NCBI RefSeq assembly: GCF_016278365.1
Contig: NZ_JADQBZ010000008.1
Span: forward strand, 434,001-498,000
Length of the DNA stretch: 64,000 bases
Origin: Methanolobus sp.
GTDB taxonomy: Archaea; Halobacteriota; Methanosarcinia; Methanosarcinales; Methanosarcinaceae
Direction: 5' to 3'
The translations under genes and the position numbers were made by a program. Below are positions 1 to 64,000 of the stretch, one piece after another. Numbering within the stretch: position 1 is the stretch's first letter; every line of letters starts with the position of its first letter. The notes beneath the pieces were generated by a model. It worked only from the letters and a program-made list of their open reading frames with translations, was not told the DNA's origin and ran no database searches.

Positions 1-4
1 GCCC

Positions 5-14
5 TATATAATTT
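5..14 (+). promoter_or_regulatory. TATA box of the cytochrome b5-like gene
   Basis: An AT-rich TATA-like element (tatataattt) lies about 55 bases ahead of the first gene. An archaeal start site 22-27 bases downstream would give a short leader carrying the GGTGAGGAT ribosome-binding site seen at 58-67. This is inferred from sequence only. Confidence 0.45.
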
Positions 15-67
15 AAGGGTACCCAAAAGCCTATAAGCTAAAAAGAAAATGTGTAGGTGGTGAGGAT

Positions 68-304
68 ATGGAAGAATTTACACTTGAAGAAGTTGCAAAA
101 TATAACGGAAAAAATGGCCAGAAAGCTTACATTATCTACTCAGGTAAAGTGTATGATGTCACAGAGAGTGATTTCTGGGATAGTGGTGAACATATGGGAC
201 TTCACGAAGCAGGTTTGGATCTGACGGAAGACCTTGATATGGAAGCTCCACACGAATCCGATTCACTTGAAAATTTCAAGATTGTAGGAGTCATTAAGAA
301 ATAA
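68..304 (+). CDS. Cytochrome b5-like heme/steroid-binding domain protein
   Basis: A 78-residue single-domain protein. It starts FTLEEVAKYNG, followed by AYIIYSGKVYDVT, which is the typical N-terminal core of the cytochrome b5-like heme/steroid-binding fold. The classical HPGG heme motif is absent. Instead there are histidines in GEHMGLHEAG and APHE, as in the small prokaryotic predicted heme/steroid-binding proteins. The ATG is preceded by a good ribosome-binding site (GGTGAGGAT). No membrane anchor or signal is visible, so it is probably cytoplasmic. A T-rich stretch directly after the stop codon may end the transcript. Heme binding is a family expectation, not something shown here. Confidence 0.8.
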   Translation: MEEFTLEEVAKYNGKNGQKAYIIYSGKVYDVTESDFWDSGEHMGLHEAGLDLTEDLDMEAPHESDSLENFKIVGVIKK

Positions 305-473
305 TTTTTTGAATCAATTCTTTTTTAGTGCAATGTGGCTTTAGCACAGAGCTACAACCTTGGAACTGACATCCTGGAGATGCTTTCCTTGCGAACTGCT
401 CTGGTACTACAGTATCAGCGAGTGTTTTTTATAAGTGACCGGCTTCATAGAGTGCATTTGAGAGGTGATACTT

Positions 474-902
474 TTGGTAAAAGTACTTGCAACAGGAACT
501 TTTGATATACTTCATCCGGGACACATCCTTTTCCTTAGCAAAGCACGTGAGCTGGGAGACGAACTATTTGTAATAGTTGCAAGGGAATCCATGGTCAGGC
601 ACAAGCCAAAACCGATCATTCCGGAGGAGCAAAGACTGAAGATGGTAAATGCACTCAAGGTCGTTGACAACGCTGTGCTGGGGAGCGAAAAGAACATGTT
701 CGAGCCGGTCATGGAGATAAGACCCGATATCATCGCACTCGGATATGATCAGACATTCGATATCCTGAAACTGGAAACTGAATTACGTGAACTAAAGATC
801 AATGCCAAGGTCGTGCGTATCAGTGATTCAAAGACCTGCCCATTATGCAGTACAGGGAAAATAATTAAAAAGATACTGGAACGCTATGGGAAAATGTCCT
901 GA
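474..902 (+). CDS. ribL: FAD synthetase (RibL-type cytidylyltransferase-fold)
   Basis: Predicted archaeal FAD synthetase, which adenylylates FMN to FAD. The N-terminus has the nucleotidyltransferase motif GTFDILHPGH, and a second region (near residues 85-95) has the usual ALGYDQ segment. The C-terminus carries two cysteines in TCPLCSTG, a feature of the RibL family represented by MJ1179. I chose the TTG at 474 because GAGGTGAT sits just upstream at 462-469; a GTG at 465 in the same frame would overlap that ribosome-binding site. Riboflavin genes lie 1.2-2.1 kb away on the other strand, which fits a flavin role. A glycerol-3-phosphate cytidylyltransferase is the main alternative. Confidence 0.82.
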   Translation: MVKVLATGTFDILHPGHILFLSKARELGDELFVIVARESMVRHKPKPIIPEEQRLKMVNALKVVDNAVLGSEKNMFEPVMEIRPDIIALGYDQTFDILKLETELRELKINAKVVRISDSKTCPLCSTGKIIKKILERYGKMS

Positions 903-956
903 TGGCATTACAGTTATCTAATAGGACACATGATTTAAAAAAAAAGGAACAGAGGA

Positions 957-2099
957 TCAGATCAGCGCATCTTCAATTCTTGCAATTCCTTCTTTTATGC
1001 GATCCTGTGATGTCGCATAGGACATTCTTATGAAATTCCTGCCGCTTTCCCCGAAAGCTGAACCTGCAGTTACTGCAACATGTGCGTCCATAAGAAGTTT
1101 CTCAGCTACCTTATCACCGTCTCCGAACTCACTTACATCAGCAAATGCATAGAATGCTCCGTCAGGCATCTGACATTTGATCCCCATACCATAAAGCTCT
1201 TCTATCAGGAGATTGCGCCTGGCTTTGAACTTATTAACCATTTCTGCCAGTGGCTCCTGTGGGCCTTTTAGGGCAGCTACTCCCCCGTGCTGCACAAAAG
1301 TGGTCGTATTACTGACAGAGTGTGACTGGATCTTGAGCATGCCTTCGAATATATCAGGCCTGGCGCATACATAACCCAATCTCCAGCCAGTCATTGCATA
1401 GGCTTTGGAGAAACCATTGACTGTAATGGTCCGGTCATGCATGCCCTCCATTGAGCCGATGCTCAGATGTTCCTTATCATAGATGATTTTCTCGTATATC
1501 TCATCCGAAAGTACGAGAAGATCATGATCAATGGCCAGGTCCGCAATATTCTTCAGAGTCTGCCTGTCATATACGGCACCTGTAGGATTACCGGGGCTAT
1601 TGACAACTATTAAGCGGGTCTTGTCAGTAATATATTCTTCAAGGTCCTGAGGCTTAAAACGGTCATTGGCATCAGTGGGCACCCATACAGGATTCGCACC
1701 TGCGAACTTAACGGCAGAATCATAGGAAACCCAGGCGGGATCAAAAAGAATTGCCTCATCTCCATCATCGAGGACTGTCAGCATTACTTCAAAGATAGCC
1801 TGCTTCGCTCCCGGAGTTACAAGCACATCTGACCCTTTTACGTCAAGCTTGTTTTCAGTCCGGAGCTTTTCGGCGATAGCCTCCCGGAGTTCAGGAATAC
1901 CGGCAGGAGGTGTGTAATGGGTCTCACCCCGGTACATCGCCTGGCATGCAGCTTCACAGATGTGTTCAGGAGTATCAAAATCAGGCTCACCCAGACTGAA
2001 ACTGACGACATCCACGCCCTGTTGTCTTAATTTTGTAGCCATATTTGCAACTTTTATAGTTGCAGATTCTTCCACCCTTTTTAGCCTTGATGATCCCAT
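957..2099 (-). CDS. Class I PLP-dependent aminotransferase (aspartate aminotransferase-like)
   Basis: A full-length fold-type I aminotransferase of about 380 residues. It shows the substrate-binding region FSLGEPDFDTP, the NSPGNPTG motif, DEIYEKI, and the PLP lysine in NGFSKAYAMTGWRLGY. The closest match by memory is archaeal aspartate aminotransferase, though specificity within this subfamily (Asp, aromatic, Ala) cannot be read from the motifs. ATG 2099 is preferred over ATG 2108, since GGGTAATGAT lies at a better distance from it. It is the last gene of a minus-strand run with ribH and ribC, and its 3' end converges on ribL. Confidence 0.85.
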   Translation of the reverse strand: MGSSRLKRVEESATIKVANMATKLRQQGVDVVSFSLGEPDFDTPEHICEAACQAMYRGETHYTPPAGIPELREAIAEKLRTENKLDVKGSDVLVTPGAKQAIFEVMLTVLDDGDEAILFDPAWVSYDSAVKFAGANPVWVPTDANDRFKPQDLEEYITDKTRLIVVNSPGNPTGAVYDRQTLKNIADLAIDHDLLVLSDEIYEKIIYDKEHLSIGSMEGMHDRTITVNGFSKAYAMTGWRLGYVCARPDIFEGMLKIQSHSVSNTTTFVQHGGVAALKGPQEPLAEMVNKFKARRNLLIEELYGMGIKCQMPDGAFYAFADVSEFGDGDKVAEKLLMDAHVAVTAGSAFGESGRNFIRMSYATSQDRIKEGIARIEDALI

Positions 2100-2143
2100 G
2101 GAAATCATTACCCTATTACATAATATTTAAACCTATCTTTTGA

Positions 2144-2548
2144 TCAAAGGCGCTGGATAAGTTTGACAGCAGCTTCAACTGCGCGTTTTCCATAATCAAC
2201 ACGTTCGTGAGCTTCCATTCTTGTCATACCGGGTCCCGCGATTCCCAGGGTCACCGGTTTGTTATATTCCAGGGACAGGTCAGTTATCTTCCTCGCTGCT
2301 TGCTGGACAACTATCTCATCGTGCTGCGTGGCACCCTCAATTACTATTCCCATGGTAACCACTGCATCGATATCTTTCCTTTCGCACAATTTCTTGATCG
2401 CGAGAGGCATATCATATACGCCTGGCACCAGTATCTTTGCCACTACCTCGGCTCCGAGGAACTTTGCATGTTCCTCACCAAGCAATTCCATCTGGTAGGT
2501 AAGGTCCCTGTTGAATTCGGCTATTACAAATCCCAATTTAATGGTCAT
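2144..2548 (-). CDS. ribH: 6,7-dimethyl-8-ribityllumazine synthase
   Basis: Lumazine synthase condenses the ribityl-aminouracil intermediate with 3,4-dihydroxy-2-butanone 4-phosphate in riboflavin synthesis. The protein is about 134 residues, normal for the family. It has the [14 protein letters not shown] segment and the conserved [12 protein letters not shown] loop containing the catalytic histidine. ATG 2548 is chosen over the in-frame GTG at 2557 because GTGATT is placed correctly ahead of it. It lies between riboflavin synthase and an aminotransferase on the same strand. Confidence 0.93.
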
Positions 2549-2571
2549 ATCAATCACTGCTGTATCCCAAT

Positions 2572-4204
<1,633 letters not shown>

Positions 4205-4235
4205 GCAAATCTCCTGATTTTTTGTGAAAGCGTAA

Positions 4236-4246
4236 TAAATATATAT
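4236..4246 (-). promoter_or_regulatory. TATA box of the aminotransferase-riboflavin operon
   Basis: On the minus strand, a strong TATA element (atatatattta-like) lies about 32-42 bases before the ATG at 4204. The expected start site gives a leader of roughly 10-15 bases that still contains the AGGAGAT site. This supports the chosen start and a single promoter for the downstream minus-strand genes. Confidence 0.5.
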
Positions 4247-4408
4247 CCTGTAATTAAACCGGGTAAGGCGTAGATAGATTATAGATAGTATCCTGACCCT
4301 TAAAGGGCAGTGCAATATCTGCCTGATTATGTAAGACTATTATATAATCCTGACCGGCCTTGTTTTAATATATTGTTCCCGGATATCCGATGCATACTTT
4401 CCAAAGGA

Positions 4409-4966
4409 TCATCCGTTGAGCATCTGCATCACATCATGCTTGGTAACAACCCCTACTACCTGGCCTTTTTCAAGTACCAGGACCGCAGGGTTCTTTTCAA
4501 GGATATGGGATATTACCTTAATATCAGCATTGGGGGAAACAGTCGGAAATGAATCACCCATCATTTCCTTGATCATCATCTGCGAGACCATAGCTTTCTT
4601 TTTATCAGCCAGGGACCTCACGACCATCTCCTCAGAGATGCTACCCACCGGAACCCCATTGGATATGACCGGTATCTGGGAAATATGATACTTGCCCATT
4701 ATCTGTACAGCAGCATCTACATGTTCTTCCGGAGAAACTGAGATCACATCGGTGTTCATGATGTTTACCACCAGGACATCCTCTTTTTCTGCGTCTTCGA
4801 ACACCTCAATTATCTTCCGGAGAGTAGATAATCGCGGATCTACATCCCCTGACTCTATGCGTGCTATCAAAGGCTGGCTGACTCCCGCGCGTTTTGCGAG
4901 GTCACTCTGGGTCAGGCTCAGTTCTACCCTTTTTTGTTTTATCTCATCAGGTGTAGGAAGTTGCAT
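4409..4966 (-). CDS. HTH (XRE-type) plus twin CBS domain transcriptional regulator
   Basis: 185 residues. Residues 5-60 form an XRE-type helix-turn-helix (LTQSDLAKRAGVSQPLIARIESG). Residues 67-185 form two CBS domains, beginning MNTDVISVSPEEHVDAAV and MGDSFPTVSPNADIKVI. CBS pairs usually bind adenine nucleotides or S-adenosyl compounds, so this is probably a ligand-sensing DNA-binding regulator of the kind common in methanogens. It stands between two separate units. Its target and ligand cannot be told from sequence. Confidence 0.88.
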   Translation of the reverse strand: MQLPTPDEIKQKRVELSLTQSDLAKRAGVSQPLIARIESGDVDPRLSTLRKIIEVFEDAEKEDVLVVNIMNTDVISVSPEEHVDAAVQIMGKYHISQIPVISNGVPVGSISEEMVVRSLADKKKAMVSQMMIKEMMGDSFPTVSPNADIKVISHILEKNPAVLVLEKGQVVGVVTKHDVMQMLNG

Positions 4967-5080
4967 AATTATTACTGATAGTTATTATAATATTTAAGCC
5001 ATTACTTTTTGAATAAAAGATAAAAAAAGAGATTAAAGTTGTGTATAATTGAAAAAATATGCCGGAAATGAACGGCAGTT

Positions 5081-5530
5081 TTAGGAATTCGTATTGATCT
5101 CTGTGACAGTACCATCCTCGTCAACAAGTCTCATCTGTCCTTCCTTCATGGTCATCTCGCTGACCAGATCGCCATCTGCATTGTAGTATTTCCAGCTGAA
5201 TCTCTCACTGTCCTCAGACCACATGTAGTATATCCTGGCATATTCATCATCAGGATTGTTGGAGTTGAATTCGGCCTTGCACATCTGCACTCCGTCAATC
5301 TCCTCAGTCCCGGTAATCATCATAGAGACATCTTCACCCGTGCCGGGGTTCGATGATGCCCAGGAGCTTCCCACGGGACACCAATCGTCCTCACTATCTG
5401 CGGATGCAGTGTATTCGACCGTTACACCATCTTCCTCATACGTCACCGTTTCATCATCGCTATCCGTACAACCGGATGTCGCCATTGCAAGGACAACTAT
5501 TGTCAGAACAAATAACCATTTTGTTTGCAT
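5081..5530 (-). CDS. Predicted secreted lipoprotein, unknown function
   Basis: A 149-residue protein with a classic lipoprotein signal: a hydrophobic stretch followed by ATSGC, with the acylated cysteine near residue 21. The mature part begins with a run of Asp/Glu (TDSDDETVTYEED) and is strongly acidic, as is common for surface proteins of halotolerant methanogens. ATG 5530 is preferred; an in-frame GTG lies three codons earlier. I do not recognise the mature domain. Confidence 0.75.
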   Translation of the reverse strand: MQTKWLFVLTIVVLAMATSGCTDSDDETVTYEEDGVTVEYTASADSEDDWCPVGSSWASSNPGTGEDVSMMITGTEEIDGVQMCKAEFNSNNPDDEYARIYYMWSEDSERFSWKYYNADGDLVSEMTMKEGQMRLVDEDGTVTEINTNS

Positions 5531-5590
5531 AATAACCACGGTTAATGCTCTGAACTGGATGGATTTAAAGGTATCGATTTATTCACAGAG

Positions 5591-6538
5591 TCACCTGAAA
5601 TATAAGAAAAGGCCGGCAATATATGCGAAGTACACCCCCATGAGCAGGCCACCTTCCCATCTCTCCAGCTTCCTTTTGGTAATACCAAAGATGACCAGAA
5701 GCACCATTATCAGTAGCATTATGGGGAAATCATACATCAAGGATTGCGGCAGGATTTCCAGCGCCCTTATTTGAGATGATACACCAAGGACAAGAGTAAT
5801 ATCCATTATGTTCGCACCCAGAATATTACCTATGGAAATATCCTGATGACCTTTCAGGAGAGATGAGACCGCAGTTATCAACTCAGGCAGAGAGGTTCCA
5901 AGAGCTACCAGTGTCAGACCGATAAGCATCTGTGGCACTCCCAGCCACTCAGCTATAGCAATGCCTGCGTCAACAAGGATATTACTGCCTATAACGACCA
6001 TGAGGGCACCTGTAGCAAAAAAAAGGACATCTCGCTTCATTTCATGCAGTGGTGTACGCTCACGTTTATTCTCATTTCCATCAAATATCGCTCGCTGTAA
6101 CTTATAATTGTAATACATAAAGCCCATGAAAACAATAAGAAGTAGCAGGCCGTCGATTGCTGAAAGTTTCCCATCAAGGGTTGTCAGGATGAGCATGACC
6201 GCTGATATCACCATAAAAGCGCCCTTGCGAATAAAGCTATGCTTGTCAATGGGTATAGCTCTGATAGCAACTATCAGACCCAGTATCAGGCCAATGTTAC
6301 ATATAGCAGAGCCAACTGCATTGCCTACTGAAAGGTCAACATGCCCCATGTAAGCAGCTGTTGCAGATACAGCAAACTCAGGAGATGTTGTGGCAAGACT
6401 TACGATCGTAGCTCCTACAATAATCTTGGGAATGCCGCTCTTTTCAGAGATCGAGACTGCGGATTCCACGAACCAATCCGCTCCTTTGGTTATCATCAAC
6501 AGACTTAAGATGAGCAATACGACAGTTTCCAGCACCAT
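5591..6538 (-). CDS. Sodium/calcium exchanger family protein (CaCA superfamily)
   Basis: A 315-residue integral membrane protein with about ten hydrophobic segments. It has the two inverted alpha repeats that define the CaCA family: GATIVSLATTSPEFAVS near residue 42 and GLTLVALGTSLPELITA near residue 208, each followed by a GNAVGSAI/GNILGANI segment. The acidic residues of the two repeats are the ion ligands. It is the length and layout of the NCX_Mj/YrbG type, and probably exports calcium or another divalent cation against sodium. In the first repeat Thr-Thr replaces the usual Gly-Thr, which may bear on selectivity. Confidence 0.87.
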   Translation of the reverse strand: MVLETVVLLILSLLMITKGADWFVESAVSISEKSGIPKIIVGATIVSLATTSPEFAVSATAAYMGHVDLSVGNAVGSAICNIGLILGLIVAIRAIPIDKHSFIRKGAFMVISAVMLILTTLDGKLSAIDGLLLLIVFMGFMYYNYKLQRAIFDGNENKRERTPLHEMKRDVLFFATGALMVVIGSNILVDAGIAIAEWLGVPQMLIGLTLVALGTSLPELITAVSSLLKGHQDISIGNILGANIMDITLVLGVSSQIRALEILPQSLMYDFPIMLLIMVLLVIFGITKRKLERWEGGLLMGVYFAYIAGLFLYFR

Positions 6539-6719
6539 GAGACAGGTAATAGATACTATGTCAATTTAAACATGCCCCATGTTGAGCATCCTGTTACAAT
6601 GATGTAAGCTTGCCCTCTAAGAAACACACAAAGCTTTTTTATCATTCCTGATATTAGCAGGGTTGTACTAAATTCACTTAGAATACGCAATTTAAGTTAG
6701 TGACAACAGAGATGATCCA

Positions 6720-7595
6720 ATGAAAGTCCACCCGCGATGCACATACTGTCTGCTCTCAAGGATACACCTGGAAGCGGAACTATCCACAAACGATAAAGAA
6801 CTGACCCACAAGGCGATTCAGGGTGGAATAGAAGTCCTTAACAGCATCTATACACCCGGCATGCCTGCTGCAGCCCTTTCCACAGTCATGCACCGGAAAG
6901 CCTACGAGATACTCAATGACAATGATCCTTACAGGGAAAAAAAAGAACTGAGCAGCAGGACTGCAGAACGCTTCCTTCCCGTTATAAGGTCTCACGTGTT
7001 CAACGGGGACTGCGATGATGCAGCCACTTTCAAACGTGCTGTACTTGCAGCAGTCATCGGAAATTATTTTGATTATGGAGTTATGGGACTGGATGTGCCT
7101 ATAGACATCTTCGAAAAGACATTTACTGAACATTTCAAGCGCGGGCTGGACGTCGACGATACAGAGAAAATGCTTTGCAGACTGGACAATGTGGTTTACC
7201 TTGCGGACAACTGTGGAGAGATACTTATCGATACGCTGGTGTTTGAAATTATCAGGAAGATGGGCGGGAAGATCACGCTGGTCGTACGCGGTGCCCCCAT
7301 CCTGAATGATGCCACCATGGAAGACGTTGAGCGTTTCGAACTCGCGCAAAAAGTAGATCATGTGCTTACCACCGGCTCAAATGCCATCGGTGTCTGCATG
7401 GAGGAGGCACCGGCAGAACTTAAAGAGGCACTTGCAAATGCATCTCTTATCATTAGTAAGGGTATGGCCAACTACGAGACCATGTCAGAAGAGAGTTATA
7501 GGCCTATAGCATACTTACTAAAGGTTAAATGCGATCCTGTGGGCGAGGACATCGGTGCTCCGCTGGGATGCTCAGTTGCCAGGGTATTCGAATAA
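6720..7595 (+). CDS. DUF89 family damage-control phosphatase
   Basis: A 291-residue protein of the DUF89/ARMT1-like family, which are metal-dependent phosphatases thought to remove damaged or excess phosphometabolites. The N-terminus has the Cys pair in CTYCLL. The core carries DNCGE (near residue 163), the metal-binding motif, followed by VVRGAPILNDATMED and TTGSNAIG, both family signatures. GAGATGATC precedes the ATG. It is separated by 12 bases from a CooT-like nickel protein and clearly shares its transcript. The natural substrate is unknown. Confidence 0.85.
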   Translation: MKVHPRCTYCLLSRIHLEAELSTNDKELTHKAIQGGIEVLNSIYTPGMPAAALSTVMHRKAYEILNDNDPYREKKELSSRTAERFLPVIRSHVFNGDCDDAATFKRAVLAAVIGNYFDYGVMGLDVPIDIFEKTFTEHFKRGLDVDDTEKMLCRLDNVVYLADNCGEILIDTLVFEIIRKMGGKITLVVRGAPILNDATMEDVERFELAQKVDHVLTTGSNAIGVCMEEAPAELKEALANASLIISKGMANYETMSEESYRPIAYLLKVKCDPVGEDIGAPLGCSVARVFE

Positions 7596-7607
7596 GGAGG
7601 TAAGGAA

Positions 7608-7796
7608 ATGTGTGAACTGAAAGTGGTACTCCTGAAAGAAGGCGAGCGTAAGACAATTATGGAGTCCGTTACAAAGATGGTTGTTGTGGGTGATTCTATC
7701 GAGCTTTATAGCATCCTTGGTGAGAAGGAAACCGTAACAGGTTCTATAAAAGAGGTCGACTTTTCAAAAGGGGAAACTATAATACTTGGAAAATGA
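7608..7796 (+). CDS. CooT-like nickel-binding protein
   Basis: A 62-residue protein beginning MCELKVVLLK and ending with a VDFSKGETIIL segment. This is the size and pattern of the CooT family. In Rhodospirillum CooT is a small nickel-binding dimer, with the metal held by the N-terminal Met-Cys, that helps mature CO dehydrogenase. The Met-Cys start is present here, so nickel binding is plausible. AAGGAGGT precedes the ATG. Its partner gene is the DUF89 phosphatase, not the cdh operon, which begins 6.6 kb downstream. Confidence 0.75.
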   Translation: MCELKVVLLKEGERKTIMESVTKMVVVGDSIELYSILGEKETVTGSIKEVDFSKGETIILGK

Positions 7797-7906
7797 TATA
7801 CCCATTCAAAAAATTTGTATTCTGGAAGACTTAAAATACAGAAACGGGTTTTGATTTCTGATTACAAAACATCAATATGTCAAATACTAAACGGAAGGGA
7901 CAAGAG

Positions 7907-8914
7907 ATGTCGAAAGTAAAAGTGGCTATAAATGGTTACGGTACCATAGGTAAAAGAGTTGCAGACGCTGTGAGCCTGCAGGACGATATGGAAGTCATAG
8001 GTATTTCCAAGACCAGACCTAACTTTGAGACCCAGCTTGCACACCAGAAGGGTTATCCTGTTTATACTCTTGCAGACAAGATGGATGCAATGAAAAAAGC
8101 CGGAATACCTGTGGCTGGCAGCATCGAAGATATGGTTACAAATGCAGACATTGTGGTTGACTGTACCCCGGGTGGCGTAGGTGAGGAAAACAAAAGCCTA
8201 TATGAGAAGGCTGGCGTCAAGGCCATATGGCAGGGCGGGGAAGAACATGAATTAGCAGGAGTCTCTTTTAATGCATCATCTAATTATGAAGAGGCTTTCG
8301 GAAAGGACTTTGTAAGGGTGGTCTCGTGCAACACAACAGGCCTTTGCAGGGTACTCCATCCCCTTGACCAGCAATTCGGTGTCAACAAGGTAAGGGTCAC
8401 GTTGATGAGAAGAGCAGCTGATCCGGGAGATATAAAGAAGGGACCTATTAATGCGATTGTTCCAAACCCCATAAAACTCCCGTCACACCATGGCCCGGAT
8501 GTCAAGACAATCATGCCTCACATCAATATAGTTTCGACGGCAGTAAAACTCCCTACGACGCTCATGCATGTGCACACACTCAACATCGAGCTCGGAAAAG
8601 AATGCTCTGCGGCTGATGTCAGGAGCATCTTTGAGAGGCAGTCCCGCATAAGGCTTATAGGGCAAGGTATTAACTCCACTGCCGAGATAATAGAGCTTGG
8701 CAGGGATCTTGGACGCCCGAGGAACGATATGTGGGAGAACTGTGTGTGGGATGACTCCATCACAATGCACGAAGGAGAACTCTATTTCTTCCAGGCTATC
8801 CATCAGGAATCTATTGTGATCCCGGAGAACATAGATGCGATCCGTGCCATGACAGAACTTGAGAAGGACGGCGCAAGATCTGTAGCTAAGACCAACAAGG
8901 CAATGGGTTTCTGA
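7907..8914 (+). CDS. gap: Glyceraldehyde-3-phosphate dehydrogenase, archaeal type II
   Basis: The NAD(P)-dependent archaeal GAPDH, acting in gluconeogenesis/glycolysis. It has 335 residues from the ATG at 7907, beginning VKVAINGYGTIGKRV, the Rossmann motif. The catalytic cysteine lies in VSCNTTGLCR near residue 139. The MRRAADPGDIKKGP segment is typical of the archaeal enzyme. An in-frame ATG ten codons earlier exists but adds residues unlike the family. It is followed at short distance by an IMPase-family phosphatase. Confidence 0.94.
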   Translation: MSKVKVAINGYGTIGKRVADAVSLQDDMEVIGISKTRPNFETQLAHQKGYPVYTLADKMDAMKKAGIPVAGSIEDMVTNADIVVDCTPGGVGEENKSLYEKAGVKAIWQGGEEHELAGVSFNASSNYEEAFGKDFVRVVSCNTTGLCRVLHPLDQQFGVNKVRVTLMRRAADPGDIKKGPINAIVPNPIKLPSHHGPDVKTIMPHINIVSTAVKLPTTLMHVHTLNIELGKECSAADVRSIFERQSRIRLIGQGINSTAEIIELGRDLGRPRNDMWENCVWDDSITMHEGELYFFQAIHQESIVIPENIDAIRAMTELEKDGARSVAKTNKAMGF

Positions 8915-8928
8915 TACCCATTATCTTT

Positions 8929-9744
8929 ATGGGGAATACGAATCATTTTCTGGGACTGAGCAACAGGATAGCTGATGCTGTCCAGAACAGTATTAAGGAT
9001 ATTGTGGGAACACTCCACGCCAGCGATACTTTATACATGGGTGCTGACGGCACCCCCACAAAAGTTATTGATGACATCGCTGAAAGAGTAGTCCTGGAAA
9101 TACTTTCAGAAGAAAGGCAACCTATAAGGGTTCTCAGTGAGGAGTGCGGTGAAAAGATAATAGGCAGTTCTCCCCAGTATACTATTATAGTGGACCCCAT
9201 TGACGGGACCTACAATGCATGCTTCGGGATTCCATTCTACAGCATATCACTCGCATTTAAGTGCGCGTCAGATGAAGATGTATGTTTCGGATATGTAAAG
9301 AACCTCGCAACAGGCGATATATTTCATGCATCTATGGGAGAAGGTGCGTTCCTTAATTCAAGAAGAATAGGAATATCTAATAAGCCGGACATAAGTAAAT
9401 TCTGTGTAAGTATCTATGGTTACAGGCCCCACGTCAAAGAAACCACCATGCTTTGCAGAAAGGTCAGAAGAATTCGAATACTTGGGAGCGTGGCTCTTGA
9501 ATTGTGCTACACAGCTGCAGGGAAGTTCGATGCATTCATCGACGTAAGAGGGTCACTGCGCCTGACTGACGTTGCAGCCGGCAAATTGATAATAGAAGAG
9601 GCAGGAGGGGTTGTCACTGATGGTTCCGGTGCTCCTCTGCATCTTGAAGACAGCATCATAAATAGAGTGCACATGGTTGCATCCAATGGGTATGCACATG
9701 AAGAGATATTGAAGCTTTTAACAGGGAGTTCGCATGACGGTTAA
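8929..9744 (+). CDS. Inositol monophosphatase/fructose-1,6-bisphosphatase family phosphatase
   Basis: 271 residues, with the lithium-sensitive phosphatase motifs: LSEECGE (metal Glu), VDPIDGTYN (metal Asp pair), and a C-terminal DVAAGKLIIEEAGG. Archaeal members act on inositol phosphate, fructose 1,6-bisphosphate or NADP. It overlaps the NAD kinase gene by 11 bases. In Methanocaldococcus (MJ0917) a phosphatase of this type is fused to NAD kinase, so NADP phosphatase activity is a serious candidate here, alongside FBPase. The second aspartate motif reads DVRGSLRLTDVA, slightly diverged from the usual WDxAAG. Confidence 0.85.
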   Translation: MGNTNHFLGLSNRIADAVQNSIKDIVGTLHASDTLYMGADGTPTKVIDDIAERVVLEILSEERQPIRVLSEECGEKIIGSSPQYTIIVDPIDGTYNACFGIPFYSISLAFKCASDEDVCFGYVKNLATGDIFHASMGEGAFLNSRRIGISNKPDISKFCVSIYGYRPHVKETTMLCRKVRRIRILGSVALELCYTAAGKFDAFIDVRGSLRLTDVAAGKLIIEEAGGVVTDGSGAPLHLEDSIINRVHMVASNGYAHEEILKLLTGSSHDG

Positions 9745-10567
9745 AAAGATTGGTATTGTATCACGCTATGATAACCTGGAAGCTTTGGAGATGGCAGGGA
9801 CAATTTTGAAGAACTTTGAGAAAAGAGTCGAAATTGTGCTGTCTACCAAAACCGCGGAACACCTGGGAAAAAGTAACCTGGCTGTCCCTGTTGAGAATAT
9901 GAGAAGTGTCGGAGCAGAGTTAATCATCTCCATCGGTGGAGATGGAACCGTACTGCGCAATATTTCGAAGATGGAAGATCCACTACCTGTCCTGGGAATA
10001 AATATGGGCACATTGGGATTTCTTGTTGATGTGCAGCCCGGAGAAGCCATCGCCGCAATCGAGGATGTACTGAGAGGATTCACATACACAGAACGCAGCC
10101 GACTGGATGTGTCATTCAATTCGGAAACACTACCTCCTGCAACCAATGAAGTTGTGCTTATCACTGCAAGGCCTGCAAAGATACTCACTTTCCGAGTATC
10201 ACTGGATGAGTCGCTGATGGAGGTGATCCGGGCTGACGGAGTAGTCATTGCGACCCCCACCGGGTCGACAGCTTATGCGATGAGCGCAGGCGGCCCCATA
10301 GTTGACCCAAGAGTTAACGCCACCCTGATAGTACCCCTGGCACCTTTCAAACTTTCTGCCAGACCTTGGGTGGTCCCGGCTACCAGTACCATCAAAGTAG
10401 AGATGATAATCCCTGAAAAAGAAGCAGTGGTAGTCATTGACGGACAGCACTCTTACAGCATAAAAGCTAACGATGTTGTCACCCTTACAAGAGCAAAGAA
10501 TCCTGCAAGGTTTGTCAGCAGTTCTGTTAACGGGTTTTATGAAAAAGTCCAGAGCAAACTTACATAG
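9734..10567 (+). CDS. nadK: NAD kinase
   Basis: A 277-residue ATP/polyphosphate NAD kinase that makes NADP. It has the GGDGT phosphate-binding motif (near residue 69), GINMGTLGFL, the NEVVL segment, and the glycine-rich TPTGSTAYAMSAGGP loop. The start ATG lies inside the end of the upstream phosphatase gene, which suggests translational coupling. Together the two genes could set the NAD/NADP ratio. Confidence 0.93.
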   Translation: MTVKKIGIVSRYDNLEALEMAGTILKNFEKRVEIVLSTKTAEHLGKSNLAVPVENMRSVGAELIISIGGDGTVLRNISKMEDPLPVLGINMGTLGFLVDVQPGEAIAAIEDVLRGFTYTERSRLDVSFNSETLPPATNEVVLITARPAKILTFRVSLDESLMEVIRADGVVIATPTGSTAYAMSAGGPIVDPRVNATLIVPLAPFKLSARPWVVPATSTIKVEMIIPEKEAVVVIDGQHSYSIKANDVVTLTRAKNPARFVSSSVNGFYEKVQSKLT

Positions 10568-10790
10568 GCATTTTAAGTGCGAAGTATAACTACACACATG
10601 CGCGCAACTTCAAAAGAGAGACAATCCCTGAACAGGATTGACAAAGATGCAGGCACTTACCTTCCTCTCACCAGATAAAGATTGCCGTTTGTGAATAGAT
10701 ACTGCAGTACCATAACATCGCAAAATGGGCTTAGAATCCTAAAATTTAAATATGTAACAGGGCTGTTCCTCATTCACAGGAAAAAAGAGC

Positions 10791-11963
10791 ATGTCACAAA
10801 TCGAAGCGTATTCACGGAATAAACTTGTCGATTACCTTAATCTGAAGCCTCTTGATGTTGAGATCTGCGACGTCACACTACGTGATGGTGAGCAGACACC
10901 AGGGGTTGTTTTCACAAGAGAAGAGAAAATTGCACTTGCAAATAAGCTTGATTCCATTGGGGTCGAAATCATTGAAGCAGGTTTCCCCGTAGTTTCCTCT
11001 GCTGAAAAGTCAATTGTGAAAGAAATAGCAAATATGGGCTTGAATGCCAAGACCTGCTGCCTTTCGCGTTCAGTCATCAGTGATGTAGAGGCTGCTGTTG
11101 AATGTGATGTCGATTTTATCAGCGTATTCATAGCTATGTCAGACCTTCATCTCAGGTACAAGTACCACAAGACCTACGATGAGATGTTCGCCAACGCAAT
11201 GGAGGCTGTTCAGTACGCTAAAGACCATGGAGTCGGTGTGAGGTTTGCAGCTGAAGACGGCTCAAGAACCGATATCGAAGTACTGAAAAAAGCATTCATG
11301 GTTGCAGAGGAATATAAAGTGGACTATGTCAGCATTGCTGATACCATTGGAATACTATCTCCAAGCACCACTCATTACCTTGTCAGCGAGATAAAGAAAG
11401 TAGTACATACACCCATTTGTATTCACTGTCATAATGACCTGGGAATGGCAACTGCAAACACACTGGCTGCAGCCGAAGCCGGAGCAAAGCAGCTCCATAC
11501 GACTGTAAATGCTATCGGAGAAAGAGCTGGTAATGCTTCCCTGGAAGAGGTACTTGTCTCCCTGAGAGTTCAATATGGGATTGAAAGGTACGATACCACA
11601 AAACTGATGAGTCTTTCAGGAATGGTTAATGATTTCTCAGGCATTAAACCAGCCATCACCAAGGCCATAGTAGGAGAACATGCGTTTTCACATGAGTCAG
11701 GGATACATGTCTGCGCCATCCTTGAGGAACCAAGGACCTATGAACTATTCAGTCCCGAAATGGTTGGCGGAGTCCGCCACCTGATAGTTGGTAAACACAC
11801 TGGCATGAAAGCACTGAAGGGCATTATGAAAAGTATGGGATATGAGCTTGAGAAAGAGCAACTCTGCACTTTGCTCGAGAAAATTAAGAACTGCACGGAA
11901 GCAAAAAAAGGAATATCCCCGAAAAGACTGAAAGAAATGATCAATGATGTCAGCGGAGCTTAA
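10791..11963 (+). CDS. aksA: Homocitrate synthase, AksA type (2-isopropylmalate synthase family)
   Basis: A 390-residue enzyme of the DRE-TIM family. It has the EICDVTLRDGEQTPGV metal/catalytic motif, IHCHNDLGMATAN (the HxH metal site), and GERAGNASLEEV. The protein ends soon after the catalytic core (HESGIHVCAI, VGKHTG) and lacks the long LeuA regulatory domain of classic isopropylmalate synthases, as in methanogen AksA and NifV. In methanogens AksA condenses 2-oxoglutarate and longer oxoacids with acetyl-CoA for the coenzyme B side chain. Citramalate or isopropylmalate synthase are alternatives. The last 4 bases overlap the convergent neighbour. Confidence 0.82.
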   Translation: MSQIEAYSRNKLVDYLNLKPLDVEICDVTLRDGEQTPGVVFTREEKIALANKLDSIGVEIIEAGFPVVSSAEKSIVKEIANMGLNAKTCCLSRSVISDVEAAVECDVDFISVFIAMSDLHLRYKYHKTYDEMFANAMEAVQYAKDHGVGVRFAAEDGSRTDIEVLKKAFMVAEEYKVDYVSIADTIGILSPSTTHYLVSEIKKVVHTPICIHCHNDLGMATANTLAAAEAGAKQLHTTVNAIGERAGNASLEEVLVSLRVQYGIERYDTTKLMSLSGMVNDFSGIKPAITKAIVGEHAFSHESGIHVCAILEEPRTYELFSPEMVGGVRHLIVGKHTGMKALKGIMKSMGYELEKEQLCTLLEKIKNCTEAKKGISPKRLKEMINDVSGA

Positions 11964-12559
11964 TACTCCACAACTGTACCTTTTTTCCTGCGGGGACCAG
12001 ATATTGTATCATTTTCTGAAGCACCAGGCGCCTGATCGCCTCCCATGTTTTCGGAAGTATAATCTTCATGGTAATTCATGCGGTCATTCTCAAGAATGAT
12101 AACATAATCAGCAGAATTGCGAAGAGCAGTTGAAAAACCGGGCTCGACTCCAAAAATAATGGTTTCTTTCCCATGTTCATTAGCTTTGTTCAGGAGAGGC
12201 TTGAAATCAGCGTCTCTTGTGACCAATGCAATCGTATCTATGGTTGGGTTGTATACAAGCTCCATTCCCTCTACCGCAAGCCTGACATCCACATCGCTTG
12301 AACAGATTATCGGCTCAAAGCCATTATTCTCAATGGCTTCTACAAGCTTATCGGATGCATACTGGTTGAGGAAGACACGTCCGATCTTGACATTGCCGTA
12401 TTCCTTTAAGACATCCCTTATTTCTTCAAGGTTGACATTGAACTCTTTCCTGAGCACATTGGGACCATCGACAAGAAGACCGATACTGCGTCGGCCAGTT
12501 TCTTTCTTTGTACTAAGATACTTAACGATAGAATTCAGTCCGGTTTTCACATTGGCCAT
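11960..12559 (-). CDS. NYN-domain (LabA/PIN-like) protein
   Basis: A 199-residue protein of the archaeal NYN family, a PIN-like predicted RNase fold. The first acidic motif is LLVDGPNVLRKEF; the others are SSDVDVRLAVEG and LVTRDADFKPLL, which supply the usual acidic pocket. The C-terminal 30 residues are polar and probably disordered, ending in RRKKGT. Its 3' end overlaps the end of aksA by 4 bases. The RNA target is not known. Confidence 0.82.
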   Translation of the reverse strand: MANVKTGLNSIVKYLSTKKETGRRSIGLLVDGPNVLRKEFNVNLEEIRDVLKEYGNVKIGRVFLNQYASDKLVEAIENNGFEPIICSSDVDVRLAVEGMELVYNPTIDTIALVTRDADFKPLLNKANEHGKETIIFGVEPGFSTALRNSADYVIILENDRMNYHEDYTSENMGGDQAPGASENDTISGPRRKKGTVVEY

Positions 12560-12754
12560 GATTCCTCACTAGATAATAATTATAGGTTGCTAATAAATAT
12601 AATAATTCCTCATCAACTGTTTCCGGTGTTGGGATATCCCAGATAGACAACTGCCACAGACAATATAATTACAGCTAAATCTTAATCCTGATAACATATA
12701 ATTGTTACTGAATGCCATAAATATTATGCAAGTTGCTTAAGCTTTTCCCCGGAA

Positions 12755-13198
12755 TCAAAGAATGTCAGAGAGCAACCTCCCCTCTACTTTCTTTAGTGAT
12801 ACGCGGCTTTTTTCTAAACGGAAATAATTAATGAGCCGTCCCCCAGCCTTTTTCCTCGTATACCGAATTTCGCCACCATGTCTTATAAACATATCCATTA
12901 TATGCTCAAACTGGGACTTTTCCATTTCTGACAGTTCAATAAGGCTCTCACCGTCAAGAAACCAATTATAAACTCGGAGTAGAGTCACATCCCTCACCCT
13001 TTTCAAATCCTCGGTATCCTTAAAATCATCCACGTAAACTGAACGTTTAAGCCGCGGAGACCAGCCCGCCAGTTTCTGTTGCATGTCAATAAGCTGGATA
13101 GGAATCTCTTCGTTTTCTTCGGGCCTTGGGAACAGGCACTTCATACGGGTCATACCCTTATCCAGCAGACCACCTTCTTCAGTACCGGTAAGCGTCAT
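12755..13198 (-). CDS. Hypothetical protein coupled to the rhomboid gene
   Basis: A 147-residue basic protein with no signal or membrane segment that I recognise to family level. It has a central predicted helical region (FLDGESLIELSEMEKSQFEHIMDMF) followed by a basic, strand-like end (EIRYTRKKAGGR). The start at 13198 lies inside the end of the rhomboid gene; in-frame ATGs at 13153 and 13144 are possible alternatives. The overlap points to joint expression with the protease. Confidence 0.6.
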   Translation of the reverse strand: MTLTGTEEGGLLDKGMTRMKCLFPRPEENEEIPIQLIDMQQKLAGWSPRLKRSVYVDDFKDTEDLKRVRDVTLLRVYNWFLDGESLIELSEMEKSQFEHIMDMFIRHGGEIRYTRKKAGGRLINYFRLEKSRVSLKKVEGRLLSDIL

Positions 13199-14036
13199 GC
13201 CAACCAGATCTCTGTTGATTCATTTTAATCTTCACTCCCATGAGAAGACCTATCAGTATGCCTGTCAGGTGGGCAGTGTGAGCCACCATGTCGTTTGATC
13301 CAATGAGTAAAAAGTCCACCAGGGCGAACAGGATCAAAGCATGCACTATCCTCATAGGGATGAAATAAACATAAACGCGAATTTCCGGTGCAATGACCGC
13401 GAGAGCTGCAAACACACCCATTATGGCTCCACTTGCTCCGACCACCGGCTGTGAGCTGGTCAGAGAATAACCTAATGCTGCCACGATACCAGCAATGAAA
13501 TATACCCTCAGGAAGGTAGCCTTACCTGCCCTGCGCTCAAGTTCAGGACCAAAGAAGAACAGCACCATCATGTTGAAGAACAGGTGAAAGAAACCATTGT
13601 GAAGGAACATGTGAGTTATCAAAGTCCATGGGTGTGTAAAAAGGTCACCAGGGACCAGCATCAAAACTGCAAAGTAATTAATTCCCAGTACCATTTGTAA
13701 AAGGAAGGAGAACAGGCAAAGATATATTATTGCCATGGAAGGGCTGCTTTTCATGGAATAACTGATATTGCTCCGAATTCCCCGGACTGCGCTCTTTGCT
13801 GCATACTTGGCAGTACTTTTTAGCATATCCTTCATGATATCATCTGTTCCGGACTGCCTGCTCGCGCGGTTTGAGCCGTCTGCACCGTGTTGTTTCAATT
13901 GATCAAGGCCCACGCATGCATGTTGCTCGGGAAGCCTGTGCTGTGAACAGAATATCTTCCCACAAAAACGGCATTTGAAAGGTAAGTGATCTTCCCTGCC
14001 GCATATCCAGCATTTTTTCTCCAAATTTTTCACCAT
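13179..14036 (-). CDS. Rhomboid family intramembrane serine protease with N-terminal AN1-like zinc finger
   Basis: 285 residues. Residues 8-45 form an AN1-type zinc finger (CWICGREDHLPFKCRFCG, then FCSQHRLPEQHAC). A polar linker follows, then a six-helix rhomboid domain. The catalytic serine is in VGASGAIMG and the catalytic histidine in AHTAHLTG; the WTLITHMFLHNGFFHLFFN segment is the conserved second and third helix region. It cleaves membrane proteins within the bilayer. AN1 fingers are best known from eukaryotic stress and ubiquitin-linked proteins, and the same join is found in several archaeal rhomboids. Confidence 0.88.
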   Translation of the reverse strand: MVKNLEKKCWICGREDHLPFKCRFCGKIFCSQHRLPEQHACVGLDQLKQHGADGSNRASRQSGTDDIMKDMLKSTAKYAAKSAVRGIRSNISYSMKSSPSMAIIYLCLFSFLLQMVLGINYFAVLMLVPGDLFTHPWTLITHMFLHNGFFHLFFNMMVLFFFGPELERRAGKATFLRVYFIAGIVAALGYSLTSSQPVVGASGAIMGVFAALAVIAPEIRVYVYFIPMRIVHALILFALVDFLLIGSNDMVAHTAHLTGILIGLLMGVKIKMNQQRSGWHDAYRY

Positions 14037-14119
14037 AACAAATATAGTGGGCTACAAGGTTCGCATCAAATAAAACTATTTCCAGGGATAGATAGCAAAG
14101 CGTGTCAAGTATTATCAAG

Positions 14120-14135
14120 AATAATCATGATAGAT
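14120..14135 (+). repeat. 16-base direct repeat, copy 1, with palindromic core
   Basis: aataatcatgatagat, identical to the copy at 14236-14251. The core ATCATGAT is a perfect 8-base palindrome, as expected for a dimeric regulator site. It lies just upstream of the distal TATA-like element at 14145. Confidence 0.75.
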
Positions 14136-14235
14136 ATCGTAATACTTATATGTGAAAGTTGCTTATCAACCTTGGGCCAAAACAATTATTATTGATTATT
14201 TCTCTAAGTATGTGGAACTAGACACCATTGTCATA

Positions 14236-14251
14236 AATAATCATGATAGAT
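14236..14251 (+). repeat. 16-base direct repeat, copy 2, with palindromic core
   Basis: The second exact copy of aataatcatgatagat, 116 bases after the first and about 75 bases upstream of the proximal TATA box. A role as operator is inferred only. Confidence 0.75.
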
Positions 14252-14324
14252 TCTGGAAATCTATTTATAGGATGGTATTGTTAGAACCCTCAATAAAACG
14301 GTTTCAAATTTATTACATATTGTG

Positions 14325-14332
14325 TATATATT
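14325..14332 (+). promoter_or_regulatory. Probable proximal TATA box of cdhA
   Basis: tatatatt, within tgtgtatatatta. A start site about 25 bases downstream would give a leader of roughly 35 bases with GGAG at 14373. If the operon uses a long leader instead, the element at 14145-14152 is the alternative. Confidence 0.45.
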
Positions 14333-14390
14333 AAGAGTATCTCATACGATTACAGTAATTAATAACACACCTACAGGAGAATAAGATACA

Positions 14391-16799
14391 ATGAGCAAGA
14401 TATCAACCGGACATTTTTCCATTGAAGACCTGGAAAATGTTCAGATCACAATCGGGAAGATAGTCGGCGCTATAGAAGAAAAGGTGGCAGAAGAAAGTGA
14501 TATGGGGCCAACTGCTAAACCTAGTGTCTCCGCACTCAGGGACTGGGATCACCAGTTGCTCACCCGCTACCAGCCAGTATACACCCCGCAGTGTGACCAA
14601 TGTTGTTACTGTACTTTCGGGAAGTGCGATCTGGGCGGGAATAAGGAAGGTGCCTGTGGCATAAACCTGGCTGCCCACCAGTCCCGCGAGTTCCTGCTCA
14701 GGGTCATCACCGGCGCAGCTGCCCACTCGGGACATGGCAGACACCTCCTGCATTATCTGATAGAACGTCACGGGCGCGACCATCCACTTGATGTAGGCCC
14801 ATCAAACCTGCTTGCACCCAATGTCCAGATGGTTACGGGCATCAAGCCAAAGACCCTTGGAGACCTGGAAGCAGCAATAGAGTATGTGGAAGAGCAACTC
14901 ACACAACTGCTTGCCACCATCCATATGGGGCAGGAAGGCGCAGCCATTGATTTCGAATCCAAAGCGATGCATGGAGGAATGCTTGACCATGTGGGTATGG
15001 AGATATCCGATCTGGCCCAGATATCCTGCCTGGGAATGCCGAAATCCGATCCGGAGGCACCACTGGCAGAGATTGGCATGGGATGTATAGATGCAACCAA
15101 ACCCATGTTGCTGGCCATCGGACACAACGTTGCCGGTGTTGCCAACATGATAGACTACATGCATGAGAACAATCTCTCCGACAAGATAGAGCTAGGTGGC
15201 CTGTGCTGTACTGCCATAGACATGACCCGTTATCAGATGGATAAAGGAGGAACGCCCCATGCAAAGGTCGTCGGGACTCTGGCAAAGGAGCTAAAGATGA
15301 TCCGCTCGGGCATCCCTGACGTCATCGTAGTTGACGAGCAGTGTGTAAGAGCGGACGTGCTCAATGAGGCAAAAAGGTTATCCATACCTGTCATCACCAC
15401 AAATGAAAAGATAATGTATGGATTGCGCAACCGGTCTAAAGACAAAGCTGATGATATCATAGAGGACCTTGCCAGTGGAAAGGAAGCAGGCGCACTCATA
15501 CTTGACCTGGACCTCCTTGGAGAAGTTGCACCAAGACTTGTAATGAAAGTAGCCCCCCTGCGCAAGGAGAAGGGCGTCAAGGCACTTCCCACGGATGAAG
15601 AACTGGGCACACTGGCTGCAAAGTGCGTATACTGCGGTGCATGCGAAATGGTCTGTCCAAATAACCTTGAAATAATGGATGCAATGAAAGCTTGCGTCGA
15701 AGGTGATCTGACAAAGTTTGAGATTCTGCACGATCACTGTGTTGCCTGCGGAAGATGCGACCAGGATTGTCCTAAGGGCATACCTGTCCTGGATGTCATT
15801 GAAAAGGCCTCCCAGAAGGTAATCAGCCAAGAAAAAGGAATGATGCGTGCTGGCAGAGGCCAGATAAGCGACCCGGAGATCCGTCAGGAAGGTGTCAACC
15901 TTGTCATGGGAACAACACCAGGCATCATCGCTCTGGTAGGCTGCTCCAACTATCCGGAGGGCACCAAGGACCTGTACAAACTTGCAGAGGAAATGCTCAA
16001 GAGGAACTACATCATGGTCACATCAGGATGCTCTGCAATGGACCTGGGGATGTATAAGGATGAAGACGGCAAGACCCTTTACGAGAGATATCCTGCAAAA
16101 TTCCTTGGAGGTAACCTGATTAACGTAGGTTCCTGTGTTTCCAACTCACATATAACCGGGACAGCAATCAAAGTAGCAGCTATCTTTGCCCAGCGCAATA
16201 TCACGGGTAACTACGAGGAGATTGCCGATTATATCATGAACCGTATAGGTGCGGTCGGTGTCGCATGGGGTGCATATTCACAGAAGGCAGCCTCTATTGC
16301 AACAGGTTGCAACCGGATGGGTATTCCTGTAGTTGTCGGGCCTCATGGCTCAAAATACAGAAGAGCACTTATCGGCAAGCCTTATGAGGAAGAGCACTGG
16401 AAGCTTTATGATGCAAGAAACGGTGAAGATCTGCCAATACCTGCATCACCCGAGTTCCTCCTTACAACTGTTGAATCAGTTGAGGAACTTATGCCCATAC
16501 TTGCAAAGAACTGCATACGCCCATCGGACAACAACATGGGAAGAATGATCAAGCTGACCCACTATATCGAACTCAGCCAGAAGTACCTTGGGCAGATGCC
16601 AGAAGACTGGCACAGGTTCGTCAGGACAGAAACAGATCTTCCGCTTGCAAAGCGTGAAGAGCTCCTGAAGATGCTTGAAAAAGACCATGGATGGGAAATA
16701 GACTGGAAGAAAAAGAAGATCATGTCAGGTCCGAGGATGAAGTCAGATGTCTCAGCCCAGCCTACAAACCTCAAGAGACTATGCAAGGGAGAGTGCTGA
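14391..16799 (+). CDS. cdhA: Acetyl-CoA decarbonylase/synthase alpha subunit (CO dehydrogenase)
   Basis: An 802-residue nickel-iron-sulfur CO dehydrogenase catalytic subunit; it interconverts CO2 and CO in the ACDS complex. N-terminal Cys cluster [16 protein letters not shown] binds the B and D clusters. Two ferredoxin-like motifs ([13 protein letters not shown] and [14 protein letters not shown], near residues 415-465) are specific to the archaeal alpha subunit. C-cluster ligands include the [17 protein letters not shown] and [10 protein letters not shown] regions. Length is normal. It is the first gene of cdhABC-cooC-DE, with 1 base between its stop and cdhB. Confidence 0.97.
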
Positions 16800-16800
16800 A

Positions 16801-17313
16801 ATGGTAGATACGACCAAGAACACACTTATCTATACCACCTGGGGAAGGAAGACCGCAAAGCCGGTCAACCCCAATGTCGCAGCTAAGCTGGTTTCAAAAG
16901 CCAAAAGACCTCTTCTGATAGTAGGGTCTGAAATTGTGGGCAATGAGCAACTGACGGAAAAGGCTATTGGTATTGGAATAAAGGGAGTCCCGATTGCAGC
17001 GACTGGCCACTCCATTACTGCCTTCAATGGAAAGGCAGTAAATGCAAAATACATAAACGTTCACGCGCTGGCCCATTACCTTGGGGATGAGAACTGGAAA
17101 GGGCTTGACGGAAAGGGTTCATATGACATGATAGTCTTCCTTGGACACAAGAAATACTATCTTGATCAGGTACTCTCCGGCTTTAAGAATTTCACTGACT
17201 TAAAGACCATTGCAATCGAAAGACATTTCATGCAGAATGCAACTTTGTCCTTTGGCAACCTCAGGCCGGAAGTGCACGTTGAGGCGCTTGACGAATTTAT
17301 CGAGAATCTATGA
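16801..17313 (+). CDS. cdhB: Acetyl-CoA decarbonylase/synthase epsilon subunit
   Basis: A 170-residue partner of CdhA in the alpha2-epsilon2 CO dehydrogenase component. It has a Rossmann-like beginning ([13 protein letters not shown]) and no metal-binding cysteines, as expected. The ATG at 16801 lies immediately after the cdhA stop (TGAATG). The role proposed for this subunit in the literature is flavin/electron transfer or structural support; that is not decidable from sequence. Confidence 0.94.
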
Positions 17314-17343
17314 TCATTGGATACTAAACGCGGAGAACTAATC

Positions 17344-18762
17344 ATGGCAGATGAATTTCCTTTTGAGATATCTCCTATGTTCGAGGGAGAGAGAATAAGA
17401 AAAGAAGGTATGCATGTCGAGCTTGCAGGGCCTAAATCCAAGGGTTTCGAGCTTGTAAGGGCTGCAGATATGAATGATGTTGAGGATGGCAGGTTCACAC
17501 TCATCGGACCCGACCTCCAGGATATGGAAGAGGGGTCACGATACCCGTTCGCGATGATCTACAAGATCGCAGGTGAACTTGTGGAAACAGACCTTGAATC
17601 CATTGTAGAAAGAAGGAACCATGAATTCCAGAACTACATCCAGGGCATGATGCACCTCAACCAGAGGGACGATGTGTGGATCAGGGTAGGTAAGGAAGCG
17701 GTCAGTAAAGGACTGAATTCCTTTGAGCACATCGCAAAAGCAGTGATGATGCTCTTCAAGAACGAACTCCCATTCATAGAGAAGGTGGAGGCTATCTATA
17801 TCACCGATATGGATGAGATCGAGAAAGAGATCGAGAACACCAGGGAAGTCTACAAGGCAAGGGACGAGAGGACCCGCGGACTGCATGATGAGGATGTTGA
17901 CACCTTTTATGGTTGTACACTCTGTGCCTCATTTGCACCCACTAACGTATGTGTTGTCACCCCTGACAGGATATCCCTCTGTGGTGCCATTAACTGGTTT
18001 GACGGAAGAGCAGCCGCAAAGGTGGACCCCGAGGGACCACAGTTCGCTATCCCCAAGGGAGAGCTGCTGGATGCCGAATCCGGAGAGTATTCAGGCGTAA
18101 ACGAGTTCGCAAAGAAACTTTCAAGCGGTGAATACGACCGTATCAAGCTGCACTCCTTCATGGAATACCCACACACTTCCTGCGGCTGCTTTGAAGTTGT
18201 AGGATTCTATATTCCAGAAGTTGATGGAATTGGCTGGGTAGACAGGGATTTCGCAGGTACGGCACCCAACGGGCTGCAATTCTCCACAATGGCAGGACAG
18301 ACCGGCGGAGGAAAACAGGTCGTAGGTTTCCTCGGAGTCGGCGTCAACTACTTCCGCTCACCCAAATTTATCCAGGCCGACGGTGGCTGGAACAGAGTGG
18401 TATGGATGCCAAAGATGCTTAAGGATAAAGTATTCCAGGATATGCCCGAAGACATACGCGAGAAGATTGCTACCGAAGATGATGCAAAGGATATTGATTC
18501 CCTCAGGAACTTTTTGAAAGAGAAGAATCATCCAATACTGGAAAGATGGGTGGAAGAAGAAGTAGAGGAAGAGGTAGAAGAAGCACCTGCGAAGACACAG
18601 GCCGCTTCTCAGGCAGGATCTGCCACACCACAGATGATGCAGATGCCAGCAAACTTCATGCCGTCCATGCCAATGATGGGCAGCGGTTCCGGCGGCGTTC
18701 GAATCATCCTAAAAAATGCAAAGGTGACTGTTGACAAGATCACCATCCTGAAAGAGGAGTAA
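17344..18762 (+). CDS. cdhC: Acetyl-CoA decarbonylase/synthase beta subunit (acetyl-CoA synthase)
   Basis: A 472-residue acetyl-CoA synthase subunit that makes or breaks the C-C and C-S bonds of acetyl-CoA at the nickel-containing A cluster. Cluster cysteines are in FYGCTLCASFAP, ISLCGAINW and HTSCGCFE. The archaeal protein lacks the bacterial N-terminal domain, as here. The C-terminal 70 residues contain a Glu-rich stretch (EEEVEEEVEEAPA) and a Met/Pro/Gly-rich tail. ATG 17344 is chosen because GGAG precedes it at normal distance; the frame opens at 17317. Confidence 0.96.
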   Translation: MADEFPFEISPMFEGERIRKEGMHVELAGPKSKGFELVRAADMNDVEDGRFTLIGPDLQDMEEGSRYPFAMIYKIAGELVETDLESIVERRNHEFQNYIQGMMHLNQRDDVWIRVGKEAVSKGLNSFEHIAKAVMMLFKNELPFIEKVEAIYITDMDEIEKEIENTREVYKARDERTRGLHDEDVDTFYGCTLCASFAPTNVCVVTPDRISLCGAINWFDGRAAAKVDPEGPQFAIPKGELLDAESGEYSGVNEFAKKLSSGEYDRIKLHSFMEYPHTSCGCFEVVGFYIPEVDGIGWVDRDFAGTAPNGLQFSTMAGQTGGGKQVVGFLGVGVNYFRSPKFIQADGGWNRVVWMPKMLKDKVFQDMPEDIREKIATEDDAKDIDSLRNFLKEKNHPILERWVEEEVEEEVEEAPAKTQAASQAGSATPQMMQMPANFMPSMPMMGSGSGGVRIILKNAKVTVDKITILKEE

Positions 18763-18773
18763 AGAGGTATTTT

Positions 18774-19526
18774 GTGGCCAGGATCATTGCAGTAACAGGT
18801 AAAGGCGGAACAGGGAAGACCGCAACGTCGGCTCTTCTCATCCGCCATCTTGCAAAAGGAGACAAGGTCGTCCTTGCAGTAGATGCCGATCCCGATACCA
18901 ACCTTCCCGAAACTCTCGGCTGCGAGGTTAGCAAGACCATCGGCGACATAAAGGAATTCATGCACAGCGAGCGCGATAACCTGCCCCCCGACTCCAATAA
19001 GGAGTCAGTGCTCAAGTCAAAGCTATACGAGATCATCGAGGAAATGCCAAAGTATGACCTGCTGGTCATGGGCAGACCCGAGGGTGCAGGTTGTTATTGC
19101 TATGTCAATAATCTTCTGCGCGGCATCATGGACAAGCTCGTGGACAACTATGACATCCTCATCATTGACGCTGAGGCCGGGCTGGAGCACTTCAGCCGCA
19201 GGATCTTCCGCAAAGTGGACGACCTGATAGTGGTGACAGACGGGTCCCGTCGTGGGCTGCGTACTGCTGAGCGCATCCGGGAACTTGTGGACGAGATGGA
19301 GACAGATGTATCAAATATTTATGTTATTGCAAACAAGGTCACAGAAACAAACCATGAGATTATCTCAAGTACTGCAAAGGAACTTGGGCTGGAACTTATA
19401 GGAATGATCCCTGTTGACGAGATGCTCATCAGTAAGGATCTTGCAGGGGAGCCGTTGTTCGAGCTCCCGGACAATTCGGCTGCGGTCAGGGAAGTTGAGA
19501 AAATAACCGCAAAGCTAGGTTTGTAA
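18774..19526 (+). CDS. cooC: CooC-like nickel insertion ATPase of the cdh operon
   Basis: A 250-residue P-loop MinD/CooC-type ATPase. The N-terminus has the deviant Walker A motif GKGGTGKTA; further motifs are VLAVDADPDTNLPE and ILIIDAEAGLEHFSRR. A Cys pair in GCYCYVNN fits the metal-binding site of CooC dimers. Such ATPases support nickel loading of CO dehydrogenase and acetyl-CoA synthase. It starts with GTG at 18774 behind GAGGT, 12 bases after cdhC. Its place inside the operon is normal for methanosarcinal cdh. Confidence 0.92.
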   Translation: MARIIAVTGKGGTGKTATSALLIRHLAKGDKVVLAVDADPDTNLPETLGCEVSKTIGDIKEFMHSERDNLPPDSNKESVLKSKLYEIIEEMPKYDLLVMGRPEGAGCYCYVNNLLRGIMDKLVDNYDILIIDAEAGLEHFSRRIFRKVDDLIVVTDGSRRGLRTAERIRELVDEMETDVSNIYVIANKVTETNHEIISSTAKELGLELIGMIPVDEMLISKDLAGEPLFELPDNSAAVREVEKITAKLGL

Positions 19527-19568
19527 TCAGGTTTCTAACTCAAGAGTATCATTATATGGTGAATGCAC

Positions 19569-20900
19569 ATGACACAGAAAATGAAGTTGACGCAACTTAC
19601 GGAGATGTTGCAGGAACTCAATATAGAGTCTCTCGAAGGAGTGACCATTGAAGGCGACATCGAATTGAATATCACTGGCGGCGGAGGACTTAACCCTGCG
19701 CTGGCCTATGCGCTTGGAAGCGAGATATCACAGATATCCCTGCACATGGCCAATATAGGAAGGATGCTCGGGTTCCCTGCGGAACAGTTATTCGCATCTG
19801 CTTTTGGCATGAGTGGCGTGCCTGAGACCCAGGCACCTTCACTTGGGACTACTCCGAGGATGCAGGAGCTTCTTGCCTCAAAGTTTGAGGTCGCAAGGAT
19901 GAGCAACTGGAACAACCCCATCCAGGAAGTGACACTTGGTGCCACATCCGCAGACGGAGGTTCCAGGAAGAATACAGTGACTATCGGCGGAGAGAATGCT
20001 CTTCCTTATTATTTTGACGCTTCAATGCCTCACAGGAACTATGTGACAATGGACGTGTTCGACATGCCCATTGGAATGGCAAAGGCGGTCAAATCCAATT
20101 ATGATGATGTTATCAATGACCCTGCGGAATGGGCCAAGAAAGTTGTTCGTGACTTCAATGCGGACATGGTGACCATTCACCTCATATCCACTGATCCGCT
20201 CATCAAGGATACTTCTGCACGGGATGCTGCAAAGGTCGTAGAGGATGTATTGCAGGCAGTGGACGTACCCATCGTCATCGGTGGCTCAGGAAACCCTGAG
20301 AAGGATCCCGAAGTGCTGGAAAAGGCCGCAGAGGTTGCAGCCGGCGAGCGTGTGCTGCTAGCTTCCGCAAGCCTTAATCTGGACTATGAGAGGATTGCAA
20401 GGGCTGCTGTGGAACACGGCCATGTTGTGCTCTCCTGGACACAGCTTGAGATCAACGCTCAGAAAGAGCTTAACAGGAAGCTCATGAAACAGTGCAAGGT
20501 CCCAAGGGACAGCATTGTCATGGACCCGACAACCGCTGCGCTGGGATACGGACTTGACTATGCATACACCAACATGGAGCGCATAAGGTTAGCAGGTCTT
20601 ATGGGTGACGACGAGCTGACATTCCCGATGTCCTCCGGTACCACCAACGCATGGGGCGCCCGTGAGTCATGGATGGTAGCTTCTCCACTCAAACAGGACT
20701 CGGACTGGGGCCCAAGGGAATATCGTGGCCCTATTTGGGAGATTGTCACAGGCCTTGCTCTCTCGCTTGCAGGTAACGACATGTTCATGATGATGCACCC
20801 GACATCTGTTCAGGTGCTCAAGGAAATAACCCAGACACTCTATGGCTCTATAGAGGCTGAAGAGCTGGACATCAGTAACTGGATCGGAGCGGAGGTGTAA
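19569..20900 (+). CDS. cdhD: Acetyl-CoA decarbonylase/synthase delta subunit (corrinoid Fe-S protein small subunit)
   Basis: A 443-residue subunit which, with gamma, forms the corrinoid protein that carries methyl groups between tetrahydrosarcinapterin and the A cluster. It has a TIM-barrel core, with [25 protein letters not shown] and [17 protein letters not shown] 19569 is preferred over ATG 19563 because GGTGA at 19558 lies at proper distance only from the former. It is 3 bases upstream of cdhE. Confidence 0.95.
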
Positions 20901-20903
20901 AAC

Positions 20904-22310
20904 ATGAAGATCAACAGCCCTCTTGAGGCTTACAAGTACCTGCCCGGTACAAACTGCGCAATATGCGGGGAACAGACATGTATGGCATTTGCCTCACACC
21001 TGATAGACAGATCCAAGAAACTAAGTGAATGTACCCCGATGCTCGAGGACAAGTTCAGGAAAAAACTCGATCAGCTTCAGGGACTGCTTGCGCCCGAGAT
21101 CAGACAGGTCGAGATCGGTGTCGGTGAGAAGATTGTGAAGATCGGCGGCGATGATGTGCTCTACCGCCACAAGCTGACATTCTTCAACCAGACCGCACTG
21201 GCCTATGATGTATGGGACACCATGGACGAGAAGAATCTTGTGGAAAGAGTGAATAAGATACAGGATTTTAAGAAATTCTATGTAGGCAACTTCCTGACAG
21301 TTGACATGGTAGCTGTGCGCAGCACGTCCAACGATCCCAAAAAGTTCGCATCTGCAGTGAAGAAGGTCGTTGAGACGACAGACATGCCTTTGGTGCTCTG
21401 TTCATTCAACCCGGACGTGCTGAAGGCCGGACTTGAAGTTGCAAAAGACAGGAACCCGCTGCTTTATGCCGCAAATAAGGACAACTGGCAACAGGTGGCT
21501 GCCCTGGCTCTCGAATACGATGTGCCTGTAACTCTTTTCGCACCCAATGACCTCGATCTGCTGAAATCACTCGCAAAGACCTTTGCCGAGATGGGAACCG
21601 AGAAACTTGTGCTCGACCCGGGAACATTCCCCTCAGGAAAGCAGCTTAAGGAAACTTTCAGTAATTTCATCAAGGTACGCAGGGCAGGTATTGACGGCGA
21701 CCGCGAGATTGCGTATCCGCTCATGGCAGTTCCACTGACAGCCTGGATGGTCCACGACGATCCTGTAAGCGCATCATATTGGGAGACTGTTATCGCTTCA
21801 GTGTTTACCATCAAATACGGAGACATAATGATCCTACACAGTATCGAACCTTATGCGATGCTGCCGGAGCTGCACATCCGTGATACGATATACACAGATC
21901 CGAGAAAGCCTGTGACCGTTGACCCCGGAATGTACAAGATCGGCTCCCCTACTAAGGATTCACCTGTGTTCGTGACGACAAACTTCGCCCTTACATACTA
22001 TACTGTGGAGAGCGACATATCTTCCAATAAGATAGACTGTTTCCTATGGGCTATCGACACTGACGGAATTGGTGTCGAGGCTGCTGTGGCAGGCGGCCAG
22101 CTTACGGCTGCCAAAATAAAGAAGGGAATCGAAGACTCCGGATTCAATATGAAAGATGACACATCCCATAACACCATCATCCTGCCGGGACTTTCAGCAC
22201 GCCTGCAGGGAGATGTTGAAGATGAGACCGGATCCAGGGTACTTATAGGCCCGGCTGACTCAGGCCGTATACCAGGCTGGCTGGAAAAGAACTGGCCACC
22301 GAAGAAGTAA
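20904..22310 (+). CDS. cdhE: Acetyl-CoA decarbonylase/synthase gamma subunit (corrinoid Fe-S protein large subunit)
   Basis: A 468-residue subunit. The N-terminal four-cysteine cluster is in TNCAICGEQTCMAFA plus a later Cys near residue 46, binding a 4Fe-4S cluster used to reactivate the cobalt. A TIM barrel follows, and the C-terminal third is the corrinoid-binding part (SNKIDCFLWAIDTDGIG and the TIILPGLSARLQG segment). It is the last gene of the operon, followed by a hairpin terminator. Confidence 0.96.
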   Translation: MKINSPLEAYKYLPGTNCAICGEQTCMAFASHLIDRSKKLSECTPMLEDKFRKKLDQLQGLLAPEIRQVEIGVGEKIVKIGGDDVLYRHKLTFFNQTALAYDVWDTMDEKNLVERVNKIQDFKKFYVGNFLTVDMVAVRSTSNDPKKFASAVKKVVETTDMPLVLCSFNPDVLKAGLEVAKDRNPLLYAANKDNWQQVAALALEYDVPVTLFAPNDLDLLKSLAKTFAEMGTEKLVLDPGTFPSGKQLKETFSNFIKVRRAGIDGDREIAYPLMAVPLTAWMVHDDPVSASYWETVIASVFTIKYGDIMILHSIEPYAMLPELHIRDTIYTDPRKPVTVDPGMYKIGSPTKDSPVFVTTNFALTYYTVESDISSNKIDCFLWAIDTDGIGVEAAVAGGQLTAAKIKKGIEDSGFNMKDDTSHNTIILPGLSARLQGDVEDETGSRVLIGPADSGRIPGWLEKNWPPKK

Positions 22311-22324
22311 ATAAATTCAATGTT

Positions 22325-22370
22325 GATCTCCGTGCCTTAACCACACGGAGGTCTTACTCTTTTATCCTTA
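22325..22370 (+). terminator. Hairpin terminator after cdhE
   Basis: A 10-base stem at 22325-22334 pairs with 22344-22353 (gatctccgtg with cacggaggtc, one G-U), with a 9-base loop. A T-rich tract follows (ttactcttttatcctt). This lies 15 bases after the cdhE stop, so it is a good candidate for the end of the cdh transcript. Confidence 0.7.
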
Positions 22371-22430
22371 TACGCCAAAAAGGAATCACAATACTATTAT
22401 AGGACTTATTAAATTCTAATATGTGAAACC

Positions 22431-22778
22431 ATGGAACTTATTATACGAAGTGAGAATAGCCTTGAACTTACAAAGAACGGTAAGCATTGTACAATAGTAG
22501 GAGATATTGCAGGCGTCACTGATGAGCACATACGCAAGCTTGCAGAATGGGCTAACACATTGTGGAATTATGATAAGATAAGTATGTGGAAGAAATCAGA
22601 TTCCATGGAGCCCGGATACTTCATCCGCAATAGTACCGGTGGGAAGTACAAAGTTCATGTACTTGACAGAGAGCAGCTTGAAGCTCTTTTTGATGCCTCC
22701 CACAAGGATAGCCCCCCTAAGCTGCACGACTGGCACAAAAGAGATATCATGGCTTATGTAGACTGGTTCATCGAATGA
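22431..22778 (+). CDS. Hypothetical protein
   Basis: A 115-residue soluble, tryptophan-rich protein (WANTLWNYDKISMWKK, HDWHKRD, DWFIE). There is no signal, membrane segment or metal motif, and I recognise no family. It follows the cdh terminator and so is probably its own unit. Codon use resembles the surrounding genes. Confidence 0.6.
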   Translation: MELIIRSENSLELTKNGKHCTIVGDIAGVTDEHIRKLAEWANTLWNYDKISMWKKSDSMEPGYFIRNSTGGKYKVHVLDREQLEALFDASHKDSPPKLHDWHKRDIMAYVDWFIE

Positions 22779-22806
22779 CCAATACATGTTTCGGGAGCGA
22801 TCTTTA

Positions 22807-22986
22807 TCAGAGACCGCAATCGCTGGCAGACATCTCCTGCACCGAACCTTTTGCAAGGTCAACTGTGACCTTTGACTCAAGATACCTGAGATATTCGCAC
22901 TTACCCGTTTTCCTATAAATGATGCAACTGGTACAGTACATCAACTTGTTCTCTTTCGAGTACCCCATCGTTTCTATTACACACAT
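22807..22986 (-). CDS. Small Cys-containing protein, 59 residues
   Basis: Read directly from the sequence. ATG at 22986 opens a 59-residue frame beginning MCVIETMGYSKE. Its four closely spaced cysteines include CTSCIIY and KCEYLRYLES; two more are Cys2 and a near-C-terminal DCGL. GGTGGGAGC precedes the ATG at normal distance. The CxxC plus GKC pattern suggests a small metal-binding protein. It is the third of three small Cys-containing frames on this strand. Confidence 0.6.
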   Translation of the reverse strand: MCVIETMGYSKENKLMYCTSCIIYRKTGKCEYLRYLESKVTVDLAKGSVQEMSASDCGL

Positions 22987-23028
22987 GCTCCCACCATACT
23001 ATAATTTGCTTCTACTAAGGCAATCCTT

Positions 23029-23142
23029 TCATGAAGTGATCCTGCCGCACCTTTTGCAGTAGTAGAACACATTCGACCCTACAAACTGTCTCTTAAGCCC
23101 GGTGCCACAGTACTCACACGACGTACTGTCCCTTCTGGTCAT
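23029..23142 (-). CDS. Very small zinc-ribbon-like protein, 37 residues
   Basis: Read directly from the sequence. ATG at 23142 opens a 37-residue frame starting MTRRDSTS, with CEYCG near residue 9 and CKRCG near residue 29. These two CxxC knuckles about 16 residues apart are the layout of a minimal zinc ribbon. A G-rich AAGGGGG stretch lies upstream as a possible ribosome-binding site. The four cysteines in such a short frame make chance unlikely. Confidence 0.62.
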   Translation of the reverse strand: MTRRDSTSCEYCGTGLKRQFVGSNVFYYCKRCGRITS

Positions 23143-23177
23143 ATGAAACCCCCTTCATTGTCCGGTTTTCCCCAGCT

Positions 23178-23330
23178 TTACTTTGAGTCAATACCGCCTA
23201 TCATGAACCGGATCAAATCCAGCTCATCAGCATCCACACACTTTTCGTATTGACCATTTACAATGGACCTATATTCAGTATCCATCTTCTGACACTTATA
23301 TGTTTTTACACACTTTTGAACGTTTCGCAT
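23178..23330 (-). CDS. Small protein, 50 residues, with Cys pairs
   Basis: Read directly from the sequence. ATG at 23330 opens a 50-residue frame beginning MRNVQKCVKTYKC and ending LIRFMIGGIDSK. AAAAGGAG precedes the ATG. Three cysteines are present, two of them as CVKTYKC. It is the first gene of the small minus-strand cluster (50, 37 and 59 residues), with gaps of about 35 and 42 bases. Function unknown. Confidence 0.55.
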   Translation of the reverse strand: MRNVQKCVKTYKCQKMDTEYRSIVNGQYEKCVDADELDLIRFMIGGIDSK

Positions 23331-23518
23331 AATTCATTACTCCTTTTCTCTCTTACAGAGTATAGAATTGCTTTTGGATACATATATTTGATGTAAATAA
23401 TCTGTATATATCAATATTGAATATATAGGCACTATAGAAAAACCCCGAGTGCATGAAAAGTAAGATCAGGATGCATATACATATAGCCAGAAGACATACT
23501 AAAGACAGAGGAATCCAT

Positions 23519-24574
23519 ATGAGCGATGTTTTTTTCAAACGTGCGGAAAGTATAGGTGCTGACGAGACCCAGATAGACCAGGTTACTGACCTGTTTCCCA
23601 GGATATCACCTGTTCACGAAGGAGATATCGTTGCTGTGAAGATACACCCGGGAGAGTATGGGAACACCACACATATACACCCGATACTCGTCAAAACAGT
23701 AGTAGACCTTGTAAAGGAAGCTGGTGGCATACCTTTTGTCACCGATACCACGGTATTATATAAAGGCAGGAGGTTCAATGCTGCGGACCTCATCTGTACT
23801 GCCGCATCGAACGGATTTTCACATGCAGGCATGGGAGCACCTTTTATTTGTGCCGACGGGTTGCACGGTGATGACAGCGTGGTTGTCAGGATCAACGGAA
23901 GAAAGGTCGATGAGATAACGGTTGCCTCAGCTATCGCCAAAGCAGATTCAATGATAATGCTGTCTCATTGCAAAGGCCATCCTGCTTCCGGCTTTGGTGG
24001 GACCATAAAGAACTTGGGCATGGGGTGCCTGGATAAAGCAGGCAAGACCCTTGTCCACAAGCCAGGCGTGCCTGACATCGACCCCGAAAAATGTACAGGT
24101 TGTAGCAAGTGCATATCAGAGTGCCTGTGGGGTGCACTGTACATGGAAGGCGACACAGCCAAGGTGAACACGAAGTTGTGCAAAGGCGACCTCTCATGTG
24201 CAAATAGCTGCAGGTACGGGGCAATTGTGCCACCTGAAGGATTCACCGATGAGATGCAGGCCCGGCTTGGAGAGGCGGCCCTGGGACCTGTAAAGGCCCT
24301 TGGGGGAAAGATAGGATACATTAACTGGATGTTCAACCTGACCCCGGGGTGTGACTGTTTTAACTTCTCCGCACCCACGTTCGCTGGCGATATAGGAATA
24401 CTTGCATCAAATGACCCTGTTGCAATAGATGTGGCAAGCATCGACCTTATTAACCAGCGAATGAAGCATGACCACAGAGGACATCTCACAGGTGTGTGGA
24501 ACGTAGACCCTGCCATACATCTTGAATATGCTGCAAAGATAGGAGCGGGCAGCCTGCAATATTCCCTGCTCTGA
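23519..24574 (+). CDS. DUF362 domain protein with ferredoxin-like iron-sulfur motifs
   Basis: 351 residues from the ATG at 23519, which GAGG precedes; an in-frame upstream extension to 23453 looks non-coding. The main DUF362 domain shows VAVKIHPGEYGNTTHIHP, LSHCKGHPASGFGG and NDPVAIDVASIDL. Near residues 195-240 an inserted ferredoxin region has CTGCSKCISEC and a second diverged set CKGDLSCANSC. Probably a cytoplasmic iron-sulfur redox protein. The biochemical role of the family is largely unsettled. Confidence 0.85.
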   Translation: MSDVFFKRAESIGADETQIDQVTDLFPRISPVHEGDIVAVKIHPGEYGNTTHIHPILVKTVVDLVKEAGGIPFVTDTTVLYKGRRFNAADLICTAASNGFSHAGMGAPFICADGLHGDDSVVVRINGRKVDEITVASAIAKADSMIMLSHCKGHPASGFGGTIKNLGMGCLDKAGKTLVHKPGVPDIDPEKCTGCSKCISECLWGALYMEGDTAKVNTKLCKGDLSCANSCRYGAIVPPEGFTDEMQARLGEAALGPVKALGGKIGYINWMFNLTPGCDCFNFSAPTFAGDIGILASNDPVAIDVASIDLINQRMKHDHRGHLTGVWNVDPAIHLEYAAKIGAGSLQYSLL

Positions 24575-24631
24575 ACAGTCAGAATAATAACGAGCGAAAA
24601 TATTATAAATCGGCTCAAGGATTGAAAGACA

Positions 24632-25699
24632 ATGAATGATATCACCTGTCCCAAATGCGGGGGACTTACACAGGGACTTATTGACGGTTTCTGCAAAGAT
24701 TGCTTTTTTAAGACATCCCATCTCATAGAAGCACCTCTGGTGTTGTACGCTAAAGTATGCTCTACCTGCGGAGCACAGCTCACCAAAGGCAAATGGAACA
24801 ATGAATACACCATCGCAGAGATTGTGACAAGGACAACAGAAGATGCACTGCTCATACATGAGAAGGCGGACGATATCGAGATATGCGTTGAACCAAAACA
24901 GATGAGCCCGCACTTGTATCGTGTAAAGGTCGAAGCCTCTGCCACTATACTTGAAGAACCGGTGCAACAGAGTATCGAAACAGAAGTGCGCATAACCCGT
25001 ATAGCCTGCGATATGTGCAGCAGAATGTCAGGCAATTACTTTGAGGCGATACTTCAGATAAGGGCAGCCAGCCGCCATCCTACTGTAGAAGAGAAGACAA
25101 AATGTATGCAGATAATAAACAATACGCTGGAAAAAATGCAAAAGAAAGGTGACAGGACAGCCTTTATTACTAGCTCAGCGGAGGAAAGGGATGGTATCGA
25201 CCTGTACATGGGATCAGCTAACGCGACCAGAATTATTTGTAAAGAGATCGTTTCTGAGCTTGGAGGAGGCTTTGCTGAATCTTCGTCCCTTTTTGGGAGA
25301 AAGGATGGAAAAGATGTTTACAGAATGACATTCTCTCTCAGGCTTCCTGAATTTATGCCCGGGGACATAATCGAGTTCAAGGATAAGGTTGTCGAAATAA
25401 AGAAGTTCTCAAAAAGCGTAACCGGGACGGATCTTATCAAAAGTGGCAGGTTCATTTCATCACCAGATGACATGAAAGGTTTCGCGCTCATCGCGAAGAG
25501 GAGCACTGCTAAAAAGGCAGTAGTCGTTTCCATGGAAAAAGACGAAATGATGCTGCTTGACCCGGATAATTTTGAGACGGTTACGGTTAAGATACCTGTT
25601 CCTTTCAGTGCTTCAGAAGGAGATGAAGTTCCTGTAATAAAATCCAGCATCGGCCTTGTGGCGCTGCCTGATGAAACATCAAGAAAAAGCGATCTTTGA
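24632..25699 (+). CDS. NMD3-family protein (ribosome large-subunit adaptor homologue)
   Basis: A 355-residue archaeal NMD3 homologue. Its N-terminal zinc motifs are CPKCGG, CKDC and CSTCGAQ, followed by the NMD3 core and an OB/SH3-like end. In eukaryotes Nmd3 binds the 60S subunit for nuclear export, so the archaeal protein is presumed to act in large-subunit maturation. The next gene follows 12 bases later. Confidence 0.85.
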   Translation: MNDITCPKCGGLTQGLIDGFCKDCFFKTSHLIEAPLVLYAKVCSTCGAQLTKGKWNNEYTIAEIVTRTTEDALLIHEKADDIEICVEPKQMSPHLYRVKVEASATILEEPVQQSIETEVRITRIACDMCSRMSGNYFEAILQIRAASRHPTVEEKTKCMQIINNTLEKMQKKGDRTAFITSSAEERDGIDLYMGSANATRIICKEIVSELGGGFAESSSLFGRKDGKDVYRMTFSLRLPEFMPGDIIEFKDKVVEIKKFSKSVTGTDLIKSGRFISSPDDMKGFALIAKRSTAKKAVVVSMEKDEMMLLDPDNFETVTVKIPVPFSASEGDEVPVIKSSIGLVALPDETSRKSDL

Positions 25700-25711
25700 A
25701 TATCCTCAGAC

Positions 25712-26881
25712 ATGAAAAACGTACTTGTAATAGGATTCAGTACCCGCAACGCGGTCTGCTCGGGAAGCCGTGCAGGCTACAATATGTTCGCAATTGACGC
25801 TTTCTGTGATCAGGATATGCTGAAATGTGCAAACGCAGCGAAGAAACTTGAAACACACGGACGTTTTAACAGCAAGGGTATTGAGCCTGCCTTGCTGTCT
25901 GAAATGATCAACAGCTTTGGTGTGGATTTCGATGCGATCATACCCGCATCCGGGTTTGAGACACTGGAACTGCCGGAAAGCAGATTTCCCGTACTGCACA
26001 ACAACCCTTCAGCAATGAGAAAGGTTTCGGACAAATCCAGATTCGCAGAACTCCTTGAATCGACAGGGATACCACATCCGAGGACTTACTCCCTCCCAGA
26101 GCTTCAGGATGCCCCGTTTCCTTTGATGGTCAAACCTGCATGTGCGGGCGGAGGGATTTTCAATCGCGTGCTATACAGTCTGGAAGAGCTGGACAACTAC
26201 ATGATTTTTTTTGAAAATGCACAAATCCCTCTGGAAAAAGAGGGCATGGTATTCCAGGATTACCTCACAGGCACCCCTGCGAGTGTTTCGGTAATGTCGA
26301 CACATGATAAAGCCTGTACTGTAGCGGTGAATGAACAGCTTATCGGAGTACCCTGGCTTACAAAACTTCCATTTGCGTATTGCGGTAATGTGACACCGAT
26401 TATCACCCCATATGCCAACCAAATGAAAAATATAGCTGAAGAGCTAATATATCAACTTGGACTGATAGGGTCCACGGGAGTGGATTTCCTCATTACGGAT
26501 AGTGGTCCAGTGGTAATAGAAGTTAACGCCAGGTTCCAGGGAAGCATGGATACAGTTGAACTTGCAACCGGAACAAATCTATTTGGGGAACATATGGAAG
26601 CCTTTGAAGGCAACATTAAACAGGAAAGAACCGGAAAGCCCTTCTATAGACAATATGCCGCCCGGGCAGTGATGTACGCAGATCAGAGAAGAGTTGTTAC
26701 AGGACATGCAATGGAGGGGATTATTGCAAAGCAGACCGCGGATATCCCCCACAGAGGCGATGTTATAGGAGAGAATGAGCCGGTAACATCAGTAATATCC
26801 ACGGATGACACCAGAAAAAAGGTAATGAGTGAGATAGAACAAAGCGTCATGTTTATACGTCAACGCTTAAATGTAGACTAG
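25712..26881 (+). CDS. ATP-grasp family protein (predicted carboligase-like)
   Basis: 389 residues with a Rossmann-like pre-ATP-grasp domain (VLVIGFSTRNAVCSGSRAGY) and an ATP-grasp core. Core motifs include PLMVKPACAGGGIFNRVL and the metal site FLITDSGPVVIEVNARFQGS. It fits the COG2232 group of predicted ATP-dependent ligases found in methanogens. The acceptor is unknown, and a ligase in cofactor or peptide modification is possible. It lies close behind the NMD3 gene. Confidence 0.75.
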   Translation: MKNVLVIGFSTRNAVCSGSRAGYNMFAIDAFCDQDMLKCANAAKKLETHGRFNSKGIEPALLSEMINSFGVDFDAIIPASGFETLELPESRFPVLHNNPSAMRKVSDKSRFAELLESTGIPHPRTYSLPELQDAPFPLMVKPACAGGGIFNRVLYSLEELDNYMIFFENAQIPLEKEGMVFQDYLTGTPASVSVMSTHDKACTVAVNEQLIGVPWLTKLPFAYCGNVTPIITPYANQMKNIAEELIYQLGLIGSTGVDFLITDSGPVVIEVNARFQGSMDTVELATGTNLFGEHMEAFEGNIKQERTGKPFYRQYAARAVMYADQRRVVTGHAMEGIIAKQTADIPHRGDVIGENEPVTSVISTDDTRKKVMSEIEQSVMFIRQRLNVD

Positions 26882-27001
26882 TCCTGTGAACATGTTCCGG
26901 GAAGGTAAAATGCTTGTGTGTGATTTAATTGCAGAGGCTTTTACCAAAACTTAATATTGTAATACATTGCATAAGCATACATTTCACGAGGTGAATGTTT
27001 T

Positions 27002-27496
27002 TTGATAGATCTGAATAATCCAGTTATCAGGGGATATCTTATCCGGCTGGTGGGCGAAGAAGGGGTGGAAATGATCCGGAATATGCCCGAAGGCGAGGTT
27101 ACGGATGAACAGATTGCACAGGCGACAGGAATATTACTCAATATCGTGCGCCGGACACTATTCATTCTCAACGAGAACAAGCTGGCAGTTTGCAGGAGGG
27201 AGCGTGATTCCAGCAGCGGGTGGCTGACATATCTCTGGACGTTAGACATGTCGGATATTGAGCCCCAGCTTGTGAAAGAGAAAAAAAGGCTTGTCAAGAA
27301 TCTCAGGTCACGTCTATCCTTCGAAGAGGAGAATGTTTTTTACACCTGCCCGGAAGGATGCACTCGTATGAACTTCAACGAAGCAACAGAATGTGAATTC
27401 CTCTGTCCCCTCTGTGGAGAGGACATGATGTTTGAGGATAACCAGCCATTCACAGGCAGGATCCACAAAAGGCTTGAAATGTTTGAAAAAGACTGA
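27002..27496 (+). CDS. tfe: Transcription factor E alpha (TFE)
   Basis: A 164-residue homologue of eukaryotic TFIIE-alpha that helps RNA polymerase open promoters. An N-terminal winged helix (residues 1-90) is followed by a short helix and a zinc ribbon (CPEGC, then CPLCGEDM). The start is TTG at 27002, supported by GAGGTGAAT upstream. The stop is followed after one base by the start of the HD-domain gene. Confidence 0.93.
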   Translation: MIDLNNPVIRGYLIRLVGEEGVEMIRNMPEGEVTDEQIAQATGILLNIVRRTLFILNENKLAVCRRERDSSSGWLTYLWTLDMSDIEPQLVKEKKRLVKNLRSRLSFEEENVFYTCPEGCTRMNFNEATECEFLCPLCGEDMMFEDNQPFTGRIHKRLEMFEKD

Positions 27497-27497
27497 T

Positions 27498-28004
27498 ATG
27501 ATCTCACGTGAGATGGCTTTGAAAATCCTGAAAGATTCAGGATGTAACAATGATGTCATAGCTCATTGCATTGCAGTTTCCGAGCTTGCAGTCGATATTG
27601 CCGGAAAGTTCTCCTTAAGGGAAGAGCATCCGGACATGAAACTGATAGAGCTGGGAGGACTGTTACATGACTTGGGGCGTGCCAGAACACATGGCATCGC
27701 CCACGCCATAGAGGGCGTGGCGATTGCCCGGGAACTTGGCCTTGACAAGCATCTCACAGAGATTATCAAAAGGCATATAGGTGCAGGTATCAGCACTGAA
27801 GAGGCTGTCCGGTTAGGCCTGCCGGAAGATGACTACATGCCCCGGACGATCGAGGAAAAGATAGTTGCTCATGCGGATAACCTGACAGTCGGGACAAGAA
27901 GGATAACTCTGGATGAACGCATTGCAATGATGACAGAAAAAGGTATCGATATTGAGAGCATCAACAGAGTCAAAGCGCTTGCTGATGAAATTGGGATTCA
28001 GTAA
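27498..28004 (+). CDS. HD-domain phosphohydrolase
   Basis: A 168-residue HD-superfamily protein of the TIGR00295 type. Metal ligands are HCIAVSELA, LLHDLGRAR (the HD pair), HAIEG, KRHIGAG and a later AHADNL. The start at 27498 lies just behind the TFE stop, so it is co-transcribed. Nucleotide or nucleotidyl phosphate hydrolysis is expected, with no known substrate. Confidence 0.85.
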   Translation: MISREMALKILKDSGCNNDVIAHCIAVSELAVDIAGKFSLREEHPDMKLIELGGLLHDLGRARTHGIAHAIEGVAIARELGLDKHLTEIIKRHIGAGISTEEAVRLGLPEDDYMPRTIEEKIVAHADNLTVGTRRITLDERIAMMTEKGIDIESINRVKALADEIGIQ

Positions 28005-28021
28005 GACACAAGGGATAATTA

Positions 28022-28030
28022 TTTATATAA
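28022..28030 (+). promoter_or_regulatory. TATA box of the proteasome beta gene
   Basis: tttatataa, about 90 bases before the ATG at 28117. It implies a leader of roughly 60 bases, with AGAGGTAT as ribosome-binding site. Confidence 0.5.
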
Positions 28031-28116
28031 AAATCACTAATGGGTAGCTGTGCAATAAAAAGCATAACACGTTTTTAATCATATTATTTTCTCATTTTTA
28101 GCTAGAGGTATAACTA

Positions 28117-28749
28117 ATGACCGATGATAAGTATTTGAAAGGTACAACCACAGTTGGGATAGTATGCAGTGACGGCGTTGTTATGGCGACCGAACAGCGT
28201 GCAACAATGGGGCACCTTATCGCAAGCAAGACTGCAAAGAAGATATATCAGATAGACGACTTCGCAGCAATGACAACTGCTGGTTCTGTGGGAGATGCTC
28301 AGCAGATCGTGCGTATCATAAGCGTTGAATCAAAGCTGTATAAGATGAGACGCAAAGAATCAATGACGATCAAAGGGTTAACAACAATGTTATCAAATCT
28401 CCTGAGCGGGCAGCGCTACTATCCATTGATGGTGCAGCTACTGGTCGGAGGCTATGACAAACATGGCCCTGAGCTATATTCAATTGATGCTCTCGGCGGA
28501 AACATCGATGAAAAGAGAGTTGTTGCAACTGGTTCCGGCTCACCTATAGCATACGGTGTACTTGAAGACAGGTATAAGGAAAACATGACCACTCAGGAAG
28601 GCGTGGAACTGGCTGTCAGGGCACTTCATAATGCCATGAAAAGAGACTCCGCATCAGGCGATGGGATCGATGTCGTCATCATAACTAAGAATCAGTTCAC
28701 AAGACTCGAACTCGAGGATGTGAAGAAGGTCAGGGAATTACTTAATTGA
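28117..28749 (+). CDS. psmB: Proteasome beta subunit
   Basis: A 210-residue 20S proteasome catalytic subunit. A short propeptide (residues 1-9, ending LKG) is removed to expose Thr10 in [14 protein letters not shown], the N-terminal nucleophile. The catalytic lysine lies in [12 protein letters not shown], and [10 protein letters not shown] is conserved. It degrades proteins together with the alpha ring and PAN/AAA ATPases. Monocistronic, followed by a hairpin terminator. Confidence 0.96.
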
Positions 28750-28800
28750 CACTGGCTGATCTTCACGACATATACAAAATGTTCAAATAATGTTAAATTA

Positions 28801-28826
28801 TGTAATTTTAAAAAATTACACTTTTT
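28801..28826 (+). terminator. Terminator between psmB and the aCPSF1 gene
   Basis: An AT-rich inverted repeat (tgtaatttt with aaaattaca; 28801-28809 and 28812-28820) followed by a T run. It sits 52 bases after psmB stops. Confidence 0.5.
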
Positions 28827-28866
28827 ACAATTCAATTCTTTACTTTTTTACAGGAAGGCTATTTTA

Positions 28867-30777
28867 ATGGCGGTAGAAGAAGTACTATCTGATCTGAAGA
28901 AGAAAATCGAAGATAAGTTGCCAAGCGGCACAACTATTTCTAGTGTTGAATTTGAAGGCCCGCAGCTTGTTGTTTACACAGAAGAACCAAAAAAGTTTGC
29001 AGACAACGGAAACATTGTCAGGAATCTGGCAAAAGTACTCAGGACGCGTATTGTAGTACGCCCTGACCCTAAAGTACTTACACCTCCGGAGGAATCCATA
29101 CAAAGAATCTCGGAGACCGTACCCGAAGAAGCGATGGTATCAAACTACCATTTTGATCCGGATGTCGGTGAAGTAATTATCGAAGCTGAAAAGCCAGGCC
29201 TTGTCATAGGAAAACACGGTGAGACCCTCAGGGAGATTACCAAGAAGATAGGCTGGACACCAAAGGTTGTCAGAGCACCACCAATTAAGTCACGGACCGT
29301 AAAGAACATCCGTGAGTTCATGCGTACTAACCATAAGGAAAGGAAAGACATCCTTAAGGCAGTAGGAAGGAAGATCCACAGAGGATGCACCTCCAAAGAT
29401 CACTGGGTAAGGATAACATCCCTCGGAGGAGCAAAGGAAGTCGGAAGAAGCTGTTTCATCATCTCGACCCCGGAATCCAGGATTATGGTAGATTGTGGTG
29501 TGAACGTTGCCTCTGACGACAACATGACGCCTTACCTCTATGTTCCAGAAGCTTTTCCTATAAACCAGATTGATGCGGTTGTGCTGACACACGCTCACCT
29601 GGACCATCAGGGTCTTGTGCCTTTACTGTACAAATATGGTTTTGAAGGTCCGGTATATTGCACTCCCCCTACACGCGACCTTATGGCACTGTTGCAGCTT
29701 GACTATATAGACGTAGCTGCAAAAGAAGGCAAGCGTCCACCATACTCGTCGGCAGATGTCAGGGAGGTCCTGAAGCACACTATAGTACTGGATTATGAAG
29801 AAGTGACAGATATAGCACCGGATGTTAAGCTTACATTCCATAATGCCGGGCATATTCTCGGGTCGGCAGTGTGCCATTTCCACATAGGTGACGGACTACA
29901 TAATGTTGTCTTTACCGGGGACTTCAAATATGAAAAGACAAGGTTGTTCGATGCAGCAGTGAACAAGTTCCCTCGTGTGGAAAGCGTAGTGATGGAATCG
30001 ACTTATGGAAGTGCAAATGCCCTTCAGCCATCCCTTCAGGAAGCTGAGACAAACCTTAAGAACATAATCAATACAACCCTCAGCAGGAACGGTGTTGTCC
30101 TGATCCCTGCATTTGCAGTGGGAAGGAGTCAGGAGGCAATGATAGTTCTTGAGGATGCAATACGCAAAGGTGAAATACCCAATGTCCCGGTCTATCTCGA
30201 CGGCATGATATGGGAAGCAACGGCAATTCACGCAACCTATCCAGAATATCTGAACAACGATTTGCGCAAACTTATCTTCCAGAAAGGAGAGAATCCGTTC
30301 CTGGCAGAATGCTTCAAGCCTGTGGACTCCAACGAACTGAGGCAGAAAATCCTTCAAGAGCCGGAGCCTTGCGTGATTCTCGCCACCTCAGGTATGATGA
30401 ATGCAGGTCCTGTGGTAGAGTACTTCAAGAAGTTCGCAGAAGATGAGAAAAACACACTTGTATTCGTAGGGTATCAGGCTGACGGAACCCTTGGTCGCAG
30501 GATACAGAAAGGATGGAAGGAAATCCCCCTCTCGACCAGCAATGGGACGCATGTTATATCCATGAACATGCAGGTAGAGGTTGTTGATGGATTCTCAGGA
30601 CACTCCGACCGGAGACAACTGATGGATTACATCAAGAAAATGAAGCCACGCCCTGAAAGAGTGTTCACGGAGCATGGTGACGAGCGCTCCTGCCTTGACC
30701 TTGCAAGTTCGATACACAAAAAGAACAAGCTTGAGACAAGGGCACTGACAAACCTTGAAACAGTACGGCTGGTATAA
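28867..30777 (+). CDS. aCPSF1/FttA: KH-domain beta-CASP ribonuclease
   Basis: A 636-residue archaeal CPSF73 homologue, the general transcription termination factor and 3'-end nuclease of archaea. Residues 1-145 contain KH-type RNA-binding domains ([15 protein letters not shown]). The metallo-beta-lactamase site is THAHLDHQG; further ligands are [17 protein letters not shown] and GFSGHSD. The beta-CASP insertion follows, ending in EHGDERSC. Length is standard. Preceded by AGGAAGG. Confidence 0.95.
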
Positions 30778-30828
30778 CCGTACCGCATTCCTCTTTTCTT
30801 ATACCATATTTTCGTATTTTTAATTAGT

Positions 30829-31491
30829 TCACGGATCAGGATCTTTCGACATAGCCAGCCCTTTGAGATAATCAATAAGCCTGGAATGGTCTTTGAAAAC
30901 CCTGTCAGCACCGGCGACTTTTTCAGGCGGTATATACGTTGAAACTGCTACACAGTACATACCGGCCTTTTTAGCAGACTGCACCCCAAGAGGAGCGTTC
31001 TCAACAACCATGCACTCCACTGCGTCAATACCAAGCTTGCCGGCTGCCTTGACATAAGGTTCCGGGTCAGGTTTCCCGTTCTCTACATCCTCCCCCGTGA
31101 TGCGCACATCAAAAATACCAGGATAGAACCTGTCCATAAGGTCGTTCACGATGGTCTTGTCCGCACCTGAAGCAACTGCAAGCTTATACCTGCCTTTCAA
31201 TGACTGCAGACACTCAAGCATTCCTTCAAAAGGCTCAGCCTTGCTATTCTTCATGAAATACTCCCTTTTTTTAGTGAGAAGGGAATCGTAACTATCTTTA
31301 CCGGGCTTCTTATCAGTCTTCCTGAACATAGTATTGATCACGCCAACATGATTTGCTCCTTCCACCTCATATATTTCCTCTTTACGCACATCTATGCCTT
31401 CCTCTCTGAAAACCTGCACCCAGGCCTGTGCATGGTAAGGCATGGAATCCACAAGTACCCCATCAGAATCGAAGATAATTCCTTTCAGCAT
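30829..31491 (-). CDS. HAD-superfamily phosphatase, beta-phosphoglucomutase/phosphatase-like
   Basis: 220 residues. Motif I is FDSDGVLVDS, with the nucleophilic aspartate; motif II is AVASGADKT; the lysine/acidic motif is NGKPDPEPYVKAA, followed by VENAPLGVQSA. The subfamily is that of sugar-phosphate phosphatases and beta-phosphoglucomutases. The substrate cannot be set. It is convergent with the aCPSF1 gene, with about 50 bases of T-rich sequence between them. Confidence 0.87.
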   Translation of the reverse strand: MLKGIIFDSDGVLVDSMPYHAQAWVQVFREEGIDVRKEEIYEVEGANHVGVINTMFRKTDKKPGKDSYDSLLTKKREYFMKNSKAEPFEGMLECLQSLKGRYKLAVASGADKTIVNDLMDRFYPGIFDVRITGEDVENGKPDPEPYVKAAGKLGIDAVECMVVENAPLGVQSAKKAGMYCVAVSTYIPPEKVAGADRVFKDHSRLIDYLKGLAMSKDPDP

Positions 31492-31638
31492 ATTGAATGG
31501 TATTGCAGCCTATCTTAGAATAAGTTTACCAGTAAAATATGCGGCGGGAGATTATGCATTGAAACGAACTGCAGAAAAAAGGAATATATCAGACATAGGA
31601 CCATAATTCATCACGAATAATAATTGGGGTTAACAACA

Positions 31639-31646
31639 ATTATATA
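31639..31646 (+). promoter_or_regulatory. TATA box of the mrp operon
   Basis: attatata, only about 24-31 bases before the mrpA ATG. An archaeal start site would fall at or next to the start codon, so mrpA may be translated from a leaderless or nearly leaderless transcript. No ribosome-binding site is visible. Confidence 0.5.
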
Positions 31647-31669
31647 CGGGTAATGAAATCTTACATGGC

Positions 31670-34039
31670 ATGGATTTGTTTACAGCAATTACACTGGCGG
31701 TTTTTTTGCCATTTATCATGGCCGGTATATTGCCTGCTGCAGAAAAGGTCCTGAAGAACAGGATTGGATGGTATGCAACAGCAACAGCTTTCCTGTCTTT
31801 GCTGCTGGTGGCACGGGCCGTCCCGTCTGTAGCGAATGGAGAGAACATCCAGGGCTCTATCCCATGGCTTCCTTCATTGGGAATTGAACTATCTTTCTAC
31901 GGAGACGGACTCAGCATAATGTTCGGTCTGATAGTTTCCGGAGTTGGCATACTTATAATGGCATACTCCAATGAATACATGTCAAAAAGGGAAGACCTTT
32001 CCCGTTACTACAGGCAGTTGCTCATGTTCATGGGATCTATGCTTGGAATGGTCTTTTCGTCCAACATTATACAGCTTTTTATATTCTGGGAGCTTACAAG
32101 CATCACATCTTTCATGCTTATCGGCTACTGGCGCAATCGACCGGTGTCTGTCTACGGAGCTACGAAATCCCTGCTGATAACAGCCAGCGGTGGGATTTTC
32201 ATGCTTGCAGGTTTCCTGGTACTAAATATCATCACAGGCACCTTTGACATTGCTGCTATCCTGCAAAACGAATCCATGATAGAGACTATAAAAGGACATG
32301 AGTTCTTTCTCTTTGCACTTGTCCTTATCCTGATAGGAGCGGCCGCAAAATCTGCGCAGGGACCGTTCTATATATGGCTCCCCAACGCAATGGAGGCACC
32401 AACTCCTGTAAGCGCATTCCTTCACTCAGCCACCATGGTTAAGGCAGGCATCTACCTTGTTGCCAGGATACATCCCATATTTTCCGGAACGGATGCATGG
32501 TTCATCCTGGTCAGCGGACTGGGGATCATTACCATGCTGGCAGCAGGGTTCCTTGCTTTCCGCCAGAAGGATATCAAGGGAATACTTGCCTATTCGACCA
32601 TCAGCCAGCTGGCATATATGATGGCCATGTATGGCTACACCACCTATCAATATCCTGGCATAGGAGTGGCCGCCGCAACATTCCATCTGCTCAACCATGC
32701 AACTTTCAAGGCATGTCTTTTCCTGATTGCTGGTATCGTGGCCCATGAGACGGCCACAAGAGATATAACAAAAATGGGCGGGCTTCGCAAGGATATGCCC
32801 GTAACATTTATCATCGGCTCAATAGCTGCCCTTGCCATGGCAGGCGTACCGCCTCTTAATGGTTTCCTAAGCAAGGAAATGTTCTATGAAAGCTCACTGG
32901 AGATGGGACATCTGCTGGGAGGACCGCTAGAATACCTGATACCTGCAGCCGCAGTTCTTGGAGGTGTCTTTACATTTGCCTATTCGATCAGGTTCATAGA
33001 TGGCATATTCCTTGGAAAAAGGCGCAGTGAACATCTTCCGAAACACATGCATGAACCATCACTCATCATGCTTGCTCCACCCGCATTCCTGGCAATTCTT
33101 GTCATTCTTATAGGCATTTTCCCCTCTGTTGCAGTCCATTATATCATCGAGCCGGCAGTATCAGGGATATTGCTTCAGGAAGTTCACCTTCATGTGTCAC
33201 TCTGGCATGGTTTCACAGCAGCACTTATGATGACGATAATAACCTTCATCGCAGGTATTGCATTATATACAAAGTATGATGCCATAGCAGCCTGGCAGGA
33301 TCGGATAAATGTTCGATACCCCTGGTTCAGTATCAACTATGCCTATGACAGGATAGTGAACGGAGCGCAGGGGAAAAGTGCGGCTTTTGCAGCCGTTATG
33401 CAGCCAGGACCGATAAAACCATACCTTGTTGCGCTTTTGCTACTGCTCCTGGTTCTCGGAGCCATACCTGCCATGCTGGTTGCAACCACAATTATCCCAG
33501 CTGACCTTAACTTCGACATACCCCTTTACGAGGGAATCCTTCTCGGGCTTATAGTGATAGCCTCCCTTGGCGCGGCAATCCTCAGAAAGTACTTGCATGC
33601 CATAATTGCAGTTTCGGCAGTTGGATACCTCGTAAGTCTTGTTTTCATATACCTGCAGGCACCTGATCTCGCAATGACACAGATCCTTGTAGAAACTCTT
33701 TTCACAATAATCTTCCTGCTGGTTATACTAAAGATACCCCAGACATTCAGGGAGAATCTCACAAGATCAGTCCTGGCGAGAGATTTGCTGATCTCTTCTG
33801 CAGTGGGTATCACAGTACTGGTACTGCTGCTTAACTCAACCCAGGGGATAGCCGCTCCTTTTGAATCAATAGCATATTATTTTATCGAGAATAGTGTTCC
33901 ACTTGCAAGAGGACACAACATGGTAAATGTGATACTGGTCGATTTCAGAGGGTACGATACCCTCGGAGAAATAGTAGTACTCTGCCTGGCAGGACTGGGT
34001 GTTTATAACCTTATAAAAAGCAGGAGTGATAGCAAGTGA
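31670..34039 (+). CDS. mrpA: Mrp antiporter subunit A
   Basis: A 789-residue membrane subunit of the multisubunit cation/proton antiporter. The first 500 residues form a NuoL-like channel with the key Glu in FIFWELTSITSFML and Lys in LHSATMVKAGIY. The last 200 residues carry the MbhD-like (APDLAMTQILVETLFT) and MbhE-like (VPLARGHNMVNVILVDFRGYDTLGE) segments, as in MrpA proteins. In Methanosarcina acetivorans the Mrp system supports growth on acetate by using the sodium gradient. The stop overlaps mrpB (GTGA). Confidence 0.94.
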   Translation: MDLFTAITLAVFLPFIMAGILPAAEKVLKNRIGWYATATAFLSLLLVARAVPSVANGENIQGSIPWLPSLGIELSFYGDGLSIMFGLIVSGVGILIMAYSNEYMSKREDLSRYYRQLLMFMGSMLGMVFSSNIIQLFIFWELTSITSFMLIGYWRNRPVSVYGATKSLLITASGGIFMLAGFLVLNIITGTFDIAAILQNESMIETIKGHEFFLFALVLILIGAAAKSAQGPFYIWLPNAMEAPTPVSAFLHSATMVKAGIYLVARIHPIFSGTDAWFILVSGLGIITMLAAGFLAFRQKDIKGILAYSTISQLAYMMAMYGYTTYQYPGIGVAAATFHLLNHATFKACLFLIAGIVAHETATRDITKMGGLRKDMPVTFIIGSIAALAMAGVPPLNGFLSKEMFYESSLEMGHLLGGPLEYLIPAAAVLGGVFTFAYSIRFIDGIFLGKRRSEHLPKHMHEPSLIMLAPPAFLAILVILIGIFPSVAVHYIIEPAVSGILLQEVHLHVSLWHGFTAALMMTIITFIAGIALYTKYDAIAAWQDRINVRYPWFSINYAYDRIVNGAQGKSAAFAAVMQPGPIKPYLVALLLLLLVLGAIPAMLVATTIIPADLNFDIPLYEGILLGLIVIASLGAAILRKYLHAIIAVSAVGYLVSLVFIYLQAPDLAMTQILVETLFTIIFLLVILKIPQTFRENLTRSVLARDLLISSAVGITVLVLLLNSTQGIAAPFESIAYYFIENSVPLARGHNMVNVILVDFRGYDTLGEIVVLCLAGLGVYNLIKSRSDSK

Positions 34040-34452
34040 CAACCCTGATAACCAAGACCGTGTCAAAGGCATGTGTTCCTATAATTATATTATTCTCAAT
34101 CTCCCTGCTGTTTGCGGGGCATGATTATCCGGGAGGCGGATTCATAGGCGGAGTAATGTTTGCTTCTGCCATCTCCTTATTGTATGTGGTGTTCGGATTG
34201 AAATATATTGATTCCATTTACAGTTACCAGTGGGACAAATGGTTTGCCTCCGGCCTATTGCTTGCCTCCCTTACAGGATTTGGAGCCATGCTCTTCGGAT
34301 ATAATTTCCTCAGAAGCTCATATCTGTTGGCCAGCCTGCCATTGGCAGGTGATATCAAGCTGCTATCAACAACCCTTTTTGATATAGGGGTATATCTTGT
34401 GGTCATTGGCAGTTTGCTTTACGTATTCAAAGGTACGGGGGAAGATGAATGA
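34036..34452 (+). CDS. mrpB: Mrp antiporter subunit B
   Basis: A 138-residue four-helix membrane protein with the MrpB signature FAGHDYPGGGFIGG. It starts with GTG at 34036, overlapping the mrpA stop by 4 bases, and overlaps mrpC by 4. Confidence 0.92.
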   Translation: MTTLITKTVSKACVPIIILFSISLLFAGHDYPGGGFIGGVMFASAISLLYVVFGLKYIDSIYSYQWDKWFASGLLLASLTGFGAMLFGYNFLRSSYLLASLPLAGDIKLLSTTLFDIGVYLVVIGSLLYVFKGTGEDE

Positions 34453-34868
34453 ATCATACACTGCTCTCTGTTTCCATAGCACTGCTTTTTGCGATCGGGA
34501 CATTCATGATTCTCAGAAAAGACATGATTAAAGTAGTTATAGGGCTCACGATCCTTTCCCATGCAACAAACCTGCTTATTGTATCAGCAGGGGCTTTTCT
34601 TGGATGGAGAACGCCCATAATCATCAACGAAGGCACCGGTAATTCATCAGGTATCATATTCACAGATGACCTTGCCAACGGCATTCTTGCTCCTATTATC
34701 CCTGAAGGGACCGAAGTAGTGTTTGTCGATCCTCTTGTACAGGCTCTTACGCTTACCGCAATCGTGATCAGTCTTGCTACGACTGCTTTCCTGCTCATAC
34801 TATGCTACCGTGTTTACCAGGAACATGGCACAACTGATGTGAGTGAGATCAGGAGGCTGAAAGGATAA
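34449..34868 (+). CDS. mrpC: Mrp antiporter subunit C (NuoK-like)
   Basis: A 139-residue, three-helix NuoK-like subunit (LRKDMIKVVIGLTILSHATNLLIV). The loop between helices 2 and 3 is long, as in MrpC. It overlaps both neighbours by 1-4 bases, indicating translational coupling. Confidence 0.92.
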   Translation: MNHTLLSVSIALLFAIGTFMILRKDMIKVVIGLTILSHATNLLIVSAGAFLGWRTPIIINEGTGNSSGIIFTDDLANGILAPIIPEGTEVVFVDPLVQALTLTAIVISLATTAFLLILCYRVYQEHGTTDVSEIRRLKG

Positions 34869-36406
34869 TGGATTCAATGCAACATGTTCCCATCATTCTG
34901 GTCGCCCTGCCCATGGTATTCGCGGCTATAACGGTGCTTTTCAGGTCAAAGTCAGGCTTGCAGAAAGCGCTTAATATAGGAGTATTTGCCGGTCTATTCG
35001 TCATGAGCTTCAGCCTTTTATTAGATGTATGGAACAATGGCATCATCGTGTATGAAGTGGGTGAATGGGGAAAATACGGTATACTGCTCGTTGCAGACCT
35101 TCTTGGTGCAGGTATGGTGGTCCTCAGCTCCCTGATATCCCTGATGGCCATGATCTATGCCACAGACTACATGGACCGAAAAGCTCTGGATGCTACGTTC
35201 TTCCCACTTTTCAATCTGATGGCTGCGGGCCTTAACGGCATATTCCTCACCGGGGATATATTCAACATGTTCGTTTTCTTTGAAGTGCTGGTACTCTCTT
35301 CCTGTGGGCTTATAGTCCTGACAGGCAGGGGTGATCACACAAAAATGGCAGACAAACTGGAGGCCATATTCAAGTACCTGATACTTAACATGGTGAGCAT
35401 TATCCTTATGCTGGTAGCCATCGCTTCCCTCTATGCAACCGTGGGTACGCTCAACATGGCAGATATTGCGGTCAAGATAGCATATCTGGCTGAGACAGGA
35501 ACGCTTCCCTGGCACATCCACGTCATTGCAATGATGCTTATAGTGGTCTTCGGGTACAAAGCCGCCTTGTTTCCCCTGCACTTCTGGCTTGCAGATGTGC
35601 ATCCGTCAGCACCTGCACCTATTCATGCAATGCTTAGTGGAATGGTTATCAAGGTAGGAGTATATGGTATCCTCAGGGTCCACTACCTGATATTCCATGA
35701 GTCCATGTTCATGCTTCAACCAGTGCTCATTCTGCTATCGCTTGTGACAATAACAGTGGGAGCTACTTCAGCAGTGGGTCAGTATGATCTTAAAAGGCTG
35801 CTTGCATATTCAAGTGTAAGCCAGATAGGTTATGTGCTGCTTGGAGTAGGCATGGGAACTGCTTATGCACTGACTGCAGCTATGGTTTATCTTGTCAACC
35901 ATGCTATTGCCAAATCCATGCTTTTCCTGGCCACAGGAGAAACGCTTTACCATGCAGGCACAAAGGACATAAGAAAGATGGGAGGGTTAGTCCAGTCAGC
36001 CCCGTTCCTCAGTATCATATTCCTGATCGGTGCCATGTCAATTGCAGGACTTCCACCCACAGGAGGGTTTTTTGCCAAGCTTGTGCTCTTTGATGCAGGT
36101 CTTGGCGCAGAGTATTATATCCCCATCGGGATAGCACTTGTATTTGCAATTTTCACACTTTTCTATCTGTTCAGGACATGGCTGTCCATCTTCTGGGGAG
36201 AGGTAAAGGAGCATGACAAAGAAGATGCTTTTAAGACCCGCAATCCGACCATTGCTATCAAAATATCCCTGGCCCTGCTGGCCTGTGTGGTCATATTCCT
36301 GGGAATTTATCCCGAACCTCTGATAGTACTTTCAAGCACAATAGCAGAACAATTGCTTGACCCGCAGCCATATATAGCAGCCGTACTTGAGAGGAGTGTA
36401 CGATGA
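34868..36406 (+). CDS. mrpD: Mrp antiporter subunit D
   Basis: A 512-residue NuoM/N-like antiporter channel. The key Glu is in NMFVFFEVLVLSSCGL and Lys in FPLHFWLADVHPSAPAPIHAMLSGMVIKVGVYG. About 14 hydrophobic segments. The start overlaps the mrpC stop (TAATG). Confidence 0.94.
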   Translation: MDSMQHVPIILVALPMVFAAITVLFRSKSGLQKALNIGVFAGLFVMSFSLLLDVWNNGIIVYEVGEWGKYGILLVADLLGAGMVVLSSLISLMAMIYATDYMDRKALDATFFPLFNLMAAGLNGIFLTGDIFNMFVFFEVLVLSSCGLIVLTGRGDHTKMADKLEAIFKYLILNMVSIILMLVAIASLYATVGTLNMADIAVKIAYLAETGTLPWHIHVIAMMLIVVFGYKAALFPLHFWLADVHPSAPAPIHAMLSGMVIKVGVYGILRVHYLIFHESMFMLQPVLILLSLVTITVGATSAVGQYDLKRLLAYSSVSQIGYVLLGVGMGTAYALTAAMVYLVNHAIAKSMLFLATGETLYHAGTKDIRKMGGLVQSAPFLSIIFLIGAMSIAGLPPTGGFFAKLVLFDAGLGAEYYIPIGIALVFAIFTLFYLFRTWLSIFWGEVKEHDKEDAFKTRNPTIAIKISLALLACVVIFLGIYPEPLIVLSSTIAEQLLDPQPYIAAVLERSVR

Positions 36407-36897
36407 GACAATATATTGTTTATGCACTGGCCTTGGGAATCGTCTGGTGTTTTGTCAGCGGAGAGGCCAGTATATTGAATTTTATGGTTGGCTCTGTGCT
36501 GGGTATTCTGATCATCTGGTCTTTGAAGAAGCTATACCAGCCTGATGAAAACGTGCCATACAAGAACATCATCGCACGCATTCCAAAGCTTGCAACCTTC
36601 TTTGCTATCCTCATGATAGAAATCACAAAAGCAAGTATCCTGGTCGCAAAGATAGTCCTGTGGCCAAAGCTGGAGATCAAACCCGGAATAGTGGCGATTC
36701 CCCTACGTGCAACAAAGGACGTGTCCATTACAGCTATTGCAAATACGATTAGCCTTACCCCCGGGACGCTCACGATAGATGTATCGGATGATCTGGCAAA
36801 GATATATGTCCATTCAATAGATGCTTCGGATCCCGAGGCACTTAAGGTATCTATCCGCGACAAACTCGAAAAATATGTACTGGAGGCCTTTGAATGA
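36403..36897 (+). CDS. mrpE: Mrp antiporter subunit E
   Basis: 164 residues with two or three N-terminal hydrophobic segments and a soluble tail. The tail has the MrpE motif ANTISLTPGTLTIDV followed by VHSIDA. It overlaps mrpD and mrpF by 4 bases each. Confidence 0.92.
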   Translation: MRQYIVYALALGIVWCFVSGEASILNFMVGSVLGILIIWSLKKLYQPDENVPYKNIIARIPKLATFFAILMIEITKASILVAKIVLWPKLEIKPGIVAIPLRATKDVSITAIANTISLTPGTLTIDVSDDLAKIYVHSIDASDPEALKVSIRDKLEKYVLEAFE

Positions 36898-37154
36898 ATT
36901 TACTTGACGTGGCCCTTGTTATAATGAGCATTTCACTAATTCCCTGCCTGTACAGGATCATAGTCGGACCGACACTTCCTGACAGGGTCGTCGGGCTTGA
37001 TGCGCTGACCCTTGTAATGGTGGTAGCTCTGGGAGTATATTCATATATGCAGGAATCTCCGTTTTTCCTGGATGCTGCCCTTGTACTATCCATCATAAGT
37101 TTTATAGGGACTATTGCTATAGCCAGGTACATTGATGAGGGGGCGATATTCTGA
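36894..37154 (+). CDS. mrpF: Mrp antiporter subunit F
   Basis: 86 residues, three hydrophobic helices, with the MrpF signature YRIIVGPTLPDRVVGLDAL. Starts inside the mrpE stop. Confidence 0.92.
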   Translation: MNLLDVALVIMSISLIPCLYRIIVGPTLPDRVVGLDALTLVMVVALGVYSYMQESPFFLDAALVLSIISFIGTIAIARYIDEGAIF

Positions 37155-37159
37155 GCATA

Positions 37160-37516
37160 TTGACAACTGCAACCGACATTATCGGCAATGTGTTCTTTTT
37201 AGCAGGCATATTGTTCGTGTTCGTGGGAATGGTGGGTCTGCTGCGACTACCTGACGTGTATAACCGTCTCCATGCAACCACGAAGATAGCGACACTTGGT
37301 ACCTTTGGTGTCATGCTCTCAATCGCAATAAAGGCTGGCTTTTCGACAATGGGCCTAAAAGCCATAACTGTCGGCATATTCCTGCTACTGACAGCTCCTG
37401 TAGTAGCACACATGGTAGCAAGAGCTGCCCACAGGAGTGGAACCAAGATGTGGACAGGCTCCGTAATCGATGAATATGCTGAGGACAATAAGAGAGAGAA
37501 AGAGAGCCAAATCTAA
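37160..37516 (+). CDS. mrpG: Mrp antiporter subunit G
   Basis: 118 residues with three hydrophobic segments and the MrpG signature GLLRLPDVYNRLHATTKIATLG. The apparent start is TTG at 37160, 5 bases after the mrpF stop; a start a few codons earlier is possible. It closes the seven-gene operon. Confidence 0.9.
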   Translation: MTTATDIIGNVFFLAGILFVFVGMVGLLRLPDVYNRLHATTKIATLGTFGVMLSIAIKAGFSTMGLKAITVGIFLLLTAPVVAHMVARAAHRSGTKMWTGSVIDEYAEDNKREKESQI

Positions 37517-37680
37517 CCTCCAGAACGGCACTCAAAACAGATTTTCATTTTAAATCCTAGTTACTGACGGTTTCAGTCCAGGAGATACATTCTTTGTCAG
37601 AAAGGATGAATCTAAACTATCTCTTTTAGTGAACTTAATTTTTAGATACTTCATCTCCGTTACTTTACCCCGAGTATTAT

Positions 37681-37743
37681 TGTGAGCGGGTTGGGGAGTG
37701 GGGGGTTAGTGTGGGAGTGGGGTTAAAAATAGACCCGCTCACA
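37681..37743 (+). other. Hairpin with a G-run loop (possible G-quadruplex)
   Basis: An exact 11-base inverted repeat (tgtgagcgggt at 37681-37691; acccgctcaca at 37733-37743) encloses a 41-base loop. The loop contains four runs of three to six G on the + strand, separated by AGT or TTAGTGT. This could form a quadruplex at the tip of a stem. It lies 165 bases after mrpG and just ahead of the Sua5 promoter. Confidence 0.7.
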
Positions 37744-37763
37744 GAGAGCATAGAAGTTATCAT

Positions 37764-37772
37764 CTTATATAA
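37764..37772 (+). promoter_or_regulatory. TATA box upstream of the micro-ORFs and Sua5
   Basis: cttatataa. The predicted start site (about 37795) falls just before an ATG at 37801, leaving about 130-170 bases of leader ahead of the Sua5 start. Confidence 0.5.
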
Positions 37773-37963
37773 GCATTGCTATTTTATTTTATCGAAAAAT
37801 ATGAAGGAAGAGCCACTACTGCGGATAGTTCAGAATGATTTATGACACACATACAGAAGACTCCCGGGGCTACGAAAAGAAAGATTACAAGTAAACACAA
37901 AACTTATCTGCCTGGTAATGCATAATGGGCCCGGCAGAACTACCATTTTTGAAAGACGCACCC

Positions 37964-39016
37964 ATGACCGGAAGAACCCGACTATTCCCATTGAATGAAA
38001 ATAACCTTCGTGATACTTTAAAGGAAGCTGCAGCCATCATTAATGATAGAGGATTGGTAGCTTTCCCAACTGAAACGGTTTACGGCCTGGGGGCAAATGC
38101 ACTTGATGCAAAAGCTGTGCGGGCCATCTTTGAAGCAAAGGGCAGACCTGCCGACAATCCTCTTATAGTACATATTTCCTCAAAGCAGCAATGTTGCAAG
38201 CTCGCCCGGAATATCCCAGAGAAAGCCTTTAAGCTTATGGATAAATTCTGGCCTGGCCCTCTCACACTTATTTTGGAAAGACAGGAAATTGTACCCGATG
38301 TGACAACCGGTGGGCTGGATACTGTAGCCCTGAGAATGCCTGACAATGAGATAGCATTGGGGCTCATCAGAGTATCAGGACAACCCCTTGCTGCACCCAG
38401 TGCTAATCTTTCAGGAAAGCCAAGCCCAACAACCGCACAGCACGTCATCTCAGATCTCTGGGGAAGAATAGATGCTGTTATTGATGGCGGAACCGTAGAG
38501 ATCGGCCTTGAATCAACAGTTATAGACATGACACTGCCGGTTCCTGCCATACTCAGGCCTGGCAGGATAAGTCTGGAAGATATAGAGAAGGAAATTGGGA
38601 GCATAACGACAGGGTATCTGGACGGGAACCAGCCTGAATCAGCGGCTGTCCGTTCTCCGGGAATGAAGTACACACACTATGCGCCCGATGCAACAGTGAT
38701 ACTAATCGAAGGAGCGAGTACCAGCGTAGTCCACAGGATACAGGAGATGCTTAAGACATATGGCTTGGAGGAAGTAAAAGTAGGACTGCTTTTAACGGAT
38801 GAGAGCAATATGGACATCTATCACGATGAACAACTCTCACTGGGTAGTAAGGACAAACCTGCAGAACTGGCCTTTAACCTATTCTCAGGGCTGCGTTCCC
38901 TGGATGCAAGAGACGTAGACATTATACTTGTTGACGGGTCATTCAGCCACCATGGCATCGGTGCAGCCGTCAGCAACAGGATACGTAAAGCAGCCAGCTC
39001 GATCATAAAAGTTTAA
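37964..39016 (+). CDS. Threonylcarbamoyl-AMP synthase, Sua5 type
   Basis: About 350 residues. The YrdC/Sua5 catalytic domain has AFPTETVYGLGANA, KGRPADNPLIVH, SAPSANLSG (here AAPSANLSGKPSPT) and STVID. A Sua5-specific C-terminal domain begins after SPGMKYTHYAP. It makes the threonylcarbamoyl-adenylate used for t6A in tRNA. ATG 37964 gives the usual family N-terminus. An in-frame ATG at 37925 overlaps the stop of a 27-codon frame and may be used instead. Confidence 0.9.
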   Translation: MTGRTRLFPLNENNLRDTLKEAAAIINDRGLVAFPTETVYGLGANALDAKAVRAIFEAKGRPADNPLIVHISSKQQCCKLARNIPEKAFKLMDKFWPGPLTLILERQEIVPDVTTGGLDTVALRMPDNEIALGLIRVSGQPLAAPSANLSGKPSPTTAQHVISDLWGRIDAVIDGGTVEIGLESTVIDMTLPVPAILRPGRISLEDIEKEIGSITTGYLDGNQPESAAVRSPGMKYTHYAPDATVILIEGASTSVVHRIQEMLKTYGLEEVKVGLLLTDESNMDIYHDEQLSLGSKDKPAELAFNLFSGLRSLDARDVDIILVDGSFSHHGIGAAVSNRIRKAASSIIKV

Positions 39017-39043
39017 AAATAGAACAATCTTGAGGAAGGAAAG

Positions 39044-39271
39044 ATGAAAACAGAAAAGAAACAGGTCAGCCAGGAGAAACAGAAGAATATCGCAATTCTT
39101 TACAGGAATAGGAAACTGATAAGGATCAATCTGCTGATATTAAGTTTTGGACTTGCACTTTCCTATCTTGAATATGAGATCGGTGAGCCTTTGCTCTGGC
39201 TTGGGATCATCATTTTCGTATATACCATGGTTACTAATTACATTGCAAGATCAGCATTGAAAAAACTTTGA
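39044..39271 (+). CDS. Small two-helix membrane protein
   Basis: 75 residues: a basic, lysine-rich N-terminus, two hydrophobic helices (INLLILSFGLALSYL and LLWLGIIIFVYTMV) joined by a short acidic turn, and a basic end. AAGGAAAG precedes the ATG. No family recognised. It lies 27 bases after Sua5 and may share its transcript. Confidence 0.65.
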   Translation: MKTEKKQVSQEKQKNIAILYRNRKLIRINLLILSFGLALSYLEYEIGEPLLWLGIIIFVYTMVTNYIARSALKKL

Positions 39272-39419
39272 CTCACCTGATTCAATACTGCAAGAAAACA
39301 TTGCAATTGGTACTGTTAATATGAACTGTGGATTTTGGCAGGGTGGCATTTAAAAGGATGTAACTGTTTTCAGCAATAATGTTTCTTATTCATTTATTGC
39401 CACATGAGACAAATAAAAT

Positions 39420-39540
39420 CTGGTGGTCAGTGTTGTCCTGAGACATCTCAGGAAATAGATATAGTTGCCACCAGGTACCACCTTACTGCGAAACATGGAG
39501 TTAGGAAACAGGCGTGGGAAGATGCCTGTTTCCTTTTTTG
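39420..39540 (+). ncRNA. Putative structured small RNA ending in an intrinsic-type terminator
   Basis: Stem P1 pairs 39420-39426 with 39468-39474 (ctggtgg/ccaccag). Inside it, hairpin P2 pairs 39436-39442 with 39447-39453 (tcctgag/ctcagga). An alternative pairing, 39422-39427 with 39477-39482 (ggtggt/accacc), excludes P1. An exact 11-base terminator stem (39503-39513 with 39524-39534) is followed by six T. TATA-like stretches at 39348-39355 or around 39390 could drive it. No coding frame overlaps. Confidence 0.5.
39503..39540 (+). terminator. Strong hairpin terminator
   Basis: aggaaacaggc pairs exactly with gcctgtttcct across a 10-base loop, followed by tttttt. This is the most bacterial-looking terminator in the window. 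Confidence 0.75.
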
Positions 39541-39655
39541 CGGGTAACTTTTCTATAATAGGACAATTGCAGCGGCAAGGTCTGTAAAACTGCGTTACTT
39601 GACAAGTATCATCTTTAATGGCACCCTCAACGGCAATACTACATGTTCTCTTTAG

Positions 39656-39664
39656 CTTTATATA
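39656..39664 (+). promoter_or_regulatory. TATA-like element in the empty region
   Basis: ctttatata within ctttagctttatatacc. It would start transcription near 39685-39690, where only micro-ORFs are seen (a 26-codon frame at 39696-39776). Confidence 0.4.
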
Positions 39665-40044
39665 CCTACCCCGTTGAACCCGGAGAAAAGCCCTGATGTA
39701 TTCCAGCTGGCATATACTTTACTCAAAGACCGGACCGACAGGTAAGATATTTACTAAAAAAGCAGGATTATTATAATTTACAACCTCCCATAAAAAATGA
39801 GCAGCTTCATGTTTTTAAGAGATTAAGTATGCAATCAACTTGCTACCCATAAAGGAATACCATATCTGCTACCTGAACAGAACCTCCGGAAAGAGTATGG
39901 AACATCCTAAAAATGACAAACAGAACCTTTGTTTCTTATGTATTATACTTAACTTTGATTCTTACTTATTTATTAGATTAAATTCCATATACTCTACCGG
40001 GATTAGAAGAAGGGTATTGGCCGGGATAAGTGGGGAAGGCGTCA

Positions 40045-40133
40045 TAAAGTGATGGCCTTGTTAGCATTTGTTGCATAGCCATGATCGATTGTAACTTCCG
40101 GTATGCACTATGGGAAATAAGGTCATCACTTTA
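40045..40133. repeat. Imperfect inverted repeat, 15-base arms
   Basis: taaagtgatggcctt (40045-40059) pairs with aaggtcatcacttta (40119-40133), all pairs matched except one that is G-U in RNA. The 59-base interior contains a weaker nested pairing (gcatagcc with ggtatgc). No flanking direct repeats were seen, so a mobile element is not supported. Confidence 0.55.
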
Positions 40134-40273
40134 CAAGTGTATACCATATTACAAACAGGTCCGATGCACCATGTAAGAGGAATCTCAGAAGAAAATATGG
40201 CATACAACGCAAATAATCAGCAATACATCATTTAGTCTCATCCTTAGTCCAGATTGTTGATCCGAGAGGAGAT

Positions 40274-40507
40274 GTGATTCATATCAGAAGAAGTAGAACT
40301 GCCATCAGCGTGGAAATATTAAGGGCTGCCATGGAGGGAGCAAAAAAAACCCATATAGTTTACCGTGCAAACCTTAACTTTGAGGTTGTTAACAGATACC
40401 TTACTATGTTAGAAGAAAAAGGGCTGATAGAGAAAAAAGACAGCCTCTATGTGACAACCGAGAAAGGAAAGGAATTCCAGGAAATTGCACAGGAACTTGG
40501 ATTATAA
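40274..40507 (+). CDS. Small winged-helix DNA-binding protein
   Basis: 77 residues. The sequence (AISVEILRAAMEGAKKTHIVYRANLN, then YLTMLEEKGLIEKKD, then YVTTEKGKEF) is the archaeal PF14947-type winged helix, common in methanogen regulators. It starts with GTG at 40274 behind GAGAGGAG. It consists of the DNA-binding domain alone. Target unknown. Confidence 0.85.
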   Translation: MIHIRRSRTAISVEILRAAMEGAKKTHIVYRANLNFEVVNRYLTMLEEKGLIEKKDSLYVTTEKGKEFQEIAQELGL

Positions 40508-40733
40508 GAAGAGATATTCATCAGTACCATCTGATGAGATCATTCTACCGGCGATGGCTGTAGATCTATTCTAAGACTTCCATTATTGTCAGGCGCTGCA
40601 TTACCTGGCCAGGGATAACCCGAGGTTATAAGAATCTCAATACCTTTTTAACTCATAACCAGTATTATCCTATGTCAATACTATATTAATCCATGTTCTT
40701 GCATTGATAAAAGTAAAAGGAAGGAACATACTT

Positions 40734-41480
40734 ATGCTGGAGATCAACAATCTGACAGTCGAGGTCGGCGGTCGCAGGGTGCTTAAAGGTGTAGACCTGA
40801 AAGTCGATGCTGGCTACACTAATGTACTGTTCGGGCCAAACGGCGCGGGCAAGTCCGTACTCCTTATGACCCTGATGGGATTCAGCGGTTATAATGTTAT
40901 TAGCGGAGAGATTATTTTCAAGGGTGAGGATATCACCCGCCTATCTGTTTCCCAGAGAGCGCAGATGGGCATGGGCATAATGACCCAGAGGCCCCCTAAC
41001 CTGAGTGGCGTCAGGCTGCATGACCTCCTGAAAGTAATATCAAAAGACCCGAAGGAAACGGAAGAACTTGCAGAGTCCATTGATATGGCAAGGTTCTTTG
41101 AAAGAGATGTCAATGTCGGATTTTCAGGCGGCGAGATCAAGAGATCAGAACTTCTCCAGCTATCAGCACAAAATCCCGATTTCCTCCTGCTTGATGAACC
41201 TGAGTCAGGAGTCGACCTTGCAAGCATCGAGCTTCTGGGAAACACGATCAATACCCTCCTGAACAGGGATTGTAAGTGCCCGGGAGACAGATGCAGGCAT
41301 GGTAAATCAGCACTTGTGATAACTCATACCGGACAGGTGTTGGACTATATTGAAACCGACAGAGCATATATTCTTTGCAACGGGACTGTGATGTGCTCGG
41401 GCAATCCGCGCGAAATGCTCAGCGAGATCAAAGAACAGGGATATGAGGAGTGTATCAAATGCAAGCTGATGCAGATATGA
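40734..41480 (+). CDS. sufC: SufC ATPase
   Basis: A 248-residue ABC ATPase of the Suf iron-sulfur scaffold. Walker A is GPNGAGKSV, the signature is GFSGGEIKRSE, Walker B is FLLLDEPESG. A short insertion with three Cys (CKCPGDRC) and a His occurs near residue 180, and another CIKC lies close to the C-terminus. ATG 40734 follows AAGGAAGG. It overlaps sufB. Confidence 0.93.
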   Translation: MLEINNLTVEVGGRRVLKGVDLKVDAGYTNVLFGPNGAGKSVLLMTLMGFSGYNVISGEIIFKGEDITRLSVSQRAQMGMGIMTQRPPNLSGVRLHDLLKVISKDPKETEELAESIDMARFFERDVNVGFSGGEIKRSELLQLSAQNPDFLLLDEPESGVDLASIELLGNTINTLLNRDCKCPGDRCRHGKSALVITHTGQVLDYIETDRAYILCNGTVMCSGNPREMLSEIKEQGYEECIKCKLMQI

Positions 41481-42685
41481 GGAAGAAGGCAGAAAATGCC
41501 CTCGGGAAACGCGCTGATTACGGAGAGGATTTCAATCTTGATGAATATGGTGCAGGCACCACCGATGTCCGATACGAGCAAAAACTGACAGACCTCACGG
41601 AAGAAGATAAGAAGACGCTGCTTAATGTAGGCTTCACTCCCGGAGAAGAAAATAGGTCAGGTAGCCTCATAATGGTGGATAACACTATAACCCACACATC
41701 GCTGCATGATAATGATGCTGTTGAGCTGATGTCCCTCAGGGATGCAATAAAAGTTCACAGCTGGGTCAAGGATTATATATGGAAGCTCGTAAAGCCGGAT
41801 GCAGACAAATATACGGCGATGAGCTATCTGCAGGATGCAAATGGTTATTTCATCCGGGCTCCTGCAGGCAAAAAATCAAAGATGCCTGTGCAGACCTGTC
41901 TCCTGATAGGCTCAAAGCAGGTTTCACAGACAGTTCACAACATTATTATCGTTGAAGAAGGTGCTGAACTTGAAGTAATAACAGGTTGCTCCACAAAGCA
42001 CGGAGTGGAAAAGGGACTACACCTCGGAATTTCAGAAATGTATGTGAAGAAAGGAGCAACACTCAATTTTACAATGATCCACAACTGGGCTGACCAGATA
42101 GGTGTCAGGCCAAGAACCGTCGTACATCTTGAGGAAGGAGCCAAATACATAAGCAATTATGTAACCCTGAAACCGGTCAGATCAATCCAATCATATCCGA
42201 CGGTTATTCTCGATGGAAAAGGTGCATTCACAAGACTTAACACAATAGCTGTGGCCCATCCTGGTTCGGAGCTTGACCTTGGAAGCCGGGTCATCTTCAA
42301 TGCAGAGGACACATCGGCAGAGATGATCTCAAGAACCATTACTACCGGTGGCATATCTATTGCAAGAGGAGAAATGATAGGTAATGCCAATGGCGCCAAA
42401 GGGCATCTGGAGTGTCACGGACTTGTACTGAGTGACAAGGGTACACAGAGGGCCATCCCCATCCTTGAGGCAAATGTCCAGAATATAGAGCTTTCTCATG
42501 AAGCTGCCGTTGGCCGCATTGCCAGGGAACAGATAGAATACCTGATGGCCCGCGGCCTTACAGAAGAAGATGCAATTGGCATGATCGTCCGGGGATTCCT
42601 TGATGTTGGCATCCAGGGCATACCCGATGAACTTAGAGCAGATATTGACGAAACCATTGCAAAGATCGGAGAGAACGCGATCTGA
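41459..42685 (+). CDS. sufB: SufB/SufD-family scaffold protein
   Basis: About 408 residues of the Suf scaffold, which assembles Fe-S clusters with SufC. The beta-helix core is seen as VEEGAELEVITGCSTKHGVEKGLHLG and the C-terminal HEAAVGRIAREQIEYLMARGL segment is conserved. It is the short archaeal SufB type. ATG 41459 has GAGGAG upstream; ATG 41477 overlaps the sufC stop and is the other option. No sufD is nearby. Confidence 0.9.
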   Translation: MQADADMRKKAENALGKRADYGEDFNLDEYGAGTTDVRYEQKLTDLTEEDKKTLLNVGFTPGEENRSGSLIMVDNTITHTSLHDNDAVELMSLRDAIKVHSWVKDYIWKLVKPDADKYTAMSYLQDANGYFIRAPAGKKSKMPVQTCLLIGSKQVSQTVHNIIIVEEGAELEVITGCSTKHGVEKGLHLGISEMYVKKGATLNFTMIHNWADQIGVRPRTVVHLEEGAKYISNYVTLKPVRSIQSYPTVILDGKGAFTRLNTIAVAHPGSELDLGSRVIFNAEDTSAEMISRTITTGGISIARGEMIGNANGAKGHLECHGLVLSDKGTQRAIPILEANVQNIELSHEAAVGRIAREQIEYLMARGLTEEDAIGMIVRGFLDVGIQGIPDELRADIDETIAKIGENAI

Positions 42686-42739
42686 ACCACATATAAATGG
42701 AATAAACTTTAATAGATTAATCTTAACAAGAGGATATTA

Positions 42740-43594
42740 ATGAACCAAAAATTAATAGGCATCTTTCTGGCTGCCATTATGCTAATGTCAATCGGGACAT
42801 TTTTCTTTGCCGGCCCTCTGTCCAACCAGAGCAACAATGGGAATGATGCCTCACAGGCACCCGGATTTGAGACGATACCCGGTACAAAGATGAGCCATGA
42901 ATTGAACTCACTTCAGGACGGGCTGAGCATTACACCAGAGGGTGCGACAATCGTTAGTTATGTCGATTACTCAAGAGTGTATGGGACACCACTCCAGATA
43001 CTGGCACCCAATATCACCGATGTATATTCAGTTTACAACTCGATGATCCTTAAGAGGTATTCCGCATATAATGCTGCTGAAGATTTTGCATTCGAAGCTC
43101 ATGTGATAAACCCGGAAGTTATAAACTTTGATTATATGCTTGCAGAACAGCCATATAATGGATATTATATGCTATCCCGCAATGGACAGGTGTACAATAT
43201 TGTAGGTAACCCTATGCTGCTTGGCCCGGAAGAATCACTTAAGCAGGTAATTGACGTTACATCAGGCACCCTTGAAAGCTCCGAGGATTTTGAGAGGATA
43301 ATGCCTTATATCGAAGCTGGTGCCGAATACCAGATGCTCACTTCCGCTGACAGTCTTGCCGAACAGCACTACGTGGAGTTCATGTATACTGCAGACGGCA
43401 ATTATAGTAGGACAGAGGTATTCGTTGAACCTCAGCAAAGCCTTATCGATACGATAACCACTCTTAGCGCAAATAGTTCCGAGCGTGGACTCACGTACAA
43501 TATAACCACGCATGAAGATGCAAATGTAACAAAGGTCATTGTAACGACCAATGCCTCGAACTTTTACAGTCTGGCACTTGAACAGTTCTGGTAA
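42740..43594 (+). CDS. Secreted or membrane-anchored protein, unknown function
   Basis: 284 residues. One N-terminal hydrophobic segment (residues 5-25) is a signal or anchor, followed by an Asn/Ser/Gly-rich linker and an extracytoplasmic domain with several N-x-S/T sites. No family recognised. It has its own promoter (catataaatgg near 42690) and GAGGAT ahead of the ATG. Confidence 0.65.
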   Translation: MNQKLIGIFLAAIMLMSIGTFFFAGPLSNQSNNGNDASQAPGFETIPGTKMSHELNSLQDGLSITPEGATIVSYVDYSRVYGTPLQILAPNITDVYSVYNSMILKRYSAYNAAEDFAFEAHVINPEVINFDYMLAEQPYNGYYMLSRNGQVYNIVGNPMLLGPEESLKQVIDVTSGTLESSEDFERIMPYIEAGAEYQMLTSADSLAEQHYVEFMYTADGNYSRTEVFVEPQQSLIDTITTLSANSSERGLTYNITTHEDANVTKVIVTTNASNFYSLALEQFW

Positions 43595-43626
43595 TACTCA
43601 GAACTGGAGAATTGTCTGGAATTAAG

Positions 43627-43650
43627 GTGAGAGTTATTCTCACAATCTTT
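43627..43650 (+). terminator. Hairpin terminator after the secreted protein gene
   Basis: gtgaga/tctcac stem (43627-43632, 43638-43643) with a 5-base loop, followed by a run of T. Confidence 0.65.
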
Positions 43651-43731
43651 TTTTTCGCACGATTCCAGCCTTTTGCCACAAGATTTATACATGAATAGAT
43701 TGTTTTGGAATCAAACCGCTATTTGCCGAAA

Positions 43732-43740
43732 GATATATAT
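43732..43740 (+). promoter_or_regulatory. TATA box of the ribosomal protein operon
   Basis: gatatatat about 170 bases before the rpl7ae ATG. This gives a leader of about 140 bases, unusually long for this window. Confidence 0.45.
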
Positions 43741-43870
43741 CTGAATGCAACGGTTGATAGCCATTACTTTGGCATAATAACAGTGTCAGTTAGTGATATT
43801 AATTTGTAGCAATCATAAAATTGGCCAAATTAGTTTCAGGCTACTGTCCTGATCTGCAATGAATAATGAA

Positions 43871-43891
43871 AAACCGCATTTCTCGCGGTTT
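43871..43891 (+). promoter_or_regulatory. Leader hairpin just ahead of rpl7ae
   Basis: aaaccgc/gcggttt forms an exact 7-base stem with a 7-base loop, 4 bases before the GGAG ribosome-binding site. L7Ae is an RNA-binding protein that controls its own mRNA through kink-turns in some archaea. No canonical kink-turn is obvious here, but a GA-rich step lies on each side of the stem. Confidence 0.4.
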
Positions 43892-43908
43892 CGAAGGAGA
43901 TTAATAAT

Positions 43909-44265
43909 ATGGCAGCAAAATTTGACGTTCCAGAAGAATTAGCAAACAAAGCACTTGAGAGCGTAGAGCTCGCAAGGGACACAGGAAAATTGAAAAAGGG
44001 TACAAACGAAGTGACAAAAGCAATTGAGAGAGGTATTACAAAACTCGCAGTTATAGCTGAAGATGTAAGCCCTGCTGAAGTCATAGCCCACCTTGCACCA
44101 CTCTGTGAAGAGAAGAACACTCCATACATATTCGTCAAGCAGCAGAAAGAACTTGGTGCAGCTTGCGGCATCGGAGTCGCCTGTGCAGCGGTTGCTATCA
44201 TAGATACCGGCAAGGGCAGCGAACTTGTTGAAGACATAGCACAGAAAATAAGTGCATTGAAATAA
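43909..44265 (+). CDS. rpl7ae: Ribosomal protein L7Ae
   Basis: 118 residues. It begins with the basic [13 protein letters not shown] segment and has [24 protein letters not shown], both typical. L7Ae binds kink-turns in 23S rRNA, box C/D and H/ACA RNAs and RNase P RNA. It is the first gene of rpl7ae-rps28e-rpl24e-ndk-infB-rps6e. Confidence 0.96.
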
Positions 44266-44286
44266 TCTGATACATGAGGTATCATT

Positions 44287-44502
44287 ATGGCAGATGAAGA
44301 TACAGGCTATGCAGCTGAAGTCATTGATGTTATCGGCAATACCGGTATGCATGGCGAAGCTAGCCAGATACAGTGCCGTGTGCTTGAAGGGCGCGACAAA
44401 GGCCGTATAATCACCCGCAACTGTGTAGGTCCGATCAGAGTAGGAGATATATTGATGCTGATCGAAACATCCAGAGAAGCCAAGAAGCTGACTACCAGGT
44501 GA
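44287..44502 (+). CDS. rps28e: Ribosomal protein S28e
   Basis: 71 residues with the S28e core [28 protein letters not shown] and the C-terminal motif [11 protein letters not shown]. Overlaps the open frame of L24e by 4 bases. Confidence 0.96.
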
Positions 44503-44507
44503 TTATA

Positions 44508-44696
44508 GTGGAACAAAGAAAATGTTCTTTTTGCGGCGCATTCCTTGAGCCGGGGACAGGCAAGCTCTTTGTAAAGAGGGACGGATCAACTTATTTGTTC
44601 TGTTCTTCAAAATGCGAGAGCAACTTTGACCTTGGAAGGCTGCCAAGGCGTACAGAATGGACCGAGCAGGGCAGAATACATTTGAAGAAGGCATAA
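44508..44696 (+). CDS. rpl24e: Ribosomal protein L24e
   Basis: 62 residues with the zinc finger CSFCG...CSSKC and the family motif [24 protein letters not shown] at 44508 ([10 protein letters not shown]) is preferred because GGTGAT lies just upstream; GTG at 44499 is an in-frame alternative. Confidence 0.94.
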
Positions 44697-44709
44697 CCCG
44701 GTGTCAGGC

Positions 44710-45159
44710 ATGGAACAGACATATATTATGATCAAGCCCGATGGCGTACAGCGCGGGCTCGTCGGAGAGATAATCTCGAGGATCGAGAAACGCGGCCTGA
44801 AGGTTGCAGCCATGCGCCTGAATGTGATGAGTGCAGAGAGTGCGAAAGAGCACTACAAGGAACATGCAGAGAAACCATTCTTTGCATCCCTCATAGAGTA
44901 CGTCACATCAGGTCCTTCAGTCTCAATGGTGGTTGAAGGAAAGAACTCCATCGCTATCATGCGTGCGGTCAACGGGGCAACTAACCCGGTAAACGCACTT
45001 CCGGGTACTATAAGGGGAGACTTTGCCATCGAGACCGGAAGGAATGTTGTCCATGCATCCGATTCTACCGAATCGTCCAAACGTGAGATCTCGATTCACT
45101 TTAAGAGTACAGAGATCTTCAGTTACTCAAAGATAGATGAGGTTTGCCTCTACGAGTAA
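44710..45159 (+). CDS. ndk: Nucleoside diphosphate kinase
   Basis: 149 residues that balance nucleoside triphosphates. It begins QTYIMIKPDGVQRGLVGEI, and the phospho-histidine is in NVVHASDSTESSKREI. ATG 44710 is used, behind GGTG; GTG at 44701 is in frame. Its place among translation genes is conserved in euryarchaea. Confidence 0.95.
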   Translation: MEQTYIMIKPDGVQRGLVGEIISRIEKRGLKVAAMRLNVMSAESAKEHYKEHAEKPFFASLIEYVTSGPSVSMVVEGKNSIAIMRAVNGATNPVNALPGTIRGDFAIETGRNVVHASDSTESSKREISIHFKSTEIFSYSKIDEVCLYE

Positions 45160-45173
45160 ACTTTAAGACAATT

Positions 45174-45204
45174 CCGGGCACCTTCTTATTATATTCATGC
45201 CCGG
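45174..45204 (+). other. Hairpin between ndk and infB
   Basis: ccgggca (45174-45180) pairs exactly with tgcccgg (45198-45204) over a 17-base AT-rich loop. No T run follows, so it looks more like an mRNA structure or processing site than a terminator. Confidence 0.45.
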
Positions 45205-45255
45205 GATAGTTTAATCGTTTATCACAGGCAGTCAATCATATTTGAAGGGATGCAC

Positions 45256-47031
45256 ATGGCAGTCAAGGGAAACTTACGCACACCAATTGTCTCTGTAATG
45301 GGACATGTAGATCATGGAAAGACTACATTACTTGACAAGATCAGAGGCAGTACTGTTGCTGACGGAGAGGCAGGCGCCATTACCCAGCACATAGGTGCAA
45401 CCGAAGTTCCCATCGATGTTATCGTAAATAAGTGTGGTAACCCATCACTCCGGGATAAGTTCATTGTGCCCGGCCTTCTGTTCATTGACACACCGGGACA
45501 CCATGCATTCACATCACTTAGAAGCCGCGGTGGAGCTCTTGCGGATCTTGCTATAGTTATTGTGGACATAAACGAAGGTTTCAAACCACAAACCATAGAA
45601 AGCCTTCAGATCCTCAAAAGATTCAAGACACCTTTTGTGGTCGTTGCGAACAAGATCGACAGGATACATGGCTGGAACCCACAAAAGAACTCCACCTTCG
45701 TGCAATCATATAACAAGCAGATAGAACGTGTAAGGACCGATCTGGACAAGAAGTTCTATGAGATCGTAGGGGAATTATATAAGTTGGGATTTAATTCCGA
45801 AAGGCATGACAGGATAAATGATTTCCAGCGTAATATCGGGATAATTCCGATCAGCGCCATGACAGGAGAAGGTATCCCTGACGTTTTGATGGTGCTTCTG
45901 GGACTTGCCCAGAGATTCCTTGAGGGAAATTTGCATTATGATGCGAACATCCCCGGAGTTGGCACTGTTCTTGAAGTAAAGGAAGAGAAAGGGCTTGGGG
46001 CAACCATAGATGTTATTCTTTATGACGGGACCTTGAAGAAGGGAGACATTATAGTTGTCGGAAGCCTTGGAAAACCTATCCAGACCAAAGTCCGTGCACT
46101 ATTAAAACCCCGTCCGCTTACTGAAATAAAATCCGAAGAGAAGTTCGAGCAGGTTTCATCAGTCACAGCAGCCATAGGTGTCAAGATATCTGCACCCGGA
46201 CTTGAGACCGCGCTTGCAGGTTCTCCCGTGAGGGTCACAACTCCTGAGACTATCGATGATATCACAGATGAAGTACAGAGTGAGATAGAAGATGTCCAGA
46301 TCGACACCGACTCTAACGGCGTTACAATAAAAGCGGATACGATAGGTTCTCTTGAAGCTCTTGTCAATGAGCTGAAAAAAGAGAACATACCCATCAGGAA
46401 AGCGACTGTAGGAGATGTATCGCAGCGAGATGTTGTGGAAGTTACAGCTATCGAGGATTCCCTCTATGCAGTAATTGTCGGATTCAATGTAAAAGTGCTT
46501 CCTGATGCCAGGGAAAAGGTTCAGGAAACAAATATCCGCCTCTTCCAGAACGATGTCATATATCGTCTGATAGATGACTACAAGGACTGGGCGCAGGAAC
46601 AGAAGGAGCTTGCCGAAAAGGAGATGGCTGACACCATTATTAAACCAGGAAGGTTCCAGATATTGCCAAACTGTACATTCAGGCAGAGTAAACCGGCTGT
46701 TGTGGGTGTGAAGATAATCGGGGGAGTCGTCAGGACAAAACTTGACATTATTGCACTTGATGGCGCCATCGTCGGCAAGATAAAAGGCCTTCAATCCAGT
46801 GGAGAAAATATCTCACAGGCAAAGGTCGGCATGGAAGTTGCTATGGCTATAGAAGGTCCGACTGTTGGAAGGCAGATCAAGGAAGGAGATACGCTTTTCA
46901 TCAATGTCCCGGAACGGCATGCTAAGAAGATGGAAAATGAGATTAATGACTCATTGACGGCAGATGAATTAGAGACACTGGACGCGTTCCTTGAATTCAA
47001 AAGAAGGGGCAATCCCTTCTGGGCAAAATAA
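45256..47031 (+). CDS. infB: Translation initiation factor aIF5B
   Basis: 591 residues, GTPase that joins ribosomal subunits. GTPase motifs are [19 protein letters not shown] and NKID. Domain II ([17 protein letters not shown]), III and IV follow, with no bacterial-type N-terminal extension. ATG 45256 is chosen since the G-rich ribosome-binding site directly abuts ATG 45250. No intein interrupts the GTPase domain. Confidence 0.95.
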
Positions 47032-47104
47032 TTATTCATGGCAACGCATATTCATTGATATCACAGGAAAACAAGAATATATATATTATATTGGAGGAAT
47101 AAAT

Positions 47105-47503
47105 ATGGCAGATTTCAAAATAGTAGTATCAGACCCAAAGACAAAATCATATCAGTTCAACCTGACAGGACCGGAAGCTAACAAGCTCGTAGGAAAATCC
47201 ATAGGCCAGACCGTGGACGGCGCAATTGTCGGACTCCCGGGCTATGGACTGAAGATTACAGGCGGAAGTGACAAGAGCGGTATGGTCATGAGACCTGAGA
47301 TCCCAGGACCAAGGAGACAGAAAGTACTTATTGCAGAGGGTGTAGGTTACTCCCCTGTCGCAAGTGGCGTCCGCCGCAGAAAGATGATGCGCGGAAGGGA
47401 AATTGCACCTGACATAATACAGGTCAACACCGTTGTTGTCGAATACGGCGACAAGACAATCGAAGCCATCGTCGGTGGCGAAGAAGTAGCAGCAAAAGAG
47501 TGA
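47105..47503 (+). CDS. rps6e: Ribosomal protein S6e
   Basis: 132 residues, beginning [16 protein letters not shown] and containing [24 protein letters not shown], the S6e hallmark. It begins at ATG 47105 behind GGAGGAAT; the longer open frame upstream overlaps infB and is non-coding. Confidence 0.96.
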
Positions 47504-47540
47504 GCAACTCACTCTTTACAATAATTTTATAATCTTTTTT
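47495..47540 (+). terminator. Terminator hairpin overlapping the rps6e stop codon
   Basis: aaagagtgag (47495-47504) pairs exactly with ctcactcttt (47508-47517) over a 3-base loop, with T-rich sequence after it. The stem includes the TGA stop of rps6e. Confidence 0.65.
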
Positions 47541-47559
47541 GCTTATTTAGTATATACTT

Positions 47560-48900
47560 TCAATTAATCTTGTGGACACCAAGCACAAGTGGCTCTTTCC
47601 TGCAGAGGAAACCATTCACCTCAAAGGATACATTCAAGTTTCCAAGGTCTGCCTTTCCACTTGTCATCGGCCTGATGGCAATGGAAACATAACGTGAAGA
47701 TGATGGCAGTAAGCCCTCAATATAAACTGTCGGGACCTCACACTCGATCTGTGAAGAGAAGCAGCTAGAGAGGCTTATATTGGTCAGGGATTCATCCGAG
47801 CGGTTTTCCACAATAAAACCTAAGGAAGCAGGGATGCTTTTGTAAAGGGTCTCCGGCGTATTCATCCTGACATTCAGCTCCGGAGCAAATATCCGGCGAA
47901 TATTGAATCCAAGTGGACCCGCATTGCAGACATTACCGTTCATCCTGAATTCAACACTAAAATGACCTACGCTTATCTCCCCGATGACCTTCGGAATTAT
48001 GTTGATTGCCAGCGCCTGCCCGGAACCTGCCTGCATGTTGCCAATATTAAATGATGTCACATCCGCGTCTATACCTTCACTAAAAGAACAGCTTACCTGC
48101 ACATCATCCAATGAAAAAGAAAGCCTGTTCATGAGATATATCCCCAGAGGAGCCTCTTCCCCGAAGTGTAGGGCATCCGGAATACTGGTATTCACAAACA
48201 AGCAGGAGCATATGACATTGCACAAGCCGATTGGAAGGTTGTTCTTTGTGTACTTTTGCCCGCGTATCTCAAAATATAGGTCCGCTGTGCCCATGGAATT
48301 CTTTCCGGTATGCAGAGAAATGAAAGGTATGGATGCTGATCCTGAAGATCCTCCTGCAACAGTGCCAAGAGAAAGTTGAGAACCAGCGCACTTGAAAGAG
48401 TCCGGGAACACCCACCTAAGCCATACATTGCCGATATCGGTGTCAGTGGGATTGTTAACATGTAAAGTAACTGCATACGGAAATCCGGTTTCTGCGCTTG
48501 CAGGATAATTATATCCCACGACCACAGCATCACGTACCTGCATCCCCAGGAGCCGTCTCTTGCTTATTCCCCATATATTTTCATATATCCAGAAAAAATG
48601 AATTGGTGTGTAAGGAAGTACGACAAACACAAATAAAGCAAGCACAAACACTGGCACTGATAACGGTATAACTCCCGACAGCAGGGATGAAATGCTAAGA
48701 GGCATCAGAGAATAAGCAAGAGTATGCAGGCCAATCCCGGAAGACATAGGATGTAACATCCCAACTGCAAAGAAAGCCAGCCACATTATCCACACAAGAG
48801 AGTACATCTGAAAGAGATATCCACTCTTCCCTCTTGATTTATTCAGAAGGGCATAAGAGAGGGAGCAGATAAAATCACCGGAGATTCTGGACAGTTTCAT
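47560..48900 (-). CDS. Membrane-anchored protein with three Ig-like repeats, unknown function
   Basis: 446 residues. Residues 28-105 contain three hydrophobic segments. The rest has three repeats of about 100-110 residues. Each ends in a similar block: GTADLYFEIRGQKY..., GHFSVEFRMNGNVC and LGNLNVSFEVNGFLC, preceded by stretches like IGNMQAGSGQALAINI. This resembles CARDB/Ig-type adhesive repeats. Probably faces the outside. Convergent with rps6e. Confidence 0.7.
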   Translation of the reverse strand: MKLSRISGDFICSLSYALLNKSRGKSGYLFQMYSLVWIMWLAFFAVGMLHPMSSGIGLHTLAYSLMPLSISSLLSGVIPLSVPVFVLALFVFVVLPYTPIHFFWIYENIWGISKRRLLGMQVRDAVVVGYNYPASAETGFPYAVTLHVNNPTDTDIGNVWLRWVFPDSFKCAGSQLSLGTVAGGSSGSASIPFISLHTGKNSMGTADLYFEIRGQKYTKNNLPIGLCNVICSCLFVNTSIPDALHFGEEAPLGIYLMNRLSFSLDDVQVSCSFSEGIDADVTSFNIGNMQAGSGQALAINIIPKVIGEISVGHFSVEFRMNGNVCNAGPLGFNIRRIFAPELNVRMNTPETLYKSIPASLGFIVENRSDESLTNISLSSCFSSQIECEVPTVYIEGLLPSSSRYVSIAIRPMTSGKADLGNLNVSFEVNGFLCRKEPLVLGVHKIN

Positions 48901-49100
48901 TTAATCACTGCTTGAAATGAGTAGTCGGAATTAGGTTTATTCATATAAATATATTACTTTGTATATAATTTAGCCTATCAGGCATAAGATAAGGAGAGCA
49001 GAAATACCGGAGAAAAAGAGATTCCAATAAAAACAAGAGATAAAAGCAAGAGATAAAAACAAAAAAAATACAAAAAAAAGGGAAATAGAGGAAGAAAAGC

Positions 49101-49508
49101 TCAGATTAGCTTCTTTCCGGCTTCAGGTCCGCTTTTACATTCAAATACATCTGTTATCTTCATTTTTATGAGATATTTTGCAGGGAAGCGGTCACTCTTT
49201 GCTTTTACTATCTTACGCATCTCATCATATTCCTCACCACGGTCTATGATCTTTACATCGCCTTTTATCTGGAAGCATCCGTTGATCTCAGGCCCCCATA
49301 CATAGATTGCGCCTTTTGGGTTTGCCCTGAGGTTCTCCATGGTTTTGAGGAAGTAGTTGTCAACAATCCATATTGTCTCAGCATCTTCCTGAAGCATACA
49401 CATCCCTATAGGGATAACATTTGGTACGCCGTCTTTGGAGGCTGTTGCGAATGGGAATATCTTCATCTTTGCGAATTCTTCTTTTATCTCATCTGTTAAC
49501 TTTACCAT
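49101..49508 (-). CDS. Pyridoxamine 5'-phosphate oxidase-fold (FMN-binding) protein
   Basis: 135 residues of the small PPOX-like flavin-binding family (FPFATASKDGVPNVIPIG, ANPKGAIYVWGPE). These bind FMN, F420 or similar and are rarely the true PdxH. ATG 49508 follows GAGGTG at good distance. It sits beside pdxST, with separate transcription likely. Confidence 0.82.
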   Translation of the reverse strand: MVKLTDEIKEEFAKMKIFPFATASKDGVPNVIPIGMCMLQEDAETIWIVDNYFLKTMENLRANPKGAIYVWGPEINGCFQIKGDVKIIDRGEEYDEMRKIVKAKSDRFPAKYLIKMKITDVFECKSGPEAGKKLI

Positions 49509-49651
49509 TGATGTCACCTCTGCATATCAAAATATAAGACTCAGGTAATCTACACATCAATGAAGTTTAAACTTTTTCATCAGTGATGTTCATATAAGAA
49601 AATAGAGAATGATAGAAGATATGGGGAAAAATAAAAGGAAGTGAAAGCCCG

Positions 49652-50245
49652 TCAGAATAATTTATTAAGGAAATACTGATGAACCCTTGTATCAAACGTA
49701 AGTTCAGGATGGAAAGCCAGTGCCAGGATATTTCCCTGTTCTGCAGCAATCACCTTGCCATCCATTTTTGCCAGGACGGTTACATCTTTCCCGCATCCAA
49801 CAATTCCGGGAGCCCTTATGAAAACAGCAGTGTATGGGGAATTAAGGAAAGGAAGCTCAAGCTCGGTCTCAAAAGATTCACGCTGCCTTCCAAAAGCGTT
49901 CCTGTTAACTGTCGTATCCATTATTCCCAGGAGATGCTGATGGGTCTTTTTCACCTGCTCGTCACCTTCCTTTGCAAGCAGTATCAGGCCGGCGCATGTT
50001 CCCATAATAGGTTTTCCAGAGAGATGCAGTTGCCTTATCTCATCTGCGATTCCCTCGCGTATAAGCAGCCGGCCCAAAGTCGTACTCTCTCCCCCGGGAA
50101 GGATGAGTGCATCACACCCTGGAACAATGCCCTTGTGCTTGATAGTCACAATATCGGCAGACTGACCACGCTCCTCCAAAGCCCTGATAAGCGCGTCCAC
50201 ATGTTCGGAAACATCACCCTGAATAGCAATTACACCTATGAGCAT
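49652..50245 (-). CDS. pdxT: Pyridoxal 5'-phosphate synthase glutaminase subunit
   Basis: 197 residues that release ammonia from glutamine for PdxS. Glutaminase motifs are ALILPGGESTTLGRLL, MGTCAGLILLAKE (nucleophilic Cys) and AFHPELTFDTRVHQYF (His/Glu). It follows pdxS by 36 bases. Confidence 0.95.
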   Translation of the reverse strand: MLIGVIAIQGDVSEHVDALIRALEERGQSADIVTIKHKGIVPGCDALILPGGESTTLGRLLIREGIADEIRQLHLSGKPIMGTCAGLILLAKEGDEQVKKTHQHLLGIMDTTVNRNAFGRQRESFETELELPFLNSPYTAVFIRAPGIVGCGKDVTVLAKMDGKVIAAEQGNILALAFHPELTFDTRVHQYFLNKLF

Positions 50246-50281
50246 AATGGCTCCGTTATTAAAAAAGATAGAGGATGGGTA

Positions 50282-51178
50282 TTACCATCCGCGTGTCTGA
50301 AGGACCTGGTCCTGGGGTATAGTGTCGACACTAATACCCTTCATGCCGGCGCCGATGCCCTTTGATATCTTAGCAAGCACTTCAGGATTGTCATAATTGT
50401 TCACTGCCTCGACTATGGCTATTGCCATTTTCTCAGGGATCTCAGCCTTGAATATGCCAGAACCCACAAAAACACCGTCAGCACCCAGACGCATCATGAG
50501 AGCTGCATCTGCAGGTGTTGCAACTCCGCCCGCTGCGAAGTTAACTACCGGGAGACGTTGCATCTGTGCAGTCTCGAGCACAAGTTCGAAGGGAGCTTCA
50601 ATCTCACGGGCAATCCGGACCATCTCTTCTCTGGTCATACCTTTCAGTGCACGGATTTCACCCTGTATCTGTTTCATGTGTTTGACAGCCTCGCTGACAT
50701 CACCGGTTCCGGCTTCACCTTTGGTGCGTATCATGGCTGCGCCTTCATTCATACGGCGGAGAGCCTCACCAAGATTCCTGGCGCCACATACGAAAGGAAC
50801 GGTAAAATCGGTCTTTTCGATGTGATATTTGTGGTCAGCCGGAGTAAGCACTTCGGACTCATCAACCATGTCAACGCCAAGAGCCTGCAGTATCTCAGCC
50901 TCTACGAAGTGGCCGATACGCGCTTTTGCCATTACCGGGATTGTTACGGTGTCTATGATATCTGCAATTATCTGCGGATCTGCCATCCTCGCAACGCCAC
51001 CTGCCTTTCTAATGTCTGCGGGCACTGCCTGCAGAGCCATTACTGCAACTGCCCCTGCTTCCTCTGCAATGCGGGCCTGTTCGGGAGTTGTAACATCCAT
51101 GATAACACCGCCTTTTTGCATCTTTGCAAAGCCGCGCTTGATAAGTTCCGTACCGTGTCTTAATTTCTCAAGTTCCAT
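50282..51178 (-). CDS. pdxS: Pyridoxal 5'-phosphate synthase subunit PdxS
   Basis: 298 residues, a TIM barrel that condenses ribose 5-phosphate, glyceraldehyde 3-phosphate and ammonia to PLP. It shows [35 protein letters not shown] (active-site Lys) and [16 protein letters not shown]. It precedes pdxT, and numerous PLP enzymes occur in the window. Confidence 0.97.
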
Positions 51179-51271
51179 AATATCATCCTTCTGAATAATC
51201 CATATAATTTTATTTCAATAGCTATGCGTGTATAGACCATTAAACATGGTCAATACTTAAAAGCATTTACA

Positions 51272-53788
51272 TTACTCACCGTCTGCCCTTATCCTCGCTA
51301 CACCGACCACTTTATCCTTCTGGCGCACATCCATGATCTTAACACCCTGGGTGTTCCTGCCCTGGACGCGTACATCCTTTACAGGTATCCGGATAATAAT
51401 ACCTTCGGAACTTGTGAGCATTATCTCATCACTATCCTTTACGGCTTTAACATTTATGACAGGGCCGTTCCTGAGGCTGGTGACAATAGTGATGACACCC
51501 TGCCCGCCCCTATGCAGTGTACGGTACTCATTGAACTTGGTACGCTTGCCAAAGCCGTTCTCAGTCACTGTAAGAAGGGACGCGCTTTCATCAACAATAT
51601 CCAGACTGACCACATGGTCGCCAGGCTCCAGCCTCATCCCGCGGACACCCCTTGCACTTCTACCCATCGGACGCACATCGTTTTCAGAGAATCTGATGGC
51701 CTTACCATGTCTTGAGACCATGACCATTTCTTTTGAACCATCTGTCAACGCCACATTCACCAGTTCGTCACCTTCATCGAGATTCAGCGCGATAATGCCT
51801 GCCCTGCGCGGATTGCTGAAGTCGGAAAGAGAGCTCTTTTTTACGGTTCCCATGCGGGTAGCCATGAACAGATAGCTGTCTTCTGAGAATTTGCTCACTG
51901 GTATCATTGCAGTAACAGACTCACCTTCCGCCAGTTCCAGAAGGTTCACTATAGCTTTGCCTCTGGACTGCCTGCTACCTTCAGGCATCTCGTACACCTT
52001 CTGCCAGTAGACCCTTCCCCTGGTGGTGAAGAAAAGGAGATAATTATGTGTCGATGCCACAAATATATCGGTGACGAAGTCCTCGTCTTTAGTATCCATG
52101 CCTATAATACCCTTGCCGCCTCTGTGCTGCTGGGAATATGTGTCTACCAGAAGACGCTTGATGTAGCCGCTGTTAGTGATAGTGACAACAACTTCTTCAT
52201 CGGGTATCAGGTCCTCATCTTCCAGTTCCATGACAGAACCTTTGATCTTGGTCCTCCTTTCATCACCGAAGCGTTCCTTCAGATCGGCAAGTTCGGACCG
52301 GATTATACTATATTTCCTCTCATCGCTCCGGATGATTTCTTCCAGTTCTGCTATAAGCCGGAGTAACTCATTATACTCATCCTCTACTTTCTGCCTTTCA
52401 AGCCCTGTCAGCTTCTGCAAACGCATATCAAGGATAGCCTTTGCCTGTATCTCATCCAGGCCGAAATTGCTAATAAGACCTTCACGCGCTGTTTCCACAT
52501 CTTTTGATGATCTGATAAGGGTTATGACCGCATCCAGATGATCCAGAGCTATCTTCAGGCCCCTCAGTATGTGTGCTCTCTCCTCTGCCTTACGAAGCTG
52601 GAAAAGCGTCCGATTCTGGATAATCTCTATGCGGTGTTCGAGGTAAATGCGCAGCATATCCTTAAGGCTCAATTCCTTGGGGACATTGTCTACCAGAGCC
52701 AGGTTTATGATACCGAAAGTAGTCTGCATCTGGGTGTGTTTGTAGAGCTGGTTTAAGACTACATTGGGATTAGTAGTGCGTGTTAATTCGATAACAACCC
52801 TTATACCATCACGGTCAGACTCGTCACGCAGGTCGGAAATGCCGATTATTCTCTTATCCCTGACAAGCTCGGCGATGTTTTCAATAAGCTTGGCCTTGTT
52901 TACCTGATAAGGAAGCTCGGTCACGATTATAGCGTTCTTATCCTTCCTGATTTCCTCTATTTCAGCAACAGCCCTAAGCTGCACCTTACCGCGCCCTGTC
53001 TCATAGGAATCCCTTATTCCCTGAGAACCGAGAATGACGGCACCCGTCGGGAAATCCGGGCCCTTGATAACCTTCATCAGTTCATTGACACTTACATCCG
53101 GGTTATCCATCTGCATCAGTGTAGCATCAATGACCTCAGTCAGGTTATGAGGAGCCATGTTGGTGGCCATACCTACTGCAATACCTGTGGAACCATTGAC
53201 AAGCAGGTTCGGCAGTTTTGCCGGAAGTACAGTCGGCTCCTGAAGTGAACCGTCATAATTGGGACGGGTGGATACTGTGTCTTTATCGATATCTATAAGC
53301 ATCTCATCCGCGATCTTGTCCATGCGTGCCTCAGTGTAACGCATGGCTGCTGCAGAATCGCCGTCAATGGAACCGAAGTTACCCTGTCCGTCAATCAGGG
53401 GGTAACGGAGGGAGAACTCCTGTACCATCCTTACAAGGGAATCGTAAACTGCGACATCTCCATGAGGATGGTACTTACCGAGCACGTCTCCCACTACACG
53501 GGCACATTTCTTATAGGGTTTATCAGAAGTTATACCGGCTTCCTTCATTGCATACAGGATTCTGCGGTGTACAGGTTTGAGACCATCCCTTGCATCGGGC
53601 AGCGCACGTCCTACTATGACACTCATTGCATAGTCTATGTATGAATTCCTCATCTCATCTTCAATAAGGATAGGAACGATCTTTTCGCCGGCATCTGTAG
53701 GCTGGATCTCAAGAGACATCCCGTCCGCGGGAACCGGAGCGGAAGTCTCATCTTTCTGGTTATTATCGTTATCTGTATTATCTGCCAT
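51272..53788 (-). CDS. gyrA: DNA gyrase subunit A
   Basis: 838 residues, full length. The catalytic region has [45 protein letters not shown] and the tyrosine in [10 protein letters not shown]. The C-terminal beta-pinwheel has a GyrA-box-like [12 protein letters not shown]. This supports true gyrase (negative supercoiling) rather than topo IV. Its start is 10 bases behind gyrB. Methanosarcinales gyrase is of bacterial origin. Confidence 0.96.
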
Positions 53789-53798
53789 CTATCTCACC

Positions 53799-56012
<2,214 letters not shown>

Positions 56013-56993
56013 TCAGAATAGTTCCACTCTCCCCCCTATACCTTTTTCCAGCGCCTTGTGATAGACCATGTTTGCTGTCACAAGATCCTGTACTGCAAGA
56101 CCTGTGGAATCGAATATGGTGATCTCTTCGTCATTTTCCCTCCCAGGCCTGACACCTGCAATGACCTCCCCCAGCTCAGCATAGATATCAGCTTCCGAGA
56201 AAACGCCCGAAGAGATGGACACATTGACCTCACCTGAGTGGGACGCCTGAACTATATCGTCAACGACCACCTTTGCCTTTTTAAGCAAGGAGGATTCAAG
56301 CTCCTGTTTTCCAGCGGCATCGGCACCAATAGCATTAATGTGCGTACCTTCGCGGATCCATTCGGACTTCACAAGGGGACTCCTGACAGGAGTTGTCGTT
56401 ACAAGGATATCGCATTTGCAAACTTCCTTTATGCTTCCAGTACGGACAAAATCACAATTCACAACCGGAGCCATCTCCTTCTCGAAAGAGGCACAATTGT
56501 CGGGGTTCCTGCAGGTAATCCTGACCTGCTCTATATCCATGGACTGCGAGAGCGCAAGCAATTGGGTACGTGCCTGGTCCCCGGTACCCACCATACCCAC
56601 TATATTCGAATCGGGTCGCGCAAGATATTTTGCAGCAATACCTCCGGCGGCACCTGTACGCATATCGGTCAGGTAAGTACCATCCATGATAGCAAGAGGT
56701 GCGCCGGTTTCTGTGGAATTGAGCACAACGATCGCCATTACACTGGGAAGACCTTTCTCTCTGTTATCAGGATGCACGTTCACAACCTTGACACCAGCGA
56801 TGTCCTGTTCCTCCATGAAAGATGGCATAGTGCGCAGGTCGCCATTGTGTCTTTTGAAATAAAGATAGGATTTTGGAGGCATCTGCACCTTCCTGAGACC
56901 ATGCTCCCTGAATCCGGATTCTACAGCAAGCATTGCTGATGCCATATCAAGCACGCCTTTAACATCAGACTGGTTAAGCCATAATAGATCCAT
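56013..56993 (-). CDS. Ornithine cyclodeaminase/alanine dehydrogenase family protein
   Basis: 326 residues of the mu-crystallin/OCD family. It has PKSYLYFKRHNGDLRTMPSF, GMVGTGDQARTQLLAL (Rossmann NAD motif) and INAIGADAAGKQELES. In archaea (Archaeoglobus AF1665) members act as alanine dehydrogenase, but others make proline or Delta1-pyrroline compounds. ATG 56993 follows AAGGAGTG. Confidence 0.85.
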   Translation of the reverse strand: MDLLWLNQSDVKGVLDMASAMLAVESGFREHGLRKVQMPPKSYLYFKRHNGDLRTMPSFMEEQDIAGVKVVNVHPDNREKGLPSVMAIVVLNSTETGAPLAIMDGTYLTDMRTGAAGGIAAKYLARPDSNIVGMVGTGDQARTQLLALSQSMDIEQVRITCRNPDNCASFEKEMAPVVNCDFVRTGSIKEVCKCDILVTTTPVRSPLVKSEWIREGTHINAIGADAAGKQELESSLLKKAKVVVDDIVQASHSGEVNVSISSGVFSEADIYAELGEVIAGVRPGRENDEEITIFDSTGLAVQDLVTANMVYHKALEKGIGGRVELF

Positions 56994-57171
56994 GCACACA
57001 CTCCTTTAAACGTATTGCAGGAGCTTGAACGCTAACTTATAAGATAATTGTGCCTGCTGACATACATCAGCAAGGCCGAAAAGACACCAGGAAAGACAGC
57101 TTTACAGCAGCGACTCTGATACTCATCCGAACAGATAAATAGTAAAAATATATATTATGTATGGGGTTAAC

Positions 57172-57831
57172 ATGAATATACTGTATGTATTCGCACATCC
57201 GGAACCGAAATCTTTTAACTCGGCCATGAAAGAAGCAGCCTTGAAAACACTTAATGAGCAGGGACACAAGGTAAAGCTCTCAGACCTGTTCGCCATGGGA
57301 TTCAAGTCTGTGTTGGACAAGCATGATTTCCTGCAGCCTAAAATGACAGATGTCTTCAATCCGTTTCTGGAACAGATGAATGCAAGTAAGAATGGCACAT
57401 TTTCCCGGGACATCATGGACGAGATGGAAAAGGTCAGATGGGCTGACATGCTGGTATTTCACTTCCCCATATATTTCACAAATATGCCAGCAATGATGAA
57501 AGGATGGATAGACAGAGTATTCGCCGCAGGTTTTGCTTTTAACCCGGCAACCCAGAGTGCATACGAAACTGGCCTGCTCAAAGGAAAGAGAGCCATGCTT
57601 GTCATGACAGCAGGTGCCGAAGAATCACTGTATTCAAAAGGAGGCATGCATGGAGATATACATGAACTTCTCAGGTACATAACCCACTGTACACTTGAAT
57701 ACACGGGCCTTGAAGTATTGCCATCTCACGTAGTTTTTGGCGCGGGGAAGATGTCAGAAGAAAGAGGGAATGCTGAAATACGTTCATACCTAGACAGGCT
57801 CAGATCAGTATTGCCGCCTGCCAGAGACTGA
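57172..57831 (+). CDS. Flavodoxin-fold NAD(P)H oxidoreductase (NQO1/MdaB family)
   Basis: 219 residues: MNILYVFAHPEPKSFN and the FHFPIYFTNMPAMMKGWIDRVF segment place it in the NAD(P)H quinone reductase/flavin reductase family. Binds FMN or FAD. The start at 57172 follows GGGGTT; an ATG at 57157 is in frame. The electron acceptor is unknown. Confidence 0.85.
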   Translation: MNILYVFAHPEPKSFNSAMKEAALKTLNEQGHKVKLSDLFAMGFKSVLDKHDFLQPKMTDVFNPFLEQMNASKNGTFSRDIMDEMEKVRWADMLVFHFPIYFTNMPAMMKGWIDRVFAAGFAFNPATQSAYETGLLKGKRAMLVMTAGAEESLYSKGGMHGDIHELLRYITHCTLEYTGLEVLPSHVVFGAGKMSEERGNAEIRSYLDRLRSVLPPARD

Positions 57832-57959
57832 GCCGACAGGGAGCATGTTCATAAGAGCGGCATCCTAAGTCACATAATACTTCCACTTTATTCGCAGTTT
57901 AAGCAAGTGATTTATACGCTGGGTCAGTAGTATTATTACAGAAGATAAGAGGGAGTTAT

Positions 57960-58445
57960 ATGAAGGATAATGGAAACATTATGATGGGACTCATGGTCTT
58001 GATAGTGATAGTGATAGTTGCTGTCACCACACTTTCCTTGGGATGTGCGGAAAATGAGAACATCACCGGAGACGTGAATGGCACTGGCGACGGCATAGGT
58101 GATGATACGGAGTACTTGTATAGAACTGCTGTAGTTGAGGAAGTTGAAGTCAGGACACTTGAATCATTCCCGGTCCAGGTGCATGCAACTGCCAGGGGAT
58201 ACCTTCCTGATGGTTGCACCGTTATAAATTCAAACGCCACCACTGTACAAAGAGAAGGAAATACTTTTAATGTATATCTGGAAACAGTAAGACCGAGAGA
58301 GGCAGTGTGTACAGAGGCACTTGTACTGTTTGAGCAGAACATCCCCCTGGATGTGTACGGGCTTGAGAGGGGCACCTACACTGTAAATGTGAACGGAATT
58401 GAGGAGACTTTTGAACTGACAACTGATAATGTGCTGCCGGAATAA
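57960..58445 (+). CDS. Predicted lipoprotein
   Basis: 161 residues with a basic start, a valine/isoleucine-rich hydrophobic core and a lipobox ending LSLGC near residue 29. An Asn/Asp/Gly-rich linker follows. The mature domain has beta-strand character and two cysteines, which may form a disulfide outside the cell. GAGGGAG precedes the ATG. No family recognised. Confidence 0.75.
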   Translation: MKDNGNIMMGLMVLIVIVIVAVTTLSLGCAENENITGDVNGTGDGIGDDTEYLYRTAVVEEVEVRTLESFPVQVHATARGYLPDGCTVINSNATTVQREGNTFNVYLETVRPREAVCTEALVLFEQNIPLDVYGLERGTYTVNVNGIEETFELTTDNVLPE

Positions 58446-58499
58446 GCAGCCCATGTCTTAGACATTCTTCGACATCAGCCCGGTTTCAGCATATTTTCA

Positions 58500-58874
58500 T
58501 CATAATGCCTGCTTGTTGACATAGTATTCGATTTTGCCCCAGAAGCTCTTAATATCGATTGGCTTGGAGATGTAATCAGTACATCCGGCTTCTATAAATC
58601 GCTCATGATCACCACGCATGGAGTGGGCTGTTAAAGCTATTATCGGAACATCTTTTGTACCCTCGTCTATTCTAAGAAGAGAAAGAAGCTCAAGTCCATC
58701 CATTTTGGGCAACTGCATATCAAGCAGGATAAGGCTGAATTTTTCATATTTGATCTTCTCGAGTGCGACAAACCCATCTTCAGCCTGTGTCACGCTGTGT
58801 CCGCAAGCTACCAGCAAGTCAACTGTTAACTCCATATTTACGGGATTATCTTCAACTACTAGTATCTGCGCCAT
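58500..58874 (-). CDS. Single-domain response regulator (CheY-like receiver)
   Basis: 124 residues. Acidic pair ILVVEDNPVN, phospho-acceptor Asp in ILLDMQLPKMDG, Thr in ALTAHSM, Lys in YISKPID. No output domain. ATG 58874 follows GAGGG. No histidine kinase lies nearby, so its partner must be elsewhere; methanosarcinal genomes have many. Confidence 0.92.
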   Translation of the reverse strand: MAQILVVEDNPVNMELTVDLLVACGHSVTQAEDGFVALEKIKYEKFSLILLDMQLPKMDGLELLSLLRIDEGTKDVPIIALTAHSMRGDHERFIEAGCTDYISKPIDIKSFWGKIEYYVNKQAL

Positions 58875-59047
58875 TTTTTCCCTCATCATCTTTGCCTACA
58901 GGCAGGTGAATAAGCCATAAATGAAATATCGTGATGAATAAGTTAGATAATATAATAATATATACTTATCTATTGCTTTTTCTACAAATAATATGCTTAT
59001 TTAGAATAACGGCATCATAGAATTATTAGAAAGATCGCAGGTACCCC

Positions 59048-60259
59048 ATGGAAAATAATAACAGCATCATGGAAAAAGATATATCGTGTATCGTAAAGCA
59101 AATACATGCATCCCCTTATATGATAGTGCTTTCCATTACAGGAGGTGGGACCGGGGCTATTGGGGAGATGCTCAGGCATGGTAACGGTTCAGCTACTTTG
59201 ATAGAAGCCATCGTACCCTATCATGAGAATGCTCTTCGGGACTTTACCGGGAGGGAGCCTGAGAGATGCTGCTCAGAGGAAACTGCACGCGAGATGGCGA
59301 TGGCTTCTTTTAAAAGAGCACTGGAAATAGCGAATCCCGAAAATGGATTCAGACCCGACTACCTTGTCGGTATCGGAGTTACCTGTAAACTGACTAAAGA
59401 GGATGAACGTGAGGCAAGGGAACATACGATCCATATTGCTTCACAATCCATATCAGGAACAAATACAACAAGCCTGACCCTATTACAGGACAGAAGCCGG
59501 GAAGAGGAAGAAGAACTTGCCTCCACTCTTCTGATACATACCATAGCACGGCTTTGCGGGGCAGGACAGATCTGTGTGGATGAATACATTTCAATGACCG
59601 AACAGCAGGTTCTGCAGAAGAAGGAGGCCACTGTCAGCCATGATATTGGAGAACTACTTTTAAGCATCCTTCTGAGAAAGGACAGCTACGGCAAAAAGTG
59701 CATACCAATTATTCACAGTAAAAAGACTGTACCTGCTGCCTCCAGAATAATCTTTTCAGGCTCATTTAATCCCTGCCATAAAAACCATGCAGCTATGGCA
59801 AAGATAGCTTATGAAAGATATGGATCACCGGTGACTTTTGAGATAGCACTTGCGAACGTGGACAAGCCTCCAACTGACTTCATCTCACTGGAAAGCAGGA
59901 TCAACTCCTTGAAGACATATGCAAATGAAGAATTCTTCGGAAATATCTGCCTGACAAATGCCCCACTCTTTGCAGACAAAGCCCTGTTGTTCCCAGACTC
60001 CCGGTTTCTGGTCGGTTATGACACTATGAACCGCATTTTCAATGAAAAGTATTACCGTGAAGGAGAAAACAGATTAACTCTGATAGAACATTTCAAAAGG
60101 TATAATATAAGTTTCCTCGTATTCCACAGGCAGGATGTGGAACTCGGAGAACTTGAGATAGACAAAGATATTCTGGAGATATGCAAGATCATGCCGCATG
60201 ACACATATATGGACGACGGCACATCATCAACACGGCTTAGGAAAACATGTGCCAAGTGA
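59048..60259 (+). CDS. CinA C-terminal-like / nucleotidyltransferase fusion protein
   Basis: 403 residues. Residues 8-205 resemble the CinA C-terminal domain (NMN deamidase family; SITGGGTGAIGEML, YLVGIGVTCKL). Residues 228-400 form an NMN adenylyltransferase-like domain with IIFSGSFNPCHKNHAAMAKIA (HxGH-like, here HKNH) and a final SSTRLR, close to the ISSTxxR motif. The pairing suggests pyridine nucleotide salvage. Similar two-domain proteins exist in plants and some bacteria. It begins at ATG 59048 behind AGGTACC. Confidence 0.78.
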   Translation: MENNNSIMEKDISCIVKQIHASPYMIVLSITGGGTGAIGEMLRHGNGSATLIEAIVPYHENALRDFTGREPERCCSEETAREMAMASFKRALEIANPENGFRPDYLVGIGVTCKLTKEDEREAREHTIHIASQSISGTNTTSLTLLQDRSREEEEELASTLLIHTIARLCGAGQICVDEYISMTEQQVLQKKEATVSHDIGELLLSILLRKDSYGKKCIPIIHSKKTVPAASRIIFSGSFNPCHKNHAAMAKIAYERYGSPVTFEIALANVDKPPTDFISLESRINSLKTYANEEFFGNICLTNAPLFADKALLFPDSRFLVGYDTMNRIFNEKYYREGENRLTLIEHFKRYNISFLVFHRQDVELGELEIDKDILEICKIMPHDTYMDDGTSSTRLRKTCAK

Positions 60260-60264
60260 TCTTT

Positions 60265-60678
60265 TCAAACATATCTGACGCCACAGACCTTGTAAAAAGA
60301 AGGATAACCTCTTGACTCATAAGTTTGCATAATATCCATGTCCACCGCTTTTCCTAGTTTATGGAGTACCTTTTGAGCTTCAAGGACTTTTTTGAGTCCC
60401 ATTTGTTCCCAGCTCTCGCAGCAAACATCTTCAAGAGTACTTTTTAGCAGGCAGAACTCGTCAGGAGAAAGGCAGGCATCAAAGCTTACACAGTAAGGAC
60501 TGTCTTTATAAACATCCCTTGCCCGGAAAATCATGCCCTCAAGCATTCCGGCGTTCATCTCACATATGAACTGGTGACGTGAAGGGACCACATCCTCTTT
60601 GTGGTAATGCACTTCGGCAAGGAACAGAAACCTTTCACATTCATGGATCCATTCCCTTAAACTATATAGAGTATTCAT
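60265..60678 (-). CDS. Hypothetical protein
   Basis: 137 residues from the ATG at 60678. Rich in Cys, His and aromatic residues (HECERFLFLAEVHYHKEDVVPSR, then CVSFDACL, CLLKS and VCCES). No family recognised. A TATA (ttttatatt) at about 60708-60716 puts the start site near 60685, which supports this ATG over the TTG at 60726. It ends 5 bases from the fusion gene's stop. Confidence 0.6.
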   Translation of the reverse strand: MNTLYSLREWIHECERFLFLAEVHYHKEDVVPSRHQFICEMNAGMLEGMIFRARDVYKDSPYCVSFDACLSPDEFCLLKSTLEDVCCESWEQMGLKKVLEAQKVLHKLGKAVDMDIMQTYESRGYPSFYKVCGVRYV

Positions 60679-61012
60679 GCCTTGACCGAGAGAATATAGA
60701 GCTTTCAAATATAAAAGTCTAATCAATACAAAACATCAGCATATATTCGCATACTATTATGCACTTGTAAGAAGAAGCATACATGTATTCACCTGTTAAT
60801 CATACACGTAAGATGCGTATTAAATCAACAATCGTAAATATTATACCAGCCTCTTGAAGTCGAAACCAAGCAACTAAGAAAGTAAATTAATAGAGGGCAC
60901 AAGTACACCAAGAAAATACATAAAACAATATATATAGTATATAATAGATTAATTATTAGACATGTTTGCAGAGATAGAAAATATCAAACCATTAAATGTC
61001 ACAATTGCTGCT
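60679..61012. other. AT-rich intergenic region
   Basis: 334 bases of very AT-rich sequence (atatatatagtatataatagattaattattag at 60930-60960). It holds the promoter of the minus-strand hypothetical gene and perhaps the end of the next gene. I see no RNA gene or frame. Confidence 0.5.
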
Positions 61013-61525
61013 TTATAGGACTCTGGTATCACACGACATCGCTGCTGCAAGTCCTTCTGGCTGCTGTGAGCCAATCATCAGTTTACTGCCATCCTTGAAT
61101 TCCAGCATCACACCCCGGTCACCGCTAACATTGTAAGCCGTCCCTTTCAAGCCATAGCGGATGCCCCAACCACCATAATCTCTTATAGGCCTGTATTTTT
61201 GCACATGGCAGGACCGTATGCTGTCAAATGGAAAACTGCGGTATGACCTGTGCAGTGGATAGAAGCGCACAAATAAGCCATCTCTGCGAACTTCGGTCAC
61301 CAGACGCAGGGAAGCCATAAAAATTGGGAACAGTATACCAAAAATAACCCATATCAATACTATCCCGCTATCGGATGCCGGGTTGGTACCAAAAGTCCTT
61401 TTGAAAATCAATTGTTCTATGGCAGCATACCAGGATATTGATGCAGGTAATAGAACAAGCACCCAGAGCCATAGCTGATTGAATTTCTGTTCTTCCCTGA
61501 AAAGAATATTGTCGCTTGAACTCAT
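61013..61525 (-). CDS. Two-helix membrane protein with PH-like domain (DUF6141-like)
   Basis: 170 residues: two hydrophobic helices (LWLWVLVLLPASISW and IVLIWVIFGILFPIFM), then a PH-like region with RDGLFVRFYPLHRSYRSFP and the YGGWGIRYGLKGTAYN block. A TATA at 61548-61555 lies 25 bases ahead of the ATG at 61525, which suggests a leaderless message. The ORF could begin earlier. Role unknown. Confidence 0.68.
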   Translation of the reverse strand: MSSSDNILFREEQKFNQLWLWVLVLLPASISWYAAIEQLIFKRTFGTNPASDSGIVLIWVIFGILFPIFMASLRLVTEVRRDGLFVRFYPLHRSYRSFPFDSIRSCHVQKYRPIRDYGGWGIRYGLKGTAYNVSGDRGVMLEFKDGSKLMIGSQQPEGLAAAMSCDTRVL

Positions 61526-61636
61526 GATAATTGCCATAGAGGTTGCAATATATAGTCCTTCCGTTCTTTCATAAATTTCATTAAAAAGCCCGAATGATGA
61601 TTTTATAAGTGAAACCAGATATGAGTTATTGATAAC

Positions 61637-61942
61637 ATGTACATTGAGATTCACACAACAGTAAAAGACATGGAAGAAGCAAGGAAAATAGCTGACACGC
61701 TTGTTGAAAGAAAGCTTGCTGCATGTGTCAATATGTACCCTGTGACTTCTGTTTACAGATGGGAAGGAAAGATAGAGGAAGAGGGAGAGATAGCACTTTC
61801 CATAAAGAGTATTACCGAAAAATTTGAAGATATAAGTAGAACTATCCGAACATTACACAGTTATGACCTTCCGGCCATCACTATGCAGGAGATCAAAGGA
61901 GACAGGAACTACCTCAAGTGGATAAATGATTCCACTAGCTAA
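61637..61942 (+). CDS. cutA: CutA-like protein
   Basis: 101 residues, the usual length for CutA. Trimer-forming core: TLVERKLAACVNMYPVTSVYRWEGKIEEEGE, then IKSITEKF and HSYDLPAITM. The function (divalent cation tolerance or signal transduction) is not settled. Its promoter (ttttataag about 61594) is divergent to the neighbouring membrane protein gene. Confidence 0.94.
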   Translation: MYIEIHTTVKDMEEARKIADTLVERKLAACVNMYPVTSVYRWEGKIEEEGEIALSIKSITEKFEDISRTIRTLHSYDLPAITMQEIKGDRNYLKWINDSTS

Positions 61943-62503
61943 TTACCTCCGGTAGAAAAAGAAACCCACTATCTGGCCCATTACCACCCATATCAGATAC
62001 AACAACATCATCATGAATATAAGGAATACGAAGAAGACAAAGAAGTGCAACACCAACCAAAGGACTACTAATAAGGATATTGTTTTCAGGATAGAGCGAA
62101 GTAATATTCTGGAGATACCCATATTTTCTGTGGATTCCTGCGAATAATGAGTCCGAGATGTATAGGACCTGTAAGTGTAATTCTCACCGGAGTAAGACCT
62201 GAAATTGCTGCGTCTGTCACTATTGTCCTTATTACCGGAGTTGCCGTACGCCCTATGACCATATCCCTCATAGGCATTTGCATACACAGGATATTGAAGA
62301 CTGCGATCATAACGGGATCGTTTATCCGGGTCCGCAAGAATGCTATAAGCTTCATTTATCATCTTTGACTGCTCTTCAGCGCCCGCATCGGAGTTCCTGT
62401 CGGGATGGTATTTTGCGATGAGAGTACGATATCTCTTCTTGAGCTCGTCCTGTGAAGCTCCGGGAGGCATTCCAAGAACAGAGTAATAATCAGGTACATT
62501 CAT
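61943..62503 (-). CDS. J-domain protein with C-terminal membrane segments
   Basis: 186 residues. Residues 3-67 are a J domain with the HPD motif in YHPDRNSDA. The middle is Tyr/Ser/Arg/Asn-rich, with no zinc finger. The last 55 residues have two hydrophobic helices, so it is probably a membrane-anchored Hsp70 co-chaperone of type III. It starts the base after the CutA stop on the other strand. Confidence 0.88.
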
Positions 62504-62694
62504 ATCAACGATAACCTCTGTTATTCCCTAATATCCACCCTACCCAGATATAGGATATGGGCTTTATATATAAACAATTTCTCAAACAGACAATTTCTAG
62601 ATAATAACCCATCGGGAAAGAAAATCGAAAAGATATAAACTTTTTATTTGACCCTTGCAAAGGATGAAATAATATTTCAGTAATACATCCAGCA

Positions 62695-63423
62695 ATGAGC
62701 AAGGAAGAAAAGTCGGTCTCAAAAAGATGGACTGCCCAGGGAATCCGTGAAACAGACCCTGACAGGAAAATGCATTACTTCACCCTGGCACTGGAACTTA
62801 ACCCATACGATGCTGTAGCGCTGAACCAGAAGGGCATGCTTTACCACAGAAAAAGAGAGTTTGAAAAGGCCATCGGCTGCTATGACAGGTTGTTGAATAC
62901 TGCAGACACTTCCACAGGAAACTCAGACGTAGCAAAACCAGGCACAGCAGCTGTGTTATACAATAAGAGCCTTGCGCTGAAATGTCTGGGAAAGAACGAG
63001 GCGGCCCTGAATTTTATTAAGAAGGCAGTCAGGCATGACCCGGATAATGAGAAACTAAAAAAGCTGGAAAAGCAACTTCTGCGGCTGACTGAGGAAACCA
63101 GGAATCCGACAGTAAAAAGAGTATTTACCGAACCGGAGAAGATTCCGGTCAACGTTATATATAATGACTGGCAGCCTCCGGGAGTCATGACCCTCCTGGC
63201 CCATGCAATGAATTGCAGCCAGAGCGACATCAAATACTACAAAGGGTTTGGCGAGGACCTCATAAAAGAGAAGGCGATACAAGATAAACTGACCCGGCAT
63301 GTGTACTCTTGTGCAGTCTGCACGTTCCAGCACAAGAATGTTTGCAGGCACAGTGAATTAAAAGGAATGGCCGTTTCAGCAACTGCTATTTGCAGGCGCT
63401 TCAGGCCAAAAGAAAGCTTATGA
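62695..63423 (+). CDS. TPR protein with C-terminal cysteine cluster
   Basis: 242 residues. Tetratricopeptide-like repeats cover residues 20-130 (MHYFTLALELNPYDAVALNQKGMLYHRKREFEKAIGCYDRLL, NKSLALKCLGKNEAALNFIKKAV). The end has YSCAVCTFQHKNVCRHS and a later ICRRF, a possible metal or Fe-S site. The TPR part suggests protein-protein binding. It converges on top6A. Function unknown. Confidence 0.75.
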   Translation: MSKEEKSVSKRWTAQGIRETDPDRKMHYFTLALELNPYDAVALNQKGMLYHRKREFEKAIGCYDRLLNTADTSTGNSDVAKPGTAAVLYNKSLALKCLGKNEAALNFIKKAVRHDPDNEKLKKLEKQLLRLTEETRNPTVKRVFTEPEKIPVNVIYNDWQPPGVMTLLAHAMNCSQSDIKYYKGFGEDLIKEKAIQDKLTRHVYSCAVCTFQHKNVCRHSELKGMAVSATAICRRFRPKESL

Positions 63424-63435
63424 GGAGAATACCCC

Positions 63436-64000
63436 TCAGATGATTCCAAGCTCGGTGAGCCTGTTCGGCAAGTAGGTATCTGTCACGAAATCCAGACCCT
63501 TACCTGCAAAAGCCTGCTGCTCAGCCTTTTTGTTGATCTCAAGCTGCAGATTAATCTGTTCTTTCCAGTAGTCGGTCTCAAAGCGGGGGTCCGTAAGCTC
63601 GCTTCGAAGTGCAGCAACATCCTTGTCAGTAAGTTTGTCAGTTGAAAGCTCATATTCCACGATATCTGATGGCTGGACTCCTATGAATTGCGCGCCCGGA
63701 GTGGCCATGTGCTCAGACAGGTGGGCGCTCTTGATAGCACCATAGGCAACTGACGCAAAGATACGGTACGACCAGGGATCGCCATCAGTGAATACTACTA
63801 CAGGCAGCCCGAGTTCATCATTCATCCTTTTGATGATACGCCTTGTGGACCGGGCCGGCTGCCCCTTCAGGTGGACAAGCACAGCATCGTACTTTTCATC
63901 AAAACCATTCTCAATGAGTCTTGCATACATACCACCAGTCTCAATGGCTATGATGAATTTAGCATCATGATCAAGGAACTCGATGTTCTCGACATTGAAA
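63436..64000 (-). CDS. top6A: DNA topoisomerase VI subunit A (partial)
   Basis: 3' part of topoisomerase VI subunit A (Spo11 homologue), cut by the window edge; the frame stays open to 64000. The visible part starts in [11 protein letters not shown] and includes [16 protein letters not shown] and the TOPRIM DxD motif [20 protein letters not shown]. The catalytic tyrosine domain lies outside. The end converges with the TPR gene. Confidence 0.93.

Follow-up and report, generated by a model that had tools for sequence, protein, structure and literature searches.

A conserved small RNA of Methanolobus with a predicted seed for the ribosome-binding sites of surface-protein genes

The archaeal genus Methanolobus carries an intergenic small RNA in which the motif GUACCAC(C) is repeated, a sequence complementary to ribosome-binding sites of genes for secreted proteins; this repeat is the main feature that the original prediction for this DNA had missed. 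Judged by sequence, it is close to certain that the locus holds a conserved small RNA gene. The conservation and fold of the RNA, the specificity of the promoter-like motif in front of it and the enrichment of its exact complement at this class of ribosome-binding sites were all established by computation. Expression of the RNA, its pairing with these mRNAs inside the cell and an outcome of repression, rather than activation or altered stability, are our inferences. In the reading that we favour with moderate confidence, it is a trans-acting antisense RNA that would mask the ribosome-binding sites of surface-protein mRNAs and repress them together.

Locus, transcription unit and fold

In the window (the whole 64-kb stretch of Methanolobus sp. 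DNA that was analysed) the RNA gene lies downstream of two protein genes, on the same strand; across the genomes that carry it, the distance is 100-250 nt. The features of the locus are:

37925..39016, + strand: sua5-type threonylcarbamoyl-AMP synthase gene, the upstream neighbour (Pfam Sua5_yciO_yrdC, E 2e-60, and Sua5_C)
39044..39271, + strand: smp75, gene of a 75-aa membrane protein with no Pfam match, the constant upstream neighbour
39381..39398, + strand: conserved promoter-like motif GTTTCTTA-NNNN-TTTATT, which precedes the RNA copies examined
39412..39539, + strand: small RNA gene as matched by covariance model R1, with a predicted transcript start near 39415-39420
39418..39427, + strand: 5' arm of the outer stem, AUCUGGUGGU, carrying GGUGGU, a copy of the core of the target ribosome-binding site (from folds and a stem search in 31 RNAs)
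39436..39453, + strand: inner hairpin (arms 39436-39442 and 39447-39453), differing in sequence among species
39467..39476, + strand: 3' arm of the outer stem, GCCACCAGGU, with the first, buried CCACC motif
39475..39484, + strand: proposed seed GUACCACCUU, the second, exposed motif and perfect complement of AAGGUGGUAC at ribosome-binding sites
39503..39539, + strand: intrinsic terminator-like hairpin with an exact 11-bp stem, followed by six T at 39534-39539

The sua5 gene is syntenic at every RNA locus whose sequence extends that far, and smp75 is present in 97 of 112 Methanosarcinaceae genomes. Five genomes of the same genus with homologues of 74-88% identity share the gene order sua5, smp75, RNA, winged-helix gene, sufC, sufB. 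The sequence GTTTCYT(T)A followed by TTTATT is found 5' of the RNA copies, and of the 12 occurrences of the related pattern AGTTTCYTNANNNTTTATT in 27 Methanolobus genomes, all but one are at RNA loci (11), before a first or a second copy. Its spacing from the GGUGGU arm is roughly that required of an archaeal TATA box; in a study of Methanolobus psychrophilus, promoters lie about 19-22 nt from the start (PMC5378194). The motif probably acts as a promoter of the RNA's own transcription unit, and motif and terminator hairpin together delimit, as far as can be read from the DNA, an independent intergenic unit. An independent small RNA was one of the possibilities raised in the original prediction, and it is now well supported by conserved position, fold and promoter motif.

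The nested two-stem structure and the terminator that had been described are both in place: the outer stem has 10 bp, the inner hairpin has 7 bp and a 4-nt loop, and the terminator stem, AGGAAACAGGC / GCCTGTTTCCT, is exact over 11 bp (13 bp counting one G-U and one A-U pair) before its six T. On both strands of the 64-kb window, this terminator is the sole case of a perfect 10-bp hairpin directly before T6, and no gene follows it for about 700 nt, again as had been noted. The 126-nt strand folds at -49.9 kcal/mol (z -5.5), a value equalled by none of 200 shuffles; the upstream domain without the terminator reaches a z of only -2.2, with 7 of 200 shuffles as good, so single-sequence folding backs mainly the terminator. 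The rest of the RNA is supported by the sequence and predicted fold that recur in related genomes. Searches with Rfam 15 gave no family at or above gathering score in the window, and permissive settings yielded chance-level matches only.

Two other candidate features of the locus were rejected. An open reading frame at 39404-39547 has no Pfam match, and homologues of 128, 129 and 137 nt do not keep its frame. Base pairing between the inner loop and the start of the winged-helix gene next to the RNA, spotted by eye, is not conserved in the sequences. Further downstream, positions 39935-40035 of the window form another non-coding block of strong conservation, which has a promoter-like motif similar to that of the RNA, ATTCTTACTTATTTATT, and a conserved stretch, TACCGGGATTAGAAGAAGGGTATTGGCCGGGATAAG; lying about 250 nt before the winged-helix gene, it could be a second RNA or the leader of that gene. 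The gene itself (40274-40507) encodes a 77-aa winged-helix protein (HTH_45) that is 97-100% identical in near species; in the other clade it stands about 9 kb from the RNA, often in two copies.

Distribution of the RNA and its constant part

The RNA is present in 25 of 27 Methanolobus genomes, in 23 of them by covariance model and in two (G001 and G022) by direct reading, with the motifs in the expected place. Model R1, built from the six nearest genomes, has matches with E up to 1 in 14 of the 27; it places the RNA at the same position in G008, G013, G014 and G017, finds a divergent form in G009 and G018, and misses much of a second clade. Model R2, built from this divergent clade, adds further species and reveals a second tandem copy in eight genomes, and direct reading places the divergent form downstream of sua5-smp75 in M. 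profundi, M. vulcani, M. bombayensis and one further species. The two genomes that lack the RNA at the locus are G015, where it is lost and an apparent insertion-sequence transposase gene is found, and G005, where sufC directly follows; elsewhere in G005 the RNA was found neither by R1 nor by R2, the latter run over four 20-kb stretches. Over 186 genomes of the order, R1 matched Methanolobus only, apart from one weak, chance-like match in G082, and the matches of the pattern GGTGGT...ACCACC...ACCACC outside Methanolobus look like chance; downstream of smp75 in other genera, R2 and direct reading did not find the RNA.

The constant part of the RNA is the repeated GUACCAC(C) motif rather than the switch; it occurs two or three times per molecule and persists even in copies that have lost the stem. 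In the RNA of this genome, the outer stem buries one copy (mean unpaired probability 0.18) and the other, GUACCACCUU, is exposed (0.70); GUACCACCUU is invariant in the six nearest genomes. The same arrangement, with the first motif buried (0.04-0.29 in nine RNAs) and the second open (0.46-0.75), holds for the near-clade RNAs with the exception of the divergent G017, while the relative exposure of the two copies varies in the other clade.

The original prediction had looked to covariation and to preservation of the stems in related strains for support. The outer stem is nearly invariant in the six nearest genomes, where 8 of its 10 pairs never vary, so that covariation says little about it; farther away it is compensated, in G002 (GATATAGTGGTA/TACCACTATATC) and in copy B of G024 (GGCAT/ATGCC). 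Four pairs of the terminator stem have changes on both sides in the six genomes. Controls limited to these six sequences gave modest figures: the number of double-changed cells was reached by 1 of 500 shuffles and the covariation score by 36 of 500. Many tandem second copies lack the outer stem and its GGUGGU arm and have been left with the repeated motif alone (ATACCACCAGCGTACCCCCAACGTACCACC in G025 is an example), which points to the motif as the constant part and to the stem as its holder. Second matches of R2 mark tandem second copies at loci L134, L135, L136, L138, L140, L146, L149 and L153, to which L080 is added; many of them carry GUACCCCC beside GUACCACC and have no GGUGGU arm.

Ribosome-binding sites complementary to the seed

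The complement of GUACCACCUU is AAGGUGGUAC, and targets were sought by exact pattern searches, with secretion judged from N-terminal hydrophobicity (signal peptides). In its own genome, AAGGTGGT stands shortly before an ATG at 27 places, many of them inside genes. Three of these sites continue with AC, a short A-rich spacer and ATG, and all three start secreted proteins that end in IPEFPTI(A/V)LPVAAILGLAFFMQRRKE and belong to PEF-CTERM (NCBIfam TIGR03024, E 2e-8 to 1e-9), an archaeosortase-type sorting signal. The pattern GGTGGTAC, which gives the seed complement GGUGGUAC at the ribosome-binding site, precedes the ATG of seven real genes, and all seven encode secreted proteins: four PEF-CTERM proteins, of the 13 that the genome encodes (hypergeometric p 1e-8 for an assumed total of about 2800 genes), and three others, one with a fasciclin domain. 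Without the AC, only one of eight AAGGTGGT sites precedes a secreted protein (Fisher p 0.0014); the genes concerned include a TrmO-like protein, a helicase, an asparagine synthase, ribosomal L10 and Cas1. The RNA presents a seed, open by prediction and invariant in near species, that is complementary to the translation starts of unlinked genes.

Across the genus, 60 stretches with AGGTGGTAC were read out, of which about 41 are plausible ribosome-binding sites by our reading; about 35 of these precede secreted proteins, 25 of them PEF-CTERM and about 10 others. The site is shared by unrelated secreted proteins of fasciclin-containing, Big_3-like and PKD-like type. At PEF-CTERM starts picked by a script that scores Shine-Dalgarno motifs, GGTGGT among them, and with counts that are not independent given paralogues and orthologues, GGTGGT occurs in 8 of 12 sites of this genome against 13 of 707 in the pooled background (p 6e-11), and in 25 of 38 sites of the RNA-bearing genomes G000, G026 and G025 against 3 of 217 background genes; in these three it is the most enriched 6-mer at PEF-CTERM ribosome-binding sites. 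Among the genes of G023 it stands at the ribosome-binding site in 10 of 490.

The duplex of the seed with AGGTGGTAC-type sites is predicted at -16 to -18 kcal/mol, compared with about -9 for the anti-Shine-Dalgarno. When the RNA is co-folded with leaders of PEF-CTERM genes, its outer stem remains closed and the site is taken by the free motif, although co-fold energies of the whole RNA fail to separate targets (-9.0 to -15.0) from controls (one control at -11.5). Some PEF-CTERM sites read GGGGGTA(C) and match the GUACCCCC of second copies; the correspondence is only suggestive, as G000 has one such gene and no second copy was found there.

TIGR03024 matches number 13 in G000, 13 in G026, 15 in G025, 13 in G005, none in G015, 8 in G036 and 1 in G130, with none or one marginal match in seven other genera sampled; within this sample, then, an abundance of PEF-CTERM genes and the presence of the RNA are mainly features of Methanolobus. 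G015 has neither the RNA nor a PEF-CTERM match. G036 has PEF-CTERM genes and no RNA was found in it; its readable sites are mostly different, one having GGTGGT. G005, with no RNA at the locus, has GGTGGT in 5 of 12 PEF-CTERM sites, a share not significantly below that of RNA-bearing genomes (p 0.18). Conversely, G023 has the RNA and its seed, yet the 578 kb sampled, a quarter of the genome, contain no PEF-CTERM tail; such a blank would have a chance of about 0.02 if the genome had 13 PEF-CTERM genes.

Proposed mechanism, rival readings and known small RNAs

In the proposed mechanism, the RNA would stand alone, transcribed from a promoter of its own immediately 5' of the GGUGGU arm and ending at the strong terminator. 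The arm would pair with the first CCACC motif and keep the RNA folded, while the second copy, GUACCACCUU, would remain open to serve as the seed. A duplex of 8-10 nt between this seed and (AA)GGUGGUAC, the ribosome-binding site of secreted surface-protein mRNAs, mainly PEF-CTERM, would block ribosome access, so that the targets are repressed jointly. Our confidence goes no further than moderate because of G005 and G023, the non-independent counts, the start-picking script and the signal peptides judged by hydrophobicity. A broader version, which we regard as speculative, extends the mechanism to a genus-wide site code of two classes read by one RNA family: tandem copies with diverged seeds GUACCACC and GUACCCCC would read GGUGGUAC and GGGGGUA(C), which would mark PEF-CTERM and other secreted proteins, and the 5' arm would mimic the target site and keep the spare seed buried.

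The antisense reading has one serious competitor, possible though not probable in our view, in which PEF-CTERM and other surface genes have inherited the GGUGGUAC site and keep it for another reason such as translation rate, leader folding or a binding protein; the RNA would be real and do another job, or descend from a leader, and its complementarity would have no function. The sites that G005 retains without an RNA at the locus, the RNA that G023 retains without PEF-CTERM genes in the sampled part and the paralogues among PEF-CTERM genes all speak for this, whereas it sits poorly with an exact complement kept two or three times in the RNA as the rest diverges, with the mostly different sites of G036, and with the same site before unrelated secreted proteins. 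A short single-stranded motif repeated in all copies would also suit an RNA that binds a protein or acts as a sponge, the ACCACC repeats being the protein site and the stem merely presenting them; we think this unlikely, as it leaves the match to the ribosome-binding sites of one functional class unexplained.

The two remaining alternatives go back to the original prediction. It had allowed for a 3' UTR regulator of the membrane-protein gene, and the RNA does always lie directly downstream of smp75 on the same strand, as expected of a 3' UTR with terminator or of an RNA released from the smp75 transcript. The conserved promoter motif, its recurrence before tandem second copies and the wide occurrence of smp75 in other genera without the RNA make this origin improbable. 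It had also described the layout of a riboswitch or attenuator, with an alternative pairing that excludes the outer stem. Such a pairing can form, between GGUGGU (39422-39427) and the second ACCACC (39477-39482), so that GGUGGU is able to pair with either of two conserved copies, as a toggle between two stems would need; but the fold containing it reaches only -43.5 kcal/mol against -49.9, and at 6.4 kcal/mol worse it would be a minor form at equilibrium. It leaves the terminator stem untouched, many second copies have no such arm or stem, Rfam offers no match, and the gene-free stretch after the terminator means that the RNA is not in the leader of a controlled gene; a switch is accordingly the least credible of these readings and very improbable.

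The bacterial small RNAs MicA and RybB regulate outer-membrane proteins, depend on Hfq and bind varied sites. If our proposal is right, the Methanolobus RNA would resemble them in pairing an exposed seed with the translation starts of many surface-protein mRNAs; it would differ in that its targets share one exact ribosome-binding-site motif, and no homology is claimed. In the literature searched, no title or abstract of a paper naming PEF-CTERM connects it with a small RNA. Genome G026, in which the RNA match runs from 2,749,268 to 2,749,396 on the minus strand, is presumably that of M. psychrophilus R15, so the RNA may be among the small RNAs already listed for this strain of the same genus. 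That list holds 195 intergenic small RNAs, nine of them cold-induced and carrying a 'cold box', and the main text of the study gives no targets (PMC5378194).

A close precedent is sRNA162 of Methanosarcina mazei, an intergenic RNA that has stem-loops and covers the ribosome-binding site of a target mRNA by means of a single-stranded region (PMC3510493). It belongs to an archaeon of the same methanogen family and shares this plan with the Methanolobus RNA, in which masking is predicted. In sRNA162, the single-stranded linker is the most variable part and two mRNA targets were shown (PMC3510493); in the Methanolobus RNA, it is the exposed motif that is conserved most, and this motif matches a site common to many surface-protein genes. 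Homologues of sRNA162 are reported only in Methanosarcina (PMC3510493). Since sRNA162 already masks a ribosome-binding site, the kind of mechanism is known; what appears new, as far as the tests reach, is the RNA family together with the shared site. Plausible target sets are available for few archaeal small RNAs; in the present case one exact motif predicts, in cultured species, a whole regulon made up of PEF-CTERM proteins and other secreted surface proteins. Should the prediction hold, an archaeon would coordinate its surface proteins post-transcriptionally through one small RNA, as bacteria do with outer-membrane proteins. The new family comes with a model for annotation.

Some further genes bearing related sites deserve mention. 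The ribosome-binding sites of glycosyltransferase-like genes (MTIVA-IPAFNEE...) in two species (L285 and L427) likewise contain GGTGGTA, and the products of these genes are not secreted. In two species (L284 and L307), AAAGGTGGTACGT is followed by a frame of 35 codons that encodes a single hydrophobic segment and may be a small membrane peptide or a broken longer gene. Secreted repeat proteins (ACYLNDV...) of several species (L271, L290, L295 and L308) have a conserved leader, CTACACTTAAATGTAG, directly before GGTGGTAC, and this leader is able to form a hairpin.
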